64,000 bases of DNA from Linnemannia elongata (lineage: Eukaryota > Mortierellomycota > Mortierellomycetes > Mortierellales > Mortierellaceae), in the NCBI GenBank assembly GCA_036320915.1, contig JAXBDG010000016.1:558001-622000 (forward strand), read 5' to 3'. Below are positions 1 to 64,000 of the stretch, piece after piece. The position numbers and the translations under genes were made by a program. Numbering within the stretch: position 1 is the first letter of the stretch; each line of letters opens with the position of its first letter. The notes under the pieces are model-generated. The model was not told the DNA's origin, did not search any database, and was given only the letters and a program-made list of their open reading frames with translations.

Positions 1-1
1 C

Positions 2-559
2 AAACATAGGCTGTCGAATGAAAAGGCGAGCGCGATCTTTCGTCTGAAGGCCAGTGGATCCAAATCCACAGCACAACCATCCACAACAGGAGCATCTATC
101 ACCGACATGTCCATCGACAGCTCATCGTCAACAACAACAACACCCATCACTGCAACCCTCGGCATCTCCATCGAACCTATCGATGTAGTCAAGAGCCAGA
201 TCGCAACCCTCGCCTCCTCTTCCTCCTCCTCCTCTTCAACATCCACAGTACCCAGCAATGCCCTCGTCCCCCTCTCTTCTATCAACAACAGCAACACAAC
301 AACAACTTCACCTGATTCTGTGGCAGCACTTGCTCAAAAGGTGATGAGTCACCTTTACAACCATGTCACCTCATTTGCAACAGCGGTAGTACCACAGGGA
401 TCAACTGTATTGGTACCGACAGGAGGACCTGGATCAGCCATGGGCGCGTTAGCGAACCAAGCAGATATGACTTTCCTGCCTGTGCGGGCTTTCAATGACT
501 GGTTCCAGAATGTGGTCCGCAAGGCCAAAGCTGACCCCATGTTCTTGACCCGGGAGTGA
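2..559 (+). CDS. OPI10: Hikeshi (OPI10) family protein, 3' part
   Basis: Hikeshi carries ATP-bound Hsp70 into the nucleus after heat stress by binding FG-nucleoporins. The reading frame is already open at base 2, so the N-terminal half lies outside the window. The first visible residues include SNEKASAIFRL, matching the conserved stretch at the end of the Hikeshi N-terminal domain. Then come a Ser/Thr-rich linker of about 80 residues, longer than in animal proteins, and the C-terminal helical part (VMSHLYNHVTSFA, then FLPVRAFNDWFQ), which ends in the usual Lys- and Asp-containing tail. The Ser/Thr runs are the only odd feature. The Met at base 107 is internal, not the true start. Identification rests on the order and spacing of these motifs. 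Confidence 0.82.
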   Translation, partial: KHRLSNEKASAIFRLKASGSKSTAQPSTTGASITDMSIDSSSSTTTTPITATLGISIEPIDVVKSQIATLASSSSSSSSTSTVPSNALVPLSSINNSNTTTTSPDSVAALAQKVMSHLYNHVTSFATAVVPQGSTVLVPTGGPGSAMGALANQADMTFLPVRAFNDWFQNVVRKAKADPMFLTRE

Positions 560-1250
560 TCTCTCGCGGTCCACCCTTTGTACACCCTTCTTTTGTATTA
601 TCCATTACTCATTTAGCACATCTGTTTCATTCAATAAAATAATGGCAGTACGCCACCTCTAAGATAGTTTTTGTCCACGGAGGTCTAGCATAGGAAGAAG
701 TAGCAAGGATACACAAAACCACATGCCTACCTACGCGAGGACTCTTTCCCTATTCTTCCAAGTTGTGCTCGTAGGAAGCAAGTAGGGATGACAAGTAGCT
801 CGGTGTGTTGTGTAAGTTGCACAGTGCAATCTTGGTCCGAGATGTTATTCCTTCGAGGGGATGAGTGCACAGTCCGTTCTCGTTATTATCCTATCGGAAG
901 AATGAAAGAGAAGCAATGCAAAGTTCGTGTGCCTGAGCTGTGAACGACGGCCCGAATCTGTCAGCAGCAATCACTTCGATTTGGACGAAAAAGGTATTTT
1001 TTTTTTAGCCTCTCAGAGAGCAACGGAGGAGAGAGTAAAAAGCCTTGGCCTTCTTTCTTTTTCTTTCTTTTTTACTTTCTACTGCAACAATCAGCAAGCC
1101 AGCAAGCAAGGAGCCGGGATTACATCACCCCATCCTTTCCTTCCTTTCCTTTTCTTTCTTCTTCTCTCCAACACTGATCGCCATCCTGCTTCCAAGCATT
1201 CATAAATTCATTCCCCTTCTCATTCGCACTAACGACAAAAAAGGAGGACC
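560..1250. other. intergenic region with pyrimidine-rich leader
   Basis: No supported gene. It holds the 3' flank of the Hikeshi gene, including an AATAAAATAA-like polyadenylation context near 634-643. It also holds a T/C-rich stretch (about 1000-1190) directly ahead of the next start codon, typical of a fungal promoter and leader. The small open frames here are low-complexity. Confidence 0.5.
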
Positions 1251-4200
1251 ATGGAACTACAGTGCAAGGACCCTTGCCCGTCCATAGCCGGTCAAGCCGA
1301 GGACAACAACCACAATACCAACAACGCCAAAGACAACAGCGCTGACACCAACATCAACTCACTACTCCCCAAGAAGCGGACAGTCCCTCTTCCCCGCCCG
1401 GGCGAACTCTTGATCTACGACTGCCGCCCTTCTCCCTCTTACACCCATGCGACCACTGCAACAGCACAGGAGACAGCCACATTTCTATTGAAGAATGATG
1501 ATACCTGCTTGGCCTCCTCTCAGTCCCCTTCGTCGTCAGGGTCCAATGATGCCACAGCCGGGATAACATCCACTTCCCCTCCTACGACTCCCATGCCTGC
1601 ACCTCAGGAAGCAACTTTTACTCGAGACGACAGCAATACCGCCGATCAAGGTATGTCTTTGAAAGTCTTCTTGTCAAAGAGATCTGGACATATCATGTTT
1701 CCGTCGTTAATTGTTGCCATTCACTGTTAACACCCTCCGTGTTGCTCATTCATGTGTCGTCTGATTGCTCACGCCTCTCTTTGGTTTCTTTCATTTTCGT
1801 CCTCTTGGTCACCCTGCTCCTCTTCTCCTCTCTCGCTCTCCTTTCTCGCGCCTCTCTTTATGTCACTGTTCCTAATGACTGAACCTCCTTTTTGTAGACG
1901 ATGGATCAGATTCGCCTTCTCCTCTTCCTAGAGCATCATTATCATATTCAGGAGCTGCACCAGGTGCTGCGACAGACAACTACCATCACGACACCTTCAA
2001 AAGCAACAGCAACAGTCAACGACCCATTCGCTGCCTCCAATGGAACATTGAACGCAACTACAAGGCCGACGAGATCTTGGCAACCTTGACAGAACTCGAC
2101 GCTGACATCTTATGTATCCAAGAAATTGACATTGGTTGCCACCGATCGGGCCATGATCGTGACCACTTTCTGGAGATCTGCAAGTCGCAGGGTCTTTATG
2201 GTGGGTTTGTACCCGAGTTCTGGGAGCTGGAGCATCCGGGCCGCAAGGATCGGGATCAGGGCGGTGGTGTTCACGGAAACGCCATCCTGTCGAGGTGGCC
2301 TGTTAATGGGTTCCGAGTGCTTGACCATGTCCATCATGCGTACGAGTGGGAGCGGGATGGACTCAAGCTGAACGAGCCCAGATTGGGAAGGTAATAATAG
2401 CATTGGCGATTGGAATGAGATGGAGATGGTTCGCTCTGTATGTTGAGCCGGTGCGCACGTTTTTCTAGGCTCTTTTTTATTTTTTATTTTTTATTTTTTA
2501 TTATGGGTGTTTCAATTTTGACAATTGTATTTCGGTTACTGTTGCCTTTTTGTAGACGGTTCACAATTGTGGCAGACATCCAGACGCCGTCTGGTCCACT
2601 TCTGTGCTACTGTGCCCACCTCGAGGTCTTTACAGGAATCATTGGGCGTATCTCTGCATTGAGTGACATCTTGGCGGACTCGGAACTGTACTCAGATCGG
2701 TACCCTTATCAGATCCTCTTTGGTGATCTCAACACCATCTCACATTCGATCGCGCGACTTGCCAAGACAATCTCGACAGATCAGTATCGGATTGGATCGT
2801 TTGGATCTCAGGAGGCAGAGTGGTGGGACAACAACCTTTGGAGCTGGCATGTTCAGGACGGAGAGTTCAACTTGGCTCTCGCTACTGGAGGATGGAGCTG
2901 GTTGCGTCGGTTGGGTCTTCTGGGACTTGGTCTTGGTGCTGGCTCAGGTGTCAATGGAGTGTCATCGTTTTGGTCCGCAGATAGCAAGTATTCTGGATGG
3001 CTTGCGCGATTAGTCGAGGCAGGATTGTCAAAAGTCAAGCTCGCTCGCCAAGAACAACTGCTGAGTGACAAGTTTATTACGATCGACCAGGAAGTCTCAT
3101 ACCATTACTCACATCACCCACAACAACAACACGACAACCAGATCAAGGGCCAGCAACGTCACCGTGAATCCGAAGAAAGCCATGCGGATGAACTCGAAAG
3201 TGAGAAGAGCTTTTATGAGGACGGAAGTGTCATTCTTGTCGGACGACCTCGATCACCCAGCATCATCACACTCGAGTCCAGTCTCATGGATCACAACGAA
3301 TGCATGTCGTCGCCGTCGTGGTCGTACCCTTCAACACCGTCGGTGATGTATGCTGGTCAAGAAGGAGACGAGACCGATGGCGAGAACCCGGACTATGACG
3401 AGAGAGTTGATGCCATCCGACCAGGACGACGACAGCTCCCACGTGTCAACGTGCGCCACTTTTCCTCGACACCGTCAACACCTTCGCCTACGCTTCGTCT
3501 GATCCCACCAACGCCCAAGCAGAGTCGGTCCAGTGGTTTGGACCGTGTGCTCATCGGAGCCAATGACGATCAGCGCGGAATCCCTATGCCCTTTGACGAC
3601 GAAGAAGAATTGCAGGATCATGATGTCCAGCTCGACAATATTTTGAATCAGGAGGGACAATACCAGCACCAACACCAGCACCAGCACCAGTACCAGGAGA
3701 CGATGCAACAACACGCCACTCATGAATTTCAATACCCTAATGACCATAACGCCCCCTTTACGACTTTAACGACCACTGAAACGACAACCAACACCACCAT
3801 TTCAACCGCGACAGCAACGCATCATGATATTTACTACAAGCAAAATACGGAGACAGTGACAGAGACACTCAACACATTCAAGGACCCTCAACCACCATTC
3901 CTCCTCACACACCTCCAACAAACCCACGCCTTTTTCTCAACCCAACGACTCTGGTCTGGCTTCACACCCCTTGTCCTCCACCAAGCGCGTAACCCAGGGT
4001 TCTATGACCCCTGGTGTGCTAGGAATGATTTGACTCTCCACAACCCCAACTTTTTTGGAATCCTCAAGGCGAAACTGGACTATACCCTGCTCCGGAATTT
4101 GAGATGTGTTTCGAGGGACATGGGGAACCATGACTACTCGGCGAGTGATCATAAGTGGCTTTTAGTTGAGGTAGAATTTGAGAGGAAGTTTGAGATTGCA

Positions 4201-4554
4201 GCGGCGAGGGAGGATGGGGAGGATGACAAGGATGTTATTCAATTGGAGGGGTTGACGGAGGAGACATCGTCGTTGGTGGATCGAGAGCAGGAGGAGAAGG
4301 AGGTCGCGATGCCATCGAAGGAGCAGCAGTACTTGTGGTGGCGGGAGAGGAGACTAGAGTGGGGACAGACTGTTCAGCCCCTTCCCCATGGACATCCTCA
4401 GCGTGTTGCTGAGAAGAGGGTTCGACGGAGTAAGGCCAGGCCATCATCGTCGTCGTCTTCACCGTCGTCGTCGGGTTCGACGTCTTTGTTCGTGGCGACG
4501 GTTACGGCTGCTGTTGCTGTTGGCGGGTACTGGCTTTGGTCTCGACACAAGTAG
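1251..4554 (+). CDS. endonuclease/exonuclease/phosphatase-fold protein with C-terminal membrane anchor
   Basis: Predicted DNase-I-like (EEP superfamily) phosphoesterase; substrate unknown. Exons 1251-1650, 1898-2390 and 2556-4554 join in frame to 963 residues, with GTATGT and GTAATA donors. The EEP metal-site motifs appear in order: Asn in LQWNIERN, Glu in CIQEIDIG, Asp/Asn in FGDLN and the C-terminal SDHKW. Between FGDLN and SDH lies an insertion of several hundred residues rich in Ser, Gln and His, which is unusual for the fold. The C-terminus has a Ser-rich stretch, then a hydrophobic segment (FVATVTAAVAVGGYWLW) and a short basic tail, as in a tail-anchored membrane protein. The start was chosen at the first ATG of the frame, just after the pyrimidine-rich leader. 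It could be related to sphingomyelinase-like or CCR4-like EEP proteins, but the subfamily is not resolved by eye. The stop lies 51 bases from the stop of the convergent Fanzor gene. Confidence 0.75.
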
Positions 4555-4605
4555 CTGGGCGTTTTCAAGTTTTTTTTTTTATTTGAGCATTAAAAAATGA
4601 CCTAG

Positions 4606-7600
4606 CTAAATTGAGCTACTAGTCCCATTGGTGCACCTGGGTGTGGTGGCAAGGGGTTGATTTGTTCCAGAGGTGTCTCTGGCGTTGTTGGTGGGGATGA
4701 GGGTGAATGGGCGGAACGGTGGAAGGGTGGTGTTATTGACTGATAAAAGACTGCTTGCTCCTGCTGTCGCAATGTTGATGGCGCTGTTTGCATCGCGTCC
4801 TTGAGTCTGACGTCCAGATTTGTATCGCGGGCAATGCTTGTATCGACACTGAATCGCTCCGTGTAAACGAACAGTTTTGATGCTACCGTTCTTGATTCTC
4901 TTCGCCGTCATCAGAGATACTGGCCGATAACATGCTGAACATATTCTGGAGGTGCGATGTTCATTTGTGTGTCCGACAATACAGTATTGGCGGTGCTGGT
5001 TGGTGATCTTTCGACCACCACGCTTTGTGTGTCCCTTGAATCGGGAGCCTACAGAGGTTCCAGCCGCTCCGTGCAGTACTATAGGTATTATGGTCGACAT
5101 TGGGTTCTGACCTTGATATACACAGGAGCAAACAAACATGTCAAAAGAATGGCACCGGCTTATATTGTAATGCTCATCAACAAAAAAATCCCAAAAAAAA
5201 ATGTATCGTACATTGTCATTTGTACTTACCACTTGCAACGACTGCATCCTTGACGGCTCGCCGTTGTTCAGCTGCCAACGTAGCGTATGTACGAGATGTT
5301 CTTAGCCGTTGGACCTTTCGTTGCTTTTGTCGTCTGTTGGAGTTTTCGAATGTTCGAAGTACCTCCCTCGCGTCTCTTCTGATCGCCTGCGCCTTGTCGA
5401 CCTGCTGTAGTGAAGTGGCGTTTGACAGTGGATTTTGAGCTATTAGCTCATGTTGCTGGCGAACTTGCTTTGATTTTTCCGTGTCGGCGCGCAATCTCCT
5501 CTCACGTTCCTTTGCATGTTTGCGCGAAAAGCTGAGGTCGTTGATCTTAGATGCTGTGATTCGCAAGCTGGAAGGGGGATGAGTAGTCGAATATTCCTGG
5601 TCTTCTTGTTCCTTTGGAAGTTCGAGATCATCAATCACTAGAGGGAAATAAATGGAAACAGAAGAGTTCAACCGTGAGTACGGTGAGCAAAGCAACACAA
5701 ACATTTAGGCATGGCAATAGCCCAGGTCAGTTACTTTTTCTTTGCAAGGAATTACCTGGGAGCAGCTCAAATCTATTAGATGTCAGCACCTCGTATTGTC
5801 GAATGTGATCAACCACACCACTGAGGGTCTGCGCAGTGGACTCCTGTAGAGTCACTAGCCCCGGATCGTCGGATAAAAATCCTATTGCTCGTCGTTCCTC
5901 TCCTTCGATCATATCCTGTAGCATGGGCTCGATCCGAATTTTCTCCGTTTTGTCTTCGACACAAGGCCTACTCCAAGTAGGGGTCGACAGAGGTGCTGGT
6001 GGTGATGGGGTGGTATCACTATTCTGCGCTGTGTTGCTAATTTTTAGGAAGGCATACTTGGTTGCGCGCAACTGGCGGATCTGGTCCTCATGACTTGCCC
6101 ATTCCTCGAAAGCATCCTCTGCCTCAGATCTGGCCTGTCGGAAGTCATACAGGGCCTTTTGTCGCAATCCATCCAACTTCTGAAGCTCAGTGGCGTCGTC
6201 CGTGGAGTTTCTCGTGTCTCGTATCCCCTTGATAGTAGCAGTCATATCCTTTTGTACCTGATCCTTTTCCAAGAAACGCTTCCTTCTGCGCTTGTGGTCA
6301 AGCTCCAGCGCCTTGAGCTCCTCAGCCAGCTTCTCCGAGTTCTGCTTGGCTTCCTCCTTCGTGAAGCCGACTCGCTGACCTTCTGTTGACCAGTCCACGA
6401 GTCCCTTCTTTCGGCCTCTCTTCCGATCTGCTTTCTCCTTATCTAGCGCACTGGCGACCGGCGATCCCACTCCTCTCTCTGTTCCTTCGGGGATAATCTC
6501 CCCTAGGATGTGCATTGTGTGCTTGTCAACGAAAATGATCCTAACAAAGAAATAACATAAAAAAGAAGTATCAGAAACCTCGTACTGTGCCATTTCAATA
6601 CTCTTAATGCAAATATTGTCAATAAACTTACCGTTGAGCAAAAGTCAACTTTCGCTGAGCACACATGATGTTGATCTTGCTCATGTCGAACATAGAAGAA
6701 AAGAGCTCCTCCTTGTGGTGTGTGGCAGCGGGGACGGATGTTATCCTGTTGATGGGATCCTTGTATGGGTCAAAGTGGCCTGGACTCTTCGCGCATAAGC
6801 ACTCGTACAATGCTGCTGCACCCAAGGGTATCGGATGAAGCGATCCAGCAGAGGGTACAGGAGCGATCCTGCGCGTGAAATCCGGATAACCGGTTGCTCG
6901 GAGTAATGTGTTGGCGATCAGGACTATTCCAGACATTGACGCAGGGCTTGAAGTTGGAGGGGTTGTTCGGCCTTGAGTGGGTTTGTGACGTTTGGGAGCG
7001 TAGGGTCGAAGCTTCTCAACAATGTCTGCCACAACTGTAAATTCGTGTTCCGTAAATTTGTCGGGCTCGTGAAAAGACTTCCGAACCCAGTTTCGATTGA
7101 TATCCCACTCGAGACTGGGGCTCTCGATGAGCATTCGTGTGACGGATTGGATCGCTCGTAGATGGGCACGGCTTGGTTCCTTTTCGACTAGGTCTAAATT
7201 GACATTGACAGTAAAATACATGCAAAAATTAGTCCTTACTGAATCAATAGATTCCGTTCATCACCTTCATTGATGTAGCCCGGCTGCTTACCAGAGGTTG
7301 GTGTGCACTGCTCTTCTTCTTCATCCTCTTCCTCTTCTTCTGCCTCCTCATCGATCTCGTCTACTTTGGCACACAGACTTCTCATAACAATTTCCCCAAC
7401 AAGACCTGATTTCTCCGAGGCCTGATTAGCCTTGTCCATTCTGTCCTTGAAAGCTAGTTGGTGATGCTCCACATTGGGCTCCTTGCTTGCCAGACGCTCG
7501 AGGTTTGATAGCAAGTAGTGTATATGCTTGGTCTTGGGAATCTCCCGCCGAAGCTCTCGCCCCAGATCATTCTCTGTCCGTGCTACCTTGTCGATCCAAG

Positions 7601-9807
7601 ACTTGTGAGTAAGGCGTTGCTGTGCTTTTGCGATCATAGTTTGGTCGGCCTTCTTGGACGCCTCGTCACGAAGCCTTTGATAGTATTTCGCCTCTCTCTT
7701 CGGCGCCAGATGGAACCGGAGTAAGAATCGCAGAAGATAATCCAAGGATGTGTCGTACAGCGACCCCTCCCACAGGTTGCTCATGTTGGTGGCCATCTCT
7801 GTTCTGAGCTCACACAAGGTTCCCGAGAGCGAGTCGAGGGAATGTACCGTTGGGAGTTGTTCGCTGCGCAACAGGTCACGAGAAGGAGCTGCTTTCCTAT
7901 CCACAAGTACGTCAGCGAGATGGGTCCACAGAGGGTGGTCCACGGCGGACTCAACTGGAGTACCCCTTGGTCCGAGAAAGCGCGCATAGAGGTACCCGAG
8001 ATGCTCGTAGGAAAACAATGCTTGAAGATCCTTGGTCCACGGCGATCGATCCGATTCCATGTGTGAGTCGATATTTCTCTCAAGATCCGCTGGCAGCGGT
8101 GTAACGGAAAGATCTGTCGGAACATCAAACCTCTTTACAAAACCAACTGGGAGAAGATCCAGTACGTTAAGCGTCGGCGAAGTTGACCTGAACGCGGCTT
8201 CTGGCATTCCATGGAGCTCTGCGAGCTGTAACATCAACAGATAAATAGGAAAAACGTATATTAGCATTTGTACGATATGTCTTGCTATCCACTGGCCATG
8301 AAAAATTATGGCTAGTATACAGTTTGGCTTACCAGAAGAGTAGTTTTGTAAACGAGACAGAATATCTCATCAATCGCGTTCGATAGCGCTACCTGCTTTG
8401 TGCTCAATAGCGAGAGAATCTTCTCCATACAGTTGACGTCCGTGTTGTTTTCCTGGAGACTCGGGTTGATGATGGACGTCAGTGACACCGTGAAAGTGTA
8501 AAAGCTCTTGCTGGCGCGCTGCACTGCTTCCGTTTGCAAGGTGCGTTCAACGGTCTGAATATCAGTTGCCTGGCACTCTTCCTCGTCATTTCTCTGTACC
8601 GCCATCGTCATCTCAGTCAAAGGCTTTTGTCCTCTTGCATTGCTGCTTGACGGTAAGTACGGCAACGTTGCTCTTGTCCATGCAGCATCGAAAGAGTTGT
8701 TGAGTGTACTCCGGTACTGTTCGACTGCAAAACCGGGTCCGAGTCTGTTCCGAAACATCTGCTCAGACATGGTCTCGGTTCCTGGAGCCGCAGTGACAAA
8801 CTCGTGCGCGACTTGGAAAAGACCAATTGGAACACGGTTCGCCCCGCCCATCGCATCACGGATCTTTTTCTTGCCAGTTTCTCCAATCCAGTCATCAATC
8901 GACTCGGTCGCCTTTCGTTTCTGAATGCTGCGATCAAGCTTCATCTGCACGGCCTTTCCTATCTCATGCTCACTATAAATGATCAAAACAAAATGAAGAA
9001 GCAAAAGGCGTTAGGCGCCTGTTCAGCCCATGATCTAAATGCCGCGAACTTTGAAGGATTAACGAAAGAAATAACCTACCAGGCCATCTTATAAATCTCC
9101 TGACACTGCTCTGTCATCTCTTCCGTGTTAGGCAAGCCTGGCTGGTGGACTCGAATGCGTCTCTCGGCACGGTATATCGCATAGGGGACAAAAGGAACAG
9201 TTGGGTCTTGTGGGTCCTGGGAGGGTCCGGTCAGCGTAGCAGAAGATGATAATGGGACGGAGGGCGCGTATAGTGCTGTGGATGAAGGTGATGTGTGTTG
9301 TGGCGCCGGGATGCTCTTGACTTGTAAAACAAGAAACTCGGAATGGGCTTGAAAACTGTTGATCGCATGAAAAAAAATAATCGTGCCTCGACTTGAGGCT
9401 GGACGGTAGACTGCAGGAAGAGAGCGAGAAGAGAAAACGAATATTGTGCAGCGAAGATGTGTAGCGAGGATATGGAACATCAGAGCCGTTCTTGGTAAAA
9501 CGGCCATCCACCACGGATTAGGGGTAGTTTCTGCCCTGGTGACCAGCACTGGCGATTGGTTTAGCCTTTTTTCGGTGTCGAGGAGGTCCCGTTTTATCCA
9601 ATGTGCGACTTTTGACAATATTGAGTCTGAAGGTTGAGGGTGTTGGTGAATATCCATTGTCCGGAGTGCCGAAAGGGCGTGCTCGATCTTCTCATTGTGC
9701 GACAAGTTGATCATTGGGTGGGTAACGACGGAATTCAATTTTTCCAGGATCCATTGTGGTTCCTCCCAGTCTTGTAGTAAAGGGCCTGGATCCCAGTCTT
9801 TATGCAT
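4606..9807 (-). CDS. Fanzor-type (eukaryotic TnpB-like) RNA-guided nuclease, very large
   Basis: Fanzors are eukaryotic relatives of TnpB/Cas12 that use a guide RNA to cut DNA. Seven exons (9807-9080, 8972-8333, 8225-7265, 7193-6632, 6540-5756, 5637-5230, 5111-4606) join in one frame of 1,530 codons. Visible catalytic features, numbered from the Met at 9807: RuvC-I Asp in DDPGLVTL (about residue 1188); a Fanzor-like ITASKIND...SRKHAKER segment; VLHGAAGTS and GSRFKGHT; the alternative-Glu motif NEHRTS (about 1412); a zinc ribbon CSAC plus CRYKHC; and RuvC-III RDANSAINIA (Asp about 1468). The first roughly 1,000 residues are an extension far longer than in characterised Fanzors. The 5' end is uncertain: a 54-base phase-compatible exon may lie at 10024-9971, and exon 1 can extend to 9837. 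The exon 3/4 junction needs a weak GTGATG donor, because the nearer GTAAGG donor breaks the frame. All other junctions are canonical. Whether it sits in a mobile unit is not visible. Family assignment is firm; the N-terminal role is not. Confidence 0.83.
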
Positions 9808-9833
9808 GAAATAAACGAAGCCTTCCGAAGAGA

Positions 9834-9851
9834 ATTCCTATTGTTGCCACC

Positions 9852-9882
<31 letters not shown>

Positions 9883-11211
9883 TAATGGTTAGGAATAACC
9901 CAGAAAACAAGAGATGCTGCTGCCTTTCGCGATAAGAACGAAGTTGAGGAGTGGTTGCAGTGGTGTTTACCTGGTATCCAAGTGGTTTTCCAACCCCACA
10001 TTTGGGTGTTACTGGACCCGCTGACTACGACATAAAAGATCATCAAGAAAACAAAAGTGCGTGAATAAATATGTGCTGAGTTGGGACTATTCGCAATGAC
10101 CAACGGAACCGTGGCAGCTTTGCTAATTTGGATATGCACCTGTATAGTCCCTGGGCTTGTTGTCATGCTTCGCTGAATGCTGTTGGGTTCGGGGTTGGTC
10201 CAGTGCTCCGAAGTTATTGGCGTGTGTTTGTGTGAAGGATAAGAAAGTCAAAAAAAAAAAAAAACTATTATTCAGAACTCGTTGGCGAGCCCTTAATTGA
10301 GACAATCCTTCACATTCCTCCACTTCTCATATGTCTGCGTCATAAATGTATTGATCATGGTATCCTATGATTTCGATAAAAAGGAAGACACCATTATCGT
10401 GCTAGAGATAACGCGGGTTGCATTGTTGCTTTTAGGTGCTGTCGGAATGCAGCCTGTACACAGAATACTTATATATAGGGCCGTCGAGGTAATAGTAATA
10501 AATAATATCATTCTTTCTTGTTATCCATTTTAGCTCCTTTATTTATAACTGGTTTGATGCTACAATGACTACTCCTCGTCAAGGAACGTATATGGAGAGT
10601 ATTAGAAGTATACGCGTGAATTGAACGAAAGACTGAACCAACAAACGTAGGCGCAAGCAGAGGAGAGATAGGCAGGCGACATAGAGGTGCACTTGAGCAG
10701 TTGTAGTATGGTCGCTAGTGAGTTTGATACACTTAGCGAGCGGCGGAATGGGTCGCTACCTGAAATGCAAGCTCTTTCTAAGGCGTGTTCGAAGTTGTAT
10801 GGTATGGTCAGGATACATCCAGCAGAAGTAACTTCTCCCTCGACCAGGCGAGAGAGATTTTTATGCGGTGAATAAGAAGCTGAGTGAAGATTAGGACGAA
10901 TAGTCGGGGTAATGTAGCTCATTGTACTGTACATACTTTTTTTCTGGAGCAAAAAGCTAGAGTAACAACTTACAGCAACGCATAGGTATAGACATAGGAA
11001 TAGTAAAAATTGTGTGATATTAGTACCTCTTCATATTTATTTTTATCATCGTTCAATTGTTTTGCGCACTATGTGTAGAAAGATAACGATTTGTGGTATG
11101 GACAGCTGGGAGAGTGGAAATGGTGAGAAAAAAGGCTGAGGGTCTTTGTTGTATCTTGAAGAAAAGCAAGGGTTTCGATCGCAGCTATTGGATACGCCTA
11201 ATAGTGTGTTC
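9834..11211. other. intergenic region upstream of the Fanzor gene
   Basis: Contains a 29-base A run (9852-9880), which on the minus strand is the pyrimidine tract of a possible intron. A candidate upstream Fanzor exon lies at 9971-10024: an AG acceptor, 18 codons in phase, then a GTAAAC donor. A second A run lies at about 10250-10264. The rest (10300-11140) is AT-rich with no supported gene. No terminal inverted repeat matching the far side of the Fanzor gene was found by eye. Confidence 0.4.
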
Positions 11212-12351
11212 ATGAGCAAGGTCTTTCTGTCGTTTCAGGAGGAAGTTGTTGCGGCGGTGCTGATGAAAAAAGTCGTGTTGCCCAAGAACATTCCGGACAA
11301 TATGTTGCGCGCTTTGGAGGTGTCAAGCTCGAACCAGTCGAACGACATGCACGTCCTAAGAAAGTCCCTGACTGCGGTGAATGACAAGCTTGCCCATCAG
11401 TCCAACCAAAGCCTATGGGCGAACAACATCCTTGATGCCCTTGTCAAGTCATTTCTAGCCCAGGAACAGCAACTCCGCATCCAAAGAGAAACCATCGAGT
11501 CCATGCAACAAGCAATCGACGCTATGGCGCGGCAGCTACGCCTTCAAGGCCCTGTTGCTCAGGGCAATCCAGGAAACCTCAGCTACTCACGCCAATCTGG
11601 TATTCCTGGCCCTGGCTACCTTGGTTACACTGGCATTTCCACCCCCGCCCCCGGTTTTCTTCCTCACCTTGGCCCTTTTCCTGGACATCAGTCTCCCATG
11701 CCAAAACAAAAACAGTCCAAGCTCGTCCAAAATCGCGCTTTGGTCGCCATCCAGCCGTCTCACTCAGGTTCTAGTTCTCAGGATTCGTCTATAGTATTGC
11801 CGACGAGGCCTTCTTCAGAATTGGAGCGTTTACTAAGTACGCGACCCCAAGGCATGCCGGTGTTGGAGTCACATCAACCAGAGTCCGCATCAGGGTCAGG
11901 TCCATTGACAGAGGCAGGAATCAGCGCCTCAGTTCAACGTCCAAGCGCTCCACCTCGGGAAACCTGGTTTACTTGGACAACCCACCATAGCTCGACTAAG
12001 AGCATTTTCGAAGAGTATCAGCGATACAAAAGCGAGTTGGCGACAAGATTAGAACCCGGAGACGGAGGCAAGCATAGACTCAAGCAAAAACGACGACAGT
12101 CGGACGCAACGGAAAAGCATGTGAGCGACATCAGAATAATTAGTACGGAGGTGGACATTCTGAAGGACAAGGTGGGACAAGAGAAGGGTGGCTCCATTTC
12201 TGCGGAGCAAGCGCTCTCTCATGCGTTTGAGGAGATGGACACTTTGGTCAAGTTTAACTCCAATAAAAACATCTTCTCTTTTGCCCAAGCTAGAACTTTT
12301 TGTGGAAAGACAGCAAAGGAACGTGAAGAAGAGAGAAAAAGCAATCAATAA
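11212..12351 (+). CDS. coiled-coil protein with GCR1/Crypton-like C-terminal region
   Basis: A 379-residue frame read from the first ATG; an in-frame stop lies about 75 bases upstream. Residues about 40-150 are helical with heptad-like spacing. A Pro/Gly/Ser-rich middle follows. The end (ETWFTWTTHH, FEEYQRYKSE, then a basic KHRLKQKRRQ segment and a terminal helix) resembles the GCR1-type DNA-binding domain often found behind tyrosine recombinases of Crypton elements. No recombinase domain is visible upstream, so this may be a solitary or truncated element gene. The match is by pattern only. It lies in the mobile-element-rich island between the Fanzor gene and the mariner element. Confidence 0.4.
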   Translation: MSKVFLSFQEEVVAAVLMKKVVLPKNIPDNMLRALEVSSSNQSNDMHVLRKSLTAVNDKLAHQSNQSLWANNILDALVKSFLAQEQQLRIQRETIESMQQAIDAMARQLRLQGPVAQGNPGNLSYSRQSGIPGPGYLGYTGISTPAPGFLPHLGPFPGHQSPMPKQKQSKLVQNRALVAIQPSHSGSSSQDSSIVLPTRPSSELERLLSTRPQGMPVLESHQPESASGSGPLTEAGISASVQRPSAPPRETWFTWTTHHSSTKSIFEEYQRYKSELATRLEPGDGGKHRLKQKRRQSDATEKHVSDIRIISTEVDILKDKVGQEKGGSISAEQALSHAFEEMDTLVKFNSNKNIFSFAQARTFCGKTAKEREEERKSNQ

Positions 12352-12819
12352 AGGACTGGAATTATTTTTAGGCATATTTATTCATCTGCGAACGAATTAT
12401 TGCACTTTCTACTTTATGACAAGATGTACTTATAGCAAACAGATGTACTTGATAGTCATAGAAAGCCAAACGGATATGGCATTCTTGACACGCGCGCACA
12501 GTGCGAAAAGTAAAAAGAAGCGCGAACTTGAATGGATGCTTGAGGCATATGACCTGACAAGCAAAGTGTCTGGTTCATAGTTTGGTAGCTGTAGGTATTC
12601 ATAGGATTGAAAAAAAAGTGTGAGTAACACAACTTAGAGGTTTCGCTTAGTCGGTGACGCACTTTGTATTGAGTATTGGATTGGGGTGTGCAAGCATGTA
12701 GCATGTAGGTAATAGGTTCACTTGACACCGTGTTACATTCGCCAATTACGTGTAAGCAGCCTTTTTTTTTTTTTTTGCGCGCTACGCGCGTGTAACGATT
12801 TCATTTTTATTTTTTCAAT
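12352..12819. other. intergenic region
   Basis: AT-rich spacer with a T run at about 12763-12776 followed by the short palindrome GCGCGCTACGCGCG (12777-12790). It ends at the TA target duplication of the mariner element. No gene is supported. Confidence 0.45.
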
Positions 12820-12821
12820 TA

Positions 12822-12838
12822 TCCCTTTTGCACATTGA
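12822..12838 (+). repeat. left terminal inverted repeat of mariner element
   Basis: 17 bases, perfect inverted match to 14569-14585, preceded by the TA duplication at 12820-12821. Confidence 0.9.
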
Positions 12839-12963
12839 AATCGTCACACCTCTGGTGAAAAATGCGCAGATGATTTTTTATTAGCGTATATTCATTGCAG
12901 TTGCGCTCTACCCTGAAATATATTCGCTGCACCATTGATTTTGATTGTGCTCTCCCTACACCC

Positions 12964-14300
12964 TCAATTTCGCGTTTTTCCCGAGCGGGTGCGAAGGGGC
13001 GAGTATCTCCTACGAGCATAGACCTGATATCCATCCAACGCATCATCATCATCATCATCATCCTCTAATTCATCTCTTTGGTCGCCGTCATTCCCCTCCT
13101 CCTCATCCTCGTCAATGTCCTCCCCGTGATCATCGTCAACGTTCTCATCCTCATCCTCGCTGTCCTCATCAATGCCCTCCTCCTCTTCCTCCTCTTCTCC
13201 GTACTCAGGTTCATCACCCCAGCCCTCGACGTATGGGTCATGATAACCCTCGGGAAGGGCTTGACGGACATCATAGAGTCGGCCAAGTGGAGCCCCTGCG
13301 AGTGAAAGCTGGAAATTTCGTCCAACTTCGCGAATCCACCCTCTTGCCATTGCGGCAGTAATTCGTTCCAGGCTGTTTGCAACATGGCCGGCGAGAGTCT
13401 CCGCCTCTACCATCTCCTGACGGACATGAGTCTTGACACTGCTGAAGACAGACTCAGCAGCGTTGAGATGCGGGCTATATGGAGGGAGGAGAAGAAGGGT
13501 GTGGCCACCGGTAGTGATGGCGTCTTGTACCCTCTGAGTCTTATGGAACCTGGCGTTGTCCATTAAAAGAATGCGGCGTCGGCCATCGAGATCGAGACGG
13601 GGAAATAGTTTGTCCTCCAAAAATTCCGTAAAGGAATCTTGGTTAAATGCTCCGCGCTTGAAGTGGTATGCCAGGATGCCCGTTTTGTCAACAGCAATGA
13701 CCAGAGACATGTTTGGGCCACGGCTGTAGGGTACCCTCTGGAATGCACGTCTACCTCGGGGAGCGCGGCCATACTTGCGGGTAATGTGCAAATTAAAGCC
13801 AGCTTCGTCAATGTAGACAAAGTGGTTCATATTGCCAGGACCATGGAGGACATTTGAGCCCATTGTTGTCGGACCTCAATGCGCTCGGGATCATTGTATC
13901 TCTCTGGCTCGACCCTCACCAGCTTGAGCGTGTAAGTGGTGAGCTTGTTGATGGCCTTGTCGACAGTGCGCTGGGCAAGGGGGGGCTCGATCTGAAAGTG
14001 CTCGTTCAACTTGATGGTGAGCCACTGAACAGGACGGCCAGCGAACTCGTCCATGTTCTCAGTGAGCCAGTCTAGATGAGCTTGCTCGACCCTACTGCCA
14101 CGGTTGCCACCTCTGGGCAGCTTGTCCATGCGGCTGGTATGAATAAAGGTACTGACAATGCTTCTGACGGTAGACGGGGGGATGTTAAAGTTACGAGCTA
14201 CCAATGCCATAGTCATGCCCTGATCGGTGACTAGATCAATGATCCTTTCTCTAGTGGTGTTGTCGATTTTGTTGTTCTTCCTTCTTCTCTGAGCTGGCAT
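12964..14300 (-). pseudogene. Tc1/mariner DD34E transposase, frameshifted
   Basis: DDE transposase of the IS630-Tc1-mariner group. The first segment (14300-13827) has a helix-turn-helix pattern (ERIIDLVTDQG, VARNFNIPPSTVRSIVSTF) followed by a basic linker. The second segment (about 13863-12964) has the catalytic domain: Asp in FVYIDEAGFN, Asp in LLMDNARFH and Glu in PHLNAAES. Exactly 34 residues separate the second Asp from the Glu, giving DD34E. The segments are in different frames; the first hits a stop (13827-13829) just before the catalytic Asp region, so a single-base indel between about 13830 and 13860 has broken the gene. No slippery heptamer or intron was seen that would rescue it. 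The C-terminus is a long Glu/Asp run and then a basic tail, an unusual acidic extension. All catalytic residues remain. Confidence 0.85.
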
Positions 14301-14568
14301 GGTGCTTTGAAGGGCGTGTGAAGGTCTCGTTGAGGTTTGGTGTTGGGTGGGTGGGGAGAGGAGATGTGGGAAGTATAGCGGCGCTCATGAAGGACGATTA
14401 CATATATTACATTTTACTTTGGTGGCAAAAAACGTCGAAATTTCATGTAGGGGCTGACGAAATTCAAATCCAATGCAAAGCAATCTAAAAGTTCACTGCG
14501 CATTGTTCGATGTGCACTTCGACGATTTACTGCGCACCTACGTGTTTTGGTTGTGCAATAGAGCGAAA

Positions 14569-14585
14569 TCAATGTGCAAAAGGGA
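14569..14585 (-). repeat. right terminal inverted repeat of mariner element
   Basis: 17 bases, perfect inverted match to 12822-12838, followed by the TA duplication at 14586-14587. Confidence 0.9.
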
Positions 14586-14587
14586 TA

Positions 14588-15215
14588 TTTCAGACTCCTC
14601 AAACATGTCAAACATTTCAAACATCAAAACAGAGGGTACGCATTGGACATGTGTCAGATCTGCGACATTTCAAACATCATCGACTTGATGAACAAACTTT
14701 ATCGATACAATAAACGATTATTGGAAGTAGGATAAATTTTATCGCTAGCCGTTAATCATGGATAATAAACGCATTCGCCTCAGGATGTCCATATCAAAGC
14801 CGTCTCTCCCTTGTTTCAAACGCGTCCTATCAATCAAACGTGTCCTTATCCTGTCTATCGAGAAGGATGGGAGCAAAAACAAGAAAGACTCTTGATCACA
14901 GGAGGCATGTCTGAAAAAAATAAAAGTATGTTAGTGTCCTATTTTTTTGGTAACAGTTGTTTGTGATTGCCTTGGAGGAAGGAGGTATTTGCCTTTTGTT
15001 TTGAGTGCCGTTGGTGTTGTAGTTGCACGACTTCCTTTGCCATTCCTTCTCGCCCTTTTTACAATCCCTTTCCATTTCTTTGTCACTCCCACGCCCTTTC
15101 TTCATCCCCTTTGCCACCATTTCCCTGTCTTTTTCTCTTCTTTCTTTCATTCCTCGCCTTTTTTCTTCTTTCATTTCCTGTCATCCTTCGCCTTCCTTTT
15201 TAACCAACAAACACC
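14588..15215. other. intergenic region with CT-rich leader
   Basis: No gene seen. The last 180 bases are strongly C/T-rich and lead into the Crinkler start codon, resembling the promoter/leader style of the intact genes in this window. Confidence 0.45.
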
Positions 15216-15540
15216 ATGACCAACGACCGCCTGAACCTTTTCTGTCTCGTCGGTGGCGAACCCAATCGAGTGCCTTCTCTGGCAAAGCTGTACCTACGGA
15301 CACTGTCAATGATCTCAAGGACCTCATCAAGACCAAGAAGTCACCCGAGTTCGATGACATCGCTGCAGACAAACTCACCCTCTGGTGTGTTTTCACTCCT
15401 GCTGGTACTGCTAACGAGCACAAGCCCATCGTTCTAAACGAGCCTGACTCCGCAACAGAGCTTGATCCGACAGACGACCTTTCTGATGTCTTTGGAACAA
15501 GGCAGCCAAGAAAGCGATTCACATAATCATTTAGCGACCC
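15216..15540 (+). pseudogene. Crinkler (CRN) effector-type N-terminal domain, broken
   Basis: The N-terminal Crinkler domain is a ubiquitin-like fold that precedes variable C-terminal effector domains in oomycetes and early-diverging fungi. The start reads LNLFCLVGGE in one frame. After a one-base shift near 15262 it continues SSAFSGKAV, NDLKDLIKTK, FDDIAADKLTLW and DLSDVFGT, all hallmark segments. A second shift near 15512 is needed to reach the terminal IHII-RP motif, where the expected Gln codon is TAG. Two frameshifts and a stop make it a pseudogene. No intact C-terminal effector domain follows. Confidence 0.8.
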
Positions 15541-15545
15541 ATGCC

Positions 15546-16151
15546 AGGTAATGCAGACTTGCTTTGTTCCCTTGACCTTGTCAGCATGAGGTTGTATCAT
15601 AGCACCCACTCTTATTCTCGCCCCTCATGGTGTAGACTTTGTGTCCGAGTTTGATTTCGTGCGGTGTGTGCCTGGCGCTGTACGAGGTGACGATCTGGAC
15701 TTGGATCCTCCGAGTAAATCCGACGAGGAGATGATCCTCGCTAATGAGAATCGACCCGACGACAAGCGACAGCAAGACAATAGCCAGCATAAGCCAAAGA
15801 AGGGCCGATTCAAGTGCTCTACGTCCTTCCTATAGGTTGATATGTCTTGGTTGACAATCTATTGGTGGTTTACAGTCAACTTCTTATTAAGGTTTCTCAT
15901 GATGACAGCCCAGATTCAGCCTTTGCAGGACGCGGTTAGGAATCTAAGGCACCATCACTGCCCCATATCTCCTTGTCTCTCAAAGACTTTTTTGTATTCT
16001 TCAGGTAAAATCACTTTCTTTCTGCGTCATAATCATTCACCTGGCATTCTTGTTACCACGAGTTCCTTTCTTCATTTTTCTGCCAACGGTTCCTATTGTA
16101 CTAACAAAATGATATTTTACACCGTTCTACTACACTCAAAGAACGACCTCT
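15546..16151. other. degenerate region after the Crinkler fragment
   Basis: A 64-codon acidic/basic frame at 15641-15835 has no recognised family; it could be remains of a Crinkler middle region or of the neighbouring Helitron debris. The rest contains no supported gene. Confidence 0.3.
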
Positions 16152-16806
16152 GGTACCTATGGTGCTCTTCGCAAGAACAATGAAATTACTCTGATGGCGT
16201 GCTTCAAGCTCAACAACAAGGACACCCGACATTTGACTTTATATCAGTACTCCAGAGCAGTTCGCCGAAGCAGTGTCACCGAACTTTCTTTACTAAGGCC
16301 GTTAGAATGGCCTCGTTAGCTCTGGCTTGATATCTCTTCTGAGCGCCAAGATGGACGCTGAGATAAATTAGCTCCATCATATAAACAGTATTCTACCTCA
16401 ATAAATTAATTTCCTACCATGCCACAAGCAGCAAAGGACACATTTCTTTCACTTCCATCCAGCAAAGGCGACTCCATGGAGAAAACTTAACATGCACCAA
16501 CGATACAGGAATATCAACGACTCGCCATCGAATATAAACAGCGATTCACATCGGAACAAAGCCATGTCTTCAACATTGTTATCAAAGCTATCACCAAGAA
16601 CACCTGCAAAAGGCTCTTTTTCATCGATGGCCCAAGAGGTACCGGCAATACGTTTCTATACAAAACCCTGATCGAAAATATTCGTGGTCATTTTCAGAAT
16701 CCTGTCATTGTTGTTGCGTCGTTGGGTATTACTTCCATTATCCTCCATGGCGGATACACCACACACCACACATTCAAAATACCCACCCCCCGTTACAGAC
16801 ATCACA
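16152..16806 (+). pseudogene. Helitron-type PIF1-like helicase fragments
   Basis: Two blocks of a rolling-circle transposon helicase remain. The first (16152 onward) reads ITLMACFKLNN then RHLTLY, resembling the region just ahead of the helicase; a frame change after it exposes TPEQFAEAVSPNF. The second (16500-16806) is open in one frame: EQSHVFNIVI, then a Walker A region FFIDGPRGTGNT, then ASLGITSIILHGG and HHTFKIP, the usual PIF1 motif I and Ia order. The Walker A lysine is Asn, so ATP binding would be lost. The frame ends before motif II. No Rep domain, CTRR end or hairpin was found. Confidence 0.7.
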
Positions 16807-16809
16807 GTT

Positions 16810-17921
16810 TGCCTTCCTACGCGCGTATCTTTCATAGGCAAATGCATCCTTGAGACGACCGCCTTGCTTTGAGATGAATCGCCTATTCGGAAATAGGCTC
16901 TCCTTTGCCCTTTGAACATCAATGTGGATCTGATCTACCAGCTTACTACCCGACACGTTTCTTTCTGGCAAATCGACATGCTACTCAAATGTCGACTGCA
17001 TTCCGGATGCTGACTCTAACGCTGCTGCCAACTATCCCGTCGAGTCGGTTCATGGCCATTGTTACAGGCGCATTTGTGTTGGTTGAGATTGGGTTGACGT
17101 TGTGGTAGGGGCTGTTGAGACCGAAGAAGGATGTTGTTGTGGATGACGAGGCCCTTGTCGATCAGGTTCCTGTACAGAGGTCTCAGCCTCTTCCTCCACC
17201 AGATCATGATTCGGAGGATACTGGTGCGGGTACCAACAGTCAACCCCAAATGACCCAGGTGTAGCTCATCACACACGAGTACTTCTCTTTGATGAAATAA
17301 TAAAGTCCTTGTTGTTCTAATGGTCGGCGAGGTCCTGTCTGTCTTGACTGCAGTCAGTAATTTGGCGAAGAAGGGTTCGTTTGTAAGTGTGGCCATGATG
17401 TTTTGCAGTCGGGGACAAATCTTAACTCGAACGTTTGGATCAAAAGGCCAGACGCTGATCTTTTCATGCAGCTCACCCCTTTTTGGTTTGTGTGTTTTTG
17501 TGCTTTTGAGTAAGTCTCTATTGTCGCTCCTTCCTTCCAGGGGCCTCCTCCCTAACAGCGTTCCTCCCTCCAACATACCCTTTTTTCATCCCTCTCACTT
17601 CGACCGATAACAATGAGTGCAGCAGAGGTTTATGTTTCATCATAGCCTTCGCCATTCCATTCTTTCCTCCTATCAGGTGGGTGCTTTTGCACCTTGAGGT
17701 TGAGAGTGAGGAGTGAAAAAGAAAGAGGGGCTCGAGTCAACAAAAATAAATAACAAAGTCGTCTCCAACCAATTGGCCCATCTGTGTGCCTGGATTGAGT
17801 GTGGAGTGTGGGCTCAGGCCCTTGGCGACAAGGAAATTCAAGATGAAAAAACTGAAAAAACAAACATGCAAATAAAAACAGAGTTATGGGTCACAGGGGG
17901 TGGGGAGTTGGCATTCTTTTT
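16810..17921. other. degenerate accessory region
   Basis: A 186-codon minus-strand frame (17016-17576) has no recognised family and no Met-initiated conserved motif. It may be chance or decayed element sequence. No other supported gene. Confidence 0.3.
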
Positions 17922-18093
17922 TTAAGTGTTGGCGAGTAGGATGTGTCTTTCTGTCATGGCGAAGGAGATCTTCTTTGTTTTTGTTTTCTTTCGACTCGTC
18001 GGTTTGCTTAAGTGTTGGCGAGTAGGATGTGTCTTTCTTTTATGGCGAAGGAGATCTTTTTTGTTTTGTTTTCTTTCAACTCGTCGGTTTGCT
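17922..18093 (+). repeat. tandem duplication, 86-base period, two copies
   Basis: Copy 1 is 17922-18007 and copy 2 starts at 18008. Both begin TTAAGTGTTGGCGAGTAGG and differ by a handful of substitutions and a short length change in the T-rich part. It lies about 230 bases ahead of the RhoGEF-like start codon and could be a duplicated promoter segment. Confidence 0.8.
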
Positions 18094-18320
18094 TGTTGGT
18101 ACTTTCCTCCCTTTTCTTATCTCTTTTATTCCTTTCCTTTTTTTTCTTTGCACTTCCTGTCCTTCCTCACACTTGCCACCCATCCTTTTCCTCATAACCA
18201 ACTGTGAGCGCCCATCATCCCCTCTTCCCACCTTTTCCTCTACCCCTCCAGTAGAGACTCCTCTCTTCTCCCCCACCACCTCTTCTCCTTCCACCATCAC
18301 CATTCGACTACCACATAAAC

Positions 18321-19259
18321 ATGGCACCAGCAGTCGACCAGCCTCCATCGCCTCTCACAAGGGGAAAATCAGTCGTCTCTCTCTATAAGTCCTGCCTCAA
18401 CCTCATCGAACGACTCCGCAACTCGGACCCAGCCAAGCCCACTGAGAACCGTACCAAGGTCGTCAACGAGATCCTCGAGACTGAGCGTAGCTTTGTCCAG
18501 GAATTGGAGAGCCTTCAAACCTACCGGTATAATGGTCCCATACCTCGGCGCCCGGGTTCAGTACAACCTATGCCCGCCCCCCAGTATCAGCCACCACCAC
18601 AAGCACCTATGCCGGAGCAGATGTACGATAAACGCATGCCTGCTGCGACCCCGCTCTCAGTACAATTTGCGCCCGCTCCCCAGTTTCAGCCACCACCACC
18701 ACCACCACCTATGCCGGAGCAGATATATGATAAACGCATGCCTGCTGCGACCCCGCTCTCAGTACAATTTACGCCCGCTCCCCAGTATCAGCCACCACCA
18801 CCACCACCTATGCCGGAGCAGATATATGATAAACGCATGCCTGCTACGACCCCGCTCTCAGTACAACATGTGCCCGCATCCCAGTATCAGCCACCACCAC
18901 GACCACCACCACCACCACCTATGCCGGAGCAGATATATGATAAACGCATGCCTGCTGCGACCCCGCTCTCAGTACAGCCTACGCCCGCTCCCCAGTATCA
19001 GCCACCACCACGACCACCACCTATGCCGAAGCAGATATATGATGATCGCATGCCTTCTGCGAACAAGCACTCAGTACAACATGTGCCCGCATCCCAGCAT
19101 CAGCCACCACCACCACCGCCACCACCTATGCCGGAGCAGATATATGAGTGGAAAATGATAACCAGGTATGAAGGTAGAGTGAAGGGTCGAGTATGTCAAT
19201 GGGAGGAAAGAGTTGGATCTTTAATATACCAGAATAACACATTGAATAAAATAAAATAA
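18321..19259 (+). CDS. truncated RhoGEF N-terminus fused to Pro-rich IYD-R-P repeats
   Basis: A 312-residue frame. Residues about 1-67 look like the start of a RhoGEF (DH) domain: KSCLNLIERLR, then VVNEILETERSFVQELESLQ, the conserved first DH helix. The domain stops there. After the junction at SLQTYRYNG come six Pro-rich units of 33-37 residues, each with a core like MPEQIYDKRMPAATPLSVQ followed by a P-run. The last unit is cut and a 30-residue unrelated tail follows. A working exchange factor is not possible without the rest of the DH domain. The repeat core resembles those at 21530-21710 and 23538-23897, suggesting a fusion of a duplicated RhoGEF 5' end with a repeat gene tail. It may be expressed, because the frame is intact and a CT-rich leader precedes it. 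Confidence 0.6.
   Translation: MAPAVDQPPSPLTRGKSVVSLYKSCLNLIERLRNSDPAKPTENRTKVVNEILETERSFVQELESLQTYRYNGPIPRRPGSVQPMPAPQYQPPPQAPMPEQMYDKRMPAATPLSVQFAPAPQFQPPPPPPPMPEQIYDKRMPAATPLSVQFTPAPQYQPPPPPPMPEQIYDKRMPATTPLSVQHVPASQYQPPPRPPPPPPMPEQIYDKRMPAATPLSVQPTPAPQYQPPPRPPPMPKQIYDDRMPSANKHSVQHVPASQHQPPPPPPPPMPEQIYEWKMITRYEGRVKGRVCQWEERVGSLIYQNNTLNKIK
18609..19140 (+). repeat. in-frame tandem repeats, about 99-111 bases, six units
   Basis: The word ATGCCGGAGCAGAT or a close variant recurs near 18609, 18711, 18810, 18921, 19023 and 19128. Length differences are multiples of three and fall mainly in the CCA-rich part, so the frame is kept. Confidence 0.85.
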
Positions 19260-19731
19260 AAAGGGGTAAACTAAAAAATAAATGCGTACCGTAACACAGG
19301 GGTTGTGATTGCAAAGGCTATCCCTTCGATGGATTCTAGAACAAAAAAGTTCCAGATTTTTTGAAATTTTCAGTCAAATGAAGTTCTCTCGATAGTGGCT
19401 AATGAGACCCCCCTAGAACAATGCGAAAAATGGACTCACACAAAACAACGTCAGGGTCGATTGACAGCTGGTCAACCGTTACATGTTTTTCTTCTCCAAA
19501 AGCGATTCCATTGAATCCCTCTTTCTCTTCTCTATTTCATTCCTTCCCTAACATTCCCCATTTCACTTCGCACAGTTATTGGTCCATGCCCCCCAATCGT
19601 CGCGCTGTTGTTGAATAAATTCCTGCGGTAGAGGAGGAGGAGGTTGACACCAACGACGTAGCGAAGGAGGAGGAAATGTACTTCTTCATCAGGATAAGAT
19701 TCGAGTATAACTATGTGCTATCCATGACTTG
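19260..19731. other. intergenic, degenerate
   Basis: No supported gene. The last 110 bases, with a GAG-rich stretch, may belong to the decayed kinase-like gene that follows. Confidence 0.4.
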
Positions 19732-19902
19732 GGGTTTGTCCTTGGCGACATCCAGTCACACAACATTCTTGTACAACGCGAAGTTCGGAACGCTCGCTTC
19801 TACTTTGTGGATTTTGAATCGTCGCAGATCATTGCGAACAAGACCGGACTTCATAGGGAGATGGCTATCCTGGATACATTGCTACGAAAAATGGCTGCCT
19901 AA
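19732..19902 (+). pseudogene. protein-kinase-like fragment
   Basis: One frame shows a catalytic-loop pattern GDIQSHNILVQ (Asp, then Asn five residues later) and, 13 residues on, VDFE in the position of the DFG motif. A short helical segment ending in TAA follows. No N-lobe, P-loop or VAIK lysine was found upstream. This is a short relic of an atypical kinase domain; kinase-like domains of this kind also occur behind Crinkler N-termini, but no physical link to the Crinkler fragment 4 kb upstream is shown. Confidence 0.5.
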
Positions 19903-20327
19903 AATGATGGCCTTGGGAGTCAGAACCACGACCAGCTAGTTCATTGCCATTGATCTGTAGTGTTAGTGGCAAAAGCAATGCCCGTTTCCTAGCTTCCTTC
20001 CTTTTAATTTATCCTGTGTCAATATTCTCTTGCGTTTAACACTATAGTGTGTATTCAGAAGCAACATCTTTGCTTTATATATCATTCCACCTGTACAATA
20101 AATGCCGCCTTGTCAAACCACAAAGCCACGCCAACGAATATCAGCGAAATATAGTCATTACATTTATTAATACCTTCATCCATCCATCCTAAGCCGGTGC
20201 AAGTAACCCATCCTTTTCTAATATTGCTATATGCATCCGTCATCATCATTGTTGAAAGTAGGCGCTTGCAATCAATAGTTCATGTGAAAGCGAAATCAGC
20301 ATCATGTTTCTCATCCCTATGCGCTGA
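19903..20327. other. intergenic region
   Basis: AT-rich sequence without a recognisable gene or repeat. Confidence 0.4.
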
Positions 20328-20475
20328 TTAGTACTTTCTGTTGCGTCCTTTGTACTTGATCACCACCTCCAGACGTCGGGGAATGCTCTCGTATAGTTTC
20401 TGGAGAATGTCATCAGAGAATGTGAATCCAGATCTCCCGCACACGCTCCTGGAGCTCCTCCATAGTCTTAGCCGC
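20328..20475 (-). pseudogene. Tc1-type transposase C-terminal fragment
   Basis: Reading leftward, the fragment gives KTMEELQERVREIW and, after a one-base shift and a stop, DDILQKLYESIPRRLEVVI with a KY terminus. This is the characteristic C-terminal helix pair and end of Tc1-like transposases. It belongs to a different lineage from the mariner at 12.8-14.6 kb, which has an acidic tail instead. The DDE domain is gone. Confidence 0.7.
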
Positions 20476-20749
20476 CTGTCAGGCCTCCACTTTGATATCG
20501 TCACACAAACAACGCCACCAACCTTTCTAGATCTTTCGTTCCTTGCTAACCAATCAAGAAAAGCTCTCCTAGAAAAACTCTACTGGTCGCTGGTCGCTAT
20601 CTAGCTCTCGCGCACACATAAACACTCTCTGTCTGCACTTAAATAGCTCCTTAGTTCAAAACTCATACTCGTTATTAATACACTCGTATAAAGCACTAGT
20701 CTCCATCACTCGTTCACTCGCCTCTTTCCTCTCACAATCACCCTAAAGT

Positions 20750-20858
20750 ACTCTCGTCTTGAAGGAAGTTGTGACAGATCTGGTTTGTCCAAGAAGGCGC
20801 CGATGATGGAGATGATCTCTGGTGGGAGGGAGGAAAAGGTTGCGATTGGTGTTGTCAT
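20750..20858 (-). pseudogene. F-box N-terminal fragment
   Basis: From an ATG at 20858 the frame reads MTTPIATFSSLPPEIISII and DKPDLSQ, closely matching the first 30 residues of the F-box/LRR genes at 44.7-48.5 kb. The rest of the F-box (the conserved W...FTPxLW segment) and all LRRs are missing. Confidence 0.65.
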
Positions 20859-21116
20859 CAAGGAGTGTGGAGTTATGAAGAAACGAATGAAAGAAAAGTG
20901 TGTAGAAAAGAAGAGGGTTAGGGGGAAAAGACGTTGCCATAGCCACATGGTCCTTTATCTCACTCAAAATCACACACCGCGTGGACCTGAGTGTTACACA
21001 ACGAATACATGTGGCCCATTGAATGGAAGTAACCATCGTTACAAGAAAATCACTTATGCTCTCACGTGGACTTATAACTCGCGCCAGAGGGCCTCGGTCG
21101 AGGCCAGTTACTTGCG

Positions 21117-22085
21117 GTCGAGGCCACTTACTTCTTCACCGCCCTCACTGGTCTCCTTGCTTTGCTGAAGATCTATCCCAATGTCAAGAAAGGACCCATA
21201 AAGCCCTAGCAGGACCACTCGTATGGATCCAACGGTGGATATGCAACCAACGCAACCGTGGAAATAGTAGGACCTCGAGCACTCCATGGTGCATATCCAG
21301 AATCCATATGCCGACACCCATCAACAACAGATCCTATCTCACTATAGCTCAGTCCGTTCGCCGCCTCAGACCTACTCATATTCTCTCATCTCCAGAACAG
21401 GGCAAGGGGACATTAGATTCACATTCACCCGGGCAACAAGAACACTCGCTGATTATCTTGAGTATGGATCCATCGGCCATCCCAGTCCAACTATTTCCAC
21501 CGCAGCGACAACAAAAAGGCCACTAGGGCAGATATACGACACTCGGGCTCCACTTCCGAACCCCAGCTCAGCACAAGCACGACCATATGAGAAGTACACA
21601 CTTGGAACACAGTAGCAGCTTTATCCGGAGCTAATATATGATCGTCGCATGCCTCTTGCGAACCCGCACTCAGTACAACCTAAACCCATCGACTATTACC
21701 AAAAAAAACAACTACCACAACAGCAGACTTTTGACACTGAGTACCCTTTCCGAATCTTTGCTCGGTTCAGGCCTCAGCAGGGCTAATTCAGGCGAGGATG
21801 CGACAGGGTACGACCAGATAACGTACCTTCCGAATCCAACATCAGCGTAAGCTTCAGCAGAATCACCAATACCACACCTACCCAATCGTGCGCAGATCGA
21901 GCGAGAGTGCCCATACTATAAAGTGCCACTGCTGAACCTTGCTCCAGAACAGACAGCAGCAGGACTATCAGCACTCTACCCACCCGCGCGGATCCAACAG
22001 GAATTCGACGTGCGACATTTGCTAATACTTCCGTCGCGGCAGCAGCACCTTATCCACCCACATCGACATAGTCTCAGTTAGAACA
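21117..22085 (+). pseudogene. decayed paralogue of the four-helix membrane protein at 22.7 kb
   Basis: The frame starting at 21117 reads VEATYFFTALTGLLALLKIY then KKGPIKP and a stop. This aligns with the fourth membrane helix and following loop of the intact neighbour (VEFSPFFVIVMGLFALLEIY, RKGPMLP). Downstream, after further stops, come GQIYDTRAPLPNPSSAQ and LIYDRRMPLANPHSVQ, the same repeat core as in the neighbouring genes. The first three helices are missing and several stops interrupt the rest. Confidence 0.7.
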
Positions 22086-22721
22086 GCGATAGTTTGACCT
22101 GTGGTTGTCATTGACAACTATGAAGGCAAGGCGTGTACTCTTTATTTTTCAGCCTAGGATTTCACTCTTACTCTTTCATTTCCCTCTCACTCACCTTCTC
22201 CTTCTTGACAACTCGCTATTGACTTGCACTTTGTATTCGAATGATAGCACGTCTCTTTTTTGACTGTGCCCTGTTATTTAACTGTTTTGAGTGCTCATGA
22301 TGCTTTGTTATTTTGTTTTGTTGTTTTTTTGTTGTTTGTTGTGTACTGTATATTTAAATTTGGAAATAAGTGTCCTCACTTGTTTCCTTATGCAGCATGC
22401 TCCTATTTCGAGTCCAGACAACGATCTGTTAATCTCCCACCGCATCTGTAGGACCGTGGCGAAGAAAAGAATGCAAGATGGAAAGTGGTGTAACAAAACC
22501 CGTATGGTCAAGAGGGAGGGAGGGTGTTGGCGAGTGCTTTTCTTGGGCAAGTACTTTCCTTTGACTAATAGCATCCCATTGGTCATCGCCTTTGTACTCA
22601 TCCCCATTATCTTTTTTCTTTTCCTATCTTTGCAAATAGCCTTTCATTTTTCTTTTCCTTCACACCGCACCTCTCATCCTCCCACATCATCCTCCCTCGT
22701 TCAACTCCCTCTTCTTCAATA
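22086..22721. other. intergenic region, promoter of the next gene
   Basis: T-rich and then C/T-rich sequence leading into the ATG at 22722. It contains a GGTGTTGGCGAGT word (about 22526-22538) also present in the 86-base tandem repeat near 18 kb, a hint that the upstream regions of this gene family are related. No gene seen. Confidence 0.4.
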
Positions 22722-24062
22722 ATGGCTTCGACAGGCCTTCGTACCCTACGGATATGGATGGTCATCCTTACATTCACCAACCTGGTCTTTATAACCATCC
22801 ACTACGCCGAAGGCAAATACGGGAGCAACTCTGGCACCTACCGCCTCTTTAGCTACATTGACAAAGGACTGACCGTCAAAAACGACAAATTCTTTCTTTG
22901 GCAGGACTGGACTCTGATAGTCACTTCCTCGGTCCTCTTTCTCGCCTACATATACGCCTACAAGGTCATTACTATACGCCTTCACAAGTACCTCCGTGCA
23001 TTGTTGGTGTTGATCCCTACAGTGTTAGTATTGCTTGTCAAGATCCAGTATATCTGTCTAGTCCTGAGCCTAGATTATCCTATGCCCGATGGTCCACCTA
23101 CACCCTTCGACTGCGCATACCTAAGCGGACTGGAACGGATATATTGTGGCGTCGTCGAGTTCAGTCCCTTCTTCGTCATTGTCATGGGACTCTTCGCCCT
23201 CTTGGAGATATACACCACCATCAGGAAGGGACCTATGCTGCCCAAAGGCTACCACCAATCGTACATACCGAATGTCGGATACGCCGAGGGTGTCAATGTT
23301 GACTATGTCCGACCTCCAGAGACGCCGATGATCATACAACACCCGCTGTGGTTACAGAATCCGTACGGCGGTGGTGATGGCAATCAACAGTCCTCGACTT
23401 TGAACCGCCCCTTCTTTCCATTCCCCTCCTACTGGGCGTTCCCCCCCGAACAGAATATACCAAACTACTTCAACAGCATGGATCCTGCGGCCACTCCTGG
23501 ACCACGACCTCTTCAGCAGCTACCGTCATTACCAGAGGAAGTGTTTGACAGTCGATTACCTATTCCGGCATCTGCTCAAAGGCCCGTCTACTCCTACGAA
23601 CCCCGTAACATGCCATCAGTAGGTGCAGAAGTGTTTGACAATCGATTACCTATTCCGACATCTGCTCAAGGGCCCGTCTACTCCTACGAACCCCATAACA
23701 TGCCATCAGTAGGTGCAGAAGTGTTTGACAATCGATTACCTATTCCGACATCTGCTCAAGGGCCCGTCTACTCCTACGAACCCCGTAACATGCCATTAGT
23801 AGGCGCAGAAGTGTTTGACAATCGATTACCTATTCCGACATCTGCTCAAAGGCCCGACTACCCCAACGAACCCCCTAACATGCCATCAGTAGGCGCAGAG
23901 GTCTCTATCGTAGGCGTAGGAGGCTCTTTCGTAGGCCAACAGTTCGATGTGCGAGCACCTCGTGCGCCGCAGGGACTAGTTTCTGTACAACGACGACCAC
24001 AGGAGGAGGAAGAGGAAGAGGAGGAGGAGGAGGAGGAGGAGGAGGAGTTTGACGATTGGTAG
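22722..24062 (+). CDS. four-helix membrane protein with C-terminal IYD/VFD-R-P repeats
   Basis: Intact single-exon gene, 446 residues, family not recognised. Four hydrophobic helices (about residues 9-28, 65-83, 92-116 and 141-160) form a MARVEL- or tetraspan-like N-terminal half, with charged loops between them. After residue 170 the protein is soluble and Pro-rich. It carries four near-identical 30-residue repeats (core EVFDNRLPIPTSAQ and PVYSYEPRNMPSVGA), then ends in a run of about 18 Glu and FDDW. The start is the first ATG after a CT-rich leader. The repeats resemble those of two nearby loci, so this seems to be the intact member of a local family. A role in membrane or cell-wall organisation is possible but not shown. 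Confidence 0.75.
   Translation: MASTGLRTLRIWMVILTFTNLVFITIHYAEGKYGSNSGTYRLFSYIDKGLTVKNDKFFLWQDWTLIVTSSVLFLAYIYAYKVITIRLHKYLRALLVLIPTVLVLLVKIQYICLVLSLDYPMPDGPPTPFDCAYLSGLERIYCGVVEFSPFFVIVMGLFALLEIYTTIRKGPMLPKGYHQSYIPNVGYAEGVNVDYVRPPETPMIIQHPLWLQNPYGGGDGNQQSSTLNRPFFPFPSYWAFPPEQNIPNYFNSMDPAATPGPRPLQQLPSLPEEVFDSRLPIPASAQRPVYSYEPRNMPSVGAEVFDNRLPIPTSAQGPVYSYEPHNMPSVGAEVFDNRLPIPTSAQGPVYSYEPRNMPLVGAEVFDNRLPIPTSAQRPDYPNEPPNMPSVGAEVSIVGVGGSFVGQQFDVRAPRAPQGLVSVQRRPQEEEEEEEEEEEEEEEFDDW
23538..23897 (+). repeat. four tandem 90-base coding repeats
   Basis: Units start at 23538, 23628, 23718 and 23808, with exact 90-base spacing. Differences are few and mostly in the first and last units, indicating recent expansion. 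Confidence 0.92.
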
Positions 24063-24475
24063 CCAACTAATATGGCTATCATCTATGAGTAGGGTCTCCT
24101 CACGTCATAGGAACGTGGTAGGGATTTACCTTGCAAGAGGATAGTTAATGTTAATACAATCCTAGTGGTCTTTGTCCACTGTTTACTGTTTACTGTTTGT
24201 GTAATGTGATTGATGGTCCAAGTGATGGTACCTTTTTAATATCCTCTCGATTTCAAAGGGCAGGGGCAATTGATATATCTGTTCTCGTGTGATGTCGAGG
24301 GAACAGGGAAGGAGAAACAAAAAGGGAAGACAGAGATGATTTTTCTTGATGCATACACATGGTCATGTCTTCTCACTGGTGCTTCCCCTCAATTAACTGG
24401 CAAAAAAAAAAAAAAAAGTTTCTGATGTATGAAAAAGGGTAGGACATTAAGAACTGCTTTAAAAATGAGAATGTC
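24063..24475. other. intergenic region
   Basis: 3' flank of the membrane-protein gene, including a triple TTTACTG repeat (about 24180-24200) and an A run near 24403-24417. No gene seen. Confidence 0.4.
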
Positions 24476-24717
24476 TTACTGGCAGGGGACGATACTATCA
24501 ATCAACTCGATATACTGCTTCTTGGCCATCTCCATGAGGAGACCCTTCTTCTTCTTCCTGGCATCCCACGTGAATTTCCCTACAGGAGGGCGCTAAGTGC
24601 CGATGTCGCCTACAATGGCCTGCTGGAAAGTGCGAGCAGATCCAAAACTTGATGGTCTGTGGCTCCTTCGAGGGTCTTGACCTTTCCAGCGGCGGGCTTG
24701 AACTTGGCAGAAGTCAT
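24476..24717 (-). pseudogene. acyl-CoA-binding protein (ACBP) pseudogene
   Basis: ACBP is a small four-helix cytosolic protein that binds long-chain acyl-CoA. Start MTSAKFKPAAGKVKTLEG matches the ACBP N-terminus. The frame then shifts and SARTFQQAIVGDIGT appears, where the family has YKQATVGD, followed by a stop. GKFTWDARKKKKGLLMEMAK and KQYIELIDSIV follow, corresponding to the family K-WDAWN-KKG and YI-LVD segments. At least one frameshift plus one stop inactivate it. The order and total length (about 80 codons) match the family. Confidence 0.8.
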
Positions 24718-24984
24718 GTTGTGTTTTGTGTTTTGTTTTTTTTTGTTTGGTGGAGGCGGGTGAATGATTTTGGATGAGAGAGTTTGGGCGGAGGTTTGAA
24801 GGCAAAGATGAAAAGAAAAGAGAACAAGAGAAAAGGAAGAAGAGGCTAACAAAATTTTTAATAGAGTGAATGGTGCGACATGGTCAAAGGGGAGATATCG
24901 AGAGTTACATACAACATGGATGTCCCTAAGTGGCAAATAATTGCATTCACATTTTTTTTTTATTTCGTATTGATCCACATGTTA

Positions 24985-25380
24985 TCAAACTTCCTGGGTC
25001 CTACAGGTAGAAAGAAGATCCAATGCCATGTGGGTGGCAGCCATCCACTCCTCTACCGCAGCCTTCACCGCTAACCCACCAGCAACATCTCCTGCCCACT
25101 CCCTCTTCGACACCAAACCCTTGATCTCCTTCAGCTTAGGCCAATTGACGTGCATCCAGTCCAGTTCCGCAATCTTAATTCTGTGAGCAGTTGACCTGAC
25201 ATCTAGTACCCTCAACTCTTCCATCCCACCCAACAATTCCAACCCACTCGCCAACGAAAACTCTAGGCACCGGTAATGAAAAGTGAAATAGTCTCCCAAC
25301 AATGCCTCCTCCAATTCAACCTCACTCATCCCAGGGCTCACACCCATATTCTCATACTCGCTCAAATCCAGATCCAACAA
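24985..25380 (-). pseudogene. 3' fragment of F-box/LRR gene
   Basis: It encodes only the last part of the local F-box/LRR family: LEFSLASGLELLGG, RVLDVRSTAHRI, ELDWMHVNWPKLKEI and SKREWAGDVAGGLAVKAAV are nearly identical to the gene at 44.7-46.5 kb. At the very end a one-base indel changes the frame, so the family tail (HPxGIGS) is misread and the frame runs on. The F-box and most LRRs are missing upstream. Confidence 0.8.
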
Positions 25381-25668
25381 GGAGGGATTGTGCCAGACTG
25401 TGTTGATCTAGGTAACTACTGACAACAGAAATGACCTCTGGGGGGATCCAGATGATGGTCGTTGGCGGCATGGGGTTACTGGTCTAGGTCCAGGCGATGT
25501 GTTGTCAATGTCGTTCCTGGCCTGAAATGCAAAAGAGTGAAGTGGTAAGAAAGTGATGATAGTAACACCATCGACAGCGACGCCAAAATGGACAATGCGG
25601 AAATTCGTACACCCCCTCGGAAAATAATGAGTGCACGAGCCCGAGCCCGTGCAGAAAGGTGTGCACGA

Positions 25669-26299
25669 GGTGTGTCGATGAAAAAAGAAAAAAAATAATC
25701 TGAATACAGGTGTGTGTGTGTGTAAGGTTGTGTTATTCAAATTGGCGAGTTCTCCCTCCCTCCCTCTCTATGTTTTGAGCAACTGGCACAACCGCATCGG
25801 AATACCATCGAATTGACCACCCAACACCCTCGTGCCGCTTTGGCTCATTTTTCGCCTTATGTTCTTCAATCCATGGATGCACCGCTTCTTCGTCAAAAAC
25901 TCCAGGGTCAATTGATCCTGAGAGGAAAAATGGCTATCTCGCAGGCAATTCGATCAAAAATAGACTCGGCGGACGACATTATCAACCTTTATAAAAGACA
26001 GACCATGGGCACCCATGGACTTGAGAACATATGGCGAAAAATGAGCCAAAGCGGCACGAGAGTGTTGGGTGGTCAATTCGATGGTATTCCGACGCGGGCG
26101 TGCCAGTTGCTCAAAACATAGAGAGGGAGGGGAGTGAACTCGCCAATTCGAATAACACACTGTCGAGTACAAAAACGTGTATTGGGACCAGCCCACAGGC
26201 GAGTGAAGCATGTCTGTTACAGATCATGGCACTCGAGTGTGCGAAAAAGGGGAAACACATCCTTTCACACCCCATTTTTTTTTTTTTCATCGACACACC
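25669..26299. mobile_element. fold-back (long inverted repeat) element
   Basis: The outer words GGTGTGTCGATG (25669-25680) and CATCGACACACC (26288-26299) are exact inverted copies beside A/T runs. Inside are arms of about 150 bases, 25729-25880 and 26010-26159, which are inverted copies with roughly 90 percent identity by eye. They share, for example, TTGAGCAACTGGCAC and GCCGCTTTGGCTCATTTTTCG. The central part is about 130 bases. The right side carries about 120 extra bases between the outer word and the arm. No transposase lies inside, so it resembles a non-autonomous fold-back or MITE-like element. Exact ends and target duplication were not resolved. Confidence 0.65.
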
Positions 26300-26432
26300 G
26301 GAAATCAAAACTATAGTGAAAATCACGCTTCACCTGACGTGGATCCCAATCGGTGACACAAACTGATGACACTAAGAAAAAAGTTACTTGGTCTCATCAA
26401 TTTCTTTGATCAGTTAATTAGATCAAGAATAT

Positions 26433-28274
26433 CTAGTTGAGCTTGGGATTGGGATAAAATGAAGACCCAATACCAAGTGGGTGAGCAGCCATCCATGCTT
26501 CCACAGCAGCCTTGCGAGTTGGTCCCTCCGCATAGTTGACAGACCACCTCCAGTTCGTCTCCAAACCCCTTATCCTCTCCATCTTGGGCCAATTCACATG
26601 CATCCACTCTAGCTCCGCAACCCCAATATAGTGAGCAGTCGACCGAACATCCAGCATTCGCATCTCTTTCAGCCCTTTCAACAGATCCAATCCACTCTCC
26701 AGGGAAAACTCCAACGATAAATAGTTGAATGCATGTGGATGCCTCCCTAACAATGCCTCCTCCAACGCAACCGAGTCCATCGACCGATCTACGCCACAAC
26801 TCTGCATAGTCTTTTCGCTGAGATCCATCAATCCGACAATGAGCTCCTGAAGTCCTGTCATCCTGCTGAGCTGATTGTAAATCCAACCCTGAACAGGCAC
26901 TCTCCTAGCTGGATCTAGCCCTGTCTGCTGCAATATCAGCTCGCCTCCGCTCTGTCGGTACATGACATCCGGTCGGGGCACACCTTGGATTTGAAGCTGG
27001 AGATGCTCCATCGATGGCCCCAGTACCCATGACCGATCCACTCCGCCCTCGACATGATCCAGGAAGGCGTCATACGCATCCACCGCGAGCTCCACAGTAA
27101 ACCTCGTCCTCTGTCGATCCACGATCCCCTCCAGGCGCCTCAGCCTCCTAGCCGAGCACAGTAGATTCACCATTGCGTTCGGCTCGAGATGTTCGGCGCT
27201 CTCTATCCGAAGGACCTCCAACGTCCCAACGTGATCCATCAGCGTCTCCCATGAGTCCATACCAAACTCGGGCATATCTGGCAGTCTTAACTCTCTCCAT
27301 CCCAGCCTGGATGCTTCCAACAGGCCTAAAATAAACTCTTCCGGGTCGTGAGTGCCCTTTCTCCACTCCAGGTTGACGAGCTTGGGACATCCAGCCATGA
27401 GGAGCGCCCGCAACGCCTTCATAGAATTGCTGTCCAGACGATGCAGACGAACAGTCTCCACATTAGGGCACCGGAACAAGAAGACCAACCGGTTAGGGTT
27501 AATGTTATTCTCCCCTCCTCCTGTAATGATGATCTCCTTCAAGGCATGAAAGGATTCAGACTTGGCCAAATAGTACTCGATCGTTTTCTTGACATCAATG
27601 TCCTCATTGCCTCCATCGTCAAGATCCCTGTCGAATGAGAGCGAGTGGAAGAACGAGAGTTCGAGCTTCTCTAGTTTGGCAGTAGGGAAGACTGACACCA
27701 AGTCCGCCATAGCCTCCCTTCCATCGTCATATCGGAAACAGCCCACGTCCAGACTCAAGTATCGCAGATCAGGGTTTTTCTGCAGGATCCGAATTATCGA
27801 AGAGGCACACCTGGGAATTTGTAAAGTCCCCTTGGCGTTGTCGTTGGTCGTCGTGGCGGCGACGGCGGCGGATGTCACAGTCATATTGTTCGACGAGACG
27901 AGTACGTCAACAGGTGAGGTGGGATGGTCCTTGAGGCGGATGGTCAACGAGTCGAGTTTAGCGGCGGTACTTGGAGAAAACTGGGCAACGAAGTATACGA
28001 TGGCTGGGTCTGTGGTTTCGAGCACACGGATATGTCGACAATTTTGAGCCAGGGCATTCTGAGCTTCTCTGGTCCCGAAGCATTCATGCATGGTCTTGTC
28101 GCCCAGTCGAACGACTTCCCAGAGGTAGGGTGTAAAGATGGTCGACCAAGCGAGGTTGACGAGGATGCAGGATGGGTAATCGTTGTGGGAGATTAGGGGG
28201 ATAAGGATGTCGCGAATCTCCTGGGGGAGATCCAGCATGGATGCCCAGATTGGCATTGTTGATGAGTCCTGCAT
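26433..28274 (-). CDS. F-box/leucine-rich-repeat protein 1
   Basis: F-box proteins join substrates to SCF (Skp1-Cul1-F-box) ubiquitin ligases; the LRRs usually choose the substrate. Single exon, about 613 residues from the ATG at 28274 (MQDSS; MPIW at 28256 is an alternative). An in-frame ATG further upstream (28406) lies in leader-like sequence. The F-box is at residues about 13-55 (LDLPQEIRDILIPLI, then W..IFTPYLW). The remainder shows degenerate LRRs of 25-35 residues (for example LRYLSLDVGCF, VETVRLHRL). It ends in the family signature RMLDVRSTAHYIGVAELEWM, HVNWPKMERIRGL and HPLGIGSSF. Same architecture and length as four downstream genes on the same strand. The substrate cannot be told. 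Confidence 0.8.
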   Translation of the reverse strand: MQDSSTMPIWASMLDLPQEIRDILIPLISHNDYPSCILVNLAWSTIFTPYLWEVVRLGDKTMHECFGTREAQNALAQNCRHIRVLETTDPAIVYFVAQFSPSTAAKLDSLTIRLKDHPTSPVDVLVSSNNMTVTSAAVAATTTNDNAKGTLQIPRCASSIIRILQKNPDLRYLSLDVGCFRYDDGREAMADLVSVFPTAKLEKLELSFFHSLSFDRDLDDGGNEDIDVKKTIEYYLAKSESFHALKEIIITGGGENNINPNRLVFLFRCPNVETVRLHRLDSNSMKALRALLMAGCPKLVNLEWRKGTHDPEEFILGLLEASRLGWRELRLPDMPEFGMDSWETLMDHVGTLEVLRIESAEHLEPNAMVNLLCSARRLRRLEGIVDRQRTRFTVELAVDAYDAFLDHVEGGVDRSWVLGPSMEHLQLQIQGVPRPDVMYRQSGGELILQQTGLDPARRVPVQGWIYNQLSRMTGLQELIVGLMDLSEKTMQSCGVDRSMDSVALEEALLGRHPHAFNYLSLEFSLESGLDLLKGLKEMRMLDVRSTAHYIGVAELEWMHVNWPKMERIRGLETNWRWSVNYAEGPTRKAAVEAWMAAHPLGIGSSFYPNPKLN

Positions 28275-28789
28275 TGGCGAAAAGAAGTTAATGGGCGAGA
28301 GGTGAAATGAAAGAAGGACAACGTGTGGGAAAAAAAATGAAATATAAGGATATCTACGTTGTTGCTCCCTACCTTTGACTTTATCTCTACATATTGCACA
28401 GTACATCCTTCCATCCTTCCACCCCTGTCAAATTGCCCCCCTCTTCTCTTTGTTCCGCTCTAACCCCCATCGCATAAAGCCATGAGATTTTTTTTAAAAG
28501 GCTTTTGAGTAATAAGGCTTTCTCTCTCCCCTTTTTTCTCTGCCTTATTCCTCACTCGATTACTCCCCGTAGTACCTTCTACATCCACCACCATCAACAG
28601 CAAAGTCATCCACTCGACGCATTAGCGTTCATTGCCTTGACATTCCTACGTGCGATCAAGTCAGTACCCATTCTCCTCCAATTCACTTACCCGTACTCTC
28701 CTTCTCTTTCGCTTTTCTCCTCATTTTTCTTCACTTTCCCCTTCAGAGAGAATTGCGCATTTTGGCCTTTACCTGTAAACGGGTCAACG
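28275..28789. other. intergenic region
   Basis: Holds the leader of the F-box gene to the left and a CT-rich stretch before a short F-box relic on the plus strand. No intact gene. Confidence 0.4.
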
Positions 28790-28870
28790 CGAAACCTGGC
28801 CCGTTTTTGTCTCGTCCAAAAGACCTGGAACGCATCTTTTAATCCGTACCTCTGGCAATCTTTTGCCTAA
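28790..28870 (+). pseudogene. F-box relic on the plus strand
   Basis: The frame reads NLARFCLVQKTWNASFNPYLW then QSFA and a stop. This matches the second half of an F-box (LxxCxLVxKxWxxxFxPxLW). It is more like other fungal F-box families than like the minus-strand cluster, and nothing downstream continues it. Confidence 0.5.
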
Positions 28871-29467
28871 GAGACCAGCCATACCTACGCTTTCAAACCA
28901 CGTCCAAAATCGACTAAAATCAACATGAGCGCACCTCAGTCCATCGGTAGAGACAGAAGTTTTCCTCCAAAAGAAGACAAATGGCAACAACGACACCGCC
29001 TCCAACTGTTCCTACTCAACCTGCCTTCTTTCCCTGTTTCATCCCACCCACTTCATCACATCAAAAATCAGGTACGATCAGTGTCTAACACATACTATCT
29101 TTACATCGATGACTGGACCAGCCCAAGAGATAACATAGTATGCAGAGGATAATTGCACTGAAGCTGCACAACGGCGTCTTCGCTGAATCACAAAAAGAAT
29201 AACATTTGTGTCAGGGTCGTTAAACACAAGAGCGTCATGAAGGCAATATAGTCGTCGACGCGCTTCTGTTTTCGTTGTTCACTTTTATCAAATCCTCGCC
29301 TTTCTTTCTGTTTCATGTATCGACATTTGGTGCTCCTTACATCAATGTTGGAATTGAACCGATCTCTTGCGATCCTGGACAAAAAGTAACAAATAAATCG
29401 TATATTATATTATGAAAGTAAAAAAACTTTCCCTTCCTAATGCATGAGGATGTGCAGCTCAGGTAGG
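28871..29467. other. intergenic region
   Basis: No supported gene. A stretch at about 29020-29075 (Pro/Ser-rich reading, ending CATCACATC then a GTACG donor-like site) resembles one at 37940-38010. It may be a shared relic of a duplicated leader or first exon. Confidence 0.35.
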
Positions 29468-32400
29468 CTAGACCTTGGAGGATGATAAGTTATGTCGACG
29501 CGTGAGGGATTCCGGATGGCAGAGGGAGCCTTTGGCGTGCGCAGGGATTAGCGACTGGAACTTTAAAAAGTCCAATCGCAAAGACTCGTCTGCACAGTCG
29601 ACATTGTAACGACGGAGAAGTGAGAACGGTTCCAACCACCCAAAGTAGTCTCTTTCGACCTCTGCCTTTACCAAAGGGATCAGCGCCATCATTGCCTCGT
29701 AATTCGTGTCGAACTCGGTAACTTTCCAGGCCAACAGCTTGACTAACGCGAGCATAGTCTCGCTGTTGCCCAAAATATCGTCCACGATCGCTTGCTGCTC
29801 TCCATCCTTTTCGTCAATCGGTCCTGTGCTAGGAGTGCGCTCGATCCACCACTTGAGTAGGAATACCAAACCATCATCGGCGCTTCTAATTCTACCGATG
29901 GTGTACAACAACTCCAGCACTTCCTTGCATGACACCTTCCTAGCATCCAGAAAAACTCTTCCAAATATGCTCACTCCATCCTCAGCGCGACGATCCAATG
30001 AAACGTTGAACTCCGGTCGCTCGCCCTCGTTCTGACCGATCTCCGCCTTCAGGTGATACGTCGAAAAGATACTTCTGAAGGTGTTGAGAAAATCCAAAGT
30101 CGAGATTTCGGAGAGGAAGACAATGACAACGGGAGCAGCGCCAAAAGTGGATGAAAGAATGGTTCTGTTCGAAGTGGGATCCTGAAGGTCGAATTGAGTC
30201 ACCGTCCCCATCGTCACGACGCTCCTCAAATAGTCGAAAAAGTTGTTGATCGGCCAGGTAAGCGTGAGATAACTCAAACAGGAAAGCCGTCGATCCGCCA
30301 ACGACAGAATGTCGAGTATCCCCTTGATGCTGTTGCTGTTGCCGACGCTCGCAACTGCGCTCTCGGGTCCAAGCGATACCATCAGTCTCGACATTTGAGG
30401 GCTACGGAAACACTGCGGCCACTGGGATCCTGAGACTTGAAACTCAACTGCCTTTACTTCTCGCAAAGCTTGATTGTCCTGTCCATCGACTTGACTGGAT
30501 CCCTCCAACCGAACCGACATCGCATAGCCGTCGTCTGACTTGATCATCCAGGTTTCCAATCGCTCACCGCTTTCAGCCGTCGTTATCAACATCTCATATA
30601 TGGCATCGATCTCTGTCCTGGTGGGGATAGTGATCTTGAGCTCAGAGAGTAAAGGACTGATGAGGAAAAGCTTCATCAGATCGGTCGATGTCAACATGGC
30701 TGCACGCTCCACCTTCAAGTGAAGATCTCGAAGCGGCAAATCAAGGGTGGTCAGCTCTTTGCTTGTACGTAGCATTCTCTGCCTGAGTCGACGAAGCGGT
30801 CTTCTGGGGTGTATCTGCACCTGATCTTGAAAATAAAGTAAACCCGAAAGCGGACTGGCGAGAGCAGCATCGAGCTCAAGAGTTTCGAGATCGGGGAACT
30901 TCCAGAGAATTTCGTCGATCGTACTCCAGTTTTCGATTTCGTACAGGTGAGTGGGATTCTTGGGGCAAAGCCTTATCTTCTTGACGTTGGGGATGCCACT
31001 CAAATGGATGGGAATCCTGGCGGTAACTTGTAGTGCTACAGAAGCAACAGATCCATCCTCGTCCTTGAAACGAATGGACGCCAAGATCCCGGCGTCCAGC
31101 ATCAATCGAACGTTCGCGAGTTCCTTGAACTTCTGGAATACCGGCTTGAGGAGTGTCGTAGCTTGAAGAAGATTAGAGACCCAGGCGACCTTCAAGTACA
31201 GCGTCGCAAGTTGCGGACAGGACAAAAAGAATGTTTGAAGGGTCACAAGATGTTCCTCTGACAAAAATTGGTCCGTGAGATCGATTTTTTTCAATGGCAT
31301 ATCAACGGGGACCGATGTTTCGCTATCTTTGTTCCTGAGAGTCAAGCTTTGGAGTTCTGGGTTGTCGAGTGAGGCTTCTTGAGCAGCCCTTGCAATTTCC
31401 AAATTAAGATTCGAAGAAAACATCATTCTCAGCGCAGGTAGCTCCCATTGCAACTTTGAGGCTGAACTCTTTGAGCAAGCCACTTCGACAGAGATCGCGC
31501 TATCTACTCCTGACTTGAACCGAATGGATATTGTGTTTTTGTCCTTGTCATGGAGGTATAGCTTTGTCAGAGAGCCATGGGACCAGACTTTTGAGCATGC
31601 AGCCTTGAAAGCGGAGATGGGATCGGAGACCGTGAGTGAAAGCTCCAAAAGCGACGGGCTGGCCAGGAGGATATTCTTGATGAAAGGATCCTCAACTGTT
31701 AGCACTGAGTGTTTGGTCAGATCGAGAGACATGATTGGCAGGCTGTAAGCGGTGCCAATACTCGCTCGATCGGAATGCCAGATCTTGACCTTCTGCAGTG
31801 CCTTGTGGCTTGACGCTGCTGTCAAGGCAACGGCCAGTACGTTAAGATGCTGAGAGAAACTGCACGACAGTTCCAATCGTCCTAGAGCCGCGAATGTTTC
31901 GACAGGTTTCTTGATCTGAGCTCCGAACAAGGTAGAACTATAACCGACTGAGATCTGCAATTCCGTGACTGATGAAAGTCGAGCAATGTCGGACTCGCCA
32001 AAGGACGTCGCGGTGAGACGCAGGGTGACTTTATCTATGCCACTCCAATCCAGCCTAAGTTCTTCTAAAAGACTATTCGGTCGTATGCGCATGATCCAGG
32101 AAGTGTACTCGTCGCCTTTTAGGACCGGGGCCGACGCGGAGGTTCTGGATAGTCCGGGCCCGAGTGCTTCGTATAAAGCAAGCACTGCGCCTTCGACACC
32201 GCTTGTTCCCCCTCCCTCACGTCTCGATCGCATGAATCCCGACGCCTTGCCCTCGACAGTTTCGTCATGCTCTGGAGAAACAACGCCCTGTCCGACAGAA
32301 TCCACAATAAGGTCCGCAATGCTCTTGACCTGACCCGGAAGCGTTGGGAATCGGAAGAGGTCGACCTCGCAGCAATAACGCAAAACATAAATGGCGATTT

Positions 32401-35400
32401 CCGCGGCTTTGCTGATGTCGACGCCGACAATGTCCACTCTGTCCACATCCACTGTGGGCAAGAAGAAAACGCTGTCAAATTTCGCTTGAGAAACTTCCTG
32501 GATAACGGTCAGGGCGTTCTTTGATGATCCACTCTCAAGAGAAAACACCGCTGTGGGTCCATCCGCCAAATTGAGAGATAAAGTCGTCAGCGGTCGCCGT
32601 TCCTGAAGAATAAAGTTGTAGATGCGAACGGCGGCATTGACAGACTTGACGGACAGGCAGAGTTGCTGAAGCTCCTGGTTGGTTCGAAAAACGCGTTCCA
32701 TGATTTCGAGATCCTCGTCGCCAAGTACATGTGTTGTAATGTCGAGAGTCATGAGTGGTAGCGCCAACACCTTTTTCTCTACGGACGAATCGGCGCCGAA
32801 AGTGGTAAGGACGACTTGGCACGGAAAAGATGTCTTACGGAAAGCATGGCTCAGTTCGTCGATCACCTTCAAGACATGAACGTTAAACAATCTGATATTG
32901 AGTTTTGAGAGGTGCTGGAAATGCGTAAAGACTGATGTGGCGAGTTTCTGGATCTGCGAATCTTTCAGTCTTGACCGAATACTCAACTCCGTCACCATCG
33001 GGAAGGACAAGAGCGGATTAACATCAGACTCGGAGGTATGTAGCACGATCGACTGGACGTCACCGGTGCCGACGATGAACTGGATTGACATCCGCGATGC
33101 TACCGTCGCTAGCTGGACATGAGAAAGATGCTTGTACTCCTTTGCCGCTGAATTGACCATATTGAACGCCTCCAAGAGGGAAGGGATCGACAGCGCTACT
33201 CGGGACAGTGTTGGAGCCGAGCGGAGCAAATTCTTGAGCGAAGAAAATTGCTCTTTCGAAATAGTGTGACTAAGACGAAATTCCTGCAAAGGGAAACTGA
33301 ATTCTTTCACGACTTTGTCCGACACACTCCAGAAAAGAAGTTGCGTAAGCTTCGGGAAGCGGGTTGTCGACTCGTGGACGTAATGTAAGGCATCAAGGAC
33401 GTGCTCTAGTTTATACTCGAACTCCAGTACCTTGAGGTGACTGAACTCTCTGGTTGCATCCTTTGATAGGTCTCTCAGGCGGTCTAAACTCTTGCCGCCG
33501 AGTAGAGTCAGCTTGGACGCCTGCAATTCGACGAAGGATCTGAGTGCGTCGAAGTCGCCGACGTGCAGAACTACCGAGTTGGATCCATCCTGACCAAGCT
33601 CGAACCGGACCGAAGCTAAGGATCGATCCGCCCGCGAAAGTGTAAAGGTTGATATCGAACTGTGGGTGACGTTTGACGGTGCTGCGGTTGTTCCTTGCAT
33701 CTCTGTCGATGTCTCCGTTTCCGTTCCCGCGTCATCGACTGAGGCGACCAATAGGACCATTTTCGAGAACATACTCCGCCTATGCGCCATCTCGAGTTCC
33801 AAGAATTCGATTTTGCTATTGTCGGGATCGGTTTGTGCTGCGCCTGCTCCCCTTGCAGCAGTCTCCTCCATGGTAACAGCCTCTGCATCCTTCATCGGAT
33901 GAGAATATATATCGGTCACTCTCCGTAAGGCTAGTAAGACACCTGCGCCACCATCTGGTAGTTGAGCGACCGTAATCATCTTGAGATCTCTCCAGTGTTT
34001 GATAAGCTCCGGCATGAGCTGGGAAAGATAGAGCTGAGGGTTTTTGGCCAGCAACTGCACTGAGGTCACCATCGGCAGCTTCTTCAGCTCCGAAGACCAT
34101 TTCTCAACCTTCAGAGCAATACCGCTAATCTTGTCAGATCCTTTCTCAAACTGCACCAACGCCGCTGTCCCGTCCTTCAGCCGTATCTCTAGGGTCGAAA
34201 GGGTCTTGTGCTCCACAGCCAAAGGTCTTAACAGATCGAATGCTGTGACGATGTCTTTGACCACGATCGCAAGTCGCTCTAGTCCCGAACTTCCGCGAAC
34301 CAAGTTCTCTAGCCTGGCAAAGTTATCGGTCGTATAGATTACCTCGTCCAGATCAAAGTCCCGAAGGCGGAACGTCGTGGTCTTGAAGGTGTCTTTGGTC
34401 GGCGATAAGAAGCTGGTAATGTTCTTGAGGGTCAGGGAGAGGATTTTTGGGTGGGCCATGATGTCAATAATTGGCTCGGAACGGTGGTTAAAAGTAAACG
34501 TATCTCGCTTAGGACTTGCGTTATTGCAGAAATCCAGTACCAAGCGCGAGATGTTCGACCGCATCAGGGCCTGCTTGAATCCCTGTAACTCGTCAAAGCC
34601 AACATTCCAGTCCAGTTTCAGCTCCAGCTCATGTACAAACTTGGTCGAAGGCATCGTGTCGTAAAACTGCTTGGCTAGGGTAAACGATGCGAAGTGCATA
34701 GTGACTCGTCCTATGTGCTGGTCGTATTTTCCTCCATTTTCCTGCACAGCCTTATTGAACGTCTCAACTGCTGATGATCCGTAGCTCTCTCTGTAGTGAT
34801 CGAGGCAGACCCACTTGACATGACCCTTGGGCGTCACCGTCCTGTAAAGGTTACCCAATACCATACCAACGTCACTTCCTTCCAAAAACGATGCTAGGTT
34901 CCGCAGGTCCGCTCCCTCCAGTCCTTCGAGCTTCCCAATCGAGGTCGAGTTCACCTGTGCTGTTGTCGAATCGGCGTTCCCGAAGTCACGCGAACGTTGC
35001 TCCTGGGCCTTGGTTAAATCTTTCAAGTAATCGATCGCGGAATCGACCTTGGGGATGAACTCTTTCTTCGCCATATTCAATCCATCCACAATGTAATCTA
35101 GTCCTCCCACAACGTTCAGGGAGTCAAGTCCCTTTGCAACCATTCCTGCCGCTGTGACCCCGTACTTGAGCACCTGGAGGAGGGTCAGCACATAGGAGCC
35201 GTACTTGCGGAAGAACTCGTTGGGCCGGTCCAGGTCGTAGCCTTCATGGCGGGCAAGGTGGATGTGGTGGGATAGAGCGCTAGGAGATCCATCGACTCGC
35301 TGGGTATGTTCACCACACTCGCAAAGGAAATAGAGCCGGAACCGGTTGACGAAGACGGTGCCAATTTTCTCTCGCGCGGTGATAATGTTGCCCTTCGGTA

Positions 35401-37303
35401 AGACGATGAACAATCGAGGGATCGGAAACTCGTGAAGCTCGTAGGTTTGGTTGAGAATAGCTGACGCCTTGTTCATAATTTTCGCCAACTTCGTCATCAC
35501 ACGCTGGTTAATGACTGCTTGTTTTTGTTGAAGTTTTAGGATCTTTTGGATATTCTTGTCCGCCTCTTCCGCCATCTTGTGGATTTGGGTTTGGAGCTCC
35601 GAGTTTTTGGCGACCTCGGACTGGAGACTCTCATGGTACAGGGCCATCTGCTGTTTGATCGACTCCGCCTGTTCTCGGACAGCCTGGGCCTGAGCATGCT
35701 GCCCCTGAGCTATGAGTTGTTCACAGGACTCGACCTTTGACTCAATTTGTTGGAGATAGTCGAGTGTCTGCACGATGGAATCTGGTCGCTCAGATCTGGC
35801 GACAAGGATCCTGAATGCATTAGAATGGGTAGACGGGTTCAAGTTTGGACAGTGAGAGTTATCGTTGAAGTCTGTAGTAATGGCTTCTATGTGTTCTTGT
35901 GTCGGAAGGTGGTGACAGAGCGATGGAGAAAATGATCCTGTCAAGTCGAGCGACTCCATGCTGTCCTCGATGTCGTTAGCCCTATTGTTGGCAGCATATA
36001 TACGTGTTATTTGACTGTCCCAGCAATCGTTCATTACTATCATTCGTGATGACCTGTCCTAGTACCTGCTGTTGTAAAGTCTAGGCCGACTGCTTAAATG
36101 CGAAGTGGTACGAAATGAGATGCCCTCACGGCTTGCTGCATCCCGTGGCCCTGTGGTCGACGCAGATCTATTGAGTGGGATTGCGAGCAGTTAGTAGAGA
36201 GTATAAAATGTCTTTCGCGATTCTTCTTCAGCTATAATAATCGCCTTTCATACCGTCGAAGTCTCCCAGTCGCAGCAGTCGTTGACCCGTACTGGGCTTC
36301 TTGTTGACGACTGTACTGTCCTGAGTGACTAGAAGATCGTTTGTGACGACCCTGTATCGACCTATGGCTACCACTATGACCAATTTCATAAATCGATAGT
36401 CAGCAATTTTCAACACAATATTTTTTGCGCGTCAAGAGTTACCGTAGAATAACACATACCGAGATTGGTACTCAAGGTTGACGCCGAAGGTCACGACATT
36501 ATTCTCGGAATGAGTTGGTGCGTCTGGAGGGGACATAAAGTAGCCCTGATCCCTTAGCGCTCTGAAATACATACAAGAATAAGGATGAATACTTGTTTGC
36601 AGATGGAAAAGTAGTAGCATTGAAGATACAAACACCGAAAGAAAATGAGCACATACCGCGCGTTTGTGTACTGATTCGACATGGTGCTGTCAACTGTCGA
36701 GAGAGATGAGACGGTGCTCTCTGTTCGACTGCGCGAAGAGGAAGAGGACCTAGTTTGCACAAACAACCAGTGAATGCGGATGTCAATTAATCCCGTCCAA
36801 TCCAGCGGGTTCTTTGCGAGTCCGTGTGGGAAACAATTAAGAGAGAAGAAAGACGTACTCCTGCATATATGCGTCGGAAAAGGTCATGCTTTCGATTGTG
36901 GATGGTGAATACTCACTTTCCACCCTAATTGGGATCTTGTCGCCCTTGACTTCCAGCACTTTATCTTGGCGGTATTCAATGCACAGTGGCCAGAGCCTAT
37001 CTCTACAAGTGGCACATTAACAGTATGTAGCAATTAGCGTCAGAACTCTCCCTCTTCTACAACATCTCGAATGAGGTCAATGTGGAGCAAAGTGTCTCAC
37101 CTTCCTCCGCTGTCAAGGTCTCTTGCAGGAGAGATAACATCGTAACCTAGCATGATTACGATGTTACAAAGACCGGGAAAAGCTCCGGTAATGTCCTCCC
37201 AATATATGACATAGCGACCGGAATCTCCGTGAAGACAGACTTGGATAGCGACAACTTGTTTGTTTGGTCCTACAAATCTCTGGCGTTTTTCTTCTGTGAC
37301 CAT
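29468..37303 (-). CDS. giant modular repeat protein (2,391 residues)
   Basis: Six exons (37303-37101, 37002-36859, 36749-36657, 36561-36460, 36373-36254, 35981-29468) join in frame to 2,391 residues; every donor is GT and every acceptor AG. N-terminus (about residues 1-115): a small fold starting KRQRFVGPNKQVVAIQ and YVIYWEDI, of the kind placed at the front of large Mortierella proteins. A Ser-rich linker follows. A coiled coil at about 295-390 has many Gln and Glu. A conserved central region at about 410-480 includes LFIVLPKG, FRLYFLCECGEHTQ and HLARHEGYDLDRP. VKWVCLDHYRES follows at about 605. The remainder is LRR-like, with a recurring module (hydrophobic strand, DLT-type turn, helix with SPxLxxLxL, then SIRFxxG strand) beginning near 760, 1120, 1295, 1635, 1780 and 1970. 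No NTPase P-loop was found. Function unknown; a scaffold or recognition role is inference. It lies inside the F-box cluster, same strand. Confidence 0.78.
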
Positions 37304-38388
37304 GGTGACGATGGGAAAGTATCGGAATAGGAGATAAATGGATTGAAGACACGGATGAATAATGAACGGGAAAAAGAGTTGCAAGGACAATTATTGGACT
37401 GAAAATAGAAAGGGGGGAAAGCAAAACAGGGTTTGTGTTGGATTCTTTTTTTTTTGTTTTTTCTTGTTTGCTGTAGGCGTTATTGTTGCGAGAGGTAGTA
37501 TTGTTTGAAGGTAAATGGAGAGATGAATGACGGTGCAGATGTTGGGGAATGAGAGTTAAGAGCGAACGAATGATTGGGGCAAATGAGGTGGGGAGTAAAG
37601 ATGAAGTGGAAGGGAGTAATGTGCGCGATGAGAAAGTTGTAGAAGGGAAGCACTGAGAGAACAGAAGGGGGCAGGGGCGAGGAAAGGGAGGGGAGAGTCC
37701 AAAGAAAAGAAAGAGAGGAGTAGAAGCGAGTGGGAAAATAACTGACGGGTGAGAGGAGAAAATGGCGCAGGCGTAAAATGGAGTAGCATACATGTCCATC
37801 CTATCTCTTGCTCTCAGTTTTTTTCTGGTTCTTCTTTACCTTGGATGTGAATACAAAAAAATCGTATCAGAAGAGAACAAGCATGCATGTTCTACCTCCA
37901 ATGGTCAGTTCAGAGCTTTCGCACCTGAATGAGCAGCATTGTCCCCACCCCAATCTGCCTCTTTCCTTGCTTCATTCTGCTCTCTTTCATCACATCAAAT
38001 CAGGTACAGTACTTTCATAGGGAAGGGACCATTTAAATAAATTTTGGTGATGACTGACGGGCTATTTATTTTATTTTCTCCTTTGTTCTGTGCAGTTTCC
38101 CCTCACTAAGGTGTTCATTCGAGCTGCGAGTGGAATAAAAGGAAGTCGTTGTTGCCTTGATATGTGTAGTCCTTCTACAGCAACCCTTATTTTGTTTTGA
38201 TCAGTGAGCGACACAAATAAGGTTATCAGTGATGGGTAATGGTACCTGCATGGAGGGGATCGACCTTCTATATTGGATTATCAATCTTTTCAAGGGTGAG
38301 AAAGAGAATCTCATAGATATATGCACTCCCTTTTCGCCGCTCGAAAAAAAAAAAATCAATACCATCAAGTATGATACGCTATTTACTT
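37304..38388. other. long intergenic region
   Basis: Immediately upstream of the giant gene is a purine-rich (on plus) leader of about 400 bases. Beyond it are short frames of low complexity and an A run at about 38346-38356. A 38-codon frame at 37880-38010 resembles sequence near 29020. No supported gene. Confidence 0.4.
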
Positions 38389-40275
38389 CTATTCTGAATA
38401 AAAAAAAGACCCAATACCTTTAGGATGAGCTTCCATCCACTCATCCACAGCAGCCTTGATCTCCACACCATCCACATCATCACCAGCCCACCTACGCTCC
38501 GAATCCAACCCCCTAATCTCCCTCAACCGTGGCCAATTCCCATGCATCCATTCCAATTCTTCAACCCCAATATCATGTGCCATCATCCTCACATCCAAAA
38601 CCTCCAGCTTCTTCAACCCTCCCAATAACTCCAGTCCACTCTTTAAAGAAAATGAAAGCGAAAAGTAGTTGAACAACTGGATCTGATAACCCCACATGAT
38701 TTGCTCCAACGCAACCGAATCCGCCGTTGAAGAATCCAAACCATGCTGGGCTAGCATAGCCGGACTGAAACTCGTCACACCCAAGACCAACTCCTTCAGC
38801 CCCGTCATTCTGCCGAGTTGCATATAAACCCACCGCTGGACCTGATAACTCGTAGGCGCATCCGGAAATACATCTCTATCCAGAGGAAACTGCCCATTCC
38901 GATAGTAACAAACATCCGGTCGAGGAACACCATCAATCCGAAGCTGGAAGTACTCCACCAAAGGTCCCAGTGCCCAAGACCGATCCCTGTCTCCCTCGAC
39001 ATGCTCGACGAAAGCATCATATGCAATGATAGTGAGATGGGATGTATGCACTTCTCTCCGCCCGTCAGCAACGCCCTCAAGTCGTCGCAAGTTCCTGGCT
39101 GAGCAAAGAAGGTCCAAAACAACATTCGCTTCAAGTCTTATGGCCCCCTCGATCCGAAGCACCTCCAATGTCTCGATATGCTCCAATAACACCTCAAGTT
39201 CTGCCCTCCCAAATGAGAACATGCTTGGTAATCGCAACTCTCTCCACCCCAACTTGGATGCCTTCAACAAGGTTGCAATCCCCAGCTCGTGCTCAAAATA
39301 GCCAACCTCGTTCAACTCCAAACATCTCAACTTGGGACACGCAACCTCAAGAAACCACGGTATGGCCAGTGCGGCCAGAGGGTCCACCCGATCGAGTCGA
39401 ATCCTCTCCAGGTTGACACACCGAACCAAGAACGCCAGCCGGTCCTCTGTAATAATCGCATCCCCAGCTCCTGTGAAATCCAGCTCCGTTAGCGTAAGAA
39501 AAGGTCCCAGATCCTGATGAATTTGCATCGCTTCTCGGTATTTTGTCACCTGCCTGTCATGATCGTAGGGCGTTCCGCGAAAGAAATCATCTCGCTGCTG
39601 TGCACCAAGGAACGAGATCTCTAGCCGTTGCAGGCAAGCGGTAGGCGCGGATGCCATGACCTTGACGAATTCGTCCGGTCCGTCTTTCATGCGGAAGCAG
39701 CCCTCGTCCAGGCTCAAAGTACGCAGGTTCCTGTTCATGAAGAGGAGGCGTTGTGTCACGATGGTGGCAAACGCAGACCGGTCTGAAGGTTCTGTTTCCG
39801 AAATTTTAGGAGCAATAACGGCAGGGCGGTCGTCATTCTGGAAGGAAGAGGGAGAAGGTGAGGACATTGAGAATTCGAGTCGTGGCGGCGGTGTTGTCGG
39901 TGGTTGTACTATTTCTTCCTTTCTGAGGCAGAGGATCAAGGATTGGATGTTGGACGTATGTTGTCTGCACTGCGTGGCCAAGAAGTAAGCGAACGCTGGA
40001 TCGGTGGTCTCCACAACACAGATATGATGATTGTTCATTGCAAGGGCGTCACGACTTTCCTTGGACCTAAATCGGTCGTACATAGCCTCGTTGACGACGC
40101 GAACAACTCTCCAGAGGGAAGGTATGAGGGTGTCGCGCCATTCTTTACAAAGACAGAGACAGACTGCGAGTTCTTCTGGGGTGAGGTAGGAGGAGATGAG
40201 GTCGATAATCTCCTGGGGGAAGGATGAGAGTGTCGATATTTGGTGAAAGGACCTTTGAGTTGTATGAGTTGACAT
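38389..40275 (-). CDS. F-box/leucine-rich-repeat protein 2
   Basis: Single exon, 628 residues. F-box at residues about 14-56: SSFPQEIIDLISSYL, then LCLCKEWRDTLIPSLW. Degenerate LRRs follow, including LRTLSLDEGCF, LERIRLDRV and LRRLEGVADG. The family end reads LEVLDVRMMAHDIGVEELEW, HGNWPRLREIRGLD and HPKGIGSFF. The start is the first ATG, with the same distance to the F-box as in its paralogues. No introns or frame breaks. It presumably provides substrate choice to an SCF ubiquitin ligase. It diverges from its neighbours mostly in the LRR surfaces, as expected if the copies have different targets (inference). Confidence 0.82.
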   Translation of the reverse strand: MSTHTTQRSFHQISTLSSFPQEIIDLISSYLTPEELAVCLCLCKEWRDTLIPSLWRVVRVVNEAMYDRFRSKESRDALAMNNHHICVVETTDPAFAYFLATQCRQHTSNIQSLILCLRKEEIVQPPTTPPPRLEFSMSSPSPSSFQNDDRPAVIAPKISETEPSDRSAFATIVTQRLLFMNRNLRTLSLDEGCFRMKDGPDEFVKVMASAPTACLQRLEISFLGAQQRDDFFRGTPYDHDRQVTKYREAMQIHQDLGPFLTLTELDFTGAGDAIITEDRLAFLVRCVNLERIRLDRVDPLAALAIPWFLEVACPKLRCLELNEVGYFEHELGIATLLKASKLGWRELRLPSMFSFGRAELEVLLEHIETLEVLRIEGAIRLEANVVLDLLCSARNLRRLEGVADGRREVHTSHLTIIAYDAFVEHVEGDRDRSWALGPLVEYFQLRIDGVPRPDVCYYRNGQFPLDRDVFPDAPTSYQVQRWVYMQLGRMTGLKELVLGVTSFSPAMLAQHGLDSSTADSVALEQIMWGYQIQLFNYFSLSFSLKSGLELLGGLKKLEVLDVRMMAHDIGVEELEWMHGNWPRLREIRGLDSERRWAGDDVDGVEIKAAVDEWMEAHPKGIGSFFYSE

Positions 40276-40718
40276 TATTTATGAATGCGGAGAAGAGGAG
40301 GAGGGGGGGGGGAATGGAAGGATGAAGGAAGGAAGGAAGGAAAGGAGAGAAAAGAAAGGTGGAGGAGGCTGACAACGAAAATTGGACGAACACTAAAGGG
40401 AGAAGACGCCGCAATTTTGTCTCTATCATCATGTGGCATGCACGCACGAACCCAATACTATTTGGTTGCAAGTGAACATATCGGGAAAGGGGGAGAGCGA
40501 GAGAAATCGTGGCTCAATGGTGATAGTAAAGAGTTGGTGATTGGAACGGAACGAAGAAGAAAGTGAAGTGAAGTGAGAGGGATAACACGAAGAGTTCATC
40601 TGCCAGCAAAAAGTGCGATCGCTTGTTCTTGCTTAAAGAAAAAGGGCTAGAAGCAAACTATCCTACGGCTATCAAACTGACAAAGCCAATGACACAAAGC
40701 GCTCTTTCGTTTTCCATA
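40276..40718. other. intergenic region between F-box genes
   Basis: Leader of the F-box gene to the left (CT-rich on the minus strand, with GGAAGGAAGGAAGGAAAGGA at about 40325-40344) and 3' flank of the one to the right. No gene. Confidence 0.45.
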
Positions 40719-42614
40719 TCAAACATACGACGACCCAATGCCATGAGGATGAGCAGCGATCCAAGCCGTCACCTCCTCCTTCACTTTATCTCCATCTTCG
40801 TCATTCTCACCACTCATCCACATCCTCTCATCCGTCAACCCCCTCACCTCCCTCAACTTGGGCCAATTCCTACGCATCCACTCTAACTCCACAACGCCAA
40901 TCCTATGAGCCGTCATCCTTACATCCAACACCCTCAACTCCTTCAGCCCCGCCAACACCTCCAATCCACTCTCCATCGAAAACTCCAAACTCGAGTAGTC
41001 GTAGCACTCCTTCATCTCCTTTACCTTCTTCTGTATATCCACCTCTGCACGCCCAATCTTTGGGCCCATCAACCACCGGAAAGCATCCCTTAGATTCTGG
41101 TCGACCGTTCCTAGAACCAACTCCCGCAAAGACGTCATCCCACTCAACTGCGTGTAGATCCATCTCTGCACATCGTACCGCCGAACAGCTTGCTGCTGTT
41201 GCTGTTCTGCGGCGGCGGCGGCGGCGGTGGCGTCCGTGGAGCGCGTGCCTTCTTCTCCTTCTTCTTCCCCCCCGTATTTTTTCAACAACTGCTGTTTGAT
41301 TCGAGGACGACGATGGACCACATCAGGTCGAGGAACACCGCTGATCCGCATCTGCAAGAACTCCATCGACCCGCCCAACGCCCAAGACCGATCCACCCCT
41401 TCTATTGTATGCTTGACAAATGCCTTGTAAGCATCTACCTCAAACATTCTCATCTCCCTCCTTAAACGCCGATCAGGCGCACCCACCAGACGCCGCAGCT
41501 TGCTTGCAGTACAAAGGATCTCCAAAAACTCTTCATGACCAGTCCTGCCCCATCCCTCGACAGAAAGAACCTCAACCGTCTCTGCAGCAAATTTCATAAA
41601 GGCATCAAACGCCATCGGTCCAAAATCCTGCATGTCTGGCAACTCGACACGTCTCCAACCCACAGTAGTAGACGACAATAGCATTGCCATGGACTCATCA
41701 CTCTCCCTTTTCGAACCCTTCCTCCAATCGAAATGGGTCACATTCGGACAAAACTCTCGAAGAGCCATGGGGATGGAAATAATCGACCACTCTTGGAGAT
41801 GAGAGAGTCGGATAGTTTCCAACTGCCTGCACTTGTCCAAGAACAACAGCCTTCCGGGATCAATATCAGCAAAGCCTCCAGAAATCGACACTTCCTTTAA
41901 CGACTCTGAATAAATATAGTACCCCCCTTCACCAAGAGGTGGTTTATCATTCACAAAGTCCGCAAAGAACATAGGCAGACGGGCCTCAAACGTCTTGTCA
42001 TCAAGGGGTGGCAGCCCCGGTGGCGACAGGTGGGCGGCAAACGAGATCTCGAGCCTCTCTAGGCTGGGGAGCTTTAAGATCCGAGGCATGATATTGTGGA
42101 AATCGCTGTCGCCGTTCTTGAGGCGAAAACATGGCTCGCTGATGGACAACGAACGCAGGTTTTGGTTTTGGTGGATGAGTGTCACGAGGATTATTGGGTT
42201 GTCGTAGCCCCTTAGCTCTTCTTGGACCTCAAGGCTCAACGGAGTAGTGGAGTATATGTCGTTGAACCACATAACGGTAGGTACGTCCACCACATCGTCG
42301 TCGGTGGGGCAATAGGTCAGGGACTGGAGCTTGGTGAGAATGCGGGCTATAATGATTACAAAGGTTGGATCGTTGGTTTCGAGGATACGGATGTGGTCGT
42401 GGTAGTGGAAGAAAGCGCGCCAAAATGTTCTTGTGAGGAAGAGGGGGCGGAGATCTTTGTTGGTGTTGCGGAGTGTTCGCCAGAGGGATGGAATGAAGAG
42501 GGAATGCCATGACTTGTTGACGAGGACACATTGCGTAAGGTCATGGGAGTCCAAGAAAGAGCTCATGAGCTCGGTCACCTCTGAGGGGAGGTTGGAGAGG
42601 TGAGTTGAAGGCAT
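40719..42614 (-). CDS. F-box/leucine-rich-repeat protein 3
   Basis: Single exon, 631 residues. F-box at residues about 6-49: SNLPSEVTELMSSFLDSHDL, then VNKSWHSLFIPSLW. LRR-like repeats fill the middle. Unlike its paralogues it carries an Ala/Gln run (encoded by GCC/GCG and CAG/CAA codons near 41185-41230), preceded by a Glu/Gly-rich stretch, inserted just before the conserved YDVQRWIYTQL segment. The family end reads LRVLDVRMTAHRIGVVELEW, MRRNWPKLREVRGL and HPHGIGSSYV. The insertion looks like microsatellite-driven expansion. Likely SCF substrate receptor; target unknown. Confidence 0.82.
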   Translation of the reverse strand: MPSTHLSNLPSEVTELMSSFLDSHDLTQCVLVNKSWHSLFIPSLWRTLRNTNKDLRPLFLTRTFWRAFFHYHDHIRILETNDPTFVIIIARILTKLQSLTYCPTDDDVVDVPTVMWFNDIYSTTPLSLEVQEELRGYDNPIILVTLIHQNQNLRSLSISEPCFRLKNGDSDFHNIMPRILKLPSLERLEISFAAHLSPPGLPPLDDKTFEARLPMFFADFVNDKPPLGEGGYYIYSESLKEVSISGGFADIDPGRLLFLDKCRQLETIRLSHLQEWSIISIPMALREFCPNVTHFDWRKGSKRESDESMAMLLSSTTVGWRRVELPDMQDFGPMAFDAFMKFAAETVEVLSVEGWGRTGHEEFLEILCTASKLRRLVGAPDRRLRREMRMFEVDAYKAFVKHTIEGVDRSWALGGSMEFLQMRISGVPRPDVVHRRPRIKQQLLKKYGGEEEGEEGTRSTDATAAAAAAEQQQQQAVRRYDVQRWIYTQLSGMTSLRELVLGTVDQNLRDAFRWLMGPKIGRAEVDIQKKVKEMKECYDYSSLEFSMESGLEVLAGLKELRVLDVRMTAHRIGVVELEWMRRNWPKLREVRGLTDERMWMSGENDEDGDKVKEEVTAWIAAHPHGIGSSYV

Positions 42615-43172
42615 CGACGGGGGTGAGGATGGCGAGTGGGGGGCGTTGTTTGTTCGTTTGGAAAAAAACCCTCTTTTTATATCATTTGTATTCCAAGCTA
42701 AAAAAATCAGGGGAACAATGCCACCCGAAAAATGATTTGGTTCAATCTGATCCTACTCTCTTATTTTTCATGACTTAGGATGAGGCTGCGTTGGGGGTTC
42801 TTTGCGGGGTTGCGTCATGAAGGGAGGCTGTGATGTGGCGAGGGTTGTGGGGTTTATGGTGAGTGATGCTGCTAGATGGGCTAATGGGTAGGCTATGAGG
42901 GTTAACGCCGGTATGACCATCTTAGTAATGTGTCCTCTTTCACCTTTGTACTGAACATCGGGTGGTTGTTTTAATAAAATTACGTATCTTCCTTGGATAG
43001 CAATATCAGGCACCTTTTGCTTTAGTACGTTTACTTGCCACTGATGAACATAATTCGATTGTTTGCATACTCACACACTATGCCTCCAAAAAAAACACTC
43101 GTTTTGATCAATCGTATTTTATTTGCTTCCGCATTCACATCTCGGCCTCCTCCCTCCTTGAAAAGAAGACAA
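42615..43172. other. intergenic region with a possible small membrane-protein frame
   Basis: On the minus strand, 42920-42768 encodes about 50 residues from an internal ATG (MVIPALTLIAYPLAHLAASL, then a Pro-rich tail). It could be a single-pass small protein or chance. No family is recognised and no splice partner is sure. The rest is the 3' flank of LST8 and the leader of the F-box gene. Confidence 0.3.
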
Positions 43173-44538
43173 CTACATCGAGAAATCGTTGAGAGCGACA
43201 CAGACACAGGCCTTCTGGTGCCCATTATAATGCTTAACAGTATTCCCAGACGACAAGTTCCACAACCGCGCGGTCTTATCCGAACTGGCTGTCACTAAAT
43301 ACTCCGAATCCGCCGAGAAAGCACAATCCCAAACCCAACGCTCATGCCCCACGAGCGTCGTCTCCAACTCGAACGAATAATTATCCGTTTTCCAGATTTT
43401 GACTGTACTGTCCGCAGAACAAGTTGCCAAATGCTTAACATCAGGAGAAAGGACACACTTGGTAATATACTTTTCATGGGCCGCGAATTTGGTGATGGGT
43501 TGGAAGTCGGTAAAGTCTCGGTTATGGGTCATTTTCCAGACGTAGCAGTTGCCCGTGTTGTTGGCGGCGATGAGGGAGGAGCCGTCGTTGGCGACGGTCA
43601 CGGAGCGGACGGGAATGTCTTCTTCGGGGACCAATTCGCGTGTGCAGGAAGATTCGCCTATGTCCCAGAGTTTGATGGACCCGTTTTGGTCGCAGGAGAT
43701 GAGTTCGCCTTGGTTTGGGTGGATTACCACGTCGTTCACGGGAGCCTTGTGATCAAAGATCCTCTGCGCATCCGGGCAACTATCGGATATAAGTAGAAAT
43801 GCATATGAGTATTCTTTTATGTCCAATTGTGCTTATAAATCATATAAATGTCCATTCCCAAAAGAAAGAGAGTTGATAAGTACCGAATGTCCCAAATCTT
43901 CACGGTGTGATCTTCACTGGCGGTGACCATCCATTTGCCCTCGCAGTGAAAGGCAACGGCGGTGACGTTGCTGGTATGGCCTTTGAAGGAAACGACGGGG
44001 TTTGGGTGTCCGCTGTTGATGTCGTAGAGTCGGACGTGTGGGTTACTGGCAGCTGCGAGATACTGTTTGTCTGGTGAAATGCACAACTTGTTCACTTGCT
44101 AGGAAACATGAAGATAATGGAGTGATGGCGCATTTGATTAGGGTTGATTGGGGCGAGCTCTGTTTGATGCGGTTGAAGAATAATTGGGGTGTGTATTTTT
44201 AACAAGTTACTGCGTCGGGATGTTGGATTGTCCTTAAGCAGGTAGTATTCGTTGCGTCCCTAAATACGTTACAAGTGGTTGTCGATAGCGGTTAGATCCA
44301 ATTGAGTTCGCTAAGCGTATGTTTCCTTCGAGTATCTCCAACCTTTAACCCTTCGACAGTATGTTGTGCCTTACCAGAAACGAATGACATGGTCGTAGGC
44401 GGCTGTGACGAGGATGACTGGATGGGGGTCGTGCTGTTGTTGTTGTTGTTGTTGCTGCTGTTGATGGGAGTGCGGGTGTTGTTGGCTGGGGTAGTTAGAG
44501 TGGTGCTGTCCCTTGGCATGTGTCCTTGCATTCGGCAT
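43173..44538 (-). CDS. LST8: LST8/GbetaL, WD40 subunit of TOR complexes
   Basis: LST8 binds the kinase domain of TOR in both TORC1 and TORC2. Four exons (44538-44375, 44259-44211, 44098-43884, 43779-43173) give 344 residues as a seven-bladed WD40 propeller. Diagnostic segments in order: [15 protein letters not shown] (exon 1), [22 protein letters not shown] across the exon 2/3 join, [46 protein letters not shown], then [14 protein letters not shown] and [14 protein letters not shown]. Exon 2 is only 49 bases. The N-terminus is extended by about 37 residues rich in His and Gln (CAA/CAG run at about 44434-44460), not found in yeast or animal LST8. No disabling change. It lies between two F-box genes, 156 bases from the end of the one upstream. 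Confidence 0.95.
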
Positions 44539-44694
44539 GACTCGTCCTGTTCTGTTGTCCTTGGTCTTGAAGAAGTGTGAAATGTGAGAGAGAAACGTGG
44601 ACGCGCCTTTTTTTTTTTTTTTTTGTTCAGCTCGGTGAAGCTGCGCCAGCGCTGAAAATGGTCACGTACAGTCCATTTTTAGCTGTCTCTGACC

Positions 44695-46500
44695 TTAATA
44701 ACAAGACCCGATCCCGTTTGGGTGATCCGCCATCCATGCATCGACCGCAGCCTTGATCGCCAACCCATCTGCAACATCTCCAGCCCACTCTCGCTTCGAC
44801 TCTAATCCCCGAATCGTCTTCAGCTTGGGCCAATTGACATGCATCCAGTCCAGTTCTGCAACTCCTATCCTATGCGCAGTCGACTTGACATCCAAGACCC
44901 TCAATTCCTTCAGTTCCGCCAACATCTCCAGCCCACTATCCAGCGAGAACTCCAAGGAGCGGTAAATAAATGTGGGAGCCACATGCCGTAACGACTCTTC
45001 CAAGGGAATCGGATCGTAAGACAAGTGGGCAACGCTTCTCGCCAACAACGCCTTGGGATCCAACTCCCTTACTCCCAATATCAGCTCTTGAAGACCCGTA
45101 AGCCTCCTCAGTTGTGTATAAACCCACCGCTGAACGTCGTACCGGAGATGCACATCCCCTCCCCCTTCAGGTACATCTGGATTAGGAGGAAGTGGGTCTC
45201 CATTTCGTCGGCAAACAATGTCGGGTCGAGGAACGTCATCAATCCAGATCTGCAGAAACTCCAAAGATGGACCCAAAGCCCAAGATCGATCCTTTCCATG
45301 AGTGTGTTGATAAAATGCCGAATAAGCCCACATGGTCAGTTCCGTCGTGCTCGACCAAACCTTCCCATCCGCCGGCCCCTCAAGTCGTCTGAGATGCTGA
45401 GCAGAACAGAGTAGATCCAAAAAATCGGGCCCTTGAAGGTCGCCCCATCCATTCACCTTGAGTACCTCTAACCTCGTTCGGGCACTCTCCATCAATGCTG
45501 CGAACGCCTTTGGCCCAAACTCGTCCATGTCAGGCAACGATATCTCCTTCCAATGTGATTTGGCAGACGATATCAAAACAGCAATCTCGTCGTCAAATCC
45601 CCGGGAAGGCTCCCTCCAGTCCAGGTGAGAAAGTTGGTGACAGCATTTGTTAAACGCGACCCCGAGCGAGACCATGGCCACTTCGTCAATGTTGTTGAGC
45701 TGGACCCGCTCCAGACTGGGACACCGAGTCAGGAAGCCAACTCGTAGAGCCGCGATATGCGAATCGCCGCCGAAGAGGACCAGCTTCTTCAGGGCCTCAA
45801 AGACGCCCAACGTTCCTGCCTCTGGCGCCCATGCTTCTAGCGCGGTGTATATGGTATTTTCATCATTCTCCGCAGTCAATGTGGCAAAAGCTGGATGGTG
45901 GCCAAATCGGATCTCCAGTCGCTCTAGAGCACGCGTAGGACAACAACCGATAATGAGTAGAAAGGCGTCGGTCCCGTCCCTAAACCGAAAACACGTCTCG
46001 TCCACTGTCAAGGATTTCAGATTGTCACTCGCTTGCAAAAGCAGCCCCAACGTTCGAGCGTTCCCATGTTTCGCGTCATCTTCCTGCTGCTGCTCCTGCT
46101 CCTGTTCTTGCTCTACTCCTGCGGCGCCATCGCCCAGTAATGTCAGCCTCGGGAAAGAAGACGGTGTCTCCTGTTCGAAACTAGCCACCAACGTTAGAAG
46201 GCCTACTCCTACACTTCGTCTACCAAACTGAACAAGACCCAGTATATCTGCGACCAGACCGTCGCCAAGTTCGAGGTGTCGGATAAACTGCGAGTTGCGA
46301 ATGAGAATCAGTATTCGCTTATTGTCACAGAACCAACTGTCGGCTTTCACGTTCCGCCAGAGGGAAGGGGTGAAGAGAGTGAGCCACTGATGGCAGATGC
46401 GTACGCATTGAGCAAGGTCATGTCGGTTTAGGGATGTGGCGATGAGAGGGACGATTTCTGGCGGTAGGGATGAGAATGAGACAGGGCCGATGGGGTCCAT
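44695..46500 (-). CDS. F-box/leucine-rich-repeat protein 4
   Basis: Single exon, 601 residues from the ATG at 46500 (MDPIGPVSF); this places the F-box (FSSLPPEIVPLIATSL, then WLTLFTPSLW) at residues about 8-52, as in its paralogues. The upstream in-frame ATG at 46623 would add a non-conserved leader. LRR-like repeats include LKSLTVDETCF and LERVQLNNI, and an acidic Gln/Glu run lies at about 46085-46125. The family end reads RVLDVKSTAHRIGVAELDWM, HVNWPKLKTIRGLES and HPNGIGSCY. The pseudogene at 24985-25380 is its closest relative in the window. Likely SCF substrate receptor. Confidence 0.82.
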   Translation of the reverse strand: MDPIGPVSFSSLPPEIVPLIATSLNRHDLAQCVRICHQWLTLFTPSLWRNVKADSWFCDNKRILILIRNSQFIRHLELGDGLVADILGLVQFGRRSVGVGLLTLVASFEQETPSSFPRLTLLGDGAAGVEQEQEQEQQQEDDAKHGNARTLGLLLQASDNLKSLTVDETCFRFRDGTDAFLLIIGCCPTRALERLEIRFGHHPAFATLTAENDENTIYTALEAWAPEAGTLGVFEALKKLVLFGGDSHIAALRVGFLTRCPSLERVQLNNIDEVAMVSLGVAFNKCCHQLSHLDWREPSRGFDDEIAVLISSAKSHWKEISLPDMDEFGPKAFAALMESARTRLEVLKVNGWGDLQGPDFLDLLCSAQHLRRLEGPADGKVWSSTTELTMWAYSAFYQHTHGKDRSWALGPSLEFLQIWIDDVPRPDIVCRRNGDPLPPNPDVPEGGGDVHLRYDVQRWVYTQLRRLTGLQELILGVRELDPKALLARSVAHLSYDPIPLEESLRHVAPTFIYRSLEFSLDSGLEMLAELKELRVLDVKSTAHRIGVAELDWMHVNWPKLKTIRGLESKREWAGDVADGLAIKAAVDAWMADHPNGIGSCY

Positions 46501-46699
46501 TGTCAAAAGGTGAATGCAGAGAAGCGATGTTGAAGAACGAGTAAGAGTAAAGAACAAATAAGGAGAGGGAGCGCAAGTGTGGGAAATAAAGGCTCTCGTT
46601 TTGCAAGGGTAATCAAGTCGCATCCATCCACCAAAGGTTGGCCCAATGGTCGAAAAAGGAGCATCCTAGTATACCAAAAGACAAACGACAATAAAAGCT

Positions 46700-48511
46700 C
46701 TAGATTGAGATTGATTCTGGATAATATGACCCAATGCCATTCTTGTGCCTAGCCAACCATGTCTCCACCGCGTCCTTACTCGCCAGCCCCGCTTCAACAT
46801 CCCCCGTCCACTCCCTCTTCGACACCAACCCCCTCACCTCCCTCAACCTAGGCCAATTCTTCCGCATCCACTCCAACTCCTTCACCCCAATCCGATGCGC
46901 CGTTCCCCAAACATCCAACACCCTCAACTTCTTCAACCCCGCCAACAACTTCAATCCACTCTTCAAAGAAAATTCCAAACCGTGATAAATAAACAACGGG
47001 TACACATCCTTCAACATCTCCTCGGCCTCGATCGACTCCAGATCCGCATCCATCTTCAGACCTGCTCTCTTCAGCACTTTCGGATCTGGTTTCCTCACGC
47101 CCAATATCAGTTCCTGGAGTCCTGTGAGTCGTCCCAGTTGGGTGTAGATCCACTTCTGCACCTTGTACCGCTGCTTATTGCTATCCGTGTTACTTAAAAG
47201 ATCACCCGGAATGGTGACGGGACCGCCATTCCTGCGGCACACGACATCCGGTCGAGGGACCTCCTCAATCCGTAACTGCAGGTACTCCATCGAAGGACCC
47301 AACACCCACGTTCGATCCATATCTTGCTTATGCTTCTCGTACGCCCAATAGCCCCACAATGTGAACTCTTGAGTCTCCTCCGACGCCATCCCATCCGCCG
47401 GCCCTTCAAGTCGTCTCAGATTTCTAGCAGAACAAAGGATCTCCAGAAACTCAACATCCTGATTATAACCCCAACCCCCAACCTTAAGTACCTCCAATGT
47501 GGTCGAGACACTCTTCATCAAAGTCTCTGTCGACAGCGGTCCAAAGGTGAGCATATCCGGTAACGAGACCTCCTTCCATCCGGACTGACTGGCTTCCAAT
47601 AGTTTCGCAATTTCCAAGTCCATCCCCGTCCATGGCCCTCTCCAATCCAGATGCGTCAACAGCATGCAACAATGAGACAACGCCGTTCCCAACGACACCA
47701 TCGCAACATTGTCGAGATTCTCCAACCGGATTTTTTCCACCCTCAAACACCTCACAAGAAACGCCAACCGCGAAAATTCAATATGCCGATTTCCTCCAGA
47801 GATAACCAACTCCCTCAGGTTCTGAAACCACCCAAACGCGCCAATGGGCTCCATCGCAGACATCAACAATGTCAATAAATCATCCATGTAATAGATCGGC
47901 GGCGGCGTCGAAGCTACTGCAATTGAACGCCTATAAGAGCACCGTCCAAACCGAATCTCCAACCTCTCCAGCCTTGCAATAGGACACACTGCCATCACCA
48001 TAGAGAACGCATCCGACCCATCCCTGTTCCTAAAACAACTCTCATCCAACACCAGCTCTCTCAAATTCCAATTCCTGACTAAAAACAACTCCACAACCCG
48101 GGCATTCCCAAAATTCTCGGCATTCTCCTTCCTAACCGCCGCCAGACTCCGCTCCGGTCTCGACTCGATCATGGAAAAAATCGACCCAGCCTCTCGTGGG
48201 AAACTAACGCGCAGGGATCGAAGAGTGCCCTCGCCTTGTAATTTGAGCGCCAAGATTTGTGCGACATGGGGGTTGGTGAGGACGAGGTGTTGTACATGGC
48301 GCTTGTTGTTTAAGAAGGCGTTTAGTGGGGTGTCAGTATCGTCACAGAAGAAGCGAGTGTTGGCGTGGAGGATTCGCCAAAAGAGCGGTGTGAAGATGGT
48401 TGTGTAGTTGCGAGAGAGGCGGAGACATTGTGCTAGGTCATGGAGGCTGAGATAGGAGGCGATGATATATATGATTTCTGGAGGTAACGTAGAGAAAGAA
48501 GCAAATGACAT
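46700..48511 (-). CDS. F-box/leucine-rich-repeat protein 5
   Basis: Single exon, 603 residues from the ATG at 48511 (MSFASFSTLPPEIIYIIASY). The F-box continues LHDLAQCLRLSRNY, then FTPLFW. Regular LRR-like units follow, such as LRELVLDESCF and VEKIRLENL. The end reads RVLDVWGTAHRIGVKELEWM, RKNWPRLREVRGLV and KNGIGSYY. It is nearest to F-box protein 4 and lies directly upstream of it on the same strand with about 200 bases between, which suggests tandem duplication. The upstream in-frame ATG (48610) is judged to be leader. Likely SCF substrate receptor; target unknown. Confidence 0.82.
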   Translation of the reverse strand: MSFASFSTLPPEIIYIIASYLSLHDLAQCLRLSRNYTTIFTPLFWRILHANTRFFCDDTDTPLNAFLNNKRHVQHLVLTNPHVAQILALKLQGEGTLRSLRVSFPREAGSIFSMIESRPERSLAAVRKENAENFGNARVVELFLVRNWNLRELVLDESCFRNRDGSDAFSMVMAVCPIARLERLEIRFGRCSYRRSIAVASTPPPIYYMDDLLTLLMSAMEPIGAFGWFQNLRELVISGGNRHIEFSRLAFLVRCLRVEKIRLENLDNVAMVSLGTALSHCCMLLTHLDWRGPWTGMDLEIAKLLEASQSGWKEVSLPDMLTFGPLSTETLMKSVSTTLEVLKVGGWGYNQDVEFLEILCSARNLRRLEGPADGMASEETQEFTLWGYWAYEKHKQDMDRTWVLGPSMEYLQLRIEEVPRPDVVCRRNGGPVTIPGDLLSNTDSNKQRYKVQKWIYTQLGRLTGLQELILGVRKPDPKVLKRAGLKMDADLESIEAEEMLKDVYPLFIYHGLEFSLKSGLKLLAGLKKLRVLDVWGTAHRIGVKELEWMRKNWPRLREVRGLVSKREWTGDVEAGLASKDAVETWLARHKNGIGSYYPESISI

Positions 48512-48703
48512 GTTGAAAAATGGAGAATGGAATTGAGGGGAGTCTATGGACGGAAAGGAGATAGAAGAGACAGAGAAGAAGAAGAACAAGCCTTGAACAA
48601 AGGGGGACAAGATAATACTAGAGTGCTAGGTTGGATTTGAAATTTTCATTCGCAAAGAGAGAGAGAAACAAAAAGAAACTGCGTTTGTCTTAGCCTTGAT
48701 TCC

Positions 48704-51700
48704 CTAATTTGCAGCATTAGACGGACTGGCCGCTGGAATTGATGCAGATTGCGAAGATGCAGAAGTTGGCGCACCCGCAAGGAACGGTGATTGTGTTGCA
48801 TCCGCAGCTGGTGGCGTATGACCAAAGAAGCTCGACGGAGGAGGAGGTGGCAGAGCCCAAGGTTGACCGCGGTGATGGTCACGAGTCCAGGGAGGGGGGT
48901 AGTAACTCCAGGCGTTTTGGTGTGATGAGTGGAAGGTGTGCTGCAAGGTTGGGTAATGCTGACCATGAGCGTAAATGTAGTCGGTTCTTGTGTGAGTCGT
49001 GTGCTGCGCATAACTGTGGTAGTAATCTGGAGGAGCGAGTGCTGAATTGTACGTGCCATGTTCACAAACACATGACCTTCCCTCCCTGGCACATTGGCAC
49101 CAGTATCCATAGGTGAGTCTCGCTGTATTCCCGTAATGCGGTGTTGGTGTGAAGGACGTTGCTGGAGGGAATGAATCAGCGTAGTCGTACACTGGTGTGG
49201 AGTAGGTTGCTGGTGTAGCCTCGGTCCTTTCTGTGACAAGGATAAAAAAATGTTAGCGTATCGTCAGTGTCTGAAAGAGTAATAAAAAACCATGCCTTAA
49301 CTGAGTAGTAAAAAAAATAGAAAACACGCCTTACCAATGGCCTGATCCCTGACTGTTTCATCGTCTGCTTGTCTATGAGCGATACTCGCGGTAGGATTAT
49401 TCTTTGCATCTGATGCTGGAGTCTGTAAAAATTCCTGCGTGGTGGCATGCGGCGCTTTGATGCAGAAGAATTAACGAGGGCGTAAGATTCTACAAAATGC
49501 GGGAGGATCATTTCAAACAAAAGAGTCCGATAACGAACAATGAGTGGTACCTTGTTCGTCGCTGTCAACCGTCTTCGTCTCTGTTGATAGTTCGGTGGCT
49601 ATTGCATCGACGCTCTTTTTCTTATCCGAATCAGACGTTGGCTCTGTGGTAGTCGTTGGTTCTGCGATGGCCACCGCGTCAAGCTGCTCCATAAGTGCTA
49701 CAAAAAAGAAGGATTCAAAATTAAAACAGTCAGTCCGTAAGCAAAAAAATCACCAACAAACCAAATCCTTTGATAGAAAGTACATATTACCCAAGACTCT
49801 TTTCTTGGCTTTCTCGATTTCAGCTCGACTTTCACTGGTGCCCATAGTAGTTTGACTGTTCGTTGCTAACTTGACATTGACCTTGGACGCGCTGTTGCCG
49901 CGCAGATGAGACGCTAGTGTGAGCGCTACTGGAAATGAGGACAAGACTGGACTTGATGCAGGAGAAATTATCATATCATCATCCACAAACGTTTCCTCTT
50001 GGACAGAAGACAGTGGCGGTAAGGTCATTGAATCCAAGGGCAATGGAGAAGGTAAAACCGAGCGCGGGGGTTCCAGTGCGTCGGATCCGTGCACAGGTAG
50101 AGGAATAGTAGGACTGGAAGGCTTTGACAAGTCGGTGGCGTCGTCTTGGGAGTCGCGACTGCCAGCTTCATCGTCAGTCTTCAAATCGGCAAAGGTGACA
50201 CGCCGGCGCGGCTTACTCGAGATCAATGACGAGTGGCACGCTACTGTCGAAGAGCGATGGTCGATGCTATCGTCACTGTCGTCGGATGATGGCTGTCGGT
50301 CTCGTCTTGTTACCGGCTGCCTTTTCTGGCCAGTATAAGAACGTTCCTTCCCTGTAGCTTTCTTACGCAGGAATAAGTTGTTGTATCTGTCTTGGGCTGG
50401 GCCATTCTTTGTAGGGGATCTTTTTGACTGCACAGAACTCGAAAGCGTTGTAGAAGCGGTCTTGTTGGTACTGGAACACATACCCGTCTCAGAGCTGTCG
50501 ATGTGTTGCACTTGAACGATCTCCTCCGCATGACTGGACTCGCGTTGCGTGTTGATGTACTGCACTTGTTGCTTCAGAACGACTGGAGGTAGCGTGGAAT
50601 AGGCTGCGGGCTGAAGAGGCGTACTCTTTTCGACAGCAATTTGGCCGTCCAATGTATCACCTGCTTGTATGTAGACAGAACGAAAATAGAAATCCGCATC
50701 GAGTTAACATTTGCCTACCAGTTCATTGAAAATATGACAGCAGTTATAAGTCGCGCAAATGAAGCAACGCATACCCTTCTTGCGCGATTTCCATTCAAGA
50801 TGAGGAGATCCGAGATATCCTTCTTTACTCTCATCGCTCTGAGTCTCCTTGTCCTTGTCAGCACTTGCCTCTCCGTAAAAATGAATAGCCTGACTTGTCT
50901 TATTGTTGACCTTACGGGGAAAGGTGTTCGCCGTAGGGGCCGTTATATGCAGAGACTGTTGTTGAGGAAGCGCTTCTCTTGCTGGCTTGCTCCTGCGCGA
51001 AAGCCTTTCCGGTGAGGAATTCTGTTCTCGTCGTACCTTCAAGGCTCGCATAGGTTGGTACTCTTGTCGGCGGAGATCTTGGGTTGGATTTTGACGACGG
51101 CTAACAGTGTTCGTGACGACGGCGGGTGTGATGCTCAAATGAGCGCTATGTCCAGGTGTGTCGGTCTTGTTGATGTCGGCCCTGCGAAGAGCACCAACAA
51201 TCCCGGCATGTCCGGCAGCTCCATCTAACTGCTTTGGAGCTCGCTCTAATTCTTTTATCTCCGACTTTGCGCGTTTGATGCCTTGGAGGGCTGTCTCCTC
51301 ATTTTCCAATCGTACTTTGGACGGGCGTCCAACAGAGCGTTTACCCAAGATAGTAACGACCGAAATGTCTGCAGTCGGAATCCCTGTTTGTTGCTCATAC
51401 TCATGCAAGACGCCATGCAAGGCTTTGTAAGCAACAACGGTGGCACTAACCAATTTGGAGCGGCGGCCTTGAGGTGGTGTTTGCGGGTGAACTTCTTGGA
51501 GCTGTCGATAGTCTTGAAGGACGGCAGAGTGGGCGGTTAATTGTGAACTCTGAACGTGGCTGGTGATTCTGCCTTGGGCGGTTGCGGTCGTGACAGAGGT
51601 GGCAGTAGAGAGATGGATCGCACTCGATATCAATGTGGCAGACTGACGAGGAGGTGGCTGGCTCGTGGACGACTGATGAGAAGTTGTTTTTGGGGAGGAT

Positions 51701-52452
51701 GAGGAGGGCGGTCCTGCGACTTTGGCTGTGGGTGAGAGCGAGGGTAACGGTGACTGGAGGAAGGAAGAAGGGCCGTCCCTGAGGATAGGGCATAGGGCAG
51801 TCTGGGACGTGTTCACAGGGGGCACATCCCATCGAGACCTGAGCGGGGGCTCCTCACGCTTGATGTATGCCTTAGCGTGGTGATCAGTGTCTGGGCTGTG
51901 ATGGTGGAGTGCGGGAGCATGTGCCTTGCGATCAGAGTAAAGGAGACCCTCTTGATAAATGGTAAAGTCTGTGCGAATATTGCCTCTGGATGGGCGGACC
52001 GCGTTGCTGCTTGTATCCTCGCCCTTTCCTCCATCCTTGTCCAAACCCGACTCCCGCTTTACTCTGTCTCTGTCTGTTTCTCTGCCTCTGGTGGGACTTC
52101 TGCTTGGGTTTTTGTGTCTGTTGCGGCTATTGCGATGTCTCTGTCTGCGGCCGTGTCTGTGGCAGCTGCTGTCGCTGTCATTATACTTCTTGCTGTCGGA
52201 GCTGGAGCGATCTTTGTTCTTGTCATACCGGTCTCGGCTGTAAGAGTCGCGCCTTTCGTCGTACAAAGCGTGGTCTCTGTCGCTTGGGGAACGATCCTTG
52301 TCCCAAGAGTCCCTGCTTTTGTTATTGCGCTTGTACCAGTTTTGACCGTTGGAGTTGGGCTCACCCCTATATCCACCGTAGCTATCGTTGTCGTGGTCTT
52401 GGCGTTTTTTGTTGTTATTGTTGTCTTTGCTCTTTCCTGGGTCGTAACTCAT
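48704..52452 (-). CDS. RS/RD-rich low-complexity protein with Cys-rich C-terminal module
   Basis: Family not recognised. Five exons proposed: 52452-50775, 50660-49791, 49697-49551, 49415-49335 and 49230-48704, in one frame, 1,100 residues. The 49415 acceptor is the least certain; a 14-base microexon is an alternative. Residues 1-170 are dense in Asp, Arg, Lys, Ser and Asn (SRDRYDKNKDR-like), as in splicing-associated RS/RD proteins. Further on are an AT-hook-like GRPSKVR and a helix with IKRAKSEIKELER. The second exon has acidic Ser-rich clusters around RRRVTFADLKTDDE, which resembles an RVxF-type PP1-docking motif (RVTF). The C-terminus has a compact Cys segment GYWCQCAREGRSCVCEHG, then Tyr/His/Pro-rich sequence. 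A nuclear role is likely from composition but unproven. A 24-base A run lies upstream at 52773-52796. Confidence 0.55.
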
Positions 52453-53343
52453 GACGGATGGAAGGATGGATGGATGAGTAAAAAGGAGTGGATGGGTGAT
52501 GAGAGAGAGAGAGAGAAAGAAAGAGAAAGAGAAAGGGATAGAGAGAGAGTGAAAGAAAGAAAGAGTACCACCGGTGGTGGTAAAAGACGCGCAAGTTGAG
52601 TGAGAGGGCGGGGAAACAAGCAAAGGTAAGGCAAGGGGGAGTAGAAGTGGCGGGCGAAGAAAAGAAGAAATAGGAAATAAAGAGAGAAAACAAAAGATGG
52701 TGAGGAGGAGGAAAGCAAAACGAGCGAAGGAACGAAAAGGATTTGAGAAAAAGGCCATCAATGCACTTGAACAAAAAAAAAAAAAAAAAAAAAAAAGGTA
52801 TTGTCATCGTTGATATGAAGCGATGGATGTTGTTCTTTTTTTTTTTTGTTTCAAAAGCATAGGAAAACGGCTTGATTTTGGTTTGAGTGTGGTATGAGTG
52901 TCGACTGTAGCTGGTAATCCACACTCTCGCCTCCCCCTCCCTAAAAATGGTGCCGAATGGCATGGTCTCGAAAATACTCAAGGATAAATGACCCGCCACC
53001 TTTGATTATTTTAGAAACGTGCAATTGAAGGTTCATCGCGACAAAGGATGCGGGTAAACAGTCCATTTCTTGTCCATGTTCCTCTTCCTCTCCGACTTTT
53101 CTTCTTATCATGTACGAATGCGTTTTATGCTCTTAAAGAACAACCTCCCGTTGTATTTGACTAGAACAAAAATAAAAGAACACGTGGTACACAAAGACTC
53201 TTTAACTGTTAAACAAACAGTTCTCCTACTTTCTTTCAGAACATTTATAAAAAAAAAAAACACTTTGCTTTTTGCATTTTTTTTCCTTTATTCCTAAACT
53301 TCAAGGACAACCTGGGCCAGAGGGAAACGATTATCCCGACTGA
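52453..53343. other. intergenic region
   Basis: Leader of the RS-rich gene: purine-rich GAGA/GAAA tract at 52500-52565 on plus, so CT-rich on the coding strand, followed by the 24-base A run. Then comes AT-rich sequence up to the end of the secreted-protein gene. No gene supported. Confidence 0.45.
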
Positions 53344-53697
53344 TTATTTCGAGAACCCAAAGATAGGCGAGCAATCATTAGGTCCCGAAGATGGGATACC
53401 ATCCTGTCCAACACTCGCGCTGTTAACCCACTGAGCATTGCTCCTAGTAGCACCCTTCGAAAGCACCGCATAATTGCCCGTGCAATCACTTGTCGAGAAC
53501 AACTTCATAACACCACCATTGGTGTTCTTGATCTTGGAAGTCTGGGATGTCTCGAGACAGACACAGTGGCGTTTTCCGGCAACGGGAACTTCGACTGATC
53601 GGCCGGCGTTGTTGGTCACCACGAACTGCCAGTCCCCGAGAGCGAGCGCGCTGTTGAGGGTGGCCAGGGCCAGGAGAAGGAGGGAGGACTTGTGCAT
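53344..53697 (-). CDS. small secreted cysteine-containing protein
   Basis: 117 residues from the ATG at 53697. The first 19 residues (MHKSSLLLLALATLNSALA) form a clear signal peptide with an A-x-A cleavage site. The mature part of about 98 residues has four cysteines (CVC, SDC and NDC), suited to two disulfides, and short beta-like segments (WQFVVTNNAGRSVEVPV). No family or catalytic motif is recognised. A probable 5'-UTR intron lies at 53795-53715 (GTAAGT donor, CTAG acceptor), ending 17 bases before the ATG, which supports a real transcribed gene. It could be a cell-wall or effector-like protein; this is inference from size and secretion only. Confidence 0.7.
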   Translation of the reverse strand: MHKSSLLLLALATLNSALALGDWQFVVTNNAGRSVEVPVAGKRHCVCLETSQTSKIKNTNGGVMKLFSTSDCTGNYAVLSKGATRSNAQWVNSASVGQDGIPSSGPNDCSPIFGFSK

Positions 53698-54752
53698 TTT
53701 TGTTTGGTGAACTTCTAGTTGCAAACAAAAACAAGAAGGAATTAGACAAGGGAGAGGACGATGTGAAAGAGCATGAAATAGCACTAGGAACTTACGTTGA
53801 TGTATTGGAGAAGGGGAGAAGCGAATTAATTTTATCTTTCACTTTCAATTTCGGTACGATATTTAAGCAAAACACGATCCGCCGATATCCTGAGCCCCCA
53901 CTCCGATAAAGTTTATACTAAATGGCCGTAACTGCAAGGACGCCGTCTTTCGTTCAAACCTAAAAAGAAAGCGGCGTAAAATGACCTTTCCCCTCTTGTC
54001 CAATCCTTAAGGCAACACAGACTGCGGGCACTAAAGACTTTTCCATTAGAATAATCGATCAGAACTACCTAGATATAATCGGTTTGTTTTGCTAAAAAGT
54101 GTGTACCCAATTTCGAACAGGACCCCTGGATAAAATTCTTTTCGGTCGAACACCCCCCATCTCATCCCGCAAACAAACACACTATATATCCACGCATGTA
54201 ATCAACCCCATGGGCGCTAAAGAGTCGACCGATTAATTGCTCTACATTCTCGGTACGCTTAAGGTTTACGGCTGTGTGAAGGATTGAATGATGAACCAGT
54301 AACGGCTACGATGCGGGGTGGTCAAAGTCTGGGTCAGATTATATCGTTAGACCCGCCGCACTTTTGCGTAGTCTTCGACATCGCATTGTCCACTGTGCAA
54401 GTGCACCATGCAACTCATGTACAAAACGACAAATGCAAGCCGGCCTACTAATGCTGTAGGCTTGGCTCATTTCAGAGCGAAGATAATGGATTTTTTTTTT
54501 TGCTCCAGGCAATGGCTATACTTCAGCATTTTCATTGCGACGACTACGTCCCTTTCATGCCAAGGACGCGTTCACTTTTCCCTCGCCCCTGAAACATACA
54601 ACTTGGTGGCACAGACTCAAACACAACTACAAGACAAACGTCAACTGAACCCAAGTCAACAAGCATGAATGAAATAAAAAGGTTCTATTAGGATGCTAGT
54701 GTAACATGCTTTTATGCAATTACAAACAAACGCGCCTCCTTCCACTTTCTCC
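53698..54752. other. long intergenic region
   Basis: Contains the 5'-UTR intron (53715-53795) and promoter of the secreted-protein gene, then about 900 bases with only short frames. No RNA gene was recognised by eye. It ends at the 3' end of the condensin gene. Confidence 0.45.
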
Positions 54753-57700
54753 TTAGTTATGTCGAATCACCAGCTCATTCAAGTTCTCAGACCCGGTAAT
54801 CTCCAGATCCTTCTCGTTCGCCAGATGCAGTAAACAGATGAAACAGAACGGTACAGAGATATCCCGTAGCTTCTGTTCCGGATACACTTTGCTCAGTCCT
54901 CCAATGATCTCTGTGAACCGCTGCTCCTTCTTGACATACTCGCCGTCACCTTCCTCATCCTCATCCGCACTATGACCACCGCGCTCATCATCATCATTAT
55001 CCCTCCCTCCTTCACCCTCATCATCCTCAATGTTGGCTCTCTTGTTCTTCCTCCGGTCATGGTCATCCCTACCGCCTGCCTGCCGCTTCAAAGATTGTTG
55101 AGTCATCTCTTTCCAGATATTATCCTTCAGCTTCTTGACATCAACCTTCTTGGCCGTCTTGGAGAAGCTGATCGACGTTGCCTTGACGAGCTTGGGTTGT
55201 GTGACCAATTGGCTGGCATAATCGTTGCCATCGCCATCCAGTCCAAGTCCAAGGATACCGCTCAAACCCTCACCACCAGGTCCGGCAAAGAATCCTTGGT
55301 CCGGTGATCCAAAGTCATCGTCGTCTTCATCATAGTCGTTGTAAATCTGTGTCTGGTCCAGCTGGTCTGTGAGCGCAGTCATATCCCCGTCGTTGACATT
55401 GTTGGTGTGTGATGCCCAGAACTCTTCGTCGGGGAACGTCAGCGCGACTAGATTAACACATAAGGTCGACATGAATGCCGTTGTTAGTACTCGATGTCAA
55501 TCACTGAAAACTTTCGCCCAATACCATATCAAGTCGGTTTTCGGTGACAAACTTACAAGGCTCTGGATCCTCGTTTTGTTGAAGGAATCCTGGTTGCGGC
55601 TTCTTGTTCTTCGACTTTATCTACATCACATAAACCCAATGGGTTAGTCAAAATTACGGATACAGGAACATGCATAATTTCAATTGTAAGAGGTTCCAAT
55701 GATAGATACTTACGATAAATGCTGGCTTCAAGAACATGCGCAGGAGTTGTTTTGACGAAAAGTGAATGTCATCTGGAAGGAGGTGTGATTGCTTGCGACT
55801 CTCGGCAAGATTGGTATTAGATATCGATAAAGCACTAGCGTCGGCGGGTGCAAACAGCTCTTTCTCGTCCACCTCTTCAGCTTCCAGGAAGTTGATCACA
55901 AGTGGAGTTTTGCCGCCCTTCTTCTTGGGAGCCGCTTCCTCGTCCTCTGGAGCACCTTCTTCAAGCACTGCGTTAGGATCAGGCTTTTTCTCTATGAACG
56001 ATGAAGCGCGTCAAAAACACAAACGAAAATGTTAGTGACATACAAAAATGAATGTCGAAATAAATGACTTGGCACGGCTGCGGCCTCATATATGATTGCT
56101 TACCTTTGCGAGGACGTCTCAGTTTCCAGTGCTCAGGACCAGCCCAGTTGCGCAAGAATGCCGAATCAAGATACGCATACATGTCGGTCGGGTCCTTTCC
56201 GATCTCATCTGTCGAGTCTGCCATGATCCTCTCTACTGCAGGTCCTGATTGACGCGCCGCAATCTGCGCATCCAGATCTCCAAAGGCATCCTCAACCTGT
56301 GCATCGCCTCCCGCCTCGGCATTGTTCTGGCCATAGTCCATTGCCTGGTCTTGGTCCAAATCGTCGTAGACATTTGGAGGGCTACCAAAGTCATCGTCGT
56401 AACCGTCATCATCATCATCTCCACCGCCATAGGTATCGTCGCGATCAGTGCCATGTCCGGTGATATCACCATCGCCATCGCCTTGGAGTCTCTTCAAGAA
56501 AGAAAAGTCCAATTCGGACGACCCGGAAAGCTGAAAGTCCTTCAATGACGGGCAAATATCCTTGCTAAAGATCTGGTTCAGCGACGGTAAGAATTTGGCT
56601 AGTTAAATGAAATAGATTGGTCAACCGACGTTAGTAATTAATCCAACAGGTCTTCACAATACATTTTTTCCTTTCTTGAGAAAGAACAATAAACCCTTAC
56701 AGCGTAATTTCTGGATGTCAATCACAGTGCTTTCGACGTCTGAGTTTTTCTTGTTCGTTTTCGCCTGGGGTTCTTCACTGTCTGTTGGCGTACGTGGTTC
56801 GTCCTCCTCCTCTTCCTCGTCCTCGTCTTCATCATCATCGCCCTCATCTCGAGCATCGCCGGCATCGAAAATGATCTTTCCTTCTGCGTCGATACTCAAG
56901 TGGTTCAAAAGCAGTCCACGCGCGCCTCCTTCGTCAAAGTCGGCTGATGTCTTCTTGAACAGTGGGTCGACCGAGAATTCCAGATTGAACTTTTCCAGCG
57001 AGAGAGAGCTAAAGTCCTTGGCCAATGTGTTACCACTGCGTGATGAGTGCTATCAGAGGAAGGAGTGGTAAAGTTCCAGGTGAGGGTTAGTGCGAACTCG
57101 CCTTGGTGAATAACCATAACGCGAAATAGCAATCCCGGGGCGTGTTGTTTACCTTCTTCTTTGCTGGCTTGCCCTGTTCATCGTCGTCATCGTCGTTAGC
57201 CTCTTCAACTTCCTCCGCTTGGCGCCCCTCTAATAAATGTAACAATAGCGTCAAATGTCAGTACACCTAAGAATATCGATTGAAAGCATAGACATCATAA
57301 TTAATATGACCTTGATAGCTAGTGAAGCTGAACTTACTCGCACTGGTGGCAAGACCTCCGAGCAGCTTAGTAGTTTCCGTGGCCACAGAATCAACTCTAG
57401 ATGTGTAAACCTTGACGCACCCATCTAACGTACACGATGCTAGATGTGTTTTGAAACAGTAGGATGAGAATTTGCGTTAGAGAATTTGATCCGCAAAGAG
57501 TTCCATGAACCCTGCGCAAACAAAAAAAAACTTGCGCAATGCCAGGCGTTTGGTTGACGTACCCTTCTGAAAGTTGATTGAGTCTCCCTCGCGCAGAACA
57601 GACATATCGTGGAAGTAGTCGATCAGGGCAAGGTTCCAACTGTTATGAACGTTGATTTTCTATTTGACATCCAGAAATAACAAATTGCCGTGAGTCTTTT

Positions 57701-58222
57701 CTGTCGTGTACATTCTCCGTTTTCGTAAAGGCGGTAACAAAAGGGAATTAACAAAAGGCCTGTCGAACGTACGTTGTCTGTAGCGAGCTTCAACCACTGC
57801 TCAAAGCTGTCCATGGAGACCGTAACGGGGATAGGAAGTGGCGCCTGCAAAGAATCAACAACGCCCAAAAGCCCGCTCGGTCCACTAGGTCGCAGTTTAC
57901 TCGAGGGGCTGCCGAGGTTATTGCCACCACTACCCTGACCGTCTCCTCCAGCCGCTGCTGCACCACCTTGACGGAAAGAAAGTCGACGGTTTGCACGTTC
58001 GTTCATGTCAGACATCCTCCGAAGACGTTTCTCCTTGGCGTCGTCGTTCAGTTCTGTGGTCCCCCCGAGAGGGACCTCGATGTCCTGGTAGCGAGCAGCT
58101 GATGAGGAAGAGGATGCGAGGGGTGGTCGAATGTTACTGTTGCTCCCTCCTTGTCCACTGCTGACGCGCCGCATGGCGTCAAGATTTCGTTGCTGCACGG
58201 GTGATTTCTGTTGCCCCAGCAT
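54753..58222 (-). CDS. BRN1: condensin complex subunit 2 (Barren/CAP-H kleisin)
   Basis: The kleisin that bridges SMC2 and SMC4 and binds the HEAT subunits of condensin, needed for mitotic chromosome compaction. Nine exons (58222-57773, 57659-57563, 57439-57338, 57229-57153, 57049-56701, 56598-56104, 55991-55714, 55620-55557, 55447-54753) join in frame to 868 residues, within the usual size. Conserved segments: SFEQWLKLATDNKINVHNSWNLALIDY across the exon 1/2 join (in parts), ASCTLDGCVKVYTSRVD, then DPLFKKTSADFDEGGARGLL, the strongest Barren signature. RNWAGPEHWKLRRP, FSSKQLLRMFLKP and TFPDEEFW follow. The C-terminus is the winged-helix SMC-binding part. Long Asp/Glu runs are typical of the family. 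All introns are 70-200 bases with GTA donors. Minus strand, with SSL1 upstream in the same orientation. Confidence 0.95.
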
Positions 58223-58489
58223 GATCCTGTTCTGTCTGTCTGTGTGTGTGTCTGTGTGTGTCTGTGTGTTCGTGTTGTTGGGGTTGCTGGCTGATTTTGA
58301 TGTGAAAAGTGTGGGATGAAGCAAAAGAGGTTTGAAGAGAGTCTGTCAGTTGGAAACATCAAAAGAGGCGCGAGTTTTCAGGGACATACTTCACGTGACT
58401 AGCAGAAAAAAAATTAAATGAAAAAAACTAACGCGAAAAAAAAAATCCTTTTATTTTTCAGCGCGTCAAAGGGCTGCTTATCCTTGAGT

Positions 58490-60213
58490 CTAGGGCCTAG
58501 AGGATCCGGCACCAGGGTTGAGGGCACTTCCAGTCTTTCGTCTAGGCTGACTGAGGCATCCTGGGCAGTTATGAAGGACATCGTGAATAAAAACGTCGCA
58601 ATCTGCACAAAACGTCTTTTCACACAGCTTGCACTGATACCGTCCTGCGTCTGTTGTTGCCTGAAGCTGAAGACTGATCTTATGGGGACTGAGGAACATC
58701 TTTTGACACGAGAAGCACTGTGTCGTGGTTGCAGCACTAGAAGCGTTTTAACAAAGCAAGCAATGGATGAGCACAATTACTAAAACAGCGTATACAATAT
58801 TCAATCCTGCGCGCAACTGCATAGGTCTAAAAACGTACTCTTTCCAGGTAACTTCAATGAAGTTCTCGACGGGGAAGAGATGGTGATAACTTCTGGCCAA
58901 GAGTGGACTGGAGACAAGCGTGAGCGTGCAGATATCGCACTCTGTCGGAATGTCGCACAGTTTTGCATTGCACCGTGGGCAAATATATCCTCCCAATGTC
59001 AGCTTTCCATGGCAGGCACATAGCGTGGCCGCACTATCGTTTGACCGCGAGGGGAATCCCATCTGAACCAGGTTGGATGCAGACTTTGTCGTTGTAACCG
59101 CCGTCGGGGGAATGACCTCAAACAACAAATCCCTGTAATGCCCCTCATTCATCGCCACTCCGAACGTTCCTATTATGGTGAAAATAATTATTAGGCATTG
59201 TTGTGTGATAAAAATTGGCATAGATACGAACAACCACTATAAACGAACAGTATAGCAGTTACCTTTTGTCTGCGTGGTCAGAACTTTCAGCACTTGAACC
59301 TCTGCTGCCAGCGCAATGACGGAAGCCCTGATGTTATCCTGGGTAAGCTGCGTTATCGTGTCGTGGATGTTTCCTGGATCGGTTGTCGTTAATGAGCCCA
59401 TAATGACAAGAATCTCCCGAGATCCGTGAGCAGGGACATGACTATCAAGGATAATCAAATACATTGTGAGTTCGATGCGCCAATATATAAAAAAAACGGA
59501 AAAGCAAATCATCCAGCTTTTGAAGAAAGTAGAGAGGTCTCCTTACACTAATGAGCTGCGGGCCATTTCAAGTGCATTCTGCAATGAGGGCTCGCCTCCA
59601 GTCTCCTGAAACTTTTTTAACTTGAGTGCCCTGATATGCTCCGTAGGGTTTCCACTCAGTTCTGTCAGCTTTTCCGCCAGTCCATCTTTTGTCCCTACGA
59701 GTCCGATCTGCGAGATTGGGTTCTGGTCAAAGAATTCGGCAATAAAAGCTTCCAGATATGTGAAGGTCAGTGACAGTCGTGAAGGCCGGAGATCCTTCTC
59801 CTGCATCGCCTTTGAGAGATCGATGATGATAAAGAGATGGCGAATGATTCCACGCTGAATAGGGTCCGTATCACGTAAAAGTCTAAGGGAGATAGGATGG
59901 ATGAGGGACCAAACAATGCAGTTTATTAGACACTATGCGCCACCATTCAAATAACTTGCCCTTATAATCATTTCCCTCAATGATTAAAGTGCGCGAAAAG
60001 GAAGGCAACATACCGCTTGCGCTTGGCGGCTTGCTGTAGACTGTTGACGACTCCTGCGAGGCTTCCGTGTTCGTCTTCTTGGAGGACGTCCCAACTGCGC
60101 TTGTACTCTTCCTCCCAGGCATAGTTTGCCTGATTGTTCATAAGGGAGGAGTCATCGACATCAATAATGTCCTCATCGTCCTCAACTATCTGTCTGCGTC
60201 CGTTGGTAGCCAT
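58490..60213 (-). CDS. SSL1: TFIIH core subunit SSL1 (p44)
   Basis: SSL1/p44 stimulates the XPD/Rad3 helicase in TFIIH, acting in transcription start and nucleotide excision repair. Five exons (60213-60014, 59882-59547, 59441-59263, 59169-58839, 58736-58490) give 430 residues. An acidic N-terminus is followed by YAWEEEYKRSWD, then the von Willebrand A-like domain beginning GIIRHLFIIIDLSKAM, with NPISQIGLVGTKDG and GSREILVIMGSLTTTDPG. Next are a C4 zinc finger (CACHGKL, GYICPRCNAKLCDIPTECDIC) and the C-terminal RING-like domain (CFSCQKMF, YQCKLCEKTFCADCDVFIHD, NCPGC). All expected cysteine pairs are present. It shares a 415-base divergent promoter with ERG28. Confidence 0.95.
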
Positions 60214-60628
60214 GTTGAGTTACGCTTCTGTGCTTTCCCTGTTCCTTGTAAGTAAATGTGCTGATGCAGGTTGTAGAGAGAGAAGTCGATCGGGAGAAAC
60301 GAACAAGCAAAAGAGAGAAAAATACCGTGCGTTTCATGAAAGTGCAGCGCTTCTTTTTATCCTTTTGCCGTAGCAGTCACTTTTTCTCCTCCCCCTGAAA
60401 GGCCAGACTCTTGTTGAAGCCACTCTTGCGCTTGTGCTAAGGTATGGTCAGGCAGATCGTACGATTTTCTTTCCCGCGCTGTTCAACGGTCGTACCTGGT
60501 GTCTCGATAATCTCGTCCTCGCGTCTTATTCTTTTACCCGTTTCGTCGTCTTTCTTCTTTTCCTTCTTCCTTCATCTCCCATTATCCTCCCTTCCTCCCC
60601 AAGCATTCGCCCCCTCTCCCTCATCATC
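60214..60628. promoter_or_regulatory. divergent promoter between SSL1 and ERG28
   Basis: 415 bases between two start codons pointing away from each other. The ERG28 side is strongly C/T-rich (60540-60620), and the SSL1 side has a GA-rich stretch (60280-60325). No specific factor site is claimed. Confidence 0.6.
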
Positions 60629-61458
60629 ATGCTCGATCTCATTGGCTGGTCCTCTCTTCCCGCTGGTCTCCTCCCCAAGTGGCTCTGGATCGTCGGTGTC
60701 ACCTCCTTCCTCAACACCTTCCAGGCCTTTGCCACCCTCTCCGCCACTAGACGCATCTACGCCAACAAGCAGCACGAAGGTATTTTTCCTTTCTGCCTAT
60801 TTCTTCCTCTCTTTTCTTTGTTAACCCTTCCTATGTTTGTTGCCTCTTCCTCGGAGGATCGATTGGCCTTGCAATAGCGACCGCTGTAACGTTTTTTTTT
60901 ACCCACAGCTAAACTAACTCTCTATCGCGATCTTCGTCTCAATAGTCACCGGTCTCTCGGGCCGCACCTTCGGTGTCTGGACCCTCCTCAGCTCCGTCGT
61001 TCGTCTCTTCGGCGCCTACAACCTCCACATCGCTCCGTAAGTCCCAACACATACACCCACCGGCCACATTTTTTCTCGCATCGTCGTCCTCAACTGCTTC
61101 TTACTATTATTTCCTAATCCTCAACGCTTTTTCTCACCCAACGGACCTATAAAAAAACAGCATGTACCAAATCACCATCTGCACCTTCGGCATCGCCTGG
61201 ATCCACTTCATGTCCGAGTTCTTTGTCTTCCGCACCGCAAAGATTACCGGACCCTTCCTCGCCCCCTGCATCGTCGCCAGTAAGTCTCCAGGATTTTTTT
61301 TTTTTTTTTTGTTTCTGTGTTGAAAAGGGAAAACAGGATACACATACTCTGCGGAACTACATTGGAACTGACAACGAGTGTTTGCTTTTAAACTTGTTAT
61401 AGCCTCTTCTTTGATCTGGATGGTTTCGCAGTACAGCTACTACGTCAAGCAATACTAA
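60629..61458 (+). CDS. ERG28: ERG28, ergosterol biosynthesis scaffold
   Basis: Erg28 is an ER membrane protein that holds the C-4 demethylation enzymes (Erg25, Erg26, Erg27) together. Four exons (60629-60779, 60946-61036, 61161-61279, 61403-61458) give 138 residues, close to the yeast length. Start MLDLIGWSSLPAG with the first helix WLWIVGVTSFLNTFQAFATL. Then come GRTFGVWTLLSSVVRLFGAY and ICTFGIAWIHFMSEFFVFRT, the strongest family segment. The last helix, SLIWMVSQYSYYV, is followed by a short Lys-containing end. Four membrane segments, as expected. All introns are GT-AG. Intact. Confidence 0.94.
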
Positions 61459-61703
61459 AACCAAGGACAGTACAGGATGGACGAACCGAGTACTTGCATT
61501 CGAAACATCCTCAACACCCTGTGCATGGTTTTGGACCGAAAAACTGTACAATATCAACTAGATCGAATAAAAGAAAAAAGCGTGCAATCGACAAAACACT
61601 CGACCATTCTCCAAAGATGACACTCGACGCAAACAGGGTTTAGAATGCATGCTTCTTGTTTATTTAAATTGCCTTATTCTTTTACTAGATATCAATCTAC
61701 ACT

Positions 61704-63329
61704 TTACTGGTCGTTGCTGACAGAAGTACGCCCAAAACCCGAATAACCGCTCCAGCTGTTCTCAGCAGTATGCTGTCTGGTCGCAGCAGGCGAAGTATCG
61801 TTCTCCGAGTACTCGTCCTCATACAGACTGATCTTGCGGCTACGCAGGGACTGACCTCCTCCGGGCGAGTCGATACCAGTCGAATGTTTAGCTCTATTCA
61901 GTCGCGACGTCAGCTGGTCCAATTCTGTCTTCTCAGCAGAAGGCGAATTTGAATTCTTTGCTGCCGATGCTGCAGCTGCGCTAATAATGCCAAGGATATT
62001 GTCGACATTTTTGCCCGAAGTGGAAGAATCGCGAGACGAGGTCGAACCTGTTGACTGCGTCCTTTCGTCGTAGAGGTTGACAGGTGGTTGAGGTAAGGGG
62101 CGCGAGGGGATGTTGCGACTGACAGTGTCGGAGGCCATGGTAGCCACAGCAACCAGTTTAGGTGACACCACTGCATATGCCCATGAGAATACTCCTTGCT
62201 TTGGTGCACGTATTTTCGATCCTTCTGTAGAGTCGTTTGTTGCTGTAGGTGTATAGCTTGGTGGAGGCGCAGATCGGTCGTCAGATTGTTGGTCTACTCC
62301 AGCGGCAGAGAACGATGACGTGCCGGCTGGTGCTTGTGACTACAACGAACGACGAGCACATAAAAAAAGAATAATTAGTACTCAAAAAATACTCCCAGTT
62401 CCCGCATGCTGTCCTACAACATAAACGCAAATAGGTGCATGCTTGGTATTGAAAAGTTACCTTCTTGTACATATCGAGCGCCAAGTTCTGAAGTGCCTGA
62501 ATCGCCTGCTTGATGTACTGCATGCCCATCACCATAGCCTTATTCTTCATATCCTTGAGCGTCAGGTCAATCTCCTTTTCGTGCTTCATAAGATACGGTT
62601 CGACAATCGCTTGGTAGATGTAGATAGAGCCCTAAGACATTTTTGTTCGCGACAAGGTTAATCCGTGTGTTTTATCGTCATATCTTCCCGGAGGTTCAAA
62701 ATAGACAACGCGAACAGCTGTTGATGTTCTTACCTGAGTCTGGGGAAGGATCATCCAAAGGATAAACAACATTTTGATCTCGTAATAGAATGGGAACCTA
62801 CAAAAGCAAGTTTTGCGTGGCAATTGTGAGCATAAAAATATTTTATACAATCGACTCCAACGCCTGCTGCGACACTTTTTCCGTGTGCTGCTGGGTTGAT
62901 ACATACCAAAAGACAAAGGTGTCAAGGACAACCTCGACGACGGAGAACATGCCCATGACGGACCAGTACATGAGCCAAGCCGTCAACCGGATGTTGTCAC
63001 GGGTGTTAATCGCCTTGTACGACGCGTACGCCGGATACTAATCAAGTCATAATACAAGGGTCGTGTTAGGTTTTCTTGTGTCACTTAGAAAAAAGCCGAT
63101 TTGGTAGCGAAAAGAGGGCAAGACGTTGAGACTGGCATCAATTGGCTCTGTTCCTTACAAGCCAGCCTGCAACCGAGCTACACATAAACAAAAACAAAAA
63201 GAATGGAAGGTGCGGAATGAGTATATGAATGTGTTTTGCTTTGCCATGGAGCTGCAACGCAGTAAAAGGCACAGGCCAAGACAAGAGAGGAAACCCTTAC
63301 CAGACCACACGAGCGACAAGGTACATCAT
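61704..63329 (-). CDS. REEP/Yop1/HVA22 (TB2/DP1) family ER-shaping protein
   Basis: These proteins bend ER membranes with hairpin helices. Six exons (63329-63301, 63177-63159, 63037-62907, 62797-62734, 62631-62461, 62339-61704) join to 349 residues. Exon 1 (MMYLVARVVC) and a 19-base microexon (SVAGWL) lead into YPAYASYKAIN, the family signature. Then come RLTAWLMYWSVMGMFSVVE, FPFYYEIKMLFILWMILPQT and GSIYIYQAIVEPYL, the full TB2/DP1 domain order, then an amphipathic helix (QAIQALQNLAL). The last 200 residues are a Ser/Pro/Ala-rich cytosolic tail, which makes it more like the long REEP1-4 group than the short Yop1 group. The microexon was found because both junctions are canonical and the phase fits. 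Convergent with ERG28 across about 245 bases. Confidence 0.9.
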
Positions 63330-63618
63330 AATGGACACCTGTGTTCTTGACAGAAAAATGAGAGCGCCAGTGTGGGTTTCGGTAGTATTGAAGGTGAGTT
63401 TGAGTGGTGAACTGATGTATAAAAAAAAGGTGACGAATGCAAAGGTAGAAGAGAAGGGGATGAAGTGTGAGTTGGAATCAACTTGCGTCCTTTTTGTTCC
63501 TCCACCGCTTGGGCTTGGCACCTTCGCTGGAAAAAAAAAAGGGTTGCGTGACCGTTTTGCTGTCAATGGCCATTTTATTTTGCGAGATGCAGGAGAGTAT
63601 GCAAAGTGTGGGATAGGT

Positions 63619-64000
63619 TCAGAATCCAAGCACGGTCTTCAGGTTGGGCACAACTCCCATCTTGAGGAGACGGTCAATCATCTTGGTCTTGCCCTTCTCA
63701 ACACACCAACTAAGACACTGATCGTCCGGCTTGACTCCATACTCCAGAAACACATCCACAATCTCGTTATGCTCCTCGACACAGGCCCACCGCAAGGCCT
63801 TCATCTCTGCCGGTGCTCCGTACGAAAGCAGCATCCTGACCATTTCGACATCGCCTCGCTGGGACGCCCGGACTAGAGGATAGTGAGATGTATGTGATGG
63901 TGATCCACCTCGAGAGAGCAAGGCGCGAAGAAGAGGGATGTAGTCGTGGGACTTGAACAGTCGCCGTGGGATCGGGAAATCCTTGGGTAATGGGATCAAA
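63619..64000 (-). CDS. ankyrin-repeat protein, 3' part
   Basis: The frame is open at the right edge, so the N-terminus lies outside the window. About 127 residues show three to four ankyrin units: YPLVRASQRGDVEMVRMLLS, MKALRWACVEEHNEIVDVFL and QCLSWCVEKGKTKMIDRLLK. The usual alternation of turn and helix pairs is present, though the TPLH motif is weak. It ends in VVPNLKTVLGF. The domain ahead of the repeats is not visible, so the role is unknown. Same strand as the REEP gene, 290 bases upstream of it. Confidence 0.8.
   Translation of the reverse strand, partial: LIPLPKDFPIPRRLFKSHDYIPLLRALLSRGGSPSHTSHYPLVRASQRGDVEMVRMLLSYGAPAEMKALRWACVEEHNEIVDVFLEYGVKPDDQCLSWCVEKGKTKMIDRLLKMGVVPNLKTVLGF

Follow-up and report, generated by a model that had tools for sequence, protein, structure and literature searches.

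The analysed window, a 64,000-nt stretch of the Linnemannia elongata genome (assembly GCA_036320915.1, contig JAXBDG010000016.1, positions 558,001 to 622,000), carries a Fanzor-like gene, part of a Crypton-type recombinase gene and a Tc1/mariner-type insertion, all within one mobile element (Table 1). The Fanzor-like gene is confirmed as real by an open seven-exon frame with RuvC and zinc-ribbon motifs in order. As the initial annotation had read them, the seven exons join without a stop for 1,530 codons. All six introns in the window sequence have GT/AG borders. The span first given to the gene, 4606..9837, holds as an open frame but not as its full extent: position 9837 lies just after a splice acceptor rather than at a start codon, the first in-frame ATG is at 9807 (codon 11), and longer relatives extend roughly 37–40 N-terminal residues beyond our gene model.

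Table 1. Features of the mobile element and its Fanzor-like gene (window coordinates).
Feature	Position	Strand	Remarks
Whole mobile element	4587..14714	(-)	TTTATTGTATCGATAAAG (14714) to GGTCATTTTTTAATG(C) (about 4587) when read in gene orientation; includes later mariner insertion; ends common to copies C1, C5 and C7
Far terminus of element	14695..14714	(-)	Common to the C4 Crypton
Tc1/mariner-type element	12822..14585	(-)	HTH and DDE_3 frames; terminal inverted repeats; flanked on each side by TA; interrupts the Fanzor element
Open frame	11140..12351	(+)	Final exon from a Crypton-type recombinase gene; recombinase domain missing
Tentative first exon	10140..10166	(-)	MTTSPGTIQ, then GT; ATG at 10166; weak similarity to start of relative P0011 (E 0.089)
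Fanzor-like gene	4606..9837	(-)	Seven exons, 1,530 open codons, then stop; first in-frame ATG is codon 11
Exons of Fanzor-like gene	9837-9080, 8972-8333, 8225-7292, 7193-6632, 6540-5756, 5637-5230, 5111-4606	(-)	
Exon 5	5756..6540	(-)	RuvC-I Asp (DDPGLV)
Last exon	4606..5111	(-)	Alternative Glu (NEHRTS), zinc-ribbon Cys pairs, RuvC-III Asp (RDAN); sub-threshold TNB/TnpB matches
Predicted hairpin, right end	4599..4624	(-)	Minimum-energy fold; overlaps last codons and stop; weaker in copies C1 and C7

The order of motifs noticed at first inspection (RuvC-I Asp, alternative Glu, zinc ribbon, RuvC-III) was borne out within residues 1189–1468 of the joined protein, where the motifs start at residues 1189 (DDPGLV), 1412 (NEHRTS), 1420 (CSAC), 1451 (CRYKHC) and 1468 (RDANSA). 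The alternative Glu, E1413, lies ahead of the zinc-ribbon Cys C1420, which agrees with the Fanzor feature of an alternative Glu six residues ahead of that Cys. The published Fanzor/TnpB motif (PMC3627910) was coded for this analysis as D-X(125,275)-[TS][TS]-X-X-C4-X(5,50)-RD and tested on shuffled protein. It was found in the window protein and in none of 20,000 whole-protein shuffles, nor in any of 20,000 shuffles of the C-terminal 752 residues.

A significant profile match to Fanzor/TnpB, on which the initial annotation had made its assignment depend, failed to appear: Pfam TNB (PF07282) gave E 0.29 on the window protein and at best E 0.011 in the family (window protein plus 10 relatives scanned), both below the cut-off. 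No TnpB/Fanzor profile reached its cut-off on the giant family, and the giant loci are missing among the 61 TNB hits of the same genome. Sequence searches of the PDB, run with the joined protein, the C-terminal half, exon 7 and two alignments as queries, returned no Fanzor; matches were at chance level or absent. An hhalign comparison of the giant family with the genome's ordinary TNB-bearing proteins kept the register but was weak (probability 9%, P 0.0035), and two AlphaFold models were of low confidence (pLDDT 41 and 46). An OTU-like protease fold for residues 1–190, an impression from the letters, was dropped; no such family is listed when the window protein and 10 relatives are scanned with Pfam.

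Homologues with the same N-terminus, suggested earlier as a check, were found in Mortierellaceae. All 12 distinct relatives found, up to 1,797 aa long, belong to this family and have the motifs or the long N-terminus in common. RuvC-I reads DDPGL in nine of the 12 (DEPGL in P0005, DDPRL in P0007, none in P0010), and TNE.RTS is present in seven, several models being cut or damaged at that place. In the L. elongata genome itself, the giant Fanzor-like family occupies at least 15 loci. No relatives were confirmed among viral contigs or among bacterial and archaeal genomes, and of 7,988 candidates scored in a protein search seeded with words taken from the N-terminal 500 residues, none reached E 0.01.

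Across the six pairs formed by the four genomic copies of the gene, dN/dS ranged from 0.18 to 0.35. It was 0.28 in the gene's own frame versus 1.05 and 2.4 in the other frames, and the lowest value along the protein, 0.22, fell in the last 350 residues. Because the relatives have the conserved long N-terminus and the four copies show purifying selection along the frame, this region is, as judged from sequence comparison, part of the gene and not an accident of the gene model. Large size is a trait of the giant Fanzor-like family. RuvC-I lies at ~1190 in the window protein versus D383 in SpuFz1 (available text of PMC11423790), and the excess is therefore about 800 residues; the protein is unusually large, as first described.

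The gene is carried by a transposable element. Three further copies (C1, C5 and C7), about 98% identical to that of the window, have the same two ends and different flanks, and the terminal words occur five and four times genome-wide, compared with zero for control words. Only the window copy among the four is without frameshifts. Its near (right) end lies 20 nt beyond the stop codon, and in 8 of 9 copies of other subfamilies this distance is 6–21 nt. TAAA stands at both ends in three of the four copies and CAAA at one end of C5; no target duplication was seen at the four insertion sites. The predicted right-end hairpin is a candidate for the end of a guide-RNA scaffold or for a recombinase site; its covariation comes from three distinct rows only, and 62 of 500 shuffles reach the same level. 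The mariner at 12822-14585, once considered as the carrier of the Fanzor gene, was dropped from that role, being a later insertion, bordered by TA at each end, that is absent from C1 and C7.

At its far end, the element is made up of the final exon of a Crypton-type gene with NDC10_II, together with that gene's 3' flank. From 11154 on, the window is 98% identical to the C4 locus, whose gene carries this domain; the C4 Crypton is without the element's right-end word. The C4 locus was also considered as a group A element copy lacking the Fanzor gene, and this was dropped, as the locus holds a Crypton gene. Other subfamilies of the giant Fanzor element begin with the 5' end of another Crypton, likewise a gene with NDC10_II. 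No tyrosine recombinase gene of its own was found in the window element, and GCR1_C was not detected. Because the frame at 11140-12351 is only a last exon, we term the element Crypton-derived and not a Crypton. This partial Crypton origin, the multi-copy mobile element and the size as a family trait were all missed by the initial annotation.

We tentatively propose, with slightly less than even confidence, that the gene encodes a Fanzor-like protein 1,520 or more residues long and predicted to be an RNA-guided nuclease, and that its carrier, an element of ~8.4 kb present in four near-identical copies and having one end in common with a Crypton, probably moves by means of a Crypton tyrosine recombinase provided in trans from elsewhere in the genome. 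In TnpB and Fanzor systems, the scaffold comes from the element end and the guide from flanking DNA. Here the right end, 20 nt after the stop and with its predicted hairpin, would supply the guide-RNA scaffold, and flanking host DNA would serve as guide. The nuclease would cut chromosomes without the element at that site, which would favour the element's retention or spread. The conserved N-terminal ~1,180 residues would hold an enlarged recognition lobe and a family-specific module. If this is right, the reported size of Fanzor-type proteins is roughly doubled by a part that is conserved and selected, one open copy with mapped ends defines where the guide RNA should be sought, and giant Fanzor-like proteins are repeatedly linked to Crypton recombinases.

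The large conserved N-terminal part and the distance from every TnpB/Fanzor profile would also suit a Fanzor descendant that keeps the RuvC and zinc-ribbon residues for a function other than RNA-guided DNA cleavage, such as that of a DNA-binding partner of a recombinase. We consider this unlikely, given that the catalytic Asp, Glu and Asp are kept in relatives whose models cover them (with the P0005 and P0007 exceptions) and that dN/dS is lowest in the last 350 residues. Less probable still is movement by a Helitron2-type Rep/Hel protein, with the Crypton pieces as captured passengers. Helitron2 elements have hairpins at both ends, asymmetric terminal inverted repeats and Rep/Hel, and a possible 5' terminal hairpin (TTTAT-TGTATCG-ATAAA), the 3' hairpin and the T-rich insertion word fit the description in the accessible text of PMC3627910. 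However, the asymmetric terminal inverted repeat was not seen by eye, and Crypton sequence lies exactly at one terminus, recurring in other subfamilies.

That the window copy, the only one without frameshifts, now serves the host in a cellular role, with the sister copies decaying, is very improbable, and we dropped this reading because its ends are common to the three broken copies; a mariner has also inserted upstream of the gene, and the selection signal is common to the copies (11 synonymous and 3 nonsynonymous private changes in C1) and therefore dates at least partly from before they broke. A bolder extension of the proposed Crypton-moved element, highly speculative in our view, is that giant Fanzors form a separate branch in which the N-terminal half of 1,180 residues would link RNA-guided targeting with Crypton tyrosine recombinases: the guide RNA would choose or prepare the site and the recombinase would join the element. 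If true, this would be an RNA-guided recombination system of fungi.

In IS200/IS605 and IS607 elements, the TnpB nuclease gene lies at the right end and the element ends a few nt after its stop (reRNA boundary in the available text of PMC10711439). The window element is alike in both respects and differs in being eukaryotic, in its at least seven exons and in its recombinase type. With the Fanzor1 nucleases SpuFz1, GtFz1 and PpFz1 it shares DPG, an alternative Glu before the zinc ribbon, RD and a transposon-borne location (PMC10432273, PMC11423790, PMC10711439). According to the accessible text of these sources, SpuFz1 has 638 residues and Fanzor1 proteins reach about 800, whereas the window protein is at least 1,520 residues long and gave no significant match by sequence. 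As in fungal Cryptons (CryptonF; available text of PMC3212892), one end and a coding exon derive from a gene with NDC10_II, and the 4-bp word TAAA, which stands at both ends of three of the four copies, is similar to the short direct repeats at Crypton ends, Cryptons making no target duplication; unlike CryptonF, the element is without a recombinase domain or detected GCR1_C and has a nuclease gene as cargo.

In the accessible literature on the Fanzor-Crypton association, Crypton is named in a list of partners, and a single partial gene is described from one Mucor subfamily. That subfamily, MCi-2A, has a Crypton protein without its C-terminal part and 11–12 bp target duplications, whereas group A, to which the window element belongs, keeps only the C-terminal exon on the opposite strand, and no duplications were seen at the four L. 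elongata sites (available text of PMC3627910). The MCi-2 Fanzor1 elements of Mucor circinelloides likewise have the Fanzor gene in the 3' part and differing 5' regions, and are a published precedent for a Fanzor element that also carries part of a Crypton transposase gene (PMC3627910).

Seven exons on the minus strand (window 9837-4606) join into a frame that stays open for 1,530 codons up to the stop, with GT/AG borders at 6/6 introns, in agreement with the initial annotation; the motifs named there are also present in the order given. The exon chain of the proposed span 4606-9837 therefore stands, but 9837 is not a start codon and does not hold as the gene start. An in-frame ATG first occurs at codon 11 (window 9807), longer relatives extend ~37-40 residues beyond the N-terminus, and the sole candidate first exon upstream, with an ATG at 10166, is weak.

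Motifs of the window protein and the Crypton-type exon of the window
Feature	Position	Strand	Remark
DDPGLV	begins residue 1189
NEHRTS	begins residue 1412
CSAC	begins residue 1420
CRYKHC	begins residue 1451
RDANSA	begins residue 1468
Last exon of Crypton-type gene	window 11140-12351	plus	equals exon of the C4 gene

The protein carries, in order, DPG, an alternative Glu spaced as in Fanzors, two Cys pairs and RD. It satisfies the published Fanzor/TnpB motif as coded for the present analysis, which occurred in 0 of 20,000 shuffles. The profile match to TnpB/Fanzor models, suggested earlier as a check, was not obtained above the cut-off: Pfam TNB (PF07282) reached E 0.29 with the window protein and 0.011 with the best of its relatives (4/10 matching, all below cut-off). 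Exon 7 alone gave 0.08 for TNB, after NuBaID_C (0.054), and 0.23 for NCBIfam TnpB, also below cut-off. No Fanzor was found among the PDB sequence-search matches, and structure predictions were of low confidence (pLDDT 41 and 46). The genome holds many ordinary Fanzor-like genes beside the giant family (61 TNB hits, 53 above cut-off); none of the giant loci appears in that set. In a comparison of the giant-family profile with three of these 61 TNB proteins, the register of NE..TS..C..C and RD..A.N was kept (38% identity, 52 columns; P 0.0035, probability only 9%). All three proteins hit PF07282 (best E 7.3e-16), and a profile built from them matches solved TnpB-like proteins. The window protein is therefore called Fanzor-like here, and is most probably a very divergent Fanzor1.

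The gene is carried by an element, group A, whose copies on contigs C1, C5 and C7 share 98.4, 98.0 and 97.8% identity with that of the window. Homology breaks off at window 4586-4588, ~20 nt past the stop codon, and on the far side extends to 14714 with C1 and to 14649 with C7, which also has the terminal word; the C5 match starts at 12778, with only the terminal word retained beyond. In gene orientation, the far terminus reads TTTATTGTATCGATAAAG... (TTTG in C5) and the right terminus ...GGTCATTTTTTAATG (one difference in C5). Searching 51 Mb, we found a 17-mer of the far terminus at 5 sites and a 23-mer of the right terminus, at ≤3 mismatches, at 4 sites (control 0 for each). Flanking DNA differed at 4/4 insertion places, and no target duplication was seen at these four. 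The window gene is indeed intact-looking, without frame-changing indels, unlike the C1, C5 and C7 copies, whose exonic indels could in part be assembly errors. A Tc1/mariner element at window 12822-14585, with TA on either side, is missing from C1 and C7 and is a later insertion into the window's copy. Its transposase is split over two overlapping frames (HTH + DDE_3), and is thus spliced or broken. A plus-strand host gene at window 2419-4554, resembling the endonuclease/exonuclease/phosphatase fold in its motifs, ends ~32 nt from the element, which places the insertion in its 3' flank. Elsewhere, a minus-strand frame (29468-36058) runs uninterrupted for 2,196 residues, with repeated stretches that look leucine-rich by eye, and adjoins several F-box/LRR-looking frames.

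Among the four copies, dN/dS was 0.18-0.35 across six pairs, codons with gaps being excluded. Private changes numbered 16 synonymous and 15 nonsynonymous in the window copy (ratio 0.28) and 5 and 9 in the C7 copy (0.55). With each of the 98 variable sites counted once, the ratio was 0.28 in the gene's frame versus 1.05 and 2.4 in the alternative frames, and by region it was 0.28 (residues 1-490), 0.33 (491-1180) and 0.22 (1181-1530). The exons, N-terminal ones included, were therefore constrained until recently.

Protein searches with C-terminal words (817 candidates scored in one, the best 7,990 by shared words in the other) recovered 12 distinct relatives: seven from Linnemannia gamsii, two each from L. 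elongata and L. hyalina, and one from Mortierella hygrophila. Homologues sharing the N-terminus, for which the initial annotation suggested a search, were among them: P0003, P0005, P0006, P0008 and P0009 (1,521-1,797 aa) align from residue 2 of the window protein, and the P0007 alignment begins at residue 30. The long N-terminus is thus characteristic of the family; six further relatives are represented by shorter gene models. A third protein search, with words from the first 500 residues, gave none at E 0.01 among 7,988 scored candidates. Parts of P0002 (L. elongata) are readable in locus L034 on C5. Grouping of 74 matches gave at least 15 giant-family loci in this genome, a lower bound with 26 of 304 candidates scored.

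The fifth far-terminus site, at C4:1342493, shares 98% identity with window 11154-12822 and 86% with 14586-14714; the genome search for giant loci gave no Fanzor match there. What the two loci have in common corresponds, on C4, to the final exon and 3' flank of a gene that carries NDC10_II (PF16787, E 1.2e-9, above cut-off) in its upstream exon; we take this domain as a mark of fungal Crypton recombinases. The portion of PMC3212892 treating Cbf2/Ndc10 supports this use. The corresponding window frame lacks the recombinase domain, and a Pfam scan of it found no family above cut-off, GCR1_C included. As far as the C4 locus was read, the group A right-end word is not present, and only one end is therefore common to element and Crypton. 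Over the gene, the three other giant subfamilies (L034/L035, L036-L038, L039-L042) show 95-99.97% identity within each subfamily and mostly 64-77% between subfamilies; their common 5' end of ~1 kb shows 91-95% in most between-subfamily pairs. A search with it matched 9/9 elements and C4:676088-676529 (93%), directly upstream of another NDC10_II gene (C4:673483-674589), where it covers the start of a long frame; weaker pieces lie at C4:1196230, C8:1413668-1414508 and C4:292341-293138. Two different Cryptons thus each supply one end, 3' for group A and 5' for the others. Several of the genome's 35 NDC10_II matches fall in equal-score groups, so Crypton-type genes look multi-copy. L036-L038 (C28:2235922-2243076, C28:2275617-2282771, C9:349701-356855) are 99.9% identical, very recent copies; two lie ~33 kb apart in opposite orientation.

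The right end is where a guide-RNA scaffold would be expected, and is a candidate site. The three other subfamilies close with a conserved DNA word of ~50 nt that overlaps the coding-sequence end. Stop codon and element end are 6-21 nt apart in 8/9 copies and 99 nt apart in L041, a copy with a broken frame. L034-L035, L039, L040 and L042 all read the word in the same frame, and L036-L038 use a different one. Identity of the final 55 columns was 78, 67 and 63% versus 45, 44 and 71% in the preceding 55, the third pair being without contrast. A six-pair hairpin within the word has two compensating double changes and pairs in 100% of cells versus 28-56% in slid versions, with only 3 distinct rows and 62/500 shuffles reaching this value. 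A separate hairpin is predicted in the window copy (4599-4624) and is weaker in C1 and C7. A recombinase site would account for these features equally well. Words 1-2 mismatches from the right end of one subfamily (D) lie outside known giant loci at C21:6745, C29:361839 and C3:2226754; they could be lone right ends, but a reversed control also matches often at 3 mismatches.

We propose that a Crypton recombinase acting in trans may move the element, that its right end would supply a guide RNA with which the giant protein might cut empty sites, and that the N-terminal half may be functional. No report of a Fanzor in Mortierell* or Linnemannia was found in literature covering subscription journals thinly, and earlier reports are possible. 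Fanzor1 proteins are reported to reach ~800 residues, and Crypton recombinases are listed among Fanzor-associated transposases (PMC10711439); further Fanzor sources are PMC10432273 and PMC11423790. Mucor MCi-2 is described with a partial Crypton gene (PMC3627910).
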